Shown here piece after piece: positions 1 to 64,000 of a stretch of DNA of 64,000 nucleotides. The DNA comes from an uncultured Pelagibacteraceae bacterium (GTDB taxonomy: Bacteria; Pseudomonadota; Alphaproteobacteria; Pelagibacterales; Pelagibacteraceae). The notes beneath the pieces are model-generated. The model was not told the origin of the DNA. It was given only the letters and a program-made list of their open reading frames with translations, and ran no database searches. The stretch is from NCBI GenBank assembly GCA_902555435.1, contig CACDRL010000001.1, positions 191,758 to 255,757 on the forward strand. The letters are read 5' to 3'. The position numbers and the translations under genes are program-made. Position 1 is the first letter of the stretch; each line of letters starts with the position of its first letter.

Positions 1-159
1 ACTTTTTGTATGGAAAAGAATTTCACCGCCATCTGTTGAATACATTACAAATAAACTTAATATTGAAAGTAGAAGTACACTTGTCAGCAAAATATAATCT
101 AATTCTTTAACTTTTTGCCAAAAAGTAAGTTCGTTATTTAATCTATCGTGTTGAAACAT
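1..159 (-). CDS. rodA: Rod shape-determining protein RodA (N-terminal part only, runs off window)
   Basis: Minus-strand translation from ATG at 159: MFQHDRLNNELTFWQKVKELDYILLTSVLLLSILSLFVMYSTDGGEILFHTKS; directly follows mrdA with TAATG stop/start overlap; conserved mreBCD-mrdA-rodA order. Confidence 0.8.
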   Translation of the reverse strand, partial: MFQHDRLNNELTFWQKVKELDYILLTSVLLLSILSLFVMYSTDGGEILFHTKS

Positions 160-2063
160 TAAATTTTTATTTCCTCAAAGTTTTTTTGTTTATTTCTTAA
201 ATCGTTTCTATCTATAATTAATTTGAACAATTCTTTTGCTATCGGCGCTGCAGTTCTACTTCCTGAACCACCATGTTCAACTATAATGCTTAATGCATAC
301 CTAGGATTAATATACGGACCATAGGCGATATATAATGCATGATCTCGATCTTTATAGGGGATTTGTTCGATTTTTAAATCAAGTTCTCTTTCTCGCATAC
401 TAATTCTCTTGACCTGCGCGGTTCCAGTTTTGCCTGCAAATTGGTATTTAGGATCATCTATTCTAGATTTATATGATGTTCCATATAATTCATTGGTAGA
501 ACTAAACATGGCTTCTTGAACAATTTTTATATTTCTAGGATCATTAAATAACTTCTTTTCTTGAGCATGCAAGGTTTCTTCTTTTAATTTTCTTTTTGTT
601 TCCTCAAGTGACATAGGATTATTATCAACAATAATTCTTGGTTTTATTGAGTAGCCTCCATTAGCAATTTGTGCTGTCATAAGACATAGTTGAAGAGGAG
701 TTGTTTGAGTATACCCTTGACCTATTCCAGTTATTAATGTTTCACCAAGAACCCAACCTTTTCCAAGATTATTTATTTTCCATTTAGTGTTTGGAAATAA
801 CCCTGATTTTTCAAAATCAAAATAATCTCCTAATACTTTTTTACCTAGACCAAATTTTTCAGCTGTAACATTTAATCGATCTACACCCAACAACCTTGCA
901 ACTTCATAAAAATAAGTATCACATGATTGTTTCATTGCATTTTTTAAACTTACAAATCCATGACCCTTTTCTTTCCAACAATGAAATGTCTGTCCATAGA
1001 GCTCCATCTTTCCGGTGCATTTAACTTTAAAACTTGGGCTAACAATTTTGTTCTCTAAAGCAGACAAAGCTACAATTGGTTTTATTGTAGAACCTGGTGA
1101 ATAAAGTCCTGAAAGTGTCTTATTTACTAGAGGTTTTAATGGATTATTTCTAATTAACGCCCAATCATCATTACTTATACCAAACAAAAATTTATTTGGA
1201 TCATATGAAGGAGAAGAGTACATAGCAATAATATCACCTGTATAAATATCCATAACACTAATAGAGCCCGCTCGATCATTTAAAAGTTTTCCACAAGCCT
1301 TTTGAACTTCAGTATCAACTGTTAATCTTACTCTTAAACCTTGTTTACCTTTTTGATGTTCTAGTTGATTAATTCTTTTTCCATAAGCATTAACTTCATA
1401 TCTTTGAATTGCATTCGTTCCAATCAGATGGTTTTCTAAAGTTTTTTCTAAACCTAACTTTCCAATTTTCATTCCTGGAACAAATCTTTCTTGTACTGTT
1501 TCGTTTGCAAGAATTTCTTCTTCGTTAGGTTGACTTACATATCCTAAAATATGGGTATATACTTCACTGAAAGGATAGTTTCTTGAAATAGTCATAACTG
1601 GCTTAATACCAACCAAATCATATAAATAGTTATTTATTTTTAAAAAATCACTCCAAGATAAATTTTCAGAGACAATAATGCTTTCCCAAGGTTTTAATTT
1701 ATTTTTTAATTTTACAATTTTCTCTATTTTTTTATCACTTAAATTAAGTAAAGTTTTTAATCTTGTTAACAAATAATTGAAGTTTTCGACTTGTTCAGGA
1801 ATTATATGAAGTTGATAAACTTTTAAATTTCCAGCTATCACATTTCCAAAATAATCAACGATATCCCCTCTTATAGGTGGTAACTTCCACTCTCTAATTC
1901 TATTTTTGTCTGAAAGAGTAAGATATTTTTTATTTTCATTAACTTGTAGAGAAAAAAGTCTAGCTATAATTCCTGTAAAAATTATTATTTTTGCAGCACC
2001 TATGACAAACATCCGTCTGTTAATTACGTCTGTTTTTCTAATTCCTGAATTTCCTTTAATCAT
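159..2063 (-). CDS. mrdA: Penicillin-binding protein 2 (peptidoglycan transpeptidase)
   Basis: 634 aa; N-terminal TM, SPGSTIKP (SxxK) and KTGTAQ motifs; neighbours mreBCD/rodA. Confidence 0.95.
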   Translation of the reverse strand: MIKGNSGIRKTDVINRRMFVIGAAKIIIFTGIIARLFSLQVNENKKYLTLSDKNRIREWKLPPIRGDIVDYFGNVIAGNLKVYQLHIIPEQVENFNYLLTRLKTLLNLSDKKIEKIVKLKNKLKPWESIIVSENLSWSDFLKINNYLYDLVGIKPVMTISRNYPFSEVYTHILGYVSQPNEEEILANETVQERFVPGMKIGKLGLEKTLENHLIGTNAIQRYEVNAYGKRINQLEHQKGKQGLRVRLTVDTEVQKACGKLLNDRAGSISVMDIYTGDIIAMYSSPSYDPNKFLFGISNDDWALIRNNPLKPLVNKTLSGLYSPGSTIKPIVALSALENKIVSPSFKVKCTGKMELYGQTFHCWKEKGHGFVSLKNAMKQSCDTYFYEVARLLGVDRLNVTAEKFGLGKKVLGDYFDFEKSGLFPNTKWKINNLGKGWVLGETLITGIGQGYTQTTPLQLCLMTAQIANGGYSIKPRIIVDNNPMSLEETKRKLKEETLHAQEKKLFNDPRNIKIVQEAMFSSTNELYGTSYKSRIDDPKYQFAGKTGTAQVKRISMRERELDLKIEQIPYKDRDHALYIAYGPYINPRYALSIIVEHGGSGSRTAAPIAKELFKLIIDRNDLRNKQKNFEEIKI

Positions 2064-2574
2064 TCTTTTTAAGTGAAATTTTGCTGTTTAAAATATTAAA
2101 TAATACGAAAAATAATGGGTAAAATAAAAAAGTAAAACCAGAGTTTATCAGGTAGCTCATATAGTCTACTTGATATAAAAATATTAAATCTAAGATTATT
2201 ACTTGAATTGAATTTATAAGCAAAACAGCAACAATAAAAGAAAGCCAATCATTTATAAATTTTGGACTTAATGTAATTTGTCTAATATATGAGGTAATGG
2301 CACAGATTAATAAGTAACAAAAGCTGCTTATTCCTATTGGAATACCAATTACTACATCATTAATAATTCCTGCTAAAAAAATTGAAAAATATCCCAGGTA
2401 ATCTGGATTTCTTAGTGTCCAAAAAAAAATTAAAATGAAAATAAAATTAAATGAAAAATAATCTAATTTTAAATAATTAAAATCAAATTCATTAAACACG
2501 GAAAAAAACAAAATAATAATCGGTAAATATGAGAGGAATGATCTAAAAAATGTACTTTTATTCAATGAAGCCAT
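2056..2574 (-). CDS. mreD: Rod shape-determining protein MreD
   Basis: 172 aa polytopic membrane protein between mreC and mrdA; position plus hydrophobicity. Confidence 0.8.
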   Translation of the reverse strand: MASLNKSTFFRSFLSYLPIIILFFSVFNEFDFNYLKLDYFSFNFIFILIFFWTLRNPDYLGYFSIFLAGIINDVVIGIPIGISSFCYLLICAITSYIRQITLSPKFINDWLSFIVAVLLINSIQVIILDLIFLYQVDYMSYLINSGFTFLFYPLFFVLFNILNSKISLKKND

Positions 2575-3419
2575 TATTGATCCTCACCTATCTTAAATTC
2601 TACAATCTTTACAAAACTTAATTGTCCAAAATCAGAAAAAAAAGTTAATTGCTCTAAATTATTTGTAATTTTACCAACTGGAATACCTGGTTTAAAAATA
2701 CCGCCCAAGCCAGAAGTATACACAACTGCCTCTTTTTCAATCTGACTTTCTTTATATTCATCTTTAGTATATTCAATTATTCCATAATTCTTACCAGTTC
2801 CCGAGGCAACAGCTTGCAAAAATGGGGGTTGGATTATTACTGGTATTTTACTATTTAAATCTGACAAGAGAAGAGCTCTTGAATTTGAGTAATTTACCTC
2901 AATTATCTGACCAACTAAATAGTTTCTATCCATTATTGCCATTCCAATTTTTACATTGTCTTTTGAACCTCTATTCAACACAATAGATTTTAAATAAGGA
3001 CTTTCTCTATCAATTATAACTCTTGCAAATATTTCTTCTGAATTTATGCTTTCATCAATCAATTCTCTTAGCCTTTTATTTTCAGCAATTAAAATATTAT
3101 TTAATACTTTAATCTCATCTGAGTTTTCTATTTGAATTAATTTGCTCTTATGATTTTCGTATAATTTAAGATGTAATTTAAATTTAGATATTACATCTTT
3201 AATTTTATTTTCTGGAATTGATGAAATATAAGAAGATCTATAAATTACTTCGTTTATTCCTAATTTTACATGTTGAATTAGTTTAAAATTAAAATTACTA
3301 AGAACGATTATAACTATAGATAAAACTATTAAACTTATGAGCGAAAACTTTTGTTTATCTTTCTTTTTAAAAAAAGCTGATCTTAAGGCAATTACAAAAT
3401 CATCTCTGCCTTTTACCAT
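2574..3419 (-). CDS. mreC: Rod shape-determining protein MreC
   Basis: 281 aa, N-terminal TM, coiled coil, MreC beta domain (RGSKDNVKIGMAIMDRNYLVGQIIEV). Confidence 0.93.
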   Translation of the reverse strand: MVKGRDDFVIALRSAFFKKKDKQKFSLISLIVLSIVIIVLSNFNFKLIQHVKLGINEVIYRSSYISSIPENKIKDVISKFKLHLKLYENHKSKLIQIENSDEIKVLNNILIAENKRLRELIDESINSEEIFARVIIDRESPYLKSIVLNRGSKDNVKIGMAIMDRNYLVGQIIEVNYSNSRALLLSDLNSKIPVIIQPPFLQAVASGTGKNYGIIEYTKDEYKESQIEKEAVVYTSGLGGIFKPGIPVGKITNNLEQLTFFSDFGQLSFVKIVEFKIGEDQ

Positions 3420-3422
3420 TTC

Positions 3423-6028
<2,606 letters not shown>

Positions 6029-6130
6029 AATAAAATATTTAGAAAATCTATAATACAATCTATAAGAGAGATTGCAAAATAATAAGTATATTTAACTATT
6101 ATTTTTAGTCCATTTTAGGCGATACAAAAA

Positions 6131-7813
6131 TTAATTATAAATAGATTCAATTTTAGGCATCAAGTGCAAAAGTTCCTTTGTGTATTCATGGGAAGGATGC
6201 AAAAATAAATCCTCAGTATTTGAAACTTCACATAACTTGCCATCTTTTAATACTCCAATTCTATCACACATTTGTCTTACAACCGGCAAGTCATGACTGA
6301 TGAATAATATAGTTAAATTTAATTGCTCTTGAAGATCTTTCAACAAATTTAATATTTGGGCTTGAATACTAACGTCCAGTGCAGATGTAGGTTCATCGCA
6401 AACTAAAAGTCTTGGCTGAGTTGCTAAAGCTCGTGCAATCGATATTCTTTGTCTTTGACCACCTGAAAACTCATGGGGATATCTGTCTGCAGATTTTTGT
6501 GTCATTTCAACTGAGTCCAACAAATCATTTACATAATTATTTAGATCAGAATTAGATATAGATGGATTATGAAGTGTAATAGGTTCAGCAATAATATCTT
6601 TGACTTTCAATCTCCCATTTAATGATGAGTACGGATCTTGAAAAATCATTTGTATTTGTTTTCTAAATTTCATTAATTCTGATCTATGTTTAATTTTTGT
6701 AATACAAGTTTTGTCAAAAAATATATCCCCCGATGAAGGTTTGAATAAATTTACTATCATTTTAGCAATAGTAGATTTTCCACTTCCACTTTCACCTACC
6801 AATCCAAAAGACTCCCCTTCCTTTATTTGAAAAGAAACATTGTTTACAGCTAATACAGAATTTTTAGTACTTTCTACAAAAAAATTGTCATCAAAACTTT
6901 TACTTAGATTTTTAACCTGAACTAAATCTTGATCACTAATTTCTTTTTTGGTCCATCTATTCAATATTTTGATATTATTTTCTTTATTTTTTTTATTTTC
7001 TTTTTCTACTATTACAAATCTTGAAATTTTCTTATTGGTTGGTGGAACTGAACTTACAAGACTTTTGGTATAACTTTGTTGAGGAGTTGTTAATATTTTT
7101 TTTGTTTCACCAATTTCTACTAAATTTCCACTTTTCATTACAGCTACACGGTTAGCTGTTTCCGCTATAACACCCATATCATGTGTAATTAAAATCACAG
7201 CCAAGTTTCTTTCTTTTGTTAGTTTTTTAATTAAATCTAAAATCTGTGATTGAATAGACACATCTAAAGCTGTGGTAGGTTCATCGGCAATTAATAATTC
7301 TGGTTCACAGCATAATGCTAAAGAAATAACCACTCTTTGTCTCATTCCTCCTGAAAACTGATGAGGATAATCATCAAATCTTTTTTCAGCGTCCTTAATT
7401 CCAACTTCTTTTAATAGATTAATAGATTTATTTTTTGCATTTTCTTTGCTTGACTTAAGATGAGTTTGTATAGTTTCAATTAATTGTTCACCAACCGTTA
7501 ATATTGGATTTAAAGATGTTTGTGGATCTTGGAATATTAATCCAATTTTATTTCCTCTATATTTAACCATACTTTCTGAATTTTCATGAATATTTAAATC
7601 TCCCAATATTACTGAACCACTAGAAACTTTCCCTGGCTCATCAATTAAATTAATTATAGCGTTTCCAACTGTGCTTTTGCCAGAACCAGACTCGCCAACT
7701 AAGCCTAAAATTTCACCTTTATTTACGTCAATATTTACATTTTTAGCTGCATAAACAGTCTCTTTACGCATTTTATAATCAACACTTAAATTATTTATTT
7801 TTAAAAAGCTCAT
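6131..7813 (-). CDS. Oligopeptide/dipeptide ABC transporter, ATP-binding protein with two fused ATPase domains (DppD-DppF type)
   Basis: 560 aa with two Walker A (GESGSGKST) and two ABC signatures (SGGMRQR, SGGQRQR). Confidence 0.95.
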   Translation of the reverse strand: MSFLKINNLSVDYKMRKETVYAAKNVNIDVNKGEILGLVGESGSGKSTVGNAIINLIDEPGKVSSGSVILGDLNIHENSESMVKYRGNKIGLIFQDPQTSLNPILTVGEQLIETIQTHLKSSKENAKNKSINLLKEVGIKDAEKRFDDYPHQFSGGMRQRVVISLALCCEPELLIADEPTTALDVSIQSQILDLIKKLTKERNLAVILITHDMGVIAETANRVAVMKSGNLVEIGETKKILTTPQQSYTKSLVSSVPPTNKKISRFVIVEKENKKNKENNIKILNRWTKKEISDQDLVQVKNLSKSFDDNFFVESTKNSVLAVNNVSFQIKEGESFGLVGESGSGKSTIAKMIVNLFKPSSGDIFFDKTCITKIKHRSELMKFRKQIQMIFQDPYSSLNGRLKVKDIIAEPITLHNPSISNSDLNNYVNDLLDSVEMTQKSADRYPHEFSGGQRQRISIARALATQPRLLVCDEPTSALDVSIQAQILNLLKDLQEQLNLTILFISHDLPVVRQMCDRIGVLKDGKLCEVSNTEDLFLHPSHEYTKELLHLMPKIESIYN

Positions 7814-8742
7814 TTTTTTAATTTTGGATTTAAAGTATCTCTCATCCAGTCTCCTAATAAATTAATTGAAAAAGCTAAAATCACTAAAAAAATTGCTGGA
7901 AAAAATGTAATCCACCATTCCCCCGAAAATAAAAAGTCATTACCCAATCTTATTAATGTTCCTAAAGAAGGTGTTGTTGGAGGAACTCCAACTCCCAGAA
8001 AACTTAGCGTTGACTCAGCTAAGATTGCAAGAGCTAAACCGATTGTACCAATAACTAAAACTGGTCTCATAATATTTGGCAAAATATGTTTAAACATAAT
8101 TACTATATTTGAAACACCAATTATTGTTGAGGCAGACACATAATCTTTATTTTTTTCAACTAGAGTTGCTGCTCTAGATACTCTAGCAAACTGAGGCCAT
8201 TCAGAAATTCCAATAGCAAATATTAAAACGTAGATTGCCATTTCATCATGCATCTCTCTTGAAATTAGTCCTCTTGCAATCCCATCAACTAAGAGTGCCA
8301 TCAAAATACTCGGAACAGTTAACTGAACATCAGTAAGTCTCATTACTACCATTTCATACTTGCCACCAAAATATCCAGCTGTTAATCCTAAACCAACACC
8401 AAGAACTAAACTAAATATAATTGCTGCAAAACCTACAATAAGGGATATTCTACAACCGTATAAGATGGTTGATAGCATATCTCTTCCTTGACCATCAGTG
8501 CCTAAAATAAATTGTGCCAAACCATCTTCTGTCCAAGAAGGGGGTGTAAATGCATCCATCAAAGATAAAGATGATGGATCAAAAGGTGTATATGGTGTTA
8601 AAAATTCAATAAAAAAAGAACAGAAAAAAATTATGAATAAAATAGCTGAGGATATAATTGCTGTCGGAGATTTAATAAAGCTATGATAAATGTCACTATC
8701 CTTAATTCTTTCCCATCTTGTCAAATTTAAATTATTATCCAC
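7810..8742 (-). CDS. dppC: Peptide ABC transporter permease (DppC type)
   Basis: BPD permease; probable GTG start at 8742 overlapping dppB stop, with AAGGAG Shine-Dalgarno-like sequence just upstream; ORF-track ATG at 8778 would overlap dppB by 44 nt. Confidence 0.9.
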   Translation of the reverse strand: MDNNLNLTRWERIKDSDIYHSFIKSPTAIISSAILFIIFFCSFFIEFLTPYTPFDPSSLSLMDAFTPPSWTEDGLAQFILGTDGQGRDMLSTILYGCRISLIVGFAAIIFSLVLGVGLGLTAGYFGGKYEMVVMRLTDVQLTVPSILMALLVDGIARGLISREMHDEMAIYVLIFAIGISEWPQFARVSRAATLVEKNKDYVSASTIIGVSNIVIMFKHILPNIMRPVLVIGTIGLALAILAESTLSFLGVGVPPTTPSLGTLIRLGNDFLFSGEWWITFFPAIFLVILAFSINLLGDWMRDTLNPKLKK

Positions 8743-9718
8743 TTGCAGTATCTCCTTTAACTCTGATCCTTGGATCAATAAAATAATAAAGAATATCGAC
8801 TATGAAATTTATCATCACAAAAACAAATGCAATAAAAACTAAATATGCTGACATTATTGGTATATCTACAAACTGAACAGCTTGGATAAATAAAAAACCC
8901 ATACCAGGCCATTGAAAAACAGTCTCTGTTATAATTGAAAACGCAATTAAAGTTCCGATATTAATTCCAGCAATAGTAATTACAGGTATCAAGCCATTTT
9001 TTAGTGCATGTTTATATTTAATACTATCCTCACTAATTCCACGTGCTCGAGCGAATTTTATATAATCAGTTTGTAAAATTTCCATCATCTCAGCTCTTAC
9101 TAACCTGATAATATAGGTCATTTGAAAAAGACTTAACGTAACTGAAGGAAGAATTATTGCTTTAAGACCTGAAACTGTCAAAAAACCTGTTGTCCAAAAT
9201 CCTAGATCAACCACTTCTCCTCTTCCAAATGAAGGTAGCACTCCTAAAATTACGGCAAATAAGTATATAAATAATATACCTATTACAAATGTGGGGAGTG
9301 ATACTCCAAGTAAAGATACTGCCAAGATAAAGTCACTCAAGAAACCTTTCCTATGAATACCAGTGTAAACACCTAATAGAGTTCCAGTTATCAACGCTAT
9401 TAAAGCCGAAATTACTACAAGTTCAATTGTAGCCGGCAATCTTTCAGTAATTAATTCAGATACAGGTCTTCTTAATTGATAAGATATACCAAATTCTCCC
9501 TTAGAAGCATTGACCACAAACCTAGAAAATTGAATATGGATTGGATCCATTAATCCCAGAGTTTCCCTCAATTCAGCCCTTTCTTCATCAGAAGTTTCTT
9601 CCCCAACCATATTGTTTATTGGGTCTCCAACAAAATTAAAAAGAGAGAAAGAAACAAAGGCAACTACAAGCATTACCAAAGCAGATTGGAACAGTCTTTT
9701 AAAGAAATATTGTATCAA
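8735..9718 (-). CDS. dppB: Peptide ABC transporter permease (DppB type)
   Basis: 327 aa; DppB/OppB topology, RARGISEDSIKYKHALKNGLIPVITIAG (EAA-like loop). Confidence 0.93.
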   Translation of the reverse strand: MIQYFFKRLFQSALVMLVVAFVSFSLFNFVGDPINNMVGEETSDEERAELRETLGLMDPIHIQFSRFVVNASKGEFGISYQLRRPVSELITERLPATIELVVISALIALITGTLLGVYTGIHRKGFLSDFILAVSLLGVSLPTFVIGILFIYLFAVILGVLPSFGRGEVVDLGFWTTGFLTVSGLKAIILPSVTLSLFQMTYIIRLVRAEMMEILQTDYIKFARARGISEDSIKYKHALKNGLIPVITIAGINIGTLIAFSIITETVFQWPGMGFLFIQAVQFVDIPIMSAYLVFIAFVFVMINFIVDILYYFIDPRIRVKGDTASG

Positions 9719-9736
9719 TTTTAGAAGATTTAATGT

Positions 9737-9770
9737 TTACAAGCCCTTTAAATATCTAAAGGGCTTGTAA
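9737..9770 (-). promoter_or_regulatory. Perfect 14-bp intergenic hairpin in the operon between the substrate-binding protein and permease genes
   Basis: TTACAAGCCCTTTA-AATATC-TAAAGGGCTTGTAA; no U-tract after it on the minus strand. Confidence 0.75.
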
Positions 9771-9780
9771 TAATTTTTAT

Positions 9781-11358
9781 TTATTTTGAACCGTAAACGG
9801 CAAATTTAAATAATGGTTCATTGTTAGGTCTTATAGGAACACTAACATTGTTTTTAGACGCCCAAGAAATTACTTGGTGGTGTAAAGGAAGATAAGAAAT
9901 ATCATCTTTTACAATTTTCCAAGCTTTTGCAATTGCAGCATTTCTTTTTTCTAAATCTACTTCACCTTCCATTACTCTAATTGCAGCATCTACTTCAGCG
10001 TTACTAAAGTTAACTCTGTTCCAACTAGCACCTGTTTCATATAAATAATGAAAAACGTAGTGACTATCTAAAGTTGGAACACCCCAGCCTAGCATATAGA
10101 AATCACCTTGATTATCTTTTAGCTCCTTGAAGTGTTTGCTTTTTGTTTGAGCAAATAAATTAACTTTAACACCTACTTTACCAAGCATTCCAACAACTGC
10201 TGTACAAATAGCTTCATCATTTACATACCTGTCGTTAGGACATCTTAACTCAACTTCAAATCCATTAGGATATCCAGCTTCAGCTAACAATTTTTTAGAA
10301 GCTTCGGGATCGTATGGTAATCTTTTATCAAGTTCAGCTGTATAACCATTTACACCTGGGAAAGTTATTATACCTGCAGGTTCACTTAAACCTCTCATAA
10401 CTTTTTTCTTAATAGCTTCAATATCAATTGCCTGATAAAGTGCTTGTCTAACTTCTTTTTTCTTGAAAGGATTATCACCTGTATTTCCTGTTCTTAACTT
10501 ATCTGCAGCTTGATCCATTCCTAAGAAAATCGTTCTCATCTGAGCAGTACTTTCAACTTTAGTACTTGGAGAAAAACCAATTCTTGCTAGGTCTTGCACT
10601 GGTGCATCTGTTACTAGATCAATTTCTCCTGATAATAATGCTGCTACTCTTGTTGCTGCATTTTTAATTGGCAGCAACTCTATTGAAGTAAGCCCTTTAT
10701 CTTTCATTGCTCCCCACCAGTATTTATTTTTCTTAAATACTGTCTTAGTGTTAGGCTCTCTTTTAGTTATTCTAAAAGGTCCAGTTCCCATAGCATTTAC
10801 AGCCGAAAATGTTTCTTGCCCTGCATCCCAGTTTTGAGGTGACGTTGCAAAATTTTTCTCAGACCAAGCTTTGGACATTATAAAAATGTTTGATAATTGG
10901 TTTAAAAGAATTGGATTTGGTTTACTTGTTGTAATTTTAACTGCATAATCTCCAACTGCTTCCACACCTGATACAGTGCTAATATATTCTTTAAAATCAG
11001 ATGTTCTTTGTTTGGCTCTTAAGATACTAAAAACAACATCTGCAGATGTCATTCCTGAGCCATCAGAAAATCTAGCATCTTCTCTTAAAGTAAAAATCCA
11101 ATTGTTTGGATCAATTGCTTTCCATTTTGTAGCTAAAGCAGGTCCAATTTTCATATCCAAACCTCTTTCAACAAGTGCTTCATAAACTTGTCTAGATACT
11201 TGTGTAGTTGGACCTTCATTTTGTGCATGTGGATCTAGTGTTAAACTGTCTCCTTGCATAGACCACTTAATTGTTTGAGCCGATGCAGAAGAAAATCCAA
11301 ATACTAGAACTAATGACAATATTTTTATTATATTTTTAATATTCATTGTTGCCCTCAT
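9781..11358 (-). CDS. Peptide ABC transporter periplasmic substrate-binding protein (SBP family 5)
   Basis: 525 aa, signal peptide ending SSASAQ, DPHAQNEGPTTQVSRQVYEALVERG; adjacent to cognate permeases. Confidence 0.93.
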   Translation of the reverse strand: MRATMNIKNIIKILSLVLVFGFSSASAQTIKWSMQGDSLTLDPHAQNEGPTTQVSRQVYEALVERGLDMKIGPALATKWKAIDPNNWIFTLREDARFSDGSGMTSADVVFSILRAKQRTSDFKEYISTVSGVEAVGDYAVKITTSKPNPILLNQLSNIFIMSKAWSEKNFATSPQNWDAGQETFSAVNAMGTGPFRITKREPNTKTVFKKNKYWWGAMKDKGLTSIELLPIKNAATRVAALLSGEIDLVTDAPVQDLARIGFSPSTKVESTAQMRTIFLGMDQAADKLRTGNTGDNPFKKKEVRQALYQAIDIEAIKKKVMRGLSEPAGIITFPGVNGYTAELDKRLPYDPEASKKLLAEAGYPNGFEVELRCPNDRYVNDEAICTAVVGMLGKVGVKVNLFAQTKSKHFKELKDNQGDFYMLGWGVPTLDSHYVFHYLYETGASWNRVNFSNAEVDAAIRVMEGEVDLEKRNAAIAKAWKIVKDDISYLPLHHQVISWASKNNVSVPIRPNNEPLFKFAVYGSK

Positions 11359-11428
11359 ATTTTAAATTTATTTAAAAAAGTATAAGTGAAATAACTAGAT
11401 TATAGTAGTAATAATTTAAGTATAAAAT

Positions 11429-12454
<1,026 letters not shown>

Positions 12455-12468
12455 TTATCTCCTGTTAA

Positions 12469-13017
12469 TTAGTTAAAAATTTTTGCACCTCTTGTCATTG
12501 CAACAGCCCCTGTTCTTGAGGTGCTTATAAGTCCCAAGGGTTTTAATTTTTTACTCATTTTATCAATCTCTCTTCTAAGCGCTGTTATTTGAATAACTGC
12601 TGATGATTTTGTTTTATCCAATACTACTGGGTTAAATTTTTTACAAGCATTTAAACATTTTTCAATTTTATTTTTTTTACCTACAATTTTAAACAAAGCC
12701 ATCTCTTTAAAAATTACATCTTTATCATCTCTTTTAAATTCACCAACTTTATGAACAGGTACTAATTTAGTTAATTGCAGTCTGATCTGATCGATTACTT
12801 GCGGTGTTCCAGTAGTAACAATTGTTATTCTTGATATATTTTTAACAGCATCGACTTCAGCTACTGCCAAAGACTCAATATTGTAACCTCTACCAGAAAA
12901 CAAACCAACCACTCTAGCAAGAACACCAGCCTCGTTGTCTACCCAAACAACAAATATATAAGTATCTGATTTTTGTTTTATAGTTGGAGAGCTATAAGCT
13001 GACTTTGATTTTGGCAT
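12469..13017 (-). CDS. ilvH: Acetolactate synthase small subunit
   Basis: ACT domain VWVDNEAGVLARVVGLFSGRGYNIESLAV. Confidence 0.96.
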   Translation of the reverse strand: MPKSKSAYSSPTIKQKSDTYIFVVWVDNEAGVLARVVGLFSGRGYNIESLAVAEVDAVKNISRITIVTTGTPQVIDQIRLQLTKLVPVHKVGEFKRDDKDVIFKEMALFKIVGKKNKIEKCLNACKKFNPVVLDKTKSSAVIQITALRREIDKMSKKLKPLGLISTSRTGAVAMTRGAKIFN

Positions 13018-13022
13018 TTTGA

Positions 13023-14789
13023 TTAAACTAAGGCTTTGCCTTTTCCTTTTATTTTATTCTCTTCTTGGTCGTTTGGCCCTAAGATCATTTGATTATGAGG
13101 TTTACCAGAAGGTATCATTGGGAAGCAATTTTCATTTGGATCCACATGACAATCAAAAATAACTGGACCATTATGATCAACCATTTCCTGAATTTTTTCA
13201 TCAAGCTCTGATGGATCATCAGCTTTAATTCCTTTACAACCATAAGCATCAGCCATTTTCATAAAATCTGGTAGTGCTTCTGAGTAACTCTCAGAATAGT
13301 TCTTCTCATGAAGAAGCTCTTGCCATTGTCTTACCATTCCCATGTACTGATTATTCAAGATAAAAATCTTTATTGGTAAATTGTATTGAACAGCTGTAGA
13401 CATTTCTTGCATTGTCATTAAAACGGATGCTTCACCAGCAATATCAATAACTAATTTTTCTGGATGAGCTACTTGAACTCCAACAGCTGCAGGCAATCCA
13501 TAACCCATAGTTCCTAATCCGCCTGAAGTCATCCATCTATTTGGTTTGTTAAATTTATAATGTTGAGCGGCCCACATTTGATGCTGACCGACTTCTGTTG
13601 TTACATAAGTATCTTTATTTTTTGTTAATTCATAAAGTCTTTGAACAGCATGCTGAGGTTTTATACTATCTTCACTATTTATGAAATTTAAAGAATTTTT
13701 GTTTCTCCATTTTTGAATTTGTTCCCACCATTTTGCAACATTTGGTTTATTTGATTTACCATTTCCATTTTTCTTTTTAACAATTGTTTTGTTAACTTTA
13801 TCAATTACTTTTGCAACATCACCTACTATTGCAAGATCTACTTTAATAATTTTATTAATTGAGGATGGATCAATATCAATATGAACTTTTTTTGAATTTG
13901 GAGAGAACTCGTCAATTTTTCCAGTGATACGGTCATCAAATCTAGCACCAATGTTTATTAACAAATCACAGTCATGCATTGCATTGTTTGCTTCATATGT
14001 TCCATGCATTCCTAGCATTCCTAAAAACTGATTATCATCTCCAGGATAAGCACCTAGACCTTGTAAAGTTGAAGTGATTGGGAATCCTGTTAATTCAACA
14101 AATTTTCTTAGAGCTTCACTTGCTTTTGGTCCTGAATTTATTACACCTCCACCGCTATATATAATTGGTTTCTTTGCTTTAGATAATAAATTAATTAACT
14201 GATCGATTTCATCGGCTGAAAACTTATTATGAGATTTACCATTAGATTTTTTCTCTTTTTTTGGTTTTTTATATTTTGCTTTTGCAAATTGAATATCTTT
14301 AGGAATATCAATTAATACTGGACCGGGTCTTCCAGTTGTTGCAACCTTAAAAGCTTCATGGATAACATCAGAAAGTTCATTAATATCTTTTACTAGCCAG
14401 TTATGTTTTGTGCATGGTCTTGTAATTCCAGTTGTATCACATTCTTGAAATGCATCTGTTCCAATTAGGTGTGTTGGAACTTGACCCGAAATACAAACCA
14501 TTGGAACAGAGTCCATGTATGCATCAGTTAAAGCAGTAACTACATTGGTCGCACCAGGGCCTGATGTAACCAAAACAACACCAGGTTTTCCAGTGGATCT
14601 TGCATAACCTTCTGCTGCATGACCTGCACCTTGCTCATGTCTTACAAGAATATGTTTAATAGATGGATGATTTTTTAACTCATCATATATTGGTAGTACA
14701 GCTCCACCAGGATAGCCAAAAATATGGTTTACCTTTTGGTCTTCAAGACACTTAAATACGATTTCTGCTCCAGTTAATAATTTTGGCAT
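13023..14789 (-). CDS. ilvB: Acetolactate synthase large subunit
   Basis: TPP enzyme; GYPGGAVLPIYDEL, HEQGAGHAAEGYAR, upstream of ilvH/ilvC. Confidence 0.97.
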   Translation of the reverse strand: MPKLLTGAEIVFKCLEDQKVNHIFGYPGGAVLPIYDELKNHPSIKHILVRHEQGAGHAAEGYARSTGKPGVVLVTSGPGATNVVTALTDAYMDSVPMVCISGQVPTHLIGTDAFQECDTTGITRPCTKHNWLVKDINELSDVIHEAFKVATTGRPGPVLIDIPKDIQFAKAKYKKPKKEKKSNGKSHNKFSADEIDQLINLLSKAKKPIIYSGGGVINSGPKASEALRKFVELTGFPITSTLQGLGAYPGDDNQFLGMLGMHGTYEANNAMHDCDLLINIGARFDDRITGKIDEFSPNSKKVHIDIDPSSINKIIKVDLAIVGDVAKVIDKVNKTIVKKKNGNGKSNKPNVAKWWEQIQKWRNKNSLNFINSEDSIKPQHAVQRLYELTKNKDTYVTTEVGQHQMWAAQHYKFNKPNRWMTSGGLGTMGYGLPAAVGVQVAHPEKLVIDIAGEASVLMTMQEMSTAVQYNLPIKIFILNNQYMGMVRQWQELLHEKNYSESYSEALPDFMKMADAYGCKGIKADDPSELDEKIQEMVDHNGPVIFDCHVDPNENCFPMIPSGKPHNQMILGPNDQEENKIKGKGKALV

Positions 14790-14841
14790 TTCGCAATCTA
14801 GCTGAAGTTGTGCTGATTGGTCAAGGTTAAGTATGGAAATT

Positions 14842-15750
14842 TTAAATTTTTTTTAAAAATTTGTTTAACTCTGATGGCTTAAGTTTAACCCAATCACTCA
14901 TGTGCCCTCTAGCCCATGTGCTTTGCCTTTTGGCGTATTGTCTGGTTTTTATCGATATTTTTTCTTTGATTTCTTCAATTTTTTTTTCATTATCTAAATA
15001 TTCCTGAATTTCATTTAATCCAATTGCTTTGCAAGCAGTCATTTGTTTTTTAATTTTGAGTTTTAAAAATCTTTTAACCTCATTCACAGCACCCATTTTA
15101 ATCATCTGTCCAGCTCTTTGATGAATTCTTTCAACCAACTCATCACGTGGGTAATCAATATAAATTTTGAAAAAGTCCTCTTCTAAATAATTTGATTTAG
15201 TATTTTTAAACCAATCATGAAGAGATTTTTTTGTAAACTTTTTAACTTCAAAAGCTCTTATTGATCTCTGGGTATCAGTAGGATTAATTTTATTTTTTGA
15301 AAGAGGATCTAGTTTTAATAATTGTTTATAGAATTTATTTTGACCAATTTTATTATTTAAATTTCTAATTTGATTTCTAAACCTAACAGGAATGTTTGGA
15401 ATTCGAACTAAACCATCAGTTAAAGCTTTAAAATAAAGCCCAGTCCCTCCAACTAGAATTGGTATTTTATTTCTTTTTCTAACTTCAATTATTTTCTTAT
15501 TTACAATTTTAAGCCAATCTCCAGTTGAAAAACTTTTCTTAGCATCTTGGAAACCATATAAATGATGTTTAATTGATTGATAATTTTTAGGGTCTGGTCT
15601 TGCTGACAAAACTTTAAGCTGTTTATAAACTTGCATACTGTCAGCATTAATAATTTCACCTTTAATTTTTTTTGCAAGTTGAATTGCAAAGCTTGATTTT
15701 CCAGATGCCGTAGGTCCTGAAATTAAAATTATCTTGGATTTCAAATCCAT
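14842..15750 (-). CDS. miaA: tRNA dimethylallyltransferase
   Basis: ISGPTASGKSSFA, GGTGLYFKAL, TRQYAKRQSTWAR. Confidence 0.97.
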   Translation of the reverse strand: MDLKSKIILISGPTASGKSSFAIQLAKKIKGEIINADSMQVYKQLKVLSARPDPKNYQSIKHHLYGFQDAKKSFSTGDWLKIVNKKIIEVRKRNKIPILVGGTGLYFKALTDGLVRIPNIPVRFRNQIRNLNNKIGQNKFYKQLLKLDPLSKNKINPTDTQRSIRAFEVKKFTKKSLHDWFKNTKSNYLEEDFFKIYIDYPRDELVERIHQRAGQMIKMGAVNEVKRFLKLKIKKQMTACKAIGLNEIQEYLDNEKKIEEIKEKISIKTRQYAKRQSTWARGHMSDWVKLKPSELNKFLKKI

Positions 15751-15752
15751 TA

Positions 15753-17168
15753 CTAATCTAATTTAACGCCGATGTATCTTCGTTGATTTTGATTGTTATA
15801 AATTGCAATTAAAATAGTTTTTTGGTTTGAGTTTACTGCTTTTTGGGAGATGTCTCTTAAATCATCTGCTGACCTAATTTTTTTCTTCTGAGCTTCAATA
15901 ATAATACTATTGATCTCAATCGAATTTACCAAAGGACTATTATTAGCCATATTGGTGATTACTAATCCTGTAGTTTGATTTGGTAATTTACGATTTTTTA
16001 TATCTTCTTTAGTTAAAGGTCTTACTGATATTCTTAAACTCTCAATAATTTCATCCAAATTATTTTCATCTTTTTTTGGATTTTCGCTTACTTTGAAATC
16101 ATCAGATGTTTCCAATCTTCCTAACAAAACTTTTTTAGTTATTTCTTTTTTATTTCTCCAAATTTTTACATCTACATTTTTACCAACATCTGTTCTGGCA
16201 ACAATTGCTGGTAACTCTTTCATTTGCTTAATCTCAACCCCATTAAACTCTAAAATTATATCTCCAGCCTGAATACCAGCTTTTTCGGAAGGACTATTTT
16301 CAGCAACACTAGCAACTAAGGCACCTCTTGGTTTATCTAGTTCTTCAGCATCAGCAATTTCTTTCGTAACATCTTGAATTCTTACACCTAACCAACCTCT
16401 TTTAGTTTCTCCAAACTCAATTAGTTGTTTAATTACTTGTTGGGCACTATTTGATGGAATTGAAAATCCTATACCGATAGAACCATTTCTTCCTAAAATA
16501 GCAGTATTAATTCCAATTACATTTCCTTCCATATCAAATAAAGGTCCACCTGAATTTCCTGAATTGATTGATGCATCTGTTTGAATAAAATCCTCATATC
16601 TTGATAATCCAATTGATCTGTTTCTCGCTGAAATAATTCCGGCGGTTACTGTTCCACCAAGACCAAATGGATTTCCAATCGCTAACACCCAATCACCAAT
16701 TCTTGCCTTATCAGAATCCCCAAAACCAACAGGTTTGAATTTCTCATCTGTTTCTAATTGTAGCACAGCAATATCCATCAAAGGATCAGCACCAAGAACC
16801 TTTGCTTTATATTCCTGGTCTCCATTAACTCTTACAATAATATCATCAGCATCTTGAATTACGTGATTATTTGTTACCACAATTCCATTTTCATCTATGA
16901 TAAATCCAGAGCCTAAAGCTGCTGATTTTCTTTCTTGAGGGGTTCCAAATTCTTTAAACATATCTTCAAATGGTGAACCTGGTGGGAATTGAAACGGAAG
17001 AGGGTTGCTATTAGTAACTACAGTAGTTGATGTAGAAATATTTACTACAGATGGCATCAGTTTTTCTGCAAGATCTGCAAATGACGCTGGAACAGGTTTG
17101 GAGTTTGATTGTATTGAAATACTTAAAGAAAATACAATTGTTAAAAATATAAGTTTTAATTTTTTCAT
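15753..17168 (-). CDS. degP: DegP/HtrA (Do-like) periplasmic serine endopeptidase
   Basis: Signal peptide, GSGFIIDENGIVVTNNHV, GNSGGPLF catalytic motif, two PDZ regions. Confidence 0.95.
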   Translation of the reverse strand: MKKLKLIFLTIVFSLSISIQSNSKPVPASFADLAEKLMPSVVNISTSTTVVTNSNPLPFQFPPGSPFEDMFKEFGTPQERKSAALGSGFIIDENGIVVTNNHVIQDADDIIVRVNGDQEYKAKVLGADPLMDIAVLQLETDEKFKPVGFGDSDKARIGDWVLAIGNPFGLGGTVTAGIISARNRSIGLSRYEDFIQTDASINSGNSGGPLFDMEGNVIGINTAILGRNGSIGIGFSIPSNSAQQVIKQLIEFGETKRGWLGVRIQDVTKEIADAEELDKPRGALVASVAENSPSEKAGIQAGDIILEFNGVEIKQMKELPAIVARTDVGKNVDVKIWRNKKEITKKVLLGRLETSDDFKVSENPKKDENNLDEIIESLRISVRPLTKEDIKNRKLPNQTTGLVITNMANNSPLVNSIEINSIIIEAQKKKIRSADDLRDISQKAVNSNQKTILIAIYNNQNQRRYIGVKLD

Positions 17169-17169
17169 A

Positions 17170-17355
17170 TTAACTTTTAATTAAATAAACAATTACAAAA
17201 CCTATAACTGCAAAAATAAGTCCACCTGATCTCAGCTGACTATCTTTGATTAGTTCAAGTTTTTTAAGCATACTTTTCATTTTTGCTGGAAATAAGGCAT
17301 ATAAAATTCCCTCTATAAATAAAAAAAGACCAAAAGCTATGACTAGCTCATTCAT
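17170..17355 (-). CDS. DUF2065 family small inner-membrane protein (YjeT-like)
   Basis: 61 aa, two TM segments, between hflC and degP as commonly seen for DUF2065. Confidence 0.8.
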   Translation of the reverse strand: MNELVIAFGLFLFIEGILYALFPAKMKSMLKKLELIKDSQLRSGGLIFAVIGFVIVYLIKS

Positions 17356-17362
17356 CTAAAAA

Positions 17363-18235
17363 TTATTGTTTAATATCGGGATTTGTATTTCCAAAAAATT
17401 TAAAAAATTCACTATCTGGAGACAAGATCATTGAGGTTTCACCCGCAGTAAATGCTTTGCTATAAGACTGCATGGATCTATAAAAAGAAAAGAATTCAGG
17501 GTCCTGACCAAAGGCATCTGCAAAGATTTTATTTCTTTCACCATCACCTTCACCCTTCATGATTTCTGATTGTTTTTGAGCATCAGCCAATATCACTGTT
17601 ACTTCTTTATCGGCTGTTGAAGTAATTGTTACTGCCATCTCAGCTCCTTTTGCTCTAAATTCCTTTGCTTCTCTTTCCCTTTCTGTCTGCATTCTTCTAT
17701 AAATTGCATCACTGTTTGCTTGTGGAAGATCTGCTCTTTTAATTCTTACATCAACAATACTAATACCAAAATTTTGTGCTTCGTTATTAACACCTTCTTT
17801 AATTAAAGACATTTGTTTTGATCTATCTTGTGATAACAAAGTTTGTAATTCTTCTTGACCCAAAACATTTCTTATTCTTGAGTTGATAATTGTAGATAAT
17901 CTTGATCTTGCAACTCTTTCATCTCCAACGGAAATATAAAATTTTAAAGGATCAACTATTTGAAATCTTGCAAACGCATCAACAATTAATCGTTTTTGAT
18001 CAGAAGCGATTACTTCCTCTGGTGGAGTGTCTAAATTTAAAATTCTTTTATCTAAATAAACAACGTTTTGAATAAATGGAATTTTAAAATTTAAACCTGG
18101 TTTCATTATAATTCTTTTTGGATCACCAAACTGAAGGATTATCGCTTGATTTACTTCTTTAACTATAATTACTGATAAATACGCTACAACACCAATTAAA
18201 ACTAATATTCCAGCTACTAATTTTCCAGCTTTCAT
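17363..18235 (-). CDS. hflC: FtsH protease modulator HflC
   Basis: SPFH/band 7 protein; VNQAIILQFGDPKRI, paired with hflK. Confidence 0.94.
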   Translation of the reverse strand: MKAGKLVAGILVLIGVVAYLSVIIVKEVNQAIILQFGDPKRIIMKPGLNFKIPFIQNVVYLDKRILNLDTPPEEVIASDQKRLIVDAFARFQIVDPLKFYISVGDERVARSRLSTIINSRIRNVLGQEELQTLLSQDRSKQMSLIKEGVNNEAQNFGISIVDVRIKRADLPQANSDAIYRRMQTEREREAKEFRAKGAEMAVTITSTADKEVTVILADAQKQSEIMKGEGDGERNKIFADAFGQDPEFFSFYRSMQSYSKAFTAGETSMILSPDSEFFKFFGNTNPDIKQ

Positions 18236-19342
18236 TTAATTTGTCTCTTTCTTTTTTAATTCTGGTAGCGGTAAATACGGGACCACACCTGAACCAGACT
18301 CTTTATCTATAATAATTTTATTTATATCTGCCAAAACAGTTTCCATCGTTTCTAAAAACATTCTTTCTTGAGTAACTTGTTTTGCTTTTGCATATTCATT
18401 GTAAATTGCTAAAAATCTACTAGCCTCACCTTCTGCTTTAGCAACAACCTCTTTTTTATATGCTTCTGCAGCCTGTAAAATTTTTTGTGCTTCCCCTCTT
18501 GCTCTTGGAATGACATCGTTAGCATAAGCTTCAGCTTCGTTCTTTGATCTTTCCATATCTGCTCTTGCAGCTTGAACATCTCTAAATGCATCAATTACTT
18601 GATCAGGTGGGTCGGCTTTTTGAGTTTGTACTTGTGTAATTTGAATTCCACTTTCATAATCATCTAAAATGCTTTGAATGATTTCCTGTGTCTCAATCTC
18701 AATTTTAGATCTACCTTCTGTTAAAATTGGTTGAATATCACTTTTAGCAATTACTTCCCTCATTGCTGTCTCTGCAGCAGCTTTAACAGTTCCTATAGGA
18801 TCTTGAATTTTAAATAAAAAGTTTCCTGCATCTTTGATAACCCAAAATACCGAAAAATCTATGTTTACAATATTTTCATCACCAGTAAGCATTAGGCTTT
18901 CTTGAGGAACATCAGCAACTCCCCCACCTGTAGAAAACCCACTGTCTCTCTCCGATCTAAATCCAATATCAATTCTATTTACTTTTGTTACTTTTGGAGT
19001 TTGAACAGTTTCAACTGGAAAAGGAATATGATAATTTAATCCTGGTTGCGTAGTTTTAACAAATTTTCCAAATCTAAGAACAACGCCCTGTTCATCTGGT
19101 AATACTCTATAAAGTCCGCTTGCAAGCCATACAAAAGCTAAGACTAATAAAATTAATCCAATAGATTTACCTCCAGATGATTTTCCACCGGGTAAGAATT
19201 TTTTAATCTTATCTTGAAATTCTCTTATAATTTCATCTACGTTCGGTGGTGTTGGTCCTCTTCCTGAACCATTTCCTCCACTGCCTCCTCCAGGGGGTGC
19301 ACCCCACGGGCTTCCACCTCTTCCTTTGAAATCATCTGACAT
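18236..19342 (-). CDS. hflK: FtsH protease modulator HflK
   Basis: Gly-rich N-terminus, PDEQGVVLRFGKFVKTTQPGLNYHIPFP; start probably MSDDFKGRG (19342). Confidence 0.95.
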   Translation of the reverse strand: MSDDFKGRGGSPWGAPPGGGSGGNGSGRGPTPPNVDEIIREFQDKIKKFLPGGKSSGGKSIGLILLVLAFVWLASGLYRVLPDEQGVVLRFGKFVKTTQPGLNYHIPFPVETVQTPKVTKVNRIDIGFRSERDSGFSTGGGVADVPQESLMLTGDENIVNIDFSVFWVIKDAGNFLFKIQDPIGTVKAAAETAMREVIAKSDIQPILTEGRSKIEIETQEIIQSILDDYESGIQITQVQTQKADPPDQVIDAFRDVQAARADMERSKNEAEAYANDVIPRARGEAQKILQAAEAYKKEVVAKAEGEASRFLAIYNEYAKAKQVTQERMFLETMETVLADINKIIIDKESGSGVVPYLPLPELKKKETN

Positions 19343-19393
19343 ATGCAAAAGTATATAGTGTCTTTATTATAAAAAACAAGTAATGATAGTTTT

Positions 19394-20218
19394 ATGACTG
19401 ATAAAAAGCCAGAACTTAGTGACGCAATGAAAAAGAAGCTGGAGCCTAAGAAATTTACAAAAAATCCAATCTTAGGAACAAAATTTACTATCGCAATTTC
19501 TAGTGCAAAAGGAGGTGTGGGTAAATCAACATTTGCAACAAACCTAGCTTTAGCTTTAAAAAAAGTTGGATGCAAAGTTGGATTGTTAGATGCTGATATT
19601 TATGGTCCTTCTGTACCAAAAATGTTTAACATTAATGAAAAACCAAAAAGTGATGGTCAAAAATTAGATCCTATAACAAAATATGACATTCAATGTATGT
19701 CGATTGGATTTTTAGCAGATCAGCAAACTCCGATGATTTGGCGTGGTCCAATGGTAACTAGTGCAATTAAAACTTTTACTCAAAAGGTTAATTGGAAAGA
19801 TTTAGATTTTATAATTGTTGATATGCCTCCAGGAACTGGTGATACTCAATTAACATTTTCACAAGAAATTAAAATGGATGGCGCAATCATTGTATCAACT
19901 CCACAAGAAGTTGCCCTTTTAGATGTAAAAAGAGGAATTAAAATGTTTGATAAACTTGGAGTTAAAATTTTAGGTTTAGTTGATAACATGAGTTTTTTTG
20001 TTGGAGATGATGGAAAGAAGTACAAAATATTTGGAGAAGGTGGAGTTAAAAAAACTGCTGAAGAATTTCAAAAAGATTTTTTAGGAGAAATACCAATAAA
20101 TCCTGAAGTTGGAAACTCTGGTGATCAAGGAAAACCAATAGTCGAGTCGAAACCGGACCACGAGATTTCAAAAATATATTTGGATTTTGCTGAAAAGATT
20201 AAATCAACTTATCTTTAA
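19394..20218 (+). CDS. mrp: Mrp/ApbC family P-loop ATPase (Fe-S cluster carrier)
   Basis: [43 protein letters not shown]. Confidence 0.95.
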
Positions 20219-21146
20219 GATCAAAAGCAGTCATTAATTCATTCCACTCTCTTTTAGAAAGACCTGAACTCTCAACATCTACATTTTCACCTTTAATAAG
20301 TTTTTGAATTATAACTTTGCCTTTTGCAGAGACCTCTGTTCCACCTACTCTATAATCCATAAATGCATCATAAGTTATTGGTACCCATTTTTTTACTGTA
20401 TCTAACATTATATCTGCATAAACTCTAATTTCGTACTGAGCATGACTGTCAGCTCTTAACCTTAAAAAATTCATTAAATTTAATAAATCGGTTTTCCAAT
20501 ACCACTGTGTATAAGTATTCAAAGTTAAGTTCATTCTTGCAAGCTCTCTTGCTAATCCTTTTTTATTCTCATCAATTGTTGAACCATCATATCTTTCATT
20601 AAGCATTGTCTCATAATTGTCATAAGTTCTCTCTGCATCACTTTTTAAAAGTTCTAGAACTTCTTCAGCCTGTTTTCCTTCAAGGACATCTCCTCTTCCC
20701 TGTCGATTGCTAGTTGACTGTGCTGCTAAATTTTCTTTAGATGGTAAGTAGAATTCTTTATCAAGAATTGAATATCTTGCAGAGTATTCATTTACATTTG
20801 CTGTTCTATGCCTAATCCACTGTCTTGCAATAAATATTGGAAGTTTAATATGATATTTAATTTCACACATTTCAAATGGCGTACTGTGCCAATGTCTCAT
20901 CAAATATTTTATCAAACCTTTGTCTGTTGAAACTTGCTTCGTCCCTTTTCCATAAGATACTCTTGCAGACTGAACTATAGAAGTATCATCTCCCATATAA
21001 TCAACCACCCTTACAAATCCATGGTCTAGGGCTGGCAGAGCTTCATAAAGTATTTTTTCAAGCTCTGGAGCGGTAACTCTTTTGGTTTGATTACTCTGAG
21101 ATTGTTGATTTTTTATTTCTTCTGATTGTTCTTTGGTTAATTTCAT
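20199..21146 (-). CDS. thyX: FAD-dependent thymidylate synthase ThyX
   Basis: [15 protein letters not shown] (ThyX RHRxxSxNxxSxR-like motif); proposed true start [12 protein letters not shown] at 21146. The 41 upstream codons in the ORF track are antisense to the tmRNA gene and its promoter. Confidence 0.95.
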
Positions 21147-21154
21147 GATTATTA

Positions 21155-21182
21155 TTGAATCTGTTGAAATTACTTTTATATT
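21155..21182 (+). promoter_or_regulatory. Candidate sigma-70 promoter for tmRNA (TTGAAT - 16 nt - TATATT)
   Basis: -35-like TTGAAT at 21155-21160 and -10-like TATATT at 21177-21182; predicted start about 21188 matches the inferred acceptor-piece 5' end. AT-rich background limits specificity. Confidence 0.45.
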
Positions 21183-21187
21183 ATTAA

Positions 21188-21445
21188 CGTTGGATTTCCA
21201 ACTACGACGATAAACGAATTTCGTAATAACCATTGCGGACGTGGGGGCAGTACCCACCACCTCCACCATTACAACTTACGGGGGTGAACTAGAATCGACG
21301 AATGACTAAAAGCTATTCTTTCGTTCGGGATTGTTCCACCGTAACGGGCTAATTTATAATTGCTAACGAAAGTTACGCACTTGCTGCATAATTAACTTAG
21401 TTAATTAAGCACGGGGTCCGGGGCACCTGGCAACAGAACGCCCCT
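21188..21445 (+). ncRNA. ssrA: Circularly permuted two-piece transfer-messenger RNA (acceptor piece about 21188-21268, internal spacer 21269-21279, coding piece about 21280-21445)
   Basis: ...GGACGTGGGGGCAGTACCCACCACCTCCACCA ends at 21268; 11-nt spacer; GGGGGTGAACTAGAATCGACG starts at 21280. 5' GGGGGUG pairs with 3' CACCUCC (G3.U wobble kept). Tag ORF 21362-21391 GCT AAC GAA AGT TAC GCA CTT GCT GCA TAA = ANESYALAA*. Downstream GGGGCACCTGGCAACAGAACGCCCC stem. Confidence 0.95.
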
Positions 21446-21484
21446 TCTCATTTGTTAATTTATATAATAAACAAAACAACTCTT

Positions 21485-22900
21485 ATGATAAAACTAATAA
21501 AAAAAAATTTTACTTATTTCTTAATAGTCTTTTTAACAATCCTGCTCGTAACTGGATACTTTGTAAATAGAGAGAATTCTTTTTCAAAAAAAAATGAAAT
21601 TGCAAACTTTGCTAAGCAATTAAATATTAGGAATGATCAGATAGTAAAAATTCAAGAAAATTTATTTAAGGATGGAAAAAATATTAATGATTTGATTAAT
21701 GAAAAACAAATTACTTTTGACAAAATATTTGCGAATAAAAAATTAGATGAAGTTATTGGTGATCATTTTTCAAAAGATTATAAAAATAATAATAACTTAA
21801 ACCAATATCTGGTCTCAAAATATAAAACTAATGATATGTTGTTTACAGGGAATATTGGAGCAACTGCTACTGGTTACCTAGATTTTTTTAACAAAGATCA
21901 AAATTTATTAATGACAACATATGATGGGATTTTTGCATACTCAGATATAAAAAATATTGAAAATTTTAAAAAAATTAAATCTAACTTTAGAGATTTCATA
22001 AATTATGATGAATTTCATTTTCATCTTCAATATGGAATTAAGGATATATTTGTAAATAAAAATATAGTTTACATATCTTATATCGATGAAGAATCAGAAG
22101 ATTGTTTTGATCTAAAAATAATTTCTGCAAATATTAATGTTGATTTTTTAAGCTTTGAAAATTTTTTTAAAACTTCTGATTGTGTTAGAGTAAATAATGG
22201 CCATGGTTTTTGGCCACACCAAGGCGCAGGGGGTAGAATTTTTCTTGTAGATGAAGATCATATTTTATTCACAACAGGTGATTTTAGAAATAGACCTTTG
22301 GCTCAAGATCCTAAAAGTGATTTTGGTAAAATTATTAAAATAAATCTTAAATCAAAAAAAGGTAAAATTGTTTCAATAGGACATAGAAATCCTCAAGGTT
22401 TATTCTATAGCAAAAGATTTGATTTTATCTTATCAACTGAGCATGGTCCCAAAGGAGGCGATGAAATAAATTTAAATCACAAACCTTTTAATCAAATAAA
22501 AAATTTTGGTTGGCCAATAGCATCTTATGGAGATCATTATCACAAAAATTATTCTGAAAAGATAATAAAAGAAGCTCCTTTAAATAAAAATCACAAAAAA
22601 TTTGGATTTAAAGAGCCAATAAAATATTTTGACCCTTCTATTGGTATAAGCGAAGTCAAGTCAATTAACGATGAAGATAATATTTTTTTTATTGGCGCTA
22701 TGGGTAATGAAATCAAAGATATGGATTTAGGACTACATTTAATTGAGTTAGATAAAAAACATAAGAAAATAATTAAACATGTATATGTCCCATTAAATGA
22801 GAGAATAAGAGACATTATTGTGTCTGAAAAAAAGGACGTTATAGTATTATTTCTTGAAACTACTTCGTCATTATTTATTTTTAAAAAACAATCTAAATAA
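21485..22900 (+). CDS. Membrane-anchored PQQ-dependent glucose/sorbosone dehydrogenase-like (GSDH beta-propeller) protein
   Basis: IGHRNPQGLFYS, STEHGPKGGDEIN motifs; N-terminal TM; start MIKLIKKNFTYF at 21485 preferred over 21452. Confidence 0.75.
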   Translation: MIKLIKKNFTYFLIVFLTILLVTGYFVNRENSFSKKNEIANFAKQLNIRNDQIVKIQENLFKDGKNINDLINEKQITFDKIFANKKLDEVIGDHFSKDYKNNNNLNQYLVSKYKTNDMLFTGNIGATATGYLDFFNKDQNLLMTTYDGIFAYSDIKNIENFKKIKSNFRDFINYDEFHFHLQYGIKDIFVNKNIVYISYIDEESEDCFDLKIISANINVDFLSFENFFKTSDCVRVNNGHGFWPHQGAGGRIFLVDEDHILFTTGDFRNRPLAQDPKSDFGKIIKINLKSKKGKIVSIGHRNPQGLFYSKRFDFILSTEHGPKGGDEINLNHKPFNQIKNFGWPIASYGDHYHKNYSEKIIKEAPLNKNHKKFGFKEPIKYFDPSIGISEVKSINDEDNIFFIGAMGNEIKDMDLGLHLIELDKKHKKIIKHVYVPLNERIRDIIVSEKKDVIVLFLETTSSLFIFKKQSK

Positions 22901-22922
22901 ACCTTTTTTATGTTTTTTTAAT

Positions 22923-25586
22923 TTAAAATCTTTTCATAATTTCAGCTTGAGCTGCAGCTAATCTTGCTACTGGAACTCTATAAGGTGAACAAGAAACATA
23001 ATTTAAACCTGCTTTTGAGCAAAATAGAATACTTTTAGGATCACCACCATGTTCTCCACAAATTCCAAGTTTTATGTTTTTATTTTGGCTTTTTCCTTTT
23101 TCAACCGCTATTTTTATTAAATCACCAACTCCATCATCTATCGAAATAAACGGATCAATTGAAAAAATTTTATTATCTAAATAATCATTCAAAAATTTTC
23201 CACTATCATCTCTGCTTATTCCAAATGTAGTTTGAGTTAAATCATTAGTTCCAAAACTAAAAAATTCTGCATGTTTTGCAATATCTTTGGCTTTGATGGC
23301 AGCCCTAGGAAGTTCAATCATCGTACCAACTAAAAACTCTATTTTTAATTTATGCTCCTTTTGAACTTCACTTGCAATTCTAATTACTAAATCTTTCATA
23401 ATTTTTATTTCTGCTTCAGTAGACACTAATGGGATCATAATTTCTGGAAAAGCAGATTCAATTTTTTCTTTTTTAAGTTCAGCTAAAGCCTCAAAAATTG
23501 CTCTACATTGCATTTCATATATTTCGGGGAAAGATATTCCAAGTCTACATCCCCTATGACCCAACATAGGATTTTGTTCATGTAATTCATCAATTCTAGA
23601 CTCTACTTCTTTTATAGGAAGACTAACAATATTTGCAACTTCATTAATCTCTTTATCTGTTCGAGGCAAAAACTCATGAAGTGGTGGATCTAATAGTCTT
23701 ACTGTAACTGGTAACCCACTCATTATTTTAAATATTTCTATAAAATCCTTTTTTTGATGAGGTAAAAGTTTTTTTAATGCAATTGATCTATCTTCTTTAG
23801 TCTTCGATAAAATCATTTCCCTTACTGATAAAATTCTCTCTTCATCAAAAAACATATGTTCAGTTCTGCAAAGACCAATTCCCTCAGCTCCAAAATCTTT
23901 TGCAGTTTTAGTATCCTTAGTTGTTTCAGAATTTGTCCTAATATTTAATTTTCTAAAACTATCTGCCCAAGTCATTATTTTGGAAAAATCTCCAGATATC
24001 TCTGGTTTAACTGTTGCCACGCTTCCTGAAATAATTCTACCAGTTGACCCATCTATAGTAATGATATCTCCTTCTTTAATTTCCATTGAGGATGTTTTGA
24101 ATGTCTTCATCTCATAATTTATATCAATTTCACTTGATCCGGATACGCATGGTCTTCCCATACCTCTTGCAACTACTGCAGCATGACTCGTCATTCCTCC
24201 TCTGGCAGTCAAAATTCCTTTTGCAGCATGCATTCCTTGAATATCCTCAGGTGACGTTTCTACTCTTACCAAGATAGTGTCTTGCATCATCGAAGTTAAT
24301 CTTTCAGCTTCTTCTGAAGTAAATACAACCTTTCCACTTGCTGCTCCTGGAGAAGCAGGCAAACCATTAGCTATTACATTGATTGTACTCTTTTCATCAA
24401 GTGTAGGATGCAAAAGTGTATCTAAAGAATTTGGATCAATTCTTAAGACTGCTTCTTTTTTTGATATTAATTTTTCCTTAACCATATCAACTGCAATCTT
24501 TACTGCAGATTTTGCAGTTCTTTTTCCTGATCTAGTTTGAAGCATCCACAGTTTATTGTTCTCAACCGTAAATTCTACATCCTGCATATCTTTGTAATGT
24601 TTTTCCAATTTCTTTAAAATTTTTTTTAATTCTTTGAAAACTCTAGGCAAAGACTCCTCCATTGAAGGCTCTTCAACTTTAGCATTTTTTCTTGCCTTCT
24701 TAGTTATATATTGAGGTGTTCTTGTGCCAGCAACAACGTCCTCACCTTGTGCATTAATTAAATACTCACCATATATTTCATTTGATCCATCTGAAGGATT
24801 TCTTGTAAATACAACTCCGGTAGCACAATCATCACCCATATTCCCAAAAACCATTGATTGAACATTTACAGCTGTTCCCCATTCTGCAGGTATTTGATTT
24901 AATTTTCTATAGACTTTTGCTCTATTACTTTCCCATGATAAAAATACAGCCCTAATTGCTCCAAATAGTTGTTGAAATACATCTTGTGGAAATTCTTTTT
25001 TTGTTTTTTCTTTTACTGTTCTTTTGAAATCTTCAATTAAACCATCCCAATCATTTTCATCTAAGTCCGTGTCTAACAAAACACCTTTTGTTAATTTATA
25101 ATTTTCAATTAGCTCTTCAAAATGATAACTCTCTACGCCCATTACAACATTTCCATACATTTGAATGAATCTTCTGTAACTGTCTTTGGCAAATCGCCCA
25201 TTGGAAGTTTTCAAAGCTAACGCGTTTACCGTTTTATCATTTAAACCCAAATTAAGAATTGTATCCATCATCCCTGGCATAGATACTCTTGCACCCGATC
25301 TAACAGATAACAACAAAGGATTTTTTAGGTCTCCAAATTTTTTAGAAACATCTTTTTCTATAATTTTTAATTCTTTTTTAATTTGAGAAATTAAATTGTT
25401 ATTCAATTTTTTCTTATCTTTATAAAAAATCTCACAGACTTTAGTAGATATTGTAAAACCAGGAGGAACTGGCAACCCCATCCTGCCCATTTCAGAAAGG
25501 TTGGCACCTTTTCCACCTAAAAAATTTTTGGGATTTTTAATATTTTTTGATTTTTTCGAATTGAAATTTAATATGAGTTTAGTCAT
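22923..25586 (-). CDS. ppdK: Pyruvate, phosphate dikinase
   Basis: 887 aa; GGKGANLSEMGRMGLPVPPGFTI, GGMTSHAAVVARGMGRPCV, GICGEHGGDP. Confidence 0.97.
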   Translation of the reverse strand: MTKLILNFNSKKSKNIKNPKNFLGGKGANLSEMGRMGLPVPPGFTISTKVCEIFYKDKKKLNNNLISQIKKELKIIEKDVSKKFGDLKNPLLLSVRSGARVSMPGMMDTILNLGLNDKTVNALALKTSNGRFAKDSYRRFIQMYGNVVMGVESYHFEELIENYKLTKGVLLDTDLDENDWDGLIEDFKRTVKEKTKKEFPQDVFQQLFGAIRAVFLSWESNRAKVYRKLNQIPAEWGTAVNVQSMVFGNMGDDCATGVVFTRNPSDGSNEIYGEYLINAQGEDVVAGTRTPQYITKKARKNAKVEEPSMEESLPRVFKELKKILKKLEKHYKDMQDVEFTVENNKLWMLQTRSGKRTAKSAVKIAVDMVKEKLISKKEAVLRIDPNSLDTLLHPTLDEKSTINVIANGLPASPGAASGKVVFTSEEAERLTSMMQDTILVRVETSPEDIQGMHAAKGILTARGGMTSHAAVVARGMGRPCVSGSSEIDINYEMKTFKTSSMEIKEGDIITIDGSTGRIISGSVATVKPEISGDFSKIMTWADSFRKLNIRTNSETTKDTKTAKDFGAEGIGLCRTEHMFFDEERILSVREMILSKTKEDRSIALKKLLPHQKKDFIEIFKIMSGLPVTVRLLDPPLHEFLPRTDKEINEVANIVSLPIKEVESRIDELHEQNPMLGHRGCRLGISFPEIYEMQCRAIFEALAELKKEKIESAFPEIMIPLVSTEAEIKIMKDLVIRIASEVQKEHKLKIEFLVGTMIELPRAAIKAKDIAKHAEFFSFGTNDLTQTTFGISRDDSGKFLNDYLDNKIFSIDPFISIDDGVGDLIKIAVEKGKSQNKNIKLGICGEHGGDPKSILFCSKAGLNYVSCSPYRVPVARLAAAQAEIMKRF

Positions 25587-27652
25587 TAATTGGACTCGAT
25601 AAGAGAAAAGTTAACATAATTGTCGAATGTTTTACACATCATTTGAATTAGTTCTAGCCTATTTTTCTTAATCACCAGATCGTCCTCATTCACAATTACA
25701 TTATCAAAAAAATCAAATACCTCTCTTTTAATACTTGCTAAATTGTCCAATGTTTGAACAAAATTTTCATCATTATTAATACTTGAAAAATATTTCCTCA
25801 ATTCATTAATTTTTTTATATAAATTTTTTTCAAGCTCAGTTTTAAAAATACCAGGGTCGGTTGTATTAGATAATTCGATTTTATCTTTTTTTAACTCACT
25901 TTCTAAAATATTTGATGCTCTTTTATAGCTTGCAATAATATCCATTCCGTTTTGTTTATTTATTATTTTATTTAAATTTTTTGCTTTATTAAAAATAATT
26001 ACAGATTGATCTAGGTTAAAAGAACTTATTGAGGCTTTTATTATATCGTTTCGGATATTTTCCTCCTTCATATAATATTTCAACCTCTCTAATAAAAAAT
26101 CTAGTAATTCTTTTTGTAAGGATTTATTCTCAAATTCAAATCCTTGATCCTGATACAAACTTGAAGAATAATTTATTAAATCTCTAATTTTAAAATCTTT
26201 TTTATTTTCAATGATAATTCTAACAATCCCTAACGCTAATCGTCTTAAGGCAAAAGGATCCTTGGAACTTGTTGGTTTTTGGTTTACACCAAAAAATCCA
26301 ACTAAAGTATCAATCTTGTCAGCTAAGGATAAAGCTATGCTATAAGGTTTTTTTGGAATTTTTGTTCCAGATCCAACAGGTAAATATTGCTCACTAACAG
26401 CAAGTGATAATTCTTTATCAAAACCTTGCACATTTGCAAAATAACCTCCCATAATCCCTTGAAGTTCTGGAAATTCACCAACCAATTCAGATAACAAGTC
26501 TACTTTGCTTATCGATGCTGATAATTCTACTTTTTCTTTACTAATTAATAACTCATCAGAAATAATAGCACCAAGCTTTCTCATTCTTTGAGCTTTATCA
26601 AAATAATTTCCAAGACCTTTAAAATAATTCATTAATTTTAAACCAGAAATTTTTTTAACCATGTTTTGAGCTTTATCTTTCTGCCAGAAAAATTCTGCAT
26701 CACTTAATCTTGCTTCAACTACTCTTTCATTTCCTAATTTAATTAATCCTTTTTTATCTTTATTGTTTGCTACTACCAAAAATTGGTTTGTAATGTTTCC
26801 TTTTTTATCAAAAGTAGGAAAATACTTTTGGTGATATTGCATGGTTAGTATTAAAATCTCTTTAGGTATATTTAAAAATTTTTTATCAAATTCACAAACA
26901 ATTACGTTAGGTTGGTCAGTTAAATCAACTACTTCCTGAAGAAGCTTGGGATTGCTGTCAATATTTATATTTCTTTTTTTTAAAATAATATCAAATTTTT
27001 TTTCTATTAAATCTTTTCTCTCAGTGTGATCGATAAGTATATCCATTTTTTTAAAAAAATTTTTATAAGATTTAAAGTCTGAAAATAGTTTTTTCTTTTC
27101 TTCAAATTCTTTATCAACAAATGTCGAGTTAGATGAAATGAAATGATGAAATTTAAAATTTAGTTTTTTTTTATCAAAAATGGATAAGATAGATTTTAAT
27201 GGCCTGCCCCAAAATATTTCATAATTTGACCATTTCATTGACTTTTTCCATTGAATTTTATTCAGTATTTGAGGTATGGCTTCTTCTAATAATGTATGAG
27301 TATCTAATTTTTTTGATCTAGTTTTATAAAAATAGAACTCACCTTTATCTGTTTTTTTTATAAATAATTCTTTTTTTGAAACACCATTTGATCTCGCAAA
27401 TCCCTCCAACGCACTATCTGGAGACTTTGTATTCGGACCTTTTATTTCCTCAGATTTTAAAACTATCTTCTTTTCAACTCCCTCAAACAAAATTAATAAC
27501 CTATTGGGTGTTGAGTAAGATGAATTTTTTTTAAATTTAATAGATTTTTCTAAAAAAAATTCATTAAAACTTTTTAGTAAATTTTCTCTTAAATTTTTTT
27601 GTAAATTTGAAGGCATTTCCTCACTAAACAATTCTAATAAAAATTCAGACAT
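25586..27652 (-). CDS. glyS: Glycyl-tRNA synthetase beta subunit
   Basis: [35 protein letters not shown]; paired with glyQ. Confidence 0.96.
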   Translation of the reverse strand: MSEFLLELFSEEMPSNLQKNLRENLLKSFNEFFLEKSIKFKKNSSYSTPNRLLILFEGVEKKIVLKSEEIKGPNTKSPDSALEGFARSNGVSKKELFIKKTDKGEFYFYKTRSKKLDTHTLLEEAIPQILNKIQWKKSMKWSNYEIFWGRPLKSILSIFDKKKLNFKFHHFISSNSTFVDKEFEEKKKLFSDFKSYKNFFKKMDILIDHTERKDLIEKKFDIILKKRNINIDSNPKLLQEVVDLTDQPNVIVCEFDKKFLNIPKEILILTMQYHQKYFPTFDKKGNITNQFLVVANNKDKKGLIKLGNERVVEARLSDAEFFWQKDKAQNMVKKISGLKLMNYFKGLGNYFDKAQRMRKLGAIISDELLISKEKVELSASISKVDLLSELVGEFPELQGIMGGYFANVQGFDKELSLAVSEQYLPVGSGTKIPKKPYSIALSLADKIDTLVGFFGVNQKPTSSKDPFALRRLALGIVRIIIENKKDFKIRDLINYSSSLYQDQGFEFENKSLQKELLDFLLERLKYYMKEENIRNDIIKASISSFNLDQSVIIFNKAKNLNKIINKQNGMDIIASYKRASNILESELKKDKIELSNTTDPGIFKTELEKNLYKKINELRKYFSSINNDENFVQTLDNLASIKREVFDFFDNVIVNEDDLVIKKNRLELIQMMCKTFDNYVNFSLIESN

Positions 27653-28548
27653 TATTTTTGACTATCTAACCAAATACTAGCAGCCGATTTTGTAATATCT
27701 CTTATTCTTGCAATATATCCTGCTCTTTGAGCAACGCTAATTGCTCCGCGTGCATCTAATATATTAAACACATGACTTGCTTTTAAACATTGATCATAAG
27801 CTGGTAATGAAATTTTTTTTTCAACTAATGACTTTGCTTCCGACTCGTGCATATCAAACATTTTAAAAAGTGACTCTACATTCGCATGTTCAAAATTATA
27901 TGCCGAAAATTCTCTCTCAGCTTGATGAAATACTTCTTTGTATTTTACACCATCATCATTCCATAATAGATCGTAGACATTTTTTTGTTGCTGAATAAAC
28001 ATACATATTCTTTCTAATCCATATGTAATTTCTACAGAAACAGGTTTGCACTCAAATCCTGCCATTTGTTGAAAATAAGTAAATTGAGTAATCTCCATGC
28101 CATCACACCATACCTCCCAACCAAGACCAGCAGCGCCCAATGTTGGACTTTCCCAATCGTCTTCTACAAATCTAATATCATGATCTGAATGATCAATTCC
28201 TATAGATGATAAACTATTGAGGTAAAGTTTTTTAATATTTTCAGGTGAAGGTTTTATAAGAACTTGAAACTGATAATAATGTTGAAGTCTATTTGGATTA
28301 TCTCCATACCTTCCATCTGTGGGTCTTCTTGATGGCTGCACATATGCTGTTTTCCAAGGTTTAGTCCCTAATGACCTCAATGTAGTTGCTGGATGAAATG
28401 TGCCTGCTCCTACTTCCATGTCATAAGGTTGGAGAACTACACATCCTTTTTTACTCCAAAACTTTTGAAGGTTTAAAATTGTATCTTGAAATGTAAGAAT
28501 TTTCTCTTTTGATTTAGAAACCATATCTTTGCCAGATTGATCTTTCAT
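27652..28548 (-). CDS. glyQ: Glycyl-tRNA synthetase alpha subunit
   Basis: [57 protein letters not shown]. Confidence 0.98.
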
Positions 28549-29317
28549 CTAAAATATTTGCAAATTGGTCAATATGATTTGAAGATGAAAGTTTTTGACT
28601 TAACCACCCTTTTGTTTTTTCAAATTTTTTAATCACGACATCTTCACCAAACTTTTCTTTTAAGATTTCATGAGCATCTCCTATGCCATCTATTAATCCT
28701 AATTTCTTAGCTCTAGAGCCTGACCAAAATTCACCAGAAAATAACTCTACTTCTATTTTATTTAATTTTGCTCCACGGCTTTTCTCAACTACATTTATGA
28801 AATCTTGATGTAAATCTAATTGAATATTTTTAAGTCTTTGAATATCTTCTTCCTTTTCTTCCATAAAAGGATCAAGTGTGCTCTTATTCTTTCCAGCTGT
28901 GTGAACTCTTCTCTCAACACCTATTTTCTTAATTAATTCAGTAAAACCAAATGATGAATATATGACCCCTATAGACCCAATAATTGAACTTGAATTTGCA
29001 TAAATTTCATCTCCAGCACATGAGATAAGATATCCCCCAGATGCAGCAACATCTTCTGCAAAAAAAATAACTTTCTTATTACTTTTTTTAGCTTGCTGAC
29101 GAATAAAACTATAAATTAAATGTGACTGTACAGGTGAACCACCTGGAGAATTGATTGATATTGCTACTGCAGCAGCTTTTTTTAGTGAAAAAGCTTTTTT
29201 AATAATTTCTTCCTGTCCTGCAAAATCAATACCTTGTTTAAATTTACCAGCATTACCAATTACGCCATTTAATTTAATATGTGAAACAATTTTTTTCTTT
29301 TTTAAAAAGGAGAACAT
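28514..29317 (-). CDS. S49 family serine peptidase (SppA/SohB-like)
   Basis: [39 protein letters not shown]. Confidence 0.9.
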
Positions 29318-29431
29318 ATTTATTTCTTACAGAATATTTGTTTGATTATAAAGACTACTTATAATTGAAGAAATAGGTGCGTCAAATGATAAGTAATAAA
29401 TATAGCTTATTTATATTAATTTAAAATTAAT

Positions 29432-30445
29432 ATGGGAACTGTAGTACAGCTTAAAAACCAGATAAATAATTCATATTTCCAATTGAAGGATTCTGTTGAA
29501 GAAAAACTGGCTTTGACTGAAGAAAGAATAAAATCCAAATTAATTAGTGATGTTCAATTGGTTCAAAAAATGACTAATTATCATATAGAAACTGGTGGCA
29601 AAAGACTTAGGGCTTTATTGACATTAGGAAGTGCTAAGTTATGTGGTTACTCAAAAGGTTCAAGAGACGTAAATTTAGCAGCTTGTGTAGAACTTATTCA
29701 TAGTGCAACTTTGATGCATGATGATGTTATCGATGAAGGTGAGATTAGAAGAGGTAAAGAAACTTTAAATAAAATTTGGAATAATCATTCCTCAGTTTTA
29801 ATTGGAGATTATCTCTTAAGTAGATGCTTTGAGATGATGGTGGAAGATGGAAACTTAGAGGTATTAAAATTATTATCATCAACTTCATCTAAAATTGCCC
29901 AGGGAGAAGTATTACAACTACAACATAATAATGAAGTTGATATGCTTGAAGAAACATATCTAAAAATTATCTCTGCCAAAACTGCAGAACTATTTGCCGC
30001 CTCAACAAAAGTAGGTGCGATTTTAGCTGAAGAAGAAAATAAAGAAAAAGACGCGCTAGAATTTTACGGAAGGAATTTAGGGTTAACTTTTCAAATTGCA
30101 GATGACACATTAGATTATAATTCTGAATTAAAGTTATTTGGAAAAAAAATAGGAAAAGATTTTTTTGAAGGAAAGGTGACTTTACCAATAATCTTGCTTT
30201 ACCAAAAATTAGAAAACAATGAAAAAAGTAGGCTAAAAGAATTATTTAATAAAAAAGAGAGATCAAAAGAAGATTTTAATAATATTATATCTTTGATTAA
30301 CAAATATAAGATTATAAATGAATGCTACCTAAAAGCTCAGCACTACATTAATTTAGCATCAAATTCTTTAAGTGTGTTCAGGGATACTAAAGAAAAAGAA
30401 ATTCTTAAAAAACTTACATCTTTCAGTTTAGCGAGAAATTTTTAA
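29432..30445 (+). CDS. ispB: Long-chain polyprenyl diphosphate synthase (octaprenyl/decaprenyl type)
   Basis: GGKRLRALL, LMHDDVIDEGEIRRG (FARM-like DDxxD), FQIADDTLDY. Confidence 0.9.
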   Translation: MGTVVQLKNQINNSYFQLKDSVEEKLALTEERIKSKLISDVQLVQKMTNYHIETGGKRLRALLTLGSAKLCGYSKGSRDVNLAACVELIHSATLMHDDVIDEGEIRRGKETLNKIWNNHSSVLIGDYLLSRCFEMMVEDGNLEVLKLLSSTSSKIAQGEVLQLQHNNEVDMLEETYLKIISAKTAELFAASTKVGAILAEEENKEKDALEFYGRNLGLTFQIADDTLDYNSELKLFGKKIGKDFFEGKVTLPIILLYQKLENNEKSRLKELFNKKERSKEDFNNIISLINKYKIINECYLKAQHYINLASNSLSVFRDTKEKEILKKLTSFSLARNF

Positions 30446-31068
30446 GGACTTAATAAAGATTTATTCCATAATCCATTCTGGCTTTTTGTATAGAGTAATC
30501 TTTCATGAATTCTATTTTCTCCATCTAGCCAAAACTCTATATTTTGTGGATTTAAATTCCATCCAGACCAGTGTTTTGGTCTAGGAACTTTTGTTTCATC
30601 AGAATATTTATTTTTATACGCCTTAATTGAATTTATTAATTCATCTCTATTTTTTAATTCTTGGCTCTGATTTGATGCCCATGCACCAATTCTACTTTCA
30701 TATGCTCTCGAAGAATAATATTTATCTGCAACATCATCAGAAACTAATGATACAGTTCCCGTAATTCTGACTTGTCTTAAAAGACTTTTCCAATGAAAAC
30801 ACATTGAAGCGTTAGGATTTTCCTTTAGTTCATTACCTTTTCGACTATTTAAATTAGTGTAGAAAACAAATCCATCTTTATTAAAACCCTTAAGGAGCAC
30901 CATTCTGACGGATGGAACATTATTTTTATTTGAAGTTCCTAGCGCAACTGCATTTGGATCATTTAGTTCAGTCTGTTTAGCTTTTTCCATCCATATTTCA
31001 AACAACTTAATTGGGTCATCATAATTTAAAAAACAGCTATTGATACCAAGTTGGTTTTTTTCATTCAT
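30442..31068 (-). CDS. pdxH: Pyridoxine/pyridoxamine 5'-phosphate oxidase
   Basis: VRMVLLKGFNKDGFVFYTN, WNLNPQNIEFWLDGENRIHERLLY. Confidence 0.95.
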   Translation of the reverse strand: MNEKNQLGINSCFLNYDDPIKLFEIWMEKAKQTELNDPNAVALGTSNKNNVPSVRMVLLKGFNKDGFVFYTNLNSRKGNELKENPNASMCFHWKSLLRQVRITGTVSLVSDDVADKYYSSRAYESRIGAWASNQSQELKNRDELINSIKAYKNKYSDETKVPRPKHWSGWNLNPQNIEFWLDGENRIHERLLYTKSQNGLWNKSLLSP

Positions 31069-31101
31069 AATTTAAACAAAATAATCTATATAATATAAAT
31101 A

Positions 31102-32184
31102 ATGTCATTTAACACATTTGGAAAGCTATTTCGATTCACAACTTGGGGTGAATCTCACGGTCCTGCTATTGGCTGTATAGTTGATGGTTGTCCTCCAAAC
31201 ATAAATCTAAATGAAAAAGACATTCAATTAGAATTGGATAAAAGAAAACCTGGGCAATCAAAATTTACAACCCAAAGAAAAGAAGACGATAAAGTCCAAA
31301 TACTTTCAGGTGTATTTGAAGGAAAAACTACTGGCACACCAATTTCTCTAATTATTTATAATAAAGACATGAGATCTAAAGATTATGGAAATATAAAAGA
31401 TAAATTTAGACCAGGTCATGCGGACTTTACCTATTTCAAAAAATATGGAATTAGAGATTACAGAGGTGGAGGAAGATCTTCAGCTAGAGAGACAGCTTCA
31501 AGAGTTGCGGCAGGTGCTATAGCTAAAGTAGTACTTCAGAAAAAATTGGGAAAAAAATTTAAAGTTATAGGTGCTGTCACTCAATTAGGAATCTTAGGAT
31601 GTGATACGTCACAATGGAATGATAAAATTATTTCAAAAAATCCATTCTTTTGTCCAGATAAGTCCATGATCAAATTATGGGAAAAATATTTACTTGGTGT
31701 AAGAAAATCAGGGTCATCATGTGGAGCTGTGATAGAAGTGAGAGCAAGAGGTATCCCGGCGGGCCTTGGAGCGCCAATTTACTCAAAATTAGATTCGGAT
31801 ATTGCATCAGCTTTTATGAGTATTAATGCAGTTAAAGGAGTAAATGTTGGTACTGGGATGAATTCTGCACAACTAAGTGGTGAGCAAAACTCTGATGAAA
31901 TATCATCAAAAAATAATAAATTAAAATTTAACTCTAATAATGCAGGCGGTATCTTAGGTGGAATTTCTTCTGGACAAGAAATAATAGCATCATTTGCAGT
32001 TAAACCGACATCTTCAATTTTAACCACAAGAAAAACGATTAATAAATTTGGAAAAAATACTACAATATCTGTTAAAGGAAGACATGACCCGTGCGTAGGA
32101 ATAAGAGCCGTTCCAGTTGGAGAAGCTATGATGAATTGTGTTTTATTAGACCACTATCTAATGAATCAGGCTCAGTGCCGATAA
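31102..32184 (+). CDS. aroC: Chorismate synthase
   Basis: [44 protein letters not shown]. Confidence 0.98.
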
Positions 32185-32188
32185 ATAA

Positions 32189-34105
32189 TTAGTTTTTTAC
32201 TACTCTTATTGAATCCTTATTAAATAAAACTTCTAAAACTTTTTTTGTGATTTGTGGACTATTCAGTCCAGCAATATCATACATATTTTTTGGATTATCT
32301 TGCTCTATGAATTCATCTGGAAGAGTCATGGATCTAAATTTTAAACCTTTATCAAATATTCCTTTTTCGGCTAATAAATTTTTAACATGGGAACCAAATC
32401 CTCCTATAGAACCTTCTTCAATTGTAATCATTAATTCATGTTCTCTTGCAGATTTTAAAATTAAATCTTTATCTAAAGGTTTAGCAAATCTGGCATCTAT
32501 AATTGTTGTTGAAATACCCTTTGCTTTCAATTCTTCTGCAGCTAATTTACATTCCTCAAGTCTAGTTCCTAAACTCAACAAACAAACCTGAGTTCCTTGG
32601 TGAATAATTTTTCCTTTACCTATCTCTATTTTTTCGTCTATTGAAGGAAGTTCAACTCCAATACCTGTTCCTCTTGGATATCTTATTGCACAAGGTTTAT
32701 CATTAATATCAACCGAAGTATTAATCATTTTTACTAACTCAGCTTCATCACTAGCTGCCATCACGATAAAATTTGGTAAAGTCGACAAATAAGTAATATC
32801 AAAAGAACCTGCGTGCGTTGATCCGTCTGCACCAACTAACCCAGCCCTATCAATTGCAAATCTTACAGGAAGACTCTGTATTGCTACATCATGCACAACT
32901 TGATCATAAGCTCTTTGAAGAAAGGTAGAATAGATAGCTGCATAGGGCTTGTACCCTTCTGTAGCAAGACCTGCTGCAAAAGTAACAGCATGCTGTTCGG
33001 CAATACCAACATCAAACATTCTTTTTGGAAATTCCTTACCAAAGATATCCATACCTGTTCCACCTGGCATTGCTGCAGTTATTCCAACAATCTTGCTGTC
33101 TTTTTTTGCGTGTTTAACAAGTGTATTTGCAAAAACTTTTGTGTAAGCAGGTAAATTAGTACCACTTTTTTGTTGCTCTCCAGTTTCAACATTAAATTTT
33201 GATACTCCATGATAGTGATCGCTAGCTTTTTCAGCATATGAATATCCTTTTCCTTTTTGAGTTTTAATATGTATCATGATTGGACCCTCATGCTTTGAGT
33301 CTCTAGCATTTCTTAAAATAGGGACAAGTGTGGAAAGATCATGTCCATCTATTGGTCCCGCATAATAAAAACCTAGTGAGCTAAATAGTGTTCCACCTGT
33401 AACAGCCGATCGAAAAAAATCTTCTGCTTTACCAGCTTTAGCGCTAAATCTTTTTGAAAAAGCTGAGGTGATTAACTTTAAAGTTTCTCTTAAGCTAAAA
33501 TAAATTTTTCCAGTAAATAATTTTGCTAAATATGTTCTCATTGCACCTACTGGTTTTGCAATAGACATATCATTATCATTTAATATAACGATCATTTTAG
33601 TTTTGGATGCACCAGCGTTATTCATAGCTTCATATGCCATACCAGCACTAATTGCACCATCACCAATAACAGCTATTACATTTGAAGATTTGTTTTCTAA
33701 TTTATTTGCTTCAGCCATACCAAGTGCAGATGATATAGATGTAGAACTATGAGCTGCACCAAATGGGTCATATTCACTCTCAGATCTTTTAGTAAAACCT
33801 GATAAGCCATTACCTTGTCTTAAAGTATTAATTTTTTGTTTTCTTCCTGTTAAAATTTTATGTGGATATGCTTGGTGTCCTACATCCCAAATTAATCGAT
33901 CATTAGGCGTGTCAAAAACATAGTGTAGAGCTACGGTCAACTCAACAACTCCTAGGCCTGCACCTAAATGTCCCCCAGTTTTAGATACTGCACTGATCAT
34001 CTCTTCTCTAACTTCATCAGCTACTTGTTGTAAATCATTTTCAGAAACTTTTCTTAAATCGGATGGAAAGTTAATATTGTTTAAAAACTTGTAATTATTT
34101 TTCAT
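32189..34105 (-). CDS. dxs: 1-deoxy-D-xylulose-5-phosphate synthase
   Basis: [49 protein letters not shown]. Confidence 0.98.
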
Positions 34106-34974
34106 TTATTTCTATTTAATATAAATTCTAATGTATCATTTAATTTTTTTGATTTTGAACCATAAATTTTTAAATTTCTATTAATATCTGAAATAATCTT
34201 ACCACAATATTTGATTGAAGCATCATAACCTAGCAAACTTATAAGTGTTGCTTTTCCTTTTTTTTGATCTTTTTTAGTTTTTTTTCCAGCAATTTTAGAA
34301 TTACCTTTAAAGTCTATTAAATCATCTGCTATTTGAAAAAGAAGACCGATATCAGAACCAACACTTTCAAAAAATTTAATTTCCCTCATGCTTTTATCTT
34401 TAATAATTGCTGGGACCGCACAACAAAAACTAAAAAGTTTTCCTGTTTTTTTAATCTCCATATCTACAATTTGTTTTTTTGAAACTTTCTTTTTTTCAAA
34501 ATCTAAATCTAAATATTGACCTCCCGCTATACCCAAATGTCCTGAACATGTAGAAAGTTTATCTACTAATTTAACTTTAATTTTGTCACTCAAATTTAAT
34601 TTTGAGCTAGTTAAAATTTCAAAAGCCATTGTTAATAATGAATTTCCAGCAAGAACAGCTGTCGACTCACCAAATTTAATATGAGTTGATGGCTTGCCTC
34701 TTCTAATATTATCATTATCCATGCATGGTAAATCATCATGAATAAGAGAATAAGCATGAATACATTCCACAGCAGCCCCTATAACAATTAATGTTTTATA
34801 GTTAATTGAGAATAATGATCCAATATCAATTAATATTTTAGATCTAATTTTTTTTCCTCCAGGAAATAATCCGTACTTCATTGCATAAATTAATTTGGAA
34901 TTTCCTTGTTCCTGAATGTATCTCTTCAAGAATACATTAGTATCCTTTGCAATTTTGTTAAGTTGATTTTTCAT
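34102..34974 (-). CDS. ispA: Farnesyl/geranyl diphosphate synthase
   Basis: [37 protein letters not shown]; upstream of dxs. Confidence 0.93.
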
Positions 34975-35207
34975 TTTCTCTTAATAATTTCCTTAATTTT
35001 TTTATTTGTTTTTTCACTAATAGATCTAAAATTTTTTTGAAATTTTTTTTCAATTAAATTATTTAATTTTAGCAACTCCTGATAACTATCTACAGAATTA
35101 TCTAAATCATCTTTTTCCTCTAATGACTTTATTATTTGATTTACTTCGTCTGTCAATTCCTCAAGCGTTCTACTGTCATAATCGAGTGGTAAATTTTTAT
35201 CTTTCAT
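34971..35207 (-). CDS. xseB: Exodeoxyribonuclease VII small subunit
   Basis: 78 aa; YDSRTLEELTDEVNQIIKSLEEKD..LDNSVDSYQELLKL; xseB-ispA-dxs order. Confidence 0.85.
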   Translation of the reverse strand: MKDKNLPLDYDSRTLEELTDEVNQIIKSLEEKDDLDNSVDSYQELLKLNNLIEKKFQKNFRSISEKTNKKIKEIIKRK

Positions 35208-35227
35208 ATATTAATCATTACTATTAC

Positions 35228-36163
35228 ATGAAAAATATTCAATCAAATATCAAAAAAGCAAAAAATTACTTAGACAAAAGTCATTGTGTGGCTGTTCCAA
35301 CAGAAACAGTTTACGGACTTGCAGGTAATGCGTACTCAGATGTAGCCGTTAAAAAAATTTTTAATCTAAAAAGAAGACCTGCTAATAATCCATTAATTGT
35401 TCACTATTATAATTTAAAGAAAATTTCAGAAGATTGTGAAATAAATAATAGTTTTATTAAACTTTATAAAAAATTTTCTCCAGGACCATTAACATATGTA
35501 CTGAAGCTTAAAAAAAATTCTAAAATATCAAAGTTTGTAACTAATAATAAAAAAACAGTTGCTATAAGATTTCCAAGACACCCCCTATTTAGAAAATTAC
35601 TAAAAAATCTTGAATATCCAGTTGCAGCACCAAGTGCTAATATTTCTTCAAGATTAAGTGCTGTAAAAGCAGCTGACGTCAAAGAAGAATTTGGCAGCAA
35701 AATAAAATTTATTTTGAATGGTGGTATTTGTAAGATAGGTGTTGAGTCCACAATAATAAGCATAATAAATAAACCAAGATTACTAAGATATGGAGGATTG
35801 GGTGTTTCAAAAATCAAAAAAACTTTAAGAAAAAATATAATTATTAATATAAATTCAAAAGATAAAATTTCTCCTGGTCTTTTTCCTTTACACTACTCTC
35901 CAGGATTACCTTTAAGAATGGATGCAAAAAATAATAAAACAAATGAAGCTTTTGTTCTTTTAAAAAAAAGAAAAAATGTATCTAAGGATATTTATTATTT
36001 AAGCAAAACAAACAACTTAAATGAAGCTGCCAAAAACCTGTATAGTGTTTTAAGGAAAATAAAAAAAGATAAATATAAATCAATAGCTGTAGAAAAAATA
36101 CCAAATGAAGGAATTGGAAAAACAATAAATGACAGACTCAAGAGAGCATCAAACTTCAAATGA
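35228..36163 (+). CDS. tsaC: L-threonylcarbamoyladenylate synthase (Sua5/YwlC family)
   Basis: VAVPTETVYGLAGNAYSD, KRRPANNPLIVHYY, AAPSANISSRLSA, SPGLFPLHYSPGLPL (Sua5 C-terminal region). Start MKNIQSNIKKAK at 35228. Confidence 0.93.
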   Translation: MKNIQSNIKKAKNYLDKSHCVAVPTETVYGLAGNAYSDVAVKKIFNLKRRPANNPLIVHYYNLKKISEDCEINNSFIKLYKKFSPGPLTYVLKLKKNSKISKFVTNNKKTVAIRFPRHPLFRKLLKNLEYPVAAPSANISSRLSAVKAADVKEEFGSKIKFILNGGICKIGVESTIISIINKPRLLRYGGLGVSKIKKTLRKNIIININSKDKISPGLFPLHYSPGLPLRMDAKNNKTNEAFVLLKKRKNVSKDIYYLSKTNNLNEAAKNLYSVLRKIKKDKYKSIAVEKIPNEGIGKTINDRLKRASNFK

Positions 36164-36888
36164 AAAACTCAATAGAGGTCATAAATCTATCAAAATCATA
36201 TAAGACTAAAAAAGCAGTTAATAATATAAGTTTTAAAATTGACGAAAATGAAATAGTAGGACTTTTGGGTCCAAATGGGTGTGGAAAAACAACGACCATT
36301 GGAATGATACTAGGATTATTAAAGCCCACAAGTGGCCAAGTCTTAATCAATGGTAAAAATATTGAAAATAATAAAATTTCAATTCTACACAAAATGAATT
36401 TTATTTCTCCCTACATTGAATTACCTAAAAAATTAACTGTAAAGCAAAATTTAATTGTGTATGGGAAGCTCTATAATATTAAAAATTTAAATGAAAGAAT
36501 TAATTTTCTTTCAGAAAAATTAAGATTACGAGATCTTTTAGATAAAATTACAGGGGAACTATCATCAGGACAAAAAAATAGGGTCAGTCTTGCAAAAGCA
36601 TTGATTAATGATCCAACCGTACTCTTATTAGATGAACCAACTGCTGCTTTAGATCCAGAAACAGCAGATTTTATTAGAACCTTTTTAGAAAAGCTCAGAG
36701 AAGAAAAAAAAATATCTGTTTTGTTAGCATCTCACAACATGGATGAAGTAAAAAGATTATGTAATTCAGTTATGATGATGAAAGATGGTAATATTGTAGA
36801 CGGTGGTACTCCAGAAGATTTAATAGAAAAATATGGGCAAAAAAATCTAGAAGAAGTATTTTTAGAAATTGTTAGGAAAGATAAATGA
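36160..36888 (+). CDS. ABC-2 type exporter ATP-binding protein
   Basis: LLGPNGCGKTTTIGMILGLLKPTSG, LSSGQKNRVSLAKAL, LLLDEPTAALDPE. Confidence 0.93.
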   Translation: MKNSIEVINLSKSYKTKKAVNNISFKIDENEIVGLLGPNGCGKTTTIGMILGLLKPTSGQVLINGKNIENNKISILHKMNFISPYIELPKKLTVKQNLIVYGKLYNIKNLNERINFLSEKLRLRDLLDKITGELSSGQKNRVSLAKALINDPTVLLLDEPTAALDPETADFIRTFLEKLREEKKISVLLASHNMDEVKRLCNSVMMMKDGNIVDGGTPEDLIEKYGQKNLEEVFLEIVRKDK

Positions 36889-37676
36889 ATATTACAAGAA
36901 TATACGGTTTATTTTTAAGGCATTTTTATTTAATTACTAGGTCGTTCCCTAGAATACTTGATTTAATATATTGGCCTTCTATCCAGATAACTCTTTGGGG
37001 TTTTATTTCCAATTTTTTTGCAGCACATAGTTCATACTATAGTGGAGCTGTAGGAGTTATATTGTCATGTGCAATTCTTTATGATTTTCTTTTTAGAACA
37101 AGTATAGGTTTTAATATGTTATTTTTAGAAGAAATTTGGAGTAGGAATTTTACTAATTTATTTATAGCTCCGATGAAAATTAGTGAAATAATTACTGCAC
37201 TTGTAATTACCGCTCTAATACGAGCTCTGATTGGATTAATACCAGCAATACTATTAACCTCACCATTATTTGGAATATCAATATTAAACTTGGGATTGCC
37301 GTTAGCTTTTCTTTTTTTAAGTTTGTATATTTTTGGTATCACTTTGGGTCTTTTTGTTTCGGCTGGATTGCTAAGATTTGGTCCGTCTTTTGAGAATATC
37401 GCCTGGTCTACAATGTTTTTATTGGCACCTTTTGGTTGTATCTATTATCCAGTTGAAATTTTACCCGAAATATTTCAATCAATAGCATTCGCATTACCTT
37501 TGGTTTATATATTTGAAGAAACTAGAAATATCTTAGTTAATGGGATTGTTAGCTATGAAAATATTTATATCGCACTTTCACTAAATGCATTTTATTTGAC
37601 AGCTGCTATAGCAACATTTTATTTTTCGTTTGATAAAGCTAGAGAAAAAGGGACATTAATTAATATTGGAGAGTAA
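36885..37676 (+). CDS. ABC-2 type transporter permease
   Basis: 263 aa polytopic; translationally coupled (4-nt overlap) to ATPase gene; PVEILPEIFQSIAFALPLVYIFEETR typical ABC-2 C-terminal motif. Confidence 0.87.
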   Translation: MNITRIYGLFLRHFYLITRSFPRILDLIYWPSIQITLWGFISNFFAAHSSYYSGAVGVILSCAILYDFLFRTSIGFNMLFLEEIWSRNFTNLFIAPMKISEIITALVITALIRALIGLIPAILLTSPLFGISILNLGLPLAFLFLSLYIFGITLGLFVSAGLLRFGPSFENIAWSTMFLLAPFGCIYYPVEILPEIFQSIAFALPLVYIFEETRNILVNGIVSYENIYIALSLNAFYLTAAIATFYFSFDKAREKGTLINIGE

Positions 37677-37677
37677 A

Positions 37678-37754
37678 TGGTGCGCCTGCAAGGAGTCGAA
37701 CCCTGAACCTCCAGAGCCGAAATCTGGCGCTCTATCCAGTTGAGCTACAAGCGC
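37678..37754 (-). tRNA. tRNA-Arg (anticodon UCG), CCA encoded
   Basis: Minus strand GCGCTTGTAGCTCAACTGGATAGAGCGCCAGATTTCGGCTCTGGAGGTTCAGGGTTCGACTCCTTGCAGGCGCACCA; full cloverleaf, anticodon loop TTTCGGC. Confidence 0.97.
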
Positions 37755-37777
37755 ATATAGTATTAATATTATATTTT

Positions 37778-38758
37778 ATGGAAAAAAGCATTAATTTTAT
37801 AGTTGAAGAAGAAGAAAAGAATTTAAGAGTTGATGTATTAATTAACAAAAGAGACGAAATTATTAGCAGGACCAGAGTAAAAAACTTAATTTTAAAAGAA
37901 AAATTAAAACTTAATAATGAAATAATTAAAAGCCCATCGAAAAAAGTTTCGATTGGCGATTTAGTAAATCTTATAATTCCAGAACCAGAGATTGCATCTC
38001 TAAAACCTTATGATTTTAAATTAAATATTGTTTATGAAGATGCAGATTTATTAGTAATTAATAAACCTGCAGGAATTATAATGCATCCTGGAGCAGGCAA
38101 CTATGACAAAACAATTGTAAATGCATTAATGCATTACGACAAAGAATCTTTATCAACTATTGGGGATGAATTAAGACCGGGAATTGTTCATAGAATTGAT
38201 AAAAATACCTCAGGTTTAGTTGTGATAGCAAAAAATAATGAAACCCATGAAAATTTATCAAAACAATTTAGTAACCACACAATTATTAGAGAATACCAAC
38301 TTTTAATATGGGGAAAGCTTAGGCCATCTTCTGGCAGGATAGAAACATTTATTACTCGTAGTTCAAAAAATAGACAACTTATGGAAGTGAGCCGTTCAAA
38401 AGGTAAGAAAGCAATAACAAACTATAAAACAATTGAAATTTTTGAAAATAAAAAAATACCAACATTAAGTTTAATCGAATGCAAATTAGAAACTGGTAGA
38501 ACCCATCAAATCAGAGTACACATGAACTATATAGGGAATAGTTTAGTTGGTGATGATAAATATAAAAAAAAATATAAAAAATTGAAAAATGTCGATTTTG
38601 ACGTTCAAAATTCAATTACAAATTTAGACAGACAATTTTTACATGCAAAGACTTTAGGCTTTGTTCATCCTAGAACTCAAAAAGAGATGATTTTTACCTC
38701 AATTTTGCCCCAAGAACTAAATAATATCTTAAAAATGCTTAGAAACACTGAAGAATAA
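37778..38758 (+). CDS. rluD: 23S rRNA pseudouridine synthase RluD-like
   Basis: S4 domain then RPGIVHRIDKNTSGLVVIAKN, GRTHQIRVHMNYIG. Confidence 0.94.
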   Translation: MEKSINFIVEEEEKNLRVDVLINKRDEIISRTRVKNLILKEKLKLNNEIIKSPSKKVSIGDLVNLIIPEPEIASLKPYDFKLNIVYEDADLLVINKPAGIIMHPGAGNYDKTIVNALMHYDKESLSTIGDELRPGIVHRIDKNTSGLVVIAKNNETHENLSKQFSNHTIIREYQLLIWGKLRPSSGRIETFITRSSKNRQLMEVSRSKGKKAITNYKTIEIFENKKIPTLSLIECKLETGRTHQIRVHMNYIGNSLVGDDKYKKKYKKLKNVDFDVQNSITNLDRQFLHAKTLGFVHPRTQKEMIFTSILPQELNNILKMLRNTEE

Positions 38759-38799
38759 ATTATTGAAAAATAGGTATAATTAACTAAATAAATCCTGCT

Positions 38800-39693
38800 A
38801 TGAGTATAACTATGAGTAACAATCTTCCTACGCTATCCAATGAGGGTGGTCTTTCTGCATACTTAGAGCAGATCAAAAAGTTTCCAATGTTGGCTGCAGA
38901 AGAAGAATATATGTTGGCAAAAAATTGGAAAACAACTGGAAATATTAAAGCTGCTGAAAAACTAGTAACTAGTCACTTAAGATTAGTTGCAAAAATTGCA
39001 ATGGGATACAAAGGTTATGGTCTGCCGATTAATGAAATGATTTCAGAAGGAAATGTTGGTCTGATGCAAGCTGTTAAAAAATTTGAACCAGAGAAAGGAT
39101 TTAGATTGGCAACTTATGCTATGTGGTGGATTAAAGCATCTATTCAAGAATATATTTTAAGATCTTGGAGTCTTGTAAAAATTGGAACAACAACTGCTCA
39201 AAAAAAATTATTTTTCAATTTAAAAAAAATTAAAAACCAAATATCCCCTGAAACTGAAGGTGATTTAAGAGATGAACACGTAAACCATATTGCTAATAAA
39301 CTTGATGTAAGTAAAGAAGAAGTTGTTTCAATGAACCGAAGACTTTCTGGAAAAGAGTTTTCACTAAATGCTCAAGTTGGAGAGGATGGTGATGAATGGC
39401 AAGACTGGTTAGTAGATAAAGAGCTTGATCATGATTTAAAATTTGCTCAACACGAAGAGATGCAGCAAAGAAAAGATTTGTTAAAAGACTCTATTTCTGT
39501 GCTTAATGATAGAGAAAGAGAGATATTGTATTCAAGAAGACTAAATGATGATCCAACAACTTTGGAAGATTTAAGTAAAAAATATAAAATCAGTAGAGAA
39601 AGAGTTAGACAAATAGAAAATAAAGCATTTGAAAAACTTCAAAAACAAATGCTTCTTCTTGCTAAATCTAAAAATTTACTTCCAGCAAATTAA
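38800..39693 (+). CDS. rpoH: RNA polymerase heat-shock sigma factor RpoH (sigma-32)
   Basis: [56 protein letters not shown]. Confidence 0.97.
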
Positions 39694-40982
39694 GTTTCAA
39701 AAGGATTTTCAATTAAAATTGTATCGTCTCTTTCAGGACTAGTAGAAACGCTAGATATTTTTGCTCCAATAAAATCTTCTACTGCAAAAATATATTTTTT
39801 TGCATTATCAGGTAAAGAGTCCATATTTTTAATTCCACTAGTTGATACCTTCCAGCCTGGAAAAGATTTATAAATTGGTTTTATTTTAACTTGATCTTCT
39901 ACAGCAGCAGGTAAATAATCTAATTTTTCTCCATCGAGTTCGTAAGCAACACACATTTTAATTTCATCCAATTCATCAAGGACGTCCAATTTTGTTAAAG
40001 CTATACCATCTATACCTGAAACTTTAATTGTTTGTCTTACTAGAACACCATCAAACCACCCACATCTCCTTTTTCTACTTGTAACAGTTCCAAATTCTTT
40101 TCCACGTGTACCCAAAAGCTCACCTACTTCATCAATTAGTTCTGTTGGAAAAGGTCCTTCCCCTACTCTTGTTGTATAAGCTTTTGTAATTCCTAAAACA
40201 TAGTTTATTGAATTAGGACCGCAGCCTGTTCCGGTAGCTGCACTCGAAGCAACTGTATTAGATGAAGTTACAAAAGGATAAGTTCCATGATCTACATCAA
40301 GCAAAATACCTTGTGCACCTTCAAATAAAATTTTCTTTTTTTGCTTTTTAAATTGATCAATTTTAAGCCACACGGGCTGTGAAAATTTTAATATTTTAGG
40401 AGCAATTTTAAGTAAATCAGATTTAAGTTGGTCTTTTTCAAAAATTTTTTTTCCAAGTCCTTTTCTGATTGCATTATGGTGTATCAATACAGAATCTAAC
40501 CTTTGATCTAAATTTTTTTCTGATCTTAAGTCCATAACCCTTATTGATCTTCTTCCAACTTTATCCTCGTAAGCAGGTCCAATTCCTCTTCTAGTAGTTC
40601 CTATTTTGCTTTTTCCTGCTGTATCTTCTCTAATTTCATCCATTTCTCTATGAAAAGGCAAAATCAGATTTGCAGATTCTGATATTATGAAGTTATTTAC
40701 ATCTACTTCTACACCTTTAGATTTAATTTCTTCAATTTCTTCCAATAAAGCCCAAGGATCCACAACGACACCATTACCAATTATTGATATTTTCCCTTTT
40801 CTAACAATACCAGATGGAAGTAATCTCAGCTTATAAGTAACACCATCAATAACAAGAGTATGGCCCGCATTATGGCCACCTTGAAATCTAATAACTACAT
40901 CTGCTTGTTCAGATAACCAATCAACAATCTTACCTTTTCCTTCATCGCCCCATTGAGATCCAACAACAACTATATTTTTCAT
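39690..40982 (-). CDS. purA: Adenylosuccinate synthetase
   Basis: [32 protein letters not shown]. Confidence 0.98.
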
Positions 40983-41794
40983 TAATTATATTTTCTATTT
41001 ACTTTTATAGAAGTGAGATGGTTAATTGGGCCATGACCTTTTCCATAATTTGGGTTTGTTTTAATAGCCGAATTTACATACTTAATTCCAAGCTCACAAG
41101 ATTTCTTTGCTGGTTTTCCACACGACACAAATGTAGTGACTGCACTTGATAAAGTACAACCTGTGCCATGAGTATTATTTGTATTGTAACGCACACTATT
41201 AAAAATCTTAATATCCTTGTTATTTACAAAAACATCCTTAACTATTTTATTTTTTGAATGTCCACCTTTAATAAGTACATTTTTAGCTCCTAATTCTATA
41301 AGCTCATTTGCAGCGTAAATCATATCTTCAACAGATATGATCTTTGTTCCAGTCAAAATTTCAGCTTCAGGGATATTAGGGGTAACAAGTGAAACCTTTT
41401 TTAATAATTCCGATTTTAATATCTTAATTGCTTTGTTATCTATTAATTTGGCCCCACCTTTTGCAACCATAACAGGATCTAAAATAATTTTTTTAACTTT
41501 AATTAAATTTAATGCTTTAATTACCATCTTGATAACATTAGATGAATGTAACATTCCTATTTTAATTGCATCAGGCTTAATATCTTTACAAGTAAAAACT
41601 ATTTGATTGAAAATTTCTTTTGGATTAATGCCAACAATTGATTTTACACCTGTAGTATTTTGAATTGTAACTGCAGTTATAGCTGTCATTGCATAAGAAC
41701 CTAAAGCTGTCACAGTTTTAATATCAGCTTGTATACCGGCTCCGCCAGACGAATCTGAACCTGCAATAATTAAAATTTTTGAATTTGGTTTCAA
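40982..41794 (-). CDS. thiD: Hydroxymethylpyrimidine (phosphate) kinase
   Basis: [39 protein letters not shown]. Confidence 0.97.
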
Positions 41795-41795
41795 T

Positions 41796-43127
41796 TTATC
41801 TTATTTTTTTGGATATCATATTTACACATCTGGATAAAAGTATTTTATTATCACTTTCTGCCATCACTCTAATTTTAGACTCTGTTCCTGATTTTCTGAC
41901 TAAAACTCTTCCCTGACCTTTAATTAATTTTTCAGCGAGTTTTATTATTTTTTTTATTTCAGGTTTGTTAATAATATTTTTATCTTTAACAGTTATATTT
42001 TCTAGTAGTTGAGGGGTTTTTTTAAAACTCTGAAAAAATTCACTAGTTTTTTTACCTTTTCTCAGTGCAAAAAGAGCTTCTAAAGCTACAAGCAATCCAT
42101 CTCCAGTTGTTGCAAATTTGCCTAAAATAATATGTCCTGATTGTTCACCGCCTAAATTAAATTTATATTTTTGCATTTTTTCTTTAACATATCTGTCACC
42201 TACATTAGCTCTTATAAATTTTATTCCCATAGATTTAAAATATTTTTCTAATCCGTAATTTGACATTAATGTTCCAACAACCCCACCTTTTAGCATTTTT
42301 TTATTTTTCCATCTCGTTGCCAAAGCAGCTATGATTTGATCTCCATCTATAATATTACCCTTTTCATCGCACATTATAATTCTGTCAGCATCTCCATCTA
42401 AAGAAATACCAATATGAGCTTTATATTTTTTTACAGCTGTTCTGATTTTTCTTGGAAAAGTTGAGCCACAATCTTTATTTATATTTAAACCATTTGGGTT
42501 TACGCCTATTGCTATAACTTTAGCACCTAACGATTTTAATAATTCAGGACCTGCTTTATAACCAGCACCATTGGCACAATCTATAACTATTCTTAATCCC
42601 CTTAAATTAAACTCTTTTGTAAAATTTTTTTTTAATATTTTAATATAATTTTTAGTCCCTGTTTCTAATCTTTTGACTCTTCCTAACTTTTCAGGATGAG
42701 AGAGATTCTTGGATATTTTTTTATCTATAAGAGCTTCTATTTTTTTTTCTATTTTATCTGACAATTTCATTCCATCAGGTCCAAATAATTTTAGTCCATT
42801 ATCGTAATGAGGATTGTGAGAAGCTGTAATCATAATGCCCATATTTGCCTTCATTTCTTTTGTAAGCATAGCTAATCCATTAGTTGGTAAAGGACCTAAA
42901 GTATAAATATTCATACCTGCAGAAGCCAAACCGGAAACGAGTGCGGGTTCGAGTGTATATCCTGATAATCTAGTATCTTTTGCTATAATTGCTATTTGTT
43001 TTTTTTTCTTCTGAGATTTAAAATATGTACCACTAGCTAGTCCAAACTTAAAAAACATATCTCCATTAATATGTTTGCTATTAATTGCTCCTCTTATTCC
43101 ATCTGTTCCAAAATATTTTTTTGTCAT
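41796..43127 (-). CDS. glmM: Phosphoglucosamine mutase
   Basis: KKYFGTDGIRGAIN, ITASHNPHYDNGLK, GDADR. Confidence 0.97.
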   Translation of the reverse strand: MTKKYFGTDGIRGAINSKHINGDMFFKFGLASGTYFKSQKKKKQIAIIAKDTRLSGYTLEPALVSGLASAGMNIYTLGPLPTNGLAMLTKEMKANMGIMITASHNPHYDNGLKLFGPDGMKLSDKIEKKIEALIDKKISKNLSHPEKLGRVKRLETGTKNYIKILKKNFTKEFNLRGLRIVIDCANGAGYKAGPELLKSLGAKVIAIGVNPNGLNINKDCGSTFPRKIRTAVKKYKAHIGISLDGDADRIIMCDEKGNIIDGDQIIAALATRWKNKKMLKGGVVGTLMSNYGLEKYFKSMGIKFIRANVGDRYVKEKMQKYKFNLGGEQSGHIILGKFATTGDGLLVALEALFALRKGKKTSEFFQSFKKTPQLLENITVKDKNIINKPEIKKIIKLAEKLIKGQGRVLVRKSGTESKIRVMAESDNKILLSRCVNMISKKIR

Positions 43128-44179
43128 TATTTATTTATTATCTCTTTAAAAACTTTAATTGCTTGCATAACTTCATTAACATCATGAATTCTTAAAATCT
43201 GAACTCCTTGCATCATCAAATATACTGAAGACGATATTGTTCCTCCAATCCTAGTATAGCTATCATTTTTTTTAGAAATATCTTTAATAAATTTTTTTCT
43301 AGAATTTCCTACAAGTATAGGAAATCCTAACGAATGAAAAATAGAAACACGTCTAATTAAATTCATATTATGTTTCAGTTTTTTTCCAAATCCGATACCA
43401 GGGTCTAAAATTATATTGTTATGTTTAATTCCTTTAGATTTTAGAAGTTTTATTTTTTCCTCAAAAAAATCATAAATATCCAATAACTCATTCTTATATT
43501 TTGGATTCTTTTGCATATTATCTGGTGTTCCAAGTGTGTGCTGAATGACAAAAGGAATTTTGTATTTTTTTAATATGTTTATTGTTTCGGGGTCAAAACT
43601 TAAACCTGAAACATCATTAATTAGTTTTACTCCTACTTTAATTCCATTTTTCATTATTTCAGATTTTCTAGTGTCTAAAGAAATTGGAATTTTTTTTACG
43701 ATAGATTTTAAAATATCTTTAATTCTATTCCATTCATCTTCTTTGTTTACTTCCTTTGAACCTGGTCTTGTTGACTCACCTCCAACATCAATTAAATCTG
43801 CACCTTCTTTGTATAATTTAATAGCATGATTTATTCCTTTTTTTTTGGTATTAAACCTTCCTCCATCTGAAAAACTGTCAGGAGTAAGATTTAAAACACC
43901 TAATATATTTGGAATTTTTTTAAATTCTAAATTAGAAAAATTTTTTTTTTTAGATTTGATTTTTTTAATATCTAGGTAAATTTTTTTCTTCAAATCATTT
44001 GGTAAATATTTGATTTGGCTTATAGAAATTTTTCTCTTTAATTTTCTTGTTATTATTTCAATATGATCAAAAGATATTTCTTTAATTTGATGTAATGGTA
44101 TAGTTTTTTTTTTATTAACTAAAATTTTTGACTGATTACCATAATAGAAATTACACACTCTTGTGTAATATCTTTGCAT
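43127..44179 (-). CDS. folP: Dihydropteroate synthase with about 90-residue N-terminal extension
   Basis: ILGVLNLTPDSFSDGGRF, DVGGESTRPG, DPGIGFGKKLKHN. Confidence 0.95.
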   Translation of the reverse strand: MQRYYTRVCNFYYGNQSKILVNKKKTIPLHQIKEISFDHIEIITRKLKRKISISQIKYLPNDLKKKIYLDIKKIKSKKKNFSNLEFKKIPNILGVLNLTPDSFSDGGRFNTKKKGINHAIKLYKEGADLIDVGGESTRPGSKEVNKEDEWNRIKDILKSIVKKIPISLDTRKSEIMKNGIKVGVKLINDVSGLSFDPETINILKKYKIPFVIQHTLGTPDNMQKNPKYKNELLDIYDFFEEKIKLLKSKGIKHNNIILDPGIGFGKKLKHNMNLIRRVSIFHSLGFPILVGNSRKKFIKDISKKNDSYTRIGGTISSSVYLMMQGVQILRIHDVNEVMQAIKVFKEIINK

Positions 44180-44185
44180 TATAAA

Positions 44186-46093
44186 TTAATGAACAATTTT
44201 TGGTTTTAGACCCATGGCACCTAAAGCTGAGTCTTGATCATCTTTTGAGTCTTGATTTTCTAAAATTTTATCTTTTGGATACAAATTTTTATTAATTATA
44301 TTCTCAATCTCTTCACCTGTTAAAGTTTCGTAAGTGATTAAAGCTTTAGCAATTTTATGTAAATCATCTATTTTATCAGTTAAAATTTTCTTTGCTTGAT
44401 TATATCCCTCATCCACAAGCTTTCTAATTTCCTTATCAATTTTTTGAGCAACTTCTTCTGAAACTGATTGAGTTTGAGTAACTGATCTACCTAAGAAAAC
44501 TTCCTCTTGATTTTCTCCATATTCAACTGGACCCATCTCCTCACTCATACCATATTTAGTTACCATCGCTCTTGCGAGTTGAGTTGCTTGATTTATATCT
44601 GAACCACTTCCTCCACCTGCTCCGGTAGAAATGTTGTCTTTTCCAAAAATTAATTCTTCTGCAACTCTTCCTCCAAAACAAACTGCCAATCTTGCTTTTA
44701 GATACTTAATTGAATATCCATGTTTATCTCTTTCTGGTAAATTCATAACCATTCCAAGCGCTCTTCCTCTTGGTATAATTGTGGCTTTATGAATTGGATC
44801 ATAACTAGGCATATTAAATGAGACTAAAGCATGGCCACCTTCGTGATAAGCAGTAAGTTTTTTTTCATCTTCCGTCATAACCATCGATCTTCTTTCAGCA
44901 CCCATCATTACTTTATCTTTTGCTTCTTCAAATTCTAATAAAGTTACAATTCTTTTATTTTTTCTAGCGGCCAATAAAGCGGCTTCATTAACTAAATTAG
45001 CTAAATCTGCTCCTGAAAAACCAGGAGTGCCTCTTGCAATAGTTCTTAAATTAACATCTGGTGACATCTTTATTTTTTTTACATGAACTTTTAAGATTTT
45101 CTCTCTTCCAATAATATCTGGGTTCGAAACAACTACTTGTCTGTCAAATCTTCCAGGTCTTAATAATGCTGGATCGAGAACATCAGGTCTATTTGTTGCT
45201 GCAATTATGATTACTCCTTCATTGGTATCAAAACCATCCATCTCTACTAGTAATTGGTTTAAAGTTTGCTCTCTTTCATCATTACCTCCACCTAAACCTG
45301 CACCTCTGCTTCTTCCTACTGCATCTATTTCATCAATAAATATAATACACGGAGAATTTTTTTTACCTTGTTCAAACATATCTCTTACTCTTGATGCACC
45401 AACACCAACAAACATTTCAACAAAATCTGAACCTGAGATAGTAAAGAAAGGAACTCCTGCCTCACCCGCAATAGCTCTTGCTAATAAAGTTTTTCCAGTA
45501 CCTGGGGGTCCTACCAGTAAAGCACCTCTTGGTATCTTTCCACCAAGTCTACTAAATTTTTTAGGGTCTCTTAAAAATTCTACAATTTCTTCTACCTCTT
45601 CTTTTGCCTCTTCTACTCCTGCAACATCATTAAATGTTACTTTACCTTTAAGTTCATTCATCATCTTGGCTTTTGACTTACCAAATCCCATTGCTCCACC
45701 CTTTCCACCTTGCATCTGTCGCATAAAAAAGATCCATACGGCTATCAATAAAAGCATTGGGAACCAAGAAAGCAATACACCAAATAATGATGGCATTTTT
45801 TCTTCTAACGGAGCTGCTGAAATACTTACTCCTTTATCTGATAATTTTTCAATTAAGTTAGGATCGTTTGGGGAATAAGTTGAAAATGAGTTTCCATTTG
45901 AGTAAACACCCTTGATGTTGTTTCCCTGTATCTCAACTTTTAAAACTTCTCCATTTTCAACTGAAGTTAAAAAATCTGAAAAAATTATTTGATTTCCTCC
46001 TCTAATATTTGATTGAGGATTTTTAAACATATTATAGAGACCAATAGTTAAGAAAACTATTATTCCCCACATAGCGAGATTTTTTAGATTCAT
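44186..46093 (-). CDS. ftsH: ATP-dependent zinc metalloprotease FtsH
   Basis: [26 protein letters not shown] region, HEGGH zinc site. Confidence 0.98.
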
Positions 46094-46156
46094 GCTAATA
46101 AGATAAGAATTATTGCAAATTAAACAAGTGACAAAATAACTGCAAATTTCAAGATA

Positions 46157-47179
46157 TTAACGCTCTTTATATACTATCACAGTTCTGTTAATTTTTTTTA
46201 TAACACAATTTCCAAGTGTAGTTTTAAAAGTAATTTTATTCTCTAGATTTTCTAAAATATTGACAATTTTTTTACCCCTAGGTGGAAAGTATTTTTTTCC
46301 GACTAACTGTAAAATCTGTGAAAATGACCTGAACAAAACTTCTTGAGGAAAATTAAAAAATTCTTCGTTCAAAACAATTTTATTCTCACAAATAATCGAA
46401 TTTTCCCTCAAGTTTTTTTTACAAAAGAACTCGATTGATTGGTCGACACTTTTTAAATTGTGAATTGATAATTTAAATTTACTTTTATCTAAACCTTCAT
46501 CCTCAAGATTTTTAATTAAATTTCTTATTCTTACTCTTGTAAATATTTCATCTTCATTTGATGGATCCTCTACATATTTATTAAATACTTTTTTAGAAAT
46601 GTAGATTAAATCTTTTTTTTCAACCTGTATCAAAGGTCTTAAGATATTTACATTGTTAATTAAAGTCGTTTTATCTAAAGATACGATACCCTTTAAACCA
46701 CTACCTCTTAAAAGCCTTATAAAAAAATTTTCATAAACATCATCTTCATGATGGCCAAGCAAAATATGATTAATTTTAAATTTTTTTGATTGATTAATTA
46801 ATAAGTTGTATCTTTTTTTTCTAGCAAGAGATTGGATATTACTTTTGGGTTTTTTCCCAATCCATCTTAAAATATCTAAATCTATGGAAAAATCCTTCAA
46901 AAGATTTTTTACAAATAAAGCTTCTACAGATGAATTGGTTCTCAATTTATGATCAACCAGAAAATATTTAACTTTCAAAGATTTTTTAATCGAATAAATT
47001 TTTGAAAAAAAAGCTAAAGCAAGGCTATCAGAGCCACCTGATACAGCAACCGCAAAATTATTATTTAAATTTAAATTATTTTCAAATTTATTATAGATTT
47101 TATAAATTCTTTTATCTTTTAACTTATTAAAAAGGTGCTTATGAATCTTGCTTGACGCATTCAAATTTTTTAGACTCAT
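46157..47179 (-). CDS. tilS: tRNA(Ile)-lysidine synthase
   Basis: AVSGGSDSLALAFF PP-loop motif; LLGHHEDDVYENFFIRLLRGSGLKG. Confidence 0.94.
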   Translation of the reverse strand: MSLKNLNASSKIHKHLFNKLKDKRIYKIYNKFENNLNLNNNFAVAVSGGSDSLALAFFSKIYSIKKSLKVKYFLVDHKLRTNSSVEALFVKNLLKDFSIDLDILRWIGKKPKSNIQSLARKKRYNLLINQSKKFKINHILLGHHEDDVYENFFIRLLRGSGLKGIVSLDKTTLINNVNILRPLIQVEKKDLIYISKKVFNKYVEDPSNEDEIFTRVRIRNLIKNLEDEGLDKSKFKLSIHNLKSVDQSIEFFCKKNLRENSIICENKIVLNEEFFNFPQEVLFRSFSQILQLVGKKYFPPRGKKIVNILENLENKITFKTTLGNCVIKKINRTVIVYKER

Positions 47180-48143
47180 ATTTTGCTTTTTGTATTACAG
47201 ACTGGTTTGCATTCGGATATTGTAACTCTACACCATTAATCATTTTGCAGCCCTGATCTTTTTCACCAATTTGTACCATTGAAACTCCAAGTTTTAATAA
47301 ATTTATTGGAGCTTTCTTGCCTTTTGGATATTTTTGATATCCTTCAAGATAAGCTGAAGCTGCATCAGTATAAAGTTGTCTTATTCTAAAAGTTTCGGCA
47401 TACCAATATTGAGCGCTACCCGCCAATTCGTCTTCAGGGTTTGATAAGACAAATTCTCTAAAAGCTCTTTCAGCTGTGCTGTAATCTCCAACTTTTAAAA
47501 AGCTTGTTGCAAATTCGTATTGTTCTTTTGGAGTTAAATCTATTGGTAAAATTTTATCTTCTGCTTGAAAAGTTTCCTCTACAATAGAAGCTGTTGTATC
47601 AACCGATTGAATTTGTTGGTTCTTTTCTGAAGTTTCCATATCTTTATAAGAAATTGTTCCTAAGTCTTGTGGCTGTGAGCTTCCAGGAAGTATTTGCTTT
47701 TCAATTTTAGGTGCAGAACTCAATTGTTGATTGCTGTCAATAACATTAACAGAACTTAAATCATTTTCTATATCTTGAAATCTTATCTGATTATCAGACT
47801 GTAGCTTGGATACTCTATTTGAAAGTTTATCAAGCTTAAAATTAATTTCCTCAAACTTATTAGTAAGTTCTCTAAACTGCTCTTCTACCTCTGATAATTT
47901 TAGCAAATGCCTGGTCAAGACATCTTCGGAGTTATTATCAAGATTTGATACTGATTGATTGTTTGTATTACTCTCAATTTCAATTGAACCTGAGTAAACA
48001 GCTCTTTCTAGAGTTTTTAAGTCTTTTTTAATTAAATCTAAGATTTCATAAATATTGTGATTATCTGAGTAAGCATTTCCTGAAAAAAGAAAATTTAATA
48101 TCAATATTAAGCTTAACAAAGTTGACCTGAAGAATGATCTCAT
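47139..48143 (-). CDS. cpoB: Tol-Pal system protein YbgF/CpoB
   Basis: Signal peptide, coiled coil, C-terminal TPR (YEFATSFLKVGDYSTAERAFREFV); next to pal. Confidence 0.9.
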   Translation of the reverse strand: MRSFFRSTLLSLILILNFLFSGNAYSDNHNIYEILDLIKKDLKTLERAVYSGSIEIESNTNNQSVSNLDNNSEDVLTRHLLKLSEVEEQFRELTNKFEEINFKLDKLSNRVSKLQSDNQIRFQDIENDLSSVNVIDSNQQLSSAPKIEKQILPGSSQPQDLGTISYKDMETSEKNQQIQSVDTTASIVEETFQAEDKILPIDLTPKEQYEFATSFLKVGDYSTAERAFREFVLSNPEDELAGSAQYWYAETFRIRQLYTDAASAYLEGYQKYPKGKKAPINLLKLGVSMVQIGEKDQGCKMINGVELQYPNANQSVIQKAKYESKKFECVKQDS

Positions 48144-48170
48144 TAGTTTTTTATATGATTATATAAAGGC

Positions 48171-48214
48171 AAAAAAAAGACCCTAAAAATCCAAAAACTT
48201 TTAGGGTCTTTTTT
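48171..48214 (-). terminator. Rho-independent terminator-like hairpin downstream of pal (symmetrical, potentially bidirectional)
   Basis: AAAAAAAAGACCCTAAAA-atccaaaaac-TTTTAGGGTCTTTTTT; 10-bp GACCCTAAAA/TTTTAGGGTC stem with U-tract on either strand. Confidence 0.85.
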
Positions 48215-48224
48215 AAAAAATTCT

Positions 48225-48824
48225 TTAGTTTGCTTTAACAGTTACTGATCTTCTATTTTTCGACCAAGCTAAAGGATTTGAACCTGAATCAACTGGTCTC
48301 TCTTTACCATAACTGATTACTGTAATTCTGTCAGATGAAACGCCATAAGTCATTAAATAATCTTTTGCAGCATTAGCTCTTCTTTCACCTAGTGCTAGGT
48401 TATATTCCCTTGTTCCTCTTTCATCTGCGTGACCTTCTAAGACAACAGTAATGTTAGAATTTGCTCTTAACCAAGCAGCTTGGGCTCTTAAAGTTTCTCG
48501 CGAAGCTGTTGTTAATATAGACTCGTTTGTTGCAAAGAATACTCTGTCTGCAACACCATCTGCTAAATATTTTACGCTATCAGTTCCAACGTAAACATCA
48601 CCTTGCATTTGACCTGCAATTTTTTCAATTTTAGTTACTTCTTCTTTTTTTGTTTCTTCTTTTTTTGTTTCTTCTTTTTTCGGTGCCTCTACAGCTACTT
48701 CTTTTTTAGTTGCACACGCTGTTAAAATTATTCCAGCAGAAATAACTAGTAACGCATTTTTTAAAATTTTGTTTAATCTCATTAATTTGCTCCTTGCTGC
48801 TTTTTCAAATACTATCTTTTTCAC
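48225..48824 (-). CDS. pal: Peptidoglycan-associated lipoprotein Pal
   Basis: Lipobox LTAC, OmpA-like VLEGHADERGTREYNLALGERRANAAKDYL. Confidence 0.95.
   Translation of the reverse strand: MKKIVFEKAARSKLMRLNKILKNALLVISAGIILTACATKKEVAVEAPKKEETKKEETKKEEVTKIEKIAGQMQGDVYVGTDSVKYLADGVADRVFFATNESILTTASRETLRAQAAWLRANSNITVVLEGHADERGTREYNLALGERRANAAKDYLMTYGVSSDRITVISYGKERPVDSGSNPLAWSKNRRSVTVKAN
48638..48680 (-). repeat. Short in-frame tandem repeat (15-nt unit encoding KKEET/KKEE) in the Pal linker
   Basis: ttcttctttttttgtttcttctttttttgtttcttc...; protein KKEETKKEETKKEE. Confidence 0.75.
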
Positions 48825-48888
48825 AACTAATTAGATGTTTCAACCAAAAAAATCAAGAAATTTCATCTTATTCAAGGATAAATTGATA

Positions 48889-50229
48889 TTAATTACTTAA
48901 TAAAGACGACCAAGATGGGTCAGATGCGTCTGTCTCAGTTTTTATCAATCTTTCATTGTAACCAGTTAAATCAATAGACCACAATTTAGCAGAAAAACCT
49001 TCACCTTTAGAATTGGTTTTTGTTTCTCTATAAAATATTAAAACTCTTCCATTAGGTGACCAAGATGGAGCCTCTTGATAATAGTTTTCTGTTAATAATC
49101 TTTCACCAGTTCCATCTGTTCGCATCACTCCAATATAAAACTTTCCTTTGTGTAATTTCGTAAATGCAATTAAATCACCTCTAGGAGACCAAACTGGTGT
49201 TCCATACAAACCATTCCCAAATGAAATTCTTTTTACATCACTCCCGTCATTTTTCATTACATAAATTTGCTGGTAACCACTTCTATCAGAATTAAAAGTT
49301 ATATATTTTCCATCTGGCGAATATGAGGGTGATGTATCAATTGAAGGATGATTTGTTATTCTCTCAACTAAACGGGTTTCTAAATTCATTGTATAAATAT
49401 CTGACTTACCATCTTTTGCAAAACTCATGATTATTTTTTTTCCATCAGGTGAAAATCTAGGAGCGAATGTCATTCCTGGAAAATCTCCAACAACTTCTTG
49501 TGTCCCTGTTTCAATATCTAAAAGATAAACTCGTGGCATATTTTTAAAATAAGATAAATAGGTAACCATTTGACTTGCAGGATTAAAACGTGGGGTGAGA
49601 ACAAGTTCGTTTCCCAAAGTAAGAAATTTATTATTCGCACCATCTTGATCCATAATTGCTAATTTTTTTATTCTTTGTGTTTTCGGTCCTTCCTCAGCTA
49701 CATAAATTATTCTAGTATCGAAATATCCTTTTTCACCTGTTAATCTTTCATAAACTTTGTCTGATATAATATGTCCAACTCTTCTCCAATTTGTTGGGAC
49801 GGTTGTGAATGCCAGAGCCATCATCTCTTTTGCAGCAAGCACATCCCAAAGTCTAAACTCAACTCTTAACTTATCATTAATAAAATTTACTTTACCTGTA
49901 ATAAGAGCTTGAGCTTTAATTAAATTCCAATCCTCAAATCTTGGTTTTAAATTTGCTATATCTGGAGCTTGTAAAAATGCTTTTTTATCTAAAGGATTAA
50001 ATAAACCTGAGGTTCTTAAATTATTTTCAACAATTAGTGATATCTCAGACCCTATGTTCTCTTTATCTAAGATTTGTTCAAAATTCTTCCTGGATGTTTC
50101 ATCTATTGACAATGGTGAGACAGCAAGTGGAAGAGGGTTTAAGTTTCCCCTTGTGATGTCAACTTCAATTAAAGCTAAGACTTTTATTGGAATAAAAATA
50201 AAGATAATAATTATAAATTTTTTAATCAT
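48889..50229 (-). CDS. tolB: Tol-Pal system beta-propeller protein TolB
   Basis: [39 protein letters not shown] repeats. Confidence 0.96.
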
Positions 50230-50241
50230 AAAATCTTTATA

Positions 50242-51105
50242 CTAACCTCCTAACATCTCTCTTGCATCAAAATTTAATTGTAATTCTTTCCATCTCTCAT
50301 AACCAGAAGCTGGAACTCTTAAAGGTTGACACAATCTTACTGCTCTTAAGGCACTTTCTGCTAAGACTTTATAGAAACCTTGCCCAGGTTTATTCATTCT
50401 AGCATGATCTAAAATCTCAGTTTTAGTTACTGAACCATCTGGTTTAAGCTTTAATTTTATTCTAACTAGTAAATTTTCATCATATGGCAAACCTAAAGGG
50501 ATACTCCAACAACCAAATATTTGCGCTTTTAATGCATCTTCCTCACTTAAAGAAAGTTTGGAGTTTTCAATATTTCTGACTTGATCTTGAGTAACATCAT
50601 TATTTGTTTTTACTATTTCTGCTGTTTCTTCTTTTGATTTATCAATCAATGCAGCAATGTTATTTGGATCAAATAAGTCTTTTTTTTCAAACTCAGATAC
50701 TTGCTTTACTTCATTATCAACTTTTTCTGGATTTTGTTTTTTTTCCTCTTTGGTCTTTATTTTTTTAACTTCTTTCTCTGGCAATGGTACAGCTTCAGGA
50801 TTTTGTTTTTCTATCTTTTTGTTTTTTTTTTCTGAGACAACGGTCTTAGTTTTGGATTTTTTTACCTTTTTTGGTGGAGCTTGTTCAGAAACAAGCTTTT
50901 TTTCTTTTTCTTTTACTTTTTCAATAATTTTTTTTGCTTTAGGTGCAAAAGGTATATTTGTTTCTTCAGTTATCTGAATCAATTCAACTGAAACTATGGG
51001 GGGAAGATCTATTGGTTTTTTCGAGAGAAAAGGCAAACTTAAAGCTGTAAGGATAACCAAAGATATGTGTAAAGCAGAGGATATAACTATACTACTACTC
51101 TTCAC
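50242..51105 (-). CDS. tolA: TolA-like energy-transducing protein
   Basis: Single N-terminal TM, Lys/Glu-rich middle domain, C-terminal TonB/TolA-like domain; between tolR and tolB. Confidence 0.85.
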   Translation of the reverse strand: MKSSSIVISSALHISLVILTALSLPFLSKKPIDLPPIVSVELIQITEETNIPFAPKAKKIIEKVKEKEKKLVSEQAPPKKVKKSKTKTVVSEKKNKKIEKQNPEAVPLPEKEVKKIKTKEEKKQNPEKVDNEVKQVSEFEKKDLFDPNNIAALIDKSKEETAEIVKTNNDVTQDQVRNIENSKLSLSEEDALKAQIFGCWSIPLGLPYDENLLVRIKLKLKPDGSVTKTEILDHARMNKPGQGFYKVLAESALRAVRLCQPLRVPASGYERWKELQLNFDAREMLGG

Positions 51106-51110
51106 TAATG

Positions 51111-51527
51111 CTACCTTTGTTTAAGAGGCTCAGAGATTAGCGCAACCTTTGTAAAACCAGATCCAGATAATAAACCCATTATCTCTAAAACTCTTCCATA
51201 GTTTATTGTTTTATCTCCTCTTACATAAATTCTTGTATCGGTTCTATTTTTTGAAACAGCTAAAACTTTAGCGATTATATTGTCATACTCAACTTTTGAC
51301 TCTTGTATAAAAATTTCACCTTTTGCATTGATAGAAAGTGTTAAAGGCTCTGTTTCCTCAGGCAAAGAATCTGCGGAACTCTCAGGTAGATCAACTTGAA
51401 CACCAACTGTTAAAAGGGGTGCTGTGACCATGAATATAATTAATAGTACTAACATCACATCTACAAAAGGAGTGACGTTAATCTCACTCATTGGTTCCTT
51501 TGATGAGCGATTTAATTTAAAAGCCAT
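51111..51527 (-). CDS. tolR: TolR (ExbD family)
   Basis: MSEINVTPFVDVMLVLLIIFMVTAP. Confidence 0.96.
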   Translation of the reverse strand: MAFKLNRSSKEPMSEINVTPFVDVMLVLLIIFMVTAPLLTVGVQVDLPESSADSLPEETEPLTLSINAKGEIFIQESKVEYDNIIAKVLAVSKNRTDTRIYVRGDKTINYGRVLEIMGLLSGSGFTKVALISEPLKQR

Positions 51528-51528
51528 T

Positions 51529-52203
51529 TTAAATTATTGTTAAAAATCTTTTTGAAAAATTTTCTAATTTTTCTGAATATTTTTTTGCGTCTGTGTTAAA
51601 TTTATTGTAAGCAACTACTGCAGGAATTGCCGCTAACAGTCCTAATGCAGTTGCAAATAATGCTTCAGCTATACCAGGTGCAACTATTGCAAGACTAGTG
51701 TTTCTTGAAATTGCAATTGACTGAAAAGAATTCATAATGCCCCAAACTGTTCCAAACAATCCAATAAATGGTGCAGTTGAACCAACAGTTGCTAAAAATG
51801 TAAATCCCTTTTCAATTTTTGACATTTCTTTTTCTATTCCTCCCTCAAGGAATGCTGACATTCTCTCACTCAAATTTGTTTTGGATTTTTTCTTTAATAA
51901 GTTTTCCATGGCATTTTGGAATACCAAAGACATTGGATCTTCTAAATTACTTGGTAAACCATTATAAAAATTCTCAGCAGATTTAGAATTCCAAAATTTT
52001 TCCTCGAATTCCTCAGAAGATTTATTTATTTTTTTAAAAAGTCTATATTTTTCTATAATCACTGCCCATGAATAAACTGAACAAAGTATTAGGCTGATCA
52101 TTACTGATTTAACAACTATATCTGCTTTTAAAAATAAACTAAAAAGTGAAAAATCTGTATTTGTGCCTAGGTCAATTGCTTTTGCGGCTATATCTGCTTC
52201 CAT
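51529..52203 (-). CDS. tolQ: TolQ (MotA/TolQ/ExbB proton channel)
   Basis: FLATVGSTAPFIGLFGTVWGIMNSFQSI, APGIAEALFATALGLLAAIPAVVAYN. Confidence 0.96.
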   Translation of the reverse strand: MEADIAAKAIDLGTNTDFSLFSLFLKADIVVKSVMISLILCSVYSWAVIIEKYRLFKKINKSSEEFEEKFWNSKSAENFYNGLPSNLEDPMSLVFQNAMENLLKKKSKTNLSERMSAFLEGGIEKEMSKIEKGFTFLATVGSTAPFIGLFGTVWGIMNSFQSIAISRNTSLAIVAPGIAEALFATALGLLAAIPAVVAYNKFNTDAKKYSEKLENFSKRFLTII

Positions 52204-52256
52204 GATAACTCATCACACTTAATTGTGTCATGAATTTGACTATGTAATTTTAAAGA

Positions 52257-52751
52257 TTACTCATTTTTATATGTTTCATGAAAATAACTGGCTAAAAGAA
52301 TTGCATCAGCTTTATTTGAGTCTTTTTTTTTAGATAAATTTGACGAAAAATAAGGAAATATCTCAATAGCTCTTGTTCTGCTCGCATCTTTTTCGGAGTT
52401 AATTAAATTAAAATATTTTTTCCACTTTGCTGGTCTGACAAAATAAATTGGCAACTGCATTGCGCTACAAATACCTTTTAAAATTCCAAAAGACTGACCA
52501 AAATTAAACATACTAGTTACACCCTGGCCTGGCATAGCTGAAACTTGTTCTATGACTACTTTAATATTTTTTTTTTCATATGTTTTTATTCTAAAAGAAA
52601 TTTCATTAAAAATTTGAGATCCATTAACTTGTTTTTTATTTTTTTTTCCTTCAGTCATTGTTGGCATCTCGAGCACATCTTTAATTATTCCATCTTCTAA
52701 AAAACATATAGATCCTGATATTCCTGGATCAATTCCGATTATCAACATCAA
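52257..52751 (-). CDS. ruvC: Crossover junction endodeoxyribonuclease RuvC-like (RNase H fold)
   Basis: IIGIDPGISGSICFLEDG, VVIEQVSAMPGQGVTSMFNFGQSFGIL; upstream neighbour yebC. Confidence 0.75.
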   Translation of the reverse strand: MMLIIGIDPGISGSICFLEDGIIKDVLEMPTMTEGKKNKKQVNGSQIFNEISFRIKTYEKKNIKVVIEQVSAMPGQGVTSMFNFGQSFGILKGICSAMQLPIYFVRPAKWKKYFNLINSEKDASRTRAIEIFPYFSSNLSKKKDSNKADAILLASYFHETYKNE

Positions 52752-53473
52752 ATATTTCCTAAATTTACGTTTGAAAAAACGTTCTGGACATCATCGTCAT
52801 CTTCCAGATTTTCTAAAAACTCAATCACACCTTCTTTTTCATCATTTTGAATATCAACACTGTTAATTGGCACCCACTCAATCTCTGTGGAAATAAAATT
52901 TGCAATTGTATTTTCCAAATTTTTTTTAACATTATATATTTCATTTGAAACACATTGAACTTCATGAAATTCCTGGTGAGAAATACATTCCTCTGCACCA
53001 GCTTCTATAGCCAATTCAAAAATTTTGTCTTCTGATATTTCATTTTTATTAATCTTTATTATCCCGAGTTGTTTAAAGTTATGAGATGCTGATCCTTGCG
53101 TACCTAGACTTCCACCAGATTTTTGAAAAATGGTTCTCACATTGGAAGCTGTTCTATTTTTATTATCAGTTAAAGTTTCAACAATTACAGCAATTTTGTT
53201 TGGTCCAAATCCTTCATATCTCAAATTTTCAAAATTTACGCCAGATGCAGCAGAAGATTTATCTATTGCTCTTTCAATATTATCTTTCGGCATATTTGCT
53301 GATCTAGCAGCCTGTACTGCTGATCTTAATCTTGGGTTCATTGCAGGATCTTTATCTCCAAGCTTTGCAGCTACTGTAATTTCTTTAGATAACTTTGAGA
53401 AAATTTTTGAACGTTGCTTGTCGGCTTTTCCTTTTTTATGTTTAATACCTGCCCAATGAGAGTGACCTGCCAT
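52748..53473 (-). CDS. yebC: YebC/PmpR family regulatory/translation factor
   Basis: MAGHSHWAGIKHKKGKADKQRSKIFSKLSKEI. Confidence 0.97.
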   Translation of the reverse strand: MAGHSHWAGIKHKKGKADKQRSKIFSKLSKEITVAAKLGDKDPAMNPRLRSAVQAARSANMPKDNIERAIDKSSAASGVNFENLRYEGFGPNKIAVIVETLTDNKNRTASNVRTIFQKSGGSLGTQGSASHNFKQLGIIKINKNEISEDKIFELAIEAGAEECISHQEFHEVQCVSNEIYNVKKNLENTIANFISTEIEWVPINSVDIQNDEKEGVIEFLENLEDDDDVQNVFSNVNLGNI

Positions 53474-53480
53474 ATCTAAA

Positions 53481-54284
53481 TTAAATATTTTTTAGTTTAT
53501 CTCCAAATATATAGCTATTAATATTTTTAGCTAAACCAGTATTTATATCACAATCAACAATAACACCAGACAAAGTCCCTTCTCCAACTGCAGGAAAATG
53601 TTTGACCGAGTCTTTTTTTAGAAATCTATTTAATGAATTTTCTTTGTCCATCCCAATTACAGAATCGTAATCTCCACACATCCCAGCGTCAGTTTGGTAT
53701 CCAGTGCCATGATTTAGTATTCTTGCATCATTAGTTGGGATATGTGTGTGTGTTCCTACAACTAACGTTGCATGACCATCAAAAAAATGACCTATAGCAT
53801 TTTTCTCACTTGTAATTTCACCATGAAAATCAATTACTAATAAATCGTAGTCATCTTTTAATTTATATTCACTTAAAAATTTTTTTGAAGTTTCAAAAAC
53901 ATCTTCACACTTTTTCATAAAAACATTGCCCATAAGGTTAAGTACCCCGACTCTTATATTTTTATCTGTTTTGAAAATTTGAAAACCTCGACCAGGCGCA
54001 GGCTCAAAAAGATTTTTAGGACGTAACAATCTCTCTTCTTTCTCTATATACTTCATGATTTCTTTTTGATCCCAAACATGATTGCCAGTTGTTATTACGT
54101 TAACACCACAGTTATAAAAATCTTTGCAAATTTCTTCTGTCAAACCAACACCTTGAGCTGCAGCATTTTCGCCATTAGCAATTACAAAATCTATTTTTTT
54201 TGATTTAATTTCACTAAGTAAGCTACTTGAAAGTTTTGAACAACCAGAAATACCAACAACGTCTCCTAAAAATAAAATTCTCAA
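53481..54284 (-). CDS. TIGR00282/YmdB family metallophosphoesterase
   Basis: MRILFLGDVVG, NGENAAAQGVGLTEE, GNHVWDQKEI, GTHTHIPTNDARIL. Confidence 0.92.
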   Translation of the reverse strand: MRILFLGDVVGISGCSKLSSSLLSEIKSKKIDFVIANGENAAAQGVGLTEEICKDFYNCGVNVITTGNHVWDQKEIMKYIEKEERLLRPKNLFEPAPGRGFQIFKTDKNIRVGVLNLMGNVFMKKCEDVFETSKKFLSEYKLKDDYDLLVIDFHGEITSEKNAIGHFFDGHATLVVGTHTHIPTNDARILNHGTGYQTDAGMCGDYDSVIGMDKENSLNRFLKKDSVKHFPAVGEGTLSGVIVDCDINTGLAKNINSYIFGDKLKNI

Positions 54285-54826
54285 AATATTAAACCTCTTT
54301 CAGTAATTATTAAATCAAGCTTCTTATCATAATTATTAACTGGTACCTCTTTTAATTCTTGGAAAGAAAAAGCAAATCCTACTTTAAAGGCCTTTTTTTT
54401 TCTTTCAATTTTTTCAATATAACGATCATAAAAACCACCACCATAACCTAATCGGTTAAATTGCTTATCAAAAGCTAATAGTGGAACTAGTAATATATCT
54501 GGATAAACTTTCTTTCTAGATAATGGTTCTATAATCCCGTATTTGTTTATCTTTAATGGATTATCTTTGGACCATTCATAAAAGTCCATTTGGTTATTAT
54601 TCTCAATAATCGGTAATGAGGTAATTTTTTTATTTTTACTGAATAAATTTAAAACTTCTAAATCATCTATTTCATGATTGCATGGATAATATCCTCCAAC
54701 AATTTTGGTCTTAAGCTTATTATCCCTTAGATATTTAATCAATTTTAAAGAATTAATTTTGAAATTTTCTTGAAAATTTTTTTTTCTAAGTGATGTTATC
54801 TTTCTTCTTAATTTAGATTTATTCAC
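54281..54826 (-). CDS. 5-formyltetrahydrofolate cyclo-ligase
   Basis: VPLLAFDKQFNRLGYGGGFYDRYIE; GTG start at 54826 (VNKSKLRRKI) just after zapA stop removes the 68-nt overlap in the ORF track. Confidence 0.9.
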   Translation of the reverse strand: MNKSKLRRKITSLRKKNFQENFKINSLKLIKYLRDNKLKTKIVGGYYPCNHEIDDLEVLNLFSKNKKITSLPIIENNNQMDFYEWSKDNPLKINKYGIIEPLSRKKVYPDILLVPLLAFDKQFNRLGYGGGFYDRYIEKIERKKKAFKVGFAFSFQELKEVPVNNYDKKLDLIITERGLIF

Positions 54827-54830
54827 AAAT

Positions 54831-55277
54831 TTATTGAGGTAAATTTTCTTGTTTTGCTTTTTCGACAAAACTTGAAATTTTCTCTGCAGCAGTATCAATT
54901 AAATCTTCATATTTTTTTTGATTAGTTTCGATCTCGATTTTTAATTTATCATGATTTAAATTTAACTCTTTTATTTCTTCTTCTTTATTATCTTTATATT
55001 CATAAATTAGAGTTTTTAATTCTTTAAATTTATTTGATAAATCTTTTAATTCTTGTTTCTTTTGGTCAACTTTCTTTTTTGTTTCATAGTATTCATCCAT
55101 TATTTTAACTGATGTAATTAATAAGAGTTTATTCTCCCCTAAATTGCCAAGATCGTTTTTTAAATGATTAAATTTTTGGTTTATTTGTATTAATAATTCT
55201 TCTAGATGTTCCTCTTGTCCGTCATCACAGGACAATAAAAACTCTTTATTATTGAACTTAATACTTACATTTGCCAT
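54831..55277 (-). CDS. zapA: Cell division protein ZapA-like
   Basis: SIKFNNKEFLLSCDDGQEEHLEELLIQINQKFNHLK...NKLLLITSVKIMDEY; next to 5-FCL as commonly seen. Confidence 0.85.
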   Translation of the reverse strand: MANVSIKFNNKEFLLSCDDGQEEHLEELLIQINQKFNHLKNDLGNLGENKLLLITSVKIMDEYYETKKKVDQKKQELKDLSNKFKELKTLIYEYKDNKEEEIKELNLNHDKLKIEIETNQKKYEDLIDTAAEKISSFVEKAKQENLPQ

Positions 55278-55588
55278 TTGTCTATTTCTTCCAATAAAGT
55301 ATCTGTTTCTTGATTTAATTCATCGATTTTCTCAGAAAACTCTATTTGTTTTCTTTCTTCAACCTTTTCTTTACTTCTAAACTCATCTAATTTTTTTGAC
55401 AAAATTTCATTTTGATCTGATAGCTCTTTATATTTTTTTTCTAATTCATTTTTTTCAATCTCTAATTGATTTTTTTGTAAGTTAAGATTTTCAATATTGT
55501 TTATCAAATGTGGATTGGTTAGATCTAAATTTTTTAATTCTTCTAAAGCTAGATTAAGTTTTTTTTCTTTTTCGTTTATAGAATTCAT
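55265..55588 (-). CDS. Small coiled-coil protein (possible DUF4164-like partner of ZapA)
   Basis: 107 aa, almost entirely heptad-like K/E/L; overlaps zapA start; position between tkt and zapA. Confidence 0.6.
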   Translation of the reverse strand: MNSINEKEKKLNLALEELKNLDLTNPHLINNIENLNLQKNQLEIEKNELEKKYKELSDQNEILSKKLDEFRSKEKVEERKQIEFSEKIDELNQETDTLLEEIDKWQM

Positions 55589-55641
55589 ATATATATACTT
55601 ATATTATTAAATAGAATCTTCTTAGTCTAGTCAGGATAATT

Positions 55642-57600
55642 TTGAGTAAAATACATAACGATTTAGCAAATTGTATCAGATTTTTATCTATTGATGCAGT
55701 TCAAAAAGCTAATTCTGGTCACCCTGGGATGCCAATGGGTATGGCAGACGTTGCAACCGTACTTTTTAGGCATTTTTTAAAATTCAATCCGCAAAATCCA
55801 AATTGGATAAATAGAGATAGATTTGTTTTATCAGCCGGACATGGTTCAATGCTTCTTTATTCTTTGTTGTATTTGACTGGTTATAAAAGTATTTCGTTAA
55901 ATTCGATTAAAAAGTTTAGACAACTAAACTCTATTTGTGCAGGTCATCCAGAGTATCATCCAAAAACTGGAATTGAGACAACCACTGGTCCACTTGGACA
56001 AGGAATAGCTAATGCAGTTGGATTTGCAATAGCTGAGGAAGTACTCAAAAACAAAATAGGTAAAAATCTAATTAATCATAAAACTTATGTTCTAGCTGGC
56101 GATGGTTGCTTGATGGAAGGTATTAGTCACGAAGCAATGAGTTTAGCTGGTCACTTAAAATTAAAAAATTTGGTGATGCTTTTCGATAATAATAATATTT
56201 CAATAGATGGTCCAACAAGTCTTGCTGTGTCAGATAATTTTAAAAAAAGATTTCAAAGCTATGGATGGGATTACATATTAGTTGACGGCCACAATGAAAA
56301 TCAAATTTATAGAGCTTTAAAAAAAGTTCAAAATGCGAAAAAACCAACTGTAATTTCTTGTAAAACAAAAATTGGATATGGTTCTCCAAATAAATCTGGC
56401 AAATCGTCTTCACATGGCAGTCCTTTAGGACTAGATGAAATCAAATTAGTAAGAAAAGCACTTAAGTGGAAATATAAAGCCTTTGAAATTCCTAATAAGT
56501 TAATGAAGGAATGGAGAGCTATAGGAAACAAGGGTCAGTTAATTGAAAAAAAATGGAACAAGTTAATTAAAAAACATAGTAAAAAATTTAGCCTAATCAA
56601 AAAAAATAACTTTAGAAATGCTTTAAATTCAGAAAAGAAACTTGCGGTTAAAGAACTTAAAAGCTTGGCAACAAGAAAGTGTTCTGAGTTAACTTTAAAT
56701 GCATTAACCAATTCAAATAATAATCTCATTGGTGGTTCTGCAGATTTAGCTGGATCCAACAACACCAAAACAAAAAAACATAAAATTATTACACCAGGAA
56801 ATTTTGATGGAAATTATATTCATTATGGTGTCAGAGAACACGCAATGAGTGGCGTTATGAATGGAATCGCACTACATAGTAATTTTATTCCTTATGGTGG
56901 AACCTTTTTAATATTTTCTGACTACTGTAAACCTTCAATAAGATTATCAGCTCTAATGCAACAAAGAGTTATTTATGTAATGACACATGATTCTATTGGC
57001 TTAGGTGAAGATGGGCCGACACATCAACCAATTGAGCAATTATCTGGTTTAAGATCAATTCCAAACCTAAATGTTTTTAGACCTGCAGACAGAATTGAAA
57101 CAATTGAATGCTGGGAGCATGCATTAAAAACTGTAAAAACTCCAAGTGTTTTATCCCTAACAAGACAAAATTTAGACCCGATTAGAAAAAAATATTCCTC
57201 AAATAATAAATCTTCACTTGGTGCTTATGAAGTTCTCAGAACTAATAAAAAAATTAAACTAACAATTTTAGCAAGTGGTTCAGAAGTAAATCTTGCAATC
57301 GAGGCAAGTCATAAACTTGCCAAAGATAAAATTTATTCTAAAGTTATTTCGGTACCTTGTATGGAACTCTTTGATAAACAAAGTAAATCTTATAAAAATA
57401 AAATACTAAATGAAACCAAAAATAAAATCTCTATAGAAGCTGGTTCAAGTGATTGTTGGAAAAAGTATGTTGGAGAAAATGGAAAAAATTTTGGAATTAA
57501 TGGATTTGGTAAAAGTGCACCATTTAAAGAAATATATAAATTTTTTGGGCTTACAAAAGAAAATATAACTAGCAAATCAAAAAAATTCATTAATAATTAA
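55642..57600 (+). CDS. tkt: Transketolase
   Basis: LANCIRFLSIDAVQKANSGHPGMPMGMAD, GDGCLMEGISHEA. The track start at 55642 is ATG (MSKIHNDLAN). Confidence 0.97.
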   Translation: MSKIHNDLANCIRFLSIDAVQKANSGHPGMPMGMADVATVLFRHFLKFNPQNPNWINRDRFVLSAGHGSMLLYSLLYLTGYKSISLNSIKKFRQLNSICAGHPEYHPKTGIETTTGPLGQGIANAVGFAIAEEVLKNKIGKNLINHKTYVLAGDGCLMEGISHEAMSLAGHLKLKNLVMLFDNNNISIDGPTSLAVSDNFKKRFQSYGWDYILVDGHNENQIYRALKKVQNAKKPTVISCKTKIGYGSPNKSGKSSSHGSPLGLDEIKLVRKALKWKYKAFEIPNKLMKEWRAIGNKGQLIEKKWNKLIKKHSKKFSLIKKNNFRNALNSEKKLAVKELKSLATRKCSELTLNALTNSNNNLIGGSADLAGSNNTKTKKHKIITPGNFDGNYIHYGVREHAMSGVMNGIALHSNFIPYGGTFLIFSDYCKPSIRLSALMQQRVIYVMTHDSIGLGEDGPTHQPIEQLSGLRSIPNLNVFRPADRIETIECWEHALKTVKTPSVLSLTRQNLDPIRKKYSSNNKSSLGAYEVLRTNKKIKLTILASGSEVNLAIEASHKLAKDKIYSKVISVPCMELFDKQSKSYKNKILNETKNKISIEAGSSDCWKKYVGENGKNFGINGFGKSAPFKEIYKFFGLTKENITSKSKKFINN

Positions 57601-57602
57601 TT

Positions 57603-58610
57603 ATGACAATAAAGGTTGGAATAAATGGAATGGGTAGAATTGGTCGAATGGTAATAAGATCAATAATAGAAAACGAAAACAAAAATATAAAAATTCAACA
57701 CATAAATAATAGATCAAATTCTGAGGCTACCTGTACATTGATAAAATATGATTCAATACATGGTAAATTTAATGCTAATTTAGATTTTGATGAAAATCAC
57801 TTAATAATAAATAATAAAAAAATTACATTTTCTCAGGAATCTAATATTGAAAATATAGACTGGAAAAAATTTGATGTTGATTATGTTTTTGAATGTACGG
57901 GAAAATTTAACTCTAAAGAAAAACTTTTAGCTCACATTCAAAATGGAGCAAAAAAAGTAATTGTATCAGCACCATGTAAAGACGCAGATAAAACAATTGT
58001 ATTTGGTGTAAACGAAAAAGATATAACCAGTGAAGATCAAATAATCTCAGCAGCATCTTGCACCACAAACTGTTTAGCTCCAGTTGTGCATACGCTAAAT
58101 GAAAATTTTGAAATTGAAAAAGGTTTTATGACTACTATTCACGCCTTTACAAGTGATCAAAGAATTTTAGATAATTCTCATAAAGACCCAAGAAGAGCAA
58201 GAGCCGCGAGTCAATCAATTGTCCCAACATCTACTGGTGCCTCAAAAGCAATTGGTGAAATAATTCCAAGCTTGAAAGGGAAATTAGAGGGAGTTGCAAT
58301 GAGAGTACCTACACCAAATGTTTCACTTGTAGAATTAGTTTTCTGTACGAAAAAAAATATCAATAAAGAAAATATAAATAAATCATTTGAATTAGCGTCT
58401 AAAAATAATTTAAAAAATGTATTAGAAATCACTCATGAGAAATTAGTATCAATTGATTTTAACCATAACCCTGCATCAGCCATTGTTGATGGATCACTTA
58501 CTAATGTTGTTGGAGATAATATGGGTAAAATTTCAGCCTGGTATGATAATGAATGGGGTTTTTCAAATCGTATGTGTGATATTGCAGAATTTATTCATCA
58601 AAATTCTTAA
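57603..58610 (+). CDS. gap: Glyceraldehyde-3-phosphate dehydrogenase
   Basis: VGINGMGRIGRMVIRS, SAASCTTNCLAPVVHTL. Confidence 0.97.
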   Translation: MTIKVGINGMGRIGRMVIRSIIENENKNIKIQHINNRSNSEATCTLIKYDSIHGKFNANLDFDENHLIINNKKITFSQESNIENIDWKKFDVDYVFECTGKFNSKEKLLAHIQNGAKKVIVSAPCKDADKTIVFGVNEKDITSEDQIISAASCTTNCLAPVVHTLNENFEIEKGFMTTIHAFTSDQRILDNSHKDPRRARAASQSIVPTSTGASKAIGEIIPSLKGKLEGVAMRVPTPNVSLVELVFCTKKNINKENINKSFELASKNNLKNVLEITHEKLVSIDFNHNPASAIVDGSLTNVVGDNMGKISAWYDNEWGFSNRMCDIAEFIHQNS

Positions 58611-59785
58611 TGCAAAGTGTTTCTGAACTAACCAACCTTCGAGGTAAAAAAGTTATTTTAAGATTGGATTTAAATGTCCCTCTAAAGAATGGTGAGATAA
58701 CAGACACAACAAGAATTGATAAAGTTCTTCCAACAATTGAATTTTTGTTAAAGCAAAATTCAAAAATAATTATCTTATCTCATGTTGGTCGACCGAAAGG
58801 AAAGGTAATAAGAGATCTTTCTTTAAAACCAATACAAGAGGATATAGAAAAAAAATTAAATGAGAAAATAAATCTTATTGAAAAAAATATTTATGAGATA
58901 AAAAAAGACATACTTAATAATTTTAATGAAAAAATTTTATTAATTGAAAATATTAGATTTTACCCAGAAGAGGAAAAAAATGATACTAATTTTGCAAAAC
59001 ATTTGGCAAGTTTAGGTGATATTTATGTAAATGATGCTTTTTCATGCTCACATAGAGCTCACACGTCTGTTTGTGAAATTTCAAAATTTTTACCATCTTT
59101 TTCAGGATTACAACTAGATTTAGAGATAAATGCATTAAAAAAAATTACATCTAACATAACTAAACCTGTTACTTGCATAATAGGAGGATCTAAAATTTCT
59201 ACTAAAATTAATATTATAAAAAACTTAATTTCAAAATTTGATAACATAGTGATTGTGGGTGCAATGGCGAATAACTTAATTGAATACAATGGATACAGCA
59301 TTGGAAAATCTCTTAAGGAACAAAATGTTAATTCTATAGTTAATGAAATACTCTCATATTCAAAAGAAAAAAATTGTAAAATAATTTTTCCAGAAGATGT
59401 GGTAGTGGCCAATGATTTAAATGGTCAGCCTAAAACTAAAGAATTAAATCAAATTCAATTAGATGAAATGATTTTGGATATAGGTCCAAAAACTGTTGAA
59501 AGTATATGTAATATTATAGATAATACAAATACCATATTATGGAACGGTCCTGCTGGTTATTTTGAGAATCCTAATTTTGCAAATGGAAGTAATGAAATTG
59601 CAAAAAAAATAGTTAAAAAAAATAAAGAAAATAAAATTTACTCTGTTGTGGGTGGTGGGGATACTGTTTCATTAATTAACTCTTTAAATGTTGCTAAAAA
59701 CTTTAATTTTGTTTCAACTGCAGGTGGAGCATTTTTAGAATATCTTGAAGGAAAGAAACTTCCTGGTATAAGCGCCTTAAATTAG
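58610..59785 (+). CDS. pgk: Phosphoglycerate kinase
   Basis: VILRLDLNVPLKNGEI, ILSHVGRPKG, SVVGGGDTVSLI. Confidence 0.97.
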   Translation: MQSVSELTNLRGKKVILRLDLNVPLKNGEITDTTRIDKVLPTIEFLLKQNSKIIILSHVGRPKGKVIRDLSLKPIQEDIEKKLNEKINLIEKNIYEIKKDILNNFNEKILLIENIRFYPEEEKNDTNFAKHLASLGDIYVNDAFSCSHRAHTSVCEISKFLPSFSGLQLDLEINALKKITSNITKPVTCIIGGSKISTKINIIKNLISKFDNIVIVGAMANNLIEYNGYSIGKSLKEQNVNSIVNEILSYSKEKNCKIIFPEDVVVANDLNGQPKTKELNQIQLDEMILDIGPKTVESICNIIDNTNTILWNGPAGYFENPNFANGSNEIAKKIVKKNKENKIYSVVGGGDTVSLINSLNVAKNFNFVSTAGGAFLEYLEGKKLPGISALN

Positions 59786-59786
59786 A

Positions 59787-60797
59787 ATGTCAGAATTGAA
59801 TAAAATTGCTCTTAAAATACTTTCAAATGGCAAAGGAATACTTGCGGCAGATGAAAGTAATGGAACTATGACAAAAAGACTTGAGGCTGTTAATGTTGAG
59901 TCTACACCAAAAAACAGACTCGCTTTTAGAGAAACCCTTTTTAGTTCAGAGAGTATGAAAGATTGTATAGGTGGTGTGATTTTATACGATGAAACGATAA
60001 ACCAAATTTCAAATTCAGGTAAATCAATTCCTGAATTAATTTCTGCTAGTGGAGCAGTCCCAGGAATTAAAGTAGATACTGGTGCAAAGAATTTGGCAAA
60101 CTCTCCTGAAGAAAAAATTACTGAAGGACTGGACGGATTAAGAGAAAGATTAAAAAAATACTATGAGCTTGGTGCAAGATTTACAAAATGGAGAGGTGTT
60201 TACTCCATAGGCAATAAATATCCTAGTAAACTTGCAATTCATTCCAATGCTCATGCACTTGCAAGATATGCCGCGTTAGTACAAGAATGTGAAATGGTTC
60301 CTATAGTTGAGCCAGAAGTTTTGATGGAAGGTGATCATTCTGCAGATGAATGTTTAAAAAAAACATCAGAAGTTATAAAAAAATGCTTTGAAGAATTAAT
60401 TATACATAAAATTGATTTATCAGGGATTATTTTAAAACCAAATATGATTTTAGCCGGAAGTAATTCAAAAAATAAACTTTCTAATGAAGAGGTTTCAAAT
60501 AAAACACTTGAATGTCTAAAAAATTCAGTACCGACAGAAGTCCCGGGAATTGCTTTTTTGTCAGGAGGCCAATCTGAAGTAGAAGCAACAGAGAATTTAA
60601 ATTTAATTAGCAAAAACAATAGTGCAAATTTTATTGTTACCTATTCATACGGTAGAGCCTTACAACAAAGTGCTCTTAAATTTTGGTCTAAAGATATCAC
60701 TAAAATCAACGAAACACAGAATATTTTTAATCATAGAGCTAGAATGTGTACTTTAGCTGCTCAAGGAAAATGGACTAGCGATCTTGAGAATAAATAA
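59787..60797 (+). CDS. Class I fructose-bisphosphate aldolase
   Basis: GKGILAADESNGTMTKRLE, RFTKWRGVYSIG, GIAFLSGGQSE. Confidence 0.95.
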   Translation: MSELNKIALKILSNGKGILAADESNGTMTKRLEAVNVESTPKNRLAFRETLFSSESMKDCIGGVILYDETINQISNSGKSIPELISASGAVPGIKVDTGAKNLANSPEEKITEGLDGLRERLKKYYELGARFTKWRGVYSIGNKYPSKLAIHSNAHALARYAALVQECEMVPIVEPEVLMEGDHSADECLKKTSEVIKKCFEELIIHKIDLSGIILKPNMILAGSNSKNKLSNEEVSNKTLECLKNSVPTEVPGIAFLSGGQSEVEATENLNLISKNNSANFIVTYSYGRALQQSALKFWSKDITKINETQNIFNHRARMCTLAAQGKWTSDLENK

Positions 60798-61398
60798 AAA
60801 AAAATTTATTTATCTTATCTCCCCAAATAAAATAACAAAGAATTTTTACCAGATGCTCAATGAGGTATTAAAATCTGGTAAAATAAGTTTTTTTCAAATG
60901 AGATTTAAAAAATATTCTTTTGAAAAAAAAATTTTGATAGGAAAAAAAATCAGACATTTGTGTAAAAAAAGTAATGTAAAATTTATTGTTAACGATGACC
61001 CAACTCTTGCTAAAAAACTAAACGCTGATGGATGTCATTTGGGACAAAAAGATATGAATATTAAAGATGCCAAAAAAATAATAGGAGGTAAAATTATTGG
61101 AATAACCTGTCATAACTCAATTAAACTAGCAAAAGAAGCAATTAAAAATAAGGCTAATTACATTGCATTTGGTGCTTTTTTTCCGACAAAAACAAAAAAA
61201 GCTAAATGTAAATCCAACATAAAAACTTTAAATAAAGCAAAGAAATTAACAAATATTCCTATTGTAGCTATTGGTGGAATAACAAACAAAAACTATAAAA
61301 AACTTTTATTGAACAATGCAAATTTTTTAGCTATCTCAGGCTACATTTGGAATAATAAAAAATATAAACCTATCGAAGCTATAGAAAATTTAAAATGA
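60784..61398 (+). CDS. thiE: Thiamine-phosphate synthase
   Basis: FQMRFKKYSFEKK, VNDDPTLAKKLNADGCHLGQKDM, IPIVAIGGIT; 14-nt overlap with aldolase gene. Confidence 0.9.
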   Translation: MRINKKKFIYLISPNKITKNFYQMLNEVLKSGKISFFQMRFKKYSFEKKILIGKKIRHLCKKSNVKFIVNDDPTLAKKLNADGCHLGQKDMNIKDAKKIIGGKIIGITCHNSIKLAKEAIKNKANYIAFGAFFPTKTKKAKCKSNIKTLNKAKKLTNIPIVAIGGITNKNYKKLLLNNANFLAISGYIWNNKKYKPIEAIENLK

Positions 61399-61955
61399 AA
61401 ATTAATGCAAGTGAAATTAGAGTTGGGATGCTTTTAGAATATAAAAATGATTTATGGCAAGTTCTAAAAACACAACATGTAAAACCTGGTAAAGGAGGTG
61501 CATTTGCACAAGTAGAAATGAAAAGTGTTGGTAAAAATACTAAACTAAATGAAAGATTTAGATCAAGCGAAACTGTTGAAAAAGCATCACTAGATGAAAA
61601 TAAATACAATTATCTTTATGAAGATGATGTTAATTATTTTTTTATGGAACCAAAAACTTTTGAACAAATTGAAATTAAAAAAGAAATTATTGGAGACCAG
61701 GGAAAATTATTAACTGAAAATCTTGAGGTATCTGTAAGCTTTTATGATGAAAATCCAATTTCGGTTGAATTACCAAACCAAGTACAATGTAAAATAGAAA
61801 CTACTGATGCTGCATTAAAAGGACAAACAGTATCTTCATCATACAAACCAGCAACTCTAGATAATGGTTTAAAAATTCAAGTTCCACCATTTATAGAAGC
61901 AGGTGATGAGGTTATTGTTGATACTCGAAATCTAGAGTACGTAAAAAAGATTTAA
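61395..61955 (+). CDS. efp: Translation elongation factor P
   Basis: RVGMLLEYKNDLWQVLKTQHVKPGKGGAFAQVEMKS. Confidence 0.97.
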   Translation: MKINASEIRVGMLLEYKNDLWQVLKTQHVKPGKGGAFAQVEMKSVGKNTKLNERFRSSETVEKASLDENKYNYLYEDDVNYFFMEPKTFEQIEIKKEIIGDQGKLLTENLEVSVSFYDENPISVELPNQVQCKIETTDAALKGQTVSSSYKPATLDNGLKIQVPPFIEAGDEVIVDTRNLEYVKKI

Positions 61956-61956
61956 A

Positions 61957-62697
61957 ATGATATCAATATCATCAAATCTTAACTTAATGATAAAAGCTGC
62001 TGAAAAAGCCTCTAAATCTGTAATTCGTGATTTTGGAGAAGTTGAAAAATTACAAGTTTCAAAAAAAGGTCCTAGAGACTTCGTTACAAAAACTGACAAA
62101 CTTGTAGAAAAAATAATAATTGACGAGCTTAGTAAAAGTAAAAAAAATTATTCTTTTCTTTCTGAAGAAATTGGATCAATTAAAAACAAAGATAGGGAAA
62201 ATATCTGGATAATTGATCCGATAGATGGGACTACAAATTTTCTTCATGGTATTCCTCATTTTGCAATATGTATTGCATTAGAGTCTAATCAAGAAATAAT
62301 AAGTGGACTAATTTATGATCCAATAAAAGATGAAATGTTTTTTGCTGAGAAAAATAAGGGTGCATTCTTAAATAATCACAGATTAAGAGTATCAAATAAA
62401 AATTCAATTGAAGACTGCTTATTTTCTAGTAATCATGAAGGTGTTAAATTCAGTAACCTTAATATGAGATATAGCGGTTGTGCTGCTTTAGATTTAGCGT
62501 ATGTTTCGTCCGGAAGACTTGATGGTTTTTTTCATAATAAAATTAATTTATGGGACATCGCCGCAGGAGCTCTTTTGGTAGAAGAGGCGGGTGGAATAAT
62601 AAATAACATCAAAGATTATAAAAATGATGATATAAATATCAGAGCTGCAAGCAGTGTTATTTACGATGAAATGATTAAAAATCTTAAGGACTTCTAG
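61957..62697 (+). CDS. suhB: Inositol monophosphatase family protein (SuhB-like)
   Basis: FLSEEIGS, WIIDPIDGTTNFLHGIPHFAICIAL, LWDIAAGALLVEEAGG. Confidence 0.95.
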   Translation: MISISSNLNLMIKAAEKASKSVIRDFGEVEKLQVSKKGPRDFVTKTDKLVEKIIIDELSKSKKNYSFLSEEIGSIKNKDRENIWIIDPIDGTTNFLHGIPHFAICIALESNQEIISGLIYDPIKDEMFFAEKNKGAFLNNHRLRVSNKNSIEDCLFSSNHEGVKFSNLNMRYSGCAALDLAYVSSGRLDGFFHNKINLWDIAAGALLVEEAGGIINNIKDYKNDDINIRAASSVIYDEMIKNLKDF

Positions 62698-62842
62698 CCT
62701 AATTATTATATAAAAAAAATTATTATTAATTTACCAAGCCATCATATTATTTATTTTTGAAATTAAATTTTGATAACTTTAAATTAAATAATTTTAAACA
62801 TTTAATATTGCTTAATTTCATCAACTATATAAAGTAAAATTA

Positions 62843-63844
62843 ATGAAAAAAAAAAATTCTGATGAAATAGACTTAATTGATATCTTCATAGTTATTAAAC
62901 AAAATTTTATTAAAGTTTTGTTGATAACAATCGTTTTCATATTTTTAATGTTTATTTATCTTATTTCTCAAAAATCAGAACAAATAAGCTATACAGCAAA
63001 AACAAAAATATTGCCTATTTCTACTTTTGATGTTTCGGATTATTCAGCTTACAACAGTTATTTGAAAGAGTATTCTTTAAAAAAACAATATAAATTATTC
63101 AAGAAAAATGAAGGAGATTCAAATATTGCATTTAATATAGGAACACCAAATTTAATTGATAACTTTAATTTAATTAACAAAAAAATTCTTTTGGATTTAT
63201 TTATTGATAAACTGAAAGAAAGAGAAATTTTCATTGAGGCAATTAAAAAATTTGATTTAGTAAACGAGGAAAATTTCCAATTTCAATCAGAATATGAAAA
63301 TAAAGTTAGAGAAATAGCAAATAGAATTAATATTATAAATTATACAAATGAACCAAGTTTAATTCCTGATTGGAATTTAGTTTTTCAAGTTACTAATAAA
63401 GACAAATGGGATTCATTTTTATATTATGTTGAGGATAAAACAAATGAAGAAGTTAGAAAATATTTAATTGAAAATTTTAATAGATTAGTTTCACATGAAA
63501 ATAACTTAAAAAACTATAAAATAGAAGATCTCGATGTTTTAATCCAAAACAATCAGAGTGATTCAAAATTACAAGAAAAATTATTAAAAGATAAAAAAAT
63601 GATGATTACCGACCAAAGCATGAAAAGACTGCAAAACTTATTTATTACAACTCCATTATTGGATAAAGAAAAATTTTATGCTTCTAAATTGATAGTTCAT
63701 TCAACTGAATACAATATTAAAACACAACAAACATCAAAGAAAGTATCACTGATCTCCATTGCTATAATTGGTTTTATTTTTGGTATAATCTATGTGATTA
63801 TTTTCAACTCCGTGAAAAATCGAGCAAAAAAGTCTAACCTATAG
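62843..63844 (+). CDS. Wzz/chain-length determinant family (polysaccharide co-polymerase-like) protein
   Basis: N-terminal IDLIDIFIVIKQNFIKVLLITIVFIFLMFIYLI and C-terminal TM (VSLISIAIIGFIFGIIYVIIF); no kinase domain. Confidence 0.8.
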   Translation: MKKKNSDEIDLIDIFIVIKQNFIKVLLITIVFIFLMFIYLISQKSEQISYTAKTKILPISTFDVSDYSAYNSYLKEYSLKKQYKLFKKNEGDSNIAFNIGTPNLIDNFNLINKKILLDLFIDKLKEREIFIEAIKKFDLVNEENFQFQSEYENKVREIANRINIINYTNEPSLIPDWNLVFQVTNKDKWDSFLYYVEDKTNEEVRKYLIENFNRLVSHENNLKNYKIEDLDVLIQNNQSDSKLQEKLLKDKKMMITDQSMKRLQNLFITTPLLDKEKFYASKLIVHSTEYNIKTQQTSKKVSLISIAIIGFIFGIIYVIIFNSVKNRAKKSNL

Positions 63845-63907
63845 TTATATTTAATGGTTTTCATGAAAATTTAGCTACAAATTGTTTAGTTTGTATAATT
63901 TTTCTCT

Positions 63908-63925
63908 TTCAACAAATCTGTTGAA
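63908..63925 (+). other. Small hairpin between the Wzz-like gene and rpmE (possible weak terminator)
   Basis: TTCAACA-AATC-TGTTGAA perfect 7-bp stem; no clean U-tract. Confidence 0.4.
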
Positions 63926-63975
63926 TTAATAAACTTTTAATTGTGTTAAAAAATTCTTTTGCTATAAAGCTCCGT

Positions 63976-64000
63976 ATGAAAAAAAATATACACCCTAATT
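63976..64000 (+). CDS. rpmE: Ribosomal protein L31 (start only, runs off window)
   Basis: ATG AAA AAA AAT ATA CAC CCT AAT = MKKNIHPN, matching the conserved L31 N-terminus MKK(D/N)IHP. Confidence 0.7.

Follow-up and report, generated by a model that had tools for sequence, protein, structure and literature searches.

SAR11 bacteria rank among Earth's most abundant cells. They are regarded as streamlined and few mobile elements are known from them, yet the gene pool that they share is large.

The Caulobacter-type two-piece tmRNA of Alphaproteobacteria (RF01849) is encoded in permuted order, with an acceptor stem, an encoded CCA, the G3.U70 pair, a tag reading frame and the conserved 3' end GCACCTGGCAACAGAA. 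The two-piece form arises by cleavage of permuted tmRNA transcripts (PMC11915505). For SAR11, Meyer et al. 2009 described a permuted tmRNA in Ca. Pelagibacter ubique HTCC1062, which is overlapped by an over-called thyX (PMC2704228). In Islander tRNA/tmRNA genomic islands, the 3' end of the gene is whole and its displaced copy forms the far border (PMC4383910). Tycheposons are elements of 4-200 kb that insert beside RNA genes of streamlined aquatic bacteria and carry a tyrosine recombinase (PMC10872708). Integron gene cassettes consist of small tandem cargo beside a repeated site, and Wilhelm et al. 2007 reported SAR11 hypervariable regions without attC sites (PMC2217521).

A permuted tmRNA gene beside thyX

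The window, i.e., the whole stretch of 64,000 nucleotides analyzed here, almost certainly carries an alphaproteobacterial-type tmRNA (ssrA) gene in circularly permuted form. The genome is that of a SAR11 (Pelagibacter-like) bacterium, and the transcript would be processed to two RNAs that act in ribosome rescue. A sequence-only reading had proposed such a gene with a 7-bp acceptor stem, an alanine-identity G3.U wobble, a tag ORF and a GGGGC/GCCCC stem. All of these elements are present, the wobble being G3.U70, as is an encoded CCA, and the proposed coordinates were exact to the base. The Rfam covariance model alpha_tmRNA (RF01849) matched 21151-21448 on the plus strand with 221.5 bits (E 7.9e-63), against a gathering threshold of 50 bits, and the model tmRNA_permuted (RF04321) matched the same locus with 123.4 bits (E 1.2e-23). 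ARAGORN in permuted mode called a permuted tmRNA at 21173-21482 with the tag ANESYALAA, a frame that terminates in a hydrophobic degron, as expected for a member of the alpha_tmRNA family. The features of the region are:

20199-21146, minus strand: thyX (Pfam Thy1), with its true start probably at 21146, although the ORF was called up to 21269
21155-21182, plus strand: candidate sigma70-like promoter TTGAAT-16-TATATT from a consensus scan, predicted transcription start at about 21189
21189-21202, plus strand: precursor 5' hairpin GTTGG-ATTT-CCAAC, an alpha_tmRNA consensus stem also seen in the MFE fold
21206-21268, plus strand: acceptor piece (tRNA-like 3' piece), from sequence, Rfam model and fold; 5' boundary approximate
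21241-21257, plus strand: T arm
21258-21264, plus strand: acceptor stem, 3' strand CACCTCC
21265, plus strand: discriminator A
21266-21268, plus strand: encoded CCA
21269-21279, plus strand: linker TTACAACTTAC, 11 nt, from sequence and relatives; presumably excised by tRNA-processing enzymes
21280-21286, plus strand: acceptor stem, 5' strand GGGGGTG
21280-21444, plus strand: mRNA-like (5') piece, GGGGGTG through the terminal stem, from ARAGORN and Rfam; 3' boundary approximate
21362-21391, plus strand: tag reading frame ANESYALAA*, resume codon GCT, from ARAGORN
21420-21444, plus strand: 3' core GGGGCACCTGGCAACAGAACGCCCC, the tmRNA terminal stem and, in relatives, the cassette border repeat
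21420-21424 and 21440-21444, plus strand: terminal stem strands GGGGC and GCCCC
21452-22900, plus strand: glucose/sorbosone dehydrogenase (GSDH) family gene, directly behind the tmRNA

RNA folding of 21188-21300 recovered the 7-bp acceptor stem and the T arm at -33.3 kcal/mol (z -2.6), and none of 200 shuffles was as stable. The promoter candidate sits just upstream of 21188, where the sequence-only reading had placed the gene start, and its TATATT falls inside the stretch also covered by the alpha_tmRNA model. The consensus scan found six sigma70-like sites in the region against 2.8 expected from shuffles, which makes the promoter evidence weak when taken alone.

The gene was missed by the ORF track, as had been remarked from the sequence, because an over-long thyX ORF call covers its beginning. 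This call (20199-21269, minus strand) is 41 codons too long, and its first 41 codons lie antisense to the beginning of the tmRNA region. With the in-frame Met at 21146 (MKLTKEQ...), which is likely the true start, thyX stays clear of the tmRNA. The same head-to-head overlap with an over-called thyX is found at the permuted tmRNA of HTCC1062, and the sole difference of note is the right-hand neighbor, COG4696 there and the GSDH-family gene here (PMC2704228). With this ortholog on record, the tmRNA in the window is an already known gene of known kind. Taken alone, it calls for an annotation correction, i.e., adding ssrA and shifting the thyX start to 21146, and otherwise matters little. Relatives of the GSDH gene with 60-62% identity occupy the same place behind the tmRNA in two further loci (L115, L117).

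The locus is single copy in its own genome, which is 94% complete and in which the one-piece tmRNA model (RF00023) gave sub-threshold, tRNA-sized matches only. SmpB is encoded in the same genome (PF01668, 195.5 bits, G000:C8). A tmRNA-family match was obtained in all 19 near relatives that are at least 90% complete and in 275 of 289 genomes of the class Alphaproteobacteria. The acceptor stem with G3.U70 is identical in all members of the order having the region. Across the class, pairs 5 and 6 show compensatory changes that leave the stem complete (GGGGGTG/CACCTCC, GGGGGCG/CGCCTCC, GGGGACG/CGTCTCC, GGGGTCG/CGACTCC and GGGGATG/CATCTCC), and the terminal stem shows paired changes between families (GGGGC/GCCCC vs GGGAG/CTCCC).

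Linker length and processing

Compared with the RF01849 consensus, the window gene has a shorter linker (11 nt) and a shorter 3' domain, both of which are usual in SAR11. Measured directly, linkers of the genus have 10-16 nt and those of its sister family within the order 4-9 nt, giving 4-16 nt over the whole order. Elsewhere in Alphaproteobacteria it spans 5-92 nt with a median of 33 nt (47 loci), and six of these loci have a linker of 11 nt or less; the spread is indicative, as the 47 loci were taken from the well-scoring matches listed and had to show the G3.U pair to be counted. The linker had been called very short from the sequence. These measurements bear that out for the class, whereas for the clade 11 nt is ordinary, and we dropped the linker as an oddity after the comparison with relatives.

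By analogy with the tmRNA family, one precursor would be transcribed from about 21189 and would fold with the tRNA-like 3' half and its encoded CCA upstream of the mRNA-like half. The tRNA-processing enzymes would then excise the linker, with RNase P cutting at 21280 and 3' trimming proceeding to 21268, and the two RNAs would stay joined through the paired strands of the acceptor stem and helix 2. Following charging by AlaRS via G3.U70 and delivery by SmpB, stalled ribosomes would be rescued and the tag, Ala plus ANESYALAA, added. The loop closed by the acceptor stem measures 15 nt (ACCA plus the linker), which looks tight for RNase P; yet relatives with linkers of 4-7 nt retain both the stem and the CCA. 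The question of how RNase P copes with a linker of 4 nt is not special to this window.

A linker of 11 nt here, and as short as 4 nt in the sister family, could also mean that the precursor stays uncleaved and constitutes a novel one-piece permuted tmRNA. We consider this very improbable, since every member of the order measured retains the CCA and G3.U70, though an uncleaved RNA would have no free CCA end for charging, and permuted tmRNA transcripts get cleaved to the two-piece form (PMC11915505). Even more remote, to the point of being negligible, is the idea that the locus is a pseudogene or a displaced tmRNA fragment that an integrated element left behind. Displaced tmRNA 3' ends do occur in relatives, but the gene in the window is complete, with stem, CCA, tag and stop intact, and no other tmRNA was found in its genome.

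The tmRNA 3' core as a cassette border in relatives

Weak extra alpha_tmRNA matches were obtained in relatives. Those examined are copies of the last ~25 nt of the tmRNA, GGGGCACCTGGCAACAGAACGCCCC, and were therefore rejected as additional tmRNAs. Allowing at most one mismatch, the 21-nt inner core occurs in 166 of 201 genomes of the genus, with two or more copies in about 70 of the 201 as counted from the table, while a reversed control pattern gave no match in the same 201 genomes. None of 53 genomes of the sister family contains the core, as the tmRNA there has a different terminal stem. The core copies come after stop codons, in sense orientation. A GUUC/GAAC pseudoknot within the core was considered and is unsupported, because the GUUC side varies (GGGGTCC, TTT, TAT) and the other side is constant.

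Behind the tmRNA core at these loci come small gene blocks, at least one per locus, every one of which ends in a further core; the old neighbor, often ppdK, comes next. About 110 core-to-core blocks of 121-4625 bp were found behind tmRNA, pnp and other genes (L145-L164, L186-L265), a count that is slightly high as some loci duplicate each other, e.g., L151/L211; the shortest blocks hold no ORF. On the cassette side of 76 of 135 distinct non-tmRNA cores lies an arm, GAACTTTG. Of these 76 arm-bearing cores, 63 are accompanied, 40-130 nt away, by a directly repeated word of 5 nt or longer that recurs at intervals of exactly 11 bp. Shuffling this 40-130 nt stretch by mononucleotides gave 4 such cases, and other periods gave 1-10. 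The repeated word varies by cassette (GTGCGGA, TGTGCCA, CCGACC, CGTCCA, GACGAGT and others). Since 11 bp corresponds to one helical turn, the period points to a protein bound along a single face of the helix, and the repeats may represent arm-type recombinase sites or else activator or repressor sites (promoter operators). They often come with an inverted third copy.

Searching GTDB genomes for arm plus core returned 102 stretches, and the matches listed all belong to Pelagibacteraceae or Pelagibacterales. Most of them bear single-cell names, which argues against binning errors. In genome G028, the cassettes carry a variant core, ACCGGGTAACAGAAC, and arm, AGAAGCACGGTCT, which are the same as in its own tmRNA (L043, L163), a match that links the borders of the cassettes with the gene of the host.

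We lean toward the reading that, in the genus Pelagibacter, an undescribed gene-cassette system uses the tmRNA 3' end as an attachment site, which may have been its first one; its cassettes would lack an integrase and would be moved by a recombinase supplied in trans. Each unit would comprise a copy of the 25-nt core, usually the arm GAACTTTG..., the 11-bp-period repeats and one to few cargo genes mostly read toward the tmRNA. Cassettes would insert, often in tandem, behind the tmRNA, with pnp and a small gene ending LLNKALELFKS as secondary sites. As a pattern in relatives, the attachment-site role is well supported. The window's own genome has the tmRNA copy of the core only, and no second core lies behind the GSDH gene at 21452-22900, so that its site is one without a cassette.

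Alternatively, the dispersed core may be a 3'-UTR RNA element, i.e., a terminator or stabilizer used by several genes, with the blocks shuffled by homologous rather than site-specific recombination. The position of the copies after stop codons in sense orientation is consistent with this, as are the core at the pnp 3' end of loci without a cassette (L109, L119, L124) and the failure to recognize a recombinase in the cassettes among the best 25 of 59 Pfam families. Against this reading stand the arm at 76 of 135 non-tmRNA cores and the 11-bp repeats on one side and in one range in 63 of those 76. Moreover, tmRNA loci that are 94-97% identical diverge completely from the core end on (L148/L160 at +26, L149/L150 at +25), and the pnp site is known both empty (pnp-core-downstream gene in L119, L124 and L109) and occupied (pnp-core-cassette-core in L158), with the core present in both versions. 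We therefore regard the RNA-element explanation as rather unlikely and favor the cassette system.

Like Islander islands, the cassettes leave the gene 3' end whole with a displaced copy at the far border, and an empty site is known; they differ in being 0.1-4.6 kb in size and often in tandem, in holding no recognized integrase, and in having the core also at several protein-gene ends (PMC4383910). Integron cassettes likewise are small tandem cargo beside a repeated site, but no IntI or attC was recognized here, the searches being those with PF00589. Insertion beside RNA genes of streamlined aquatic bacteria is common to tycheposons, which differ in their size and in their tyrosine recombinase (PMC10872708). 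No earlier description of such cassettes was found in the open-access literature, most subscription papers and all preprints being outside this scope, and we treat their novelty as provisional. If the reading is correct, small cassettes anchored on a core RNA gene would give SAR11 a concrete route for gene turnover, and the predicted excised circles and restored empty sites would be searchable in existing read data.

Cargo and candidate movers

The cassettes contain 194 ORFs of at least 60 codons, 158 antisense and 36 sense to the tmRNA, and their proteins form 124 similarity clusters. The cargo is varied, and its domains include N6/N4 DNA methylase, the MrcB-like N-terminal domain, SRA, SET, GIY-YIG, T5orf172 and a GSDH; the latter, in L153, is a distant relative of the window gene (36% identity). 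The cargo also includes many small secreted proteins, and some cargo proteins match models of candidate defense proteins. A near-identical signal peptide, MKKLLGIVVLGLL..., starts many cassette genes with unlike bodies (L145, L163, L198, L200, L202, L241, L262 and others), as if a leader and promoter were common to different cassettes.

Among the best 25 of 59 Pfam families for 96 cassette proteins (to ~E 1e-14), no integrase was found, and since these were the best 25 only, a weaker integrase match could exist. PF00589 searches showed that most genomes encode a single Xer-like protein (about 310-337 aa), located away from cores, and that a few genomes have larger integrases. The larger integrases of G028 (C42) and G468 (C2) were discarded as a linked mover, as no core lies within 7 kb around them. 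In G016, two cores lie 32 kb apart; the idea of a prophage between them was likewise set aside, there being no PF00589 match in that genome.

We also considered the core as a phage attP. In IMG/VR, the relaxed core matched six more contigs that lack a tmRNA; the flanks there resemble coding DNA from other organisms, and we took these matches as chance. Arm plus core gave no match. Every contig with the exact 25-mer also has a permuted tmRNA gene; ORFs were read in two of these contigs, which look phage-like. The attP idea was rejected. These viral contigs (L097-L104) encode a permuted alpha-type tmRNA with the exact SAR11 3' core and the tag ADENLALAA; phage-borne two-piece tmRNA is already known (PMC9004378).
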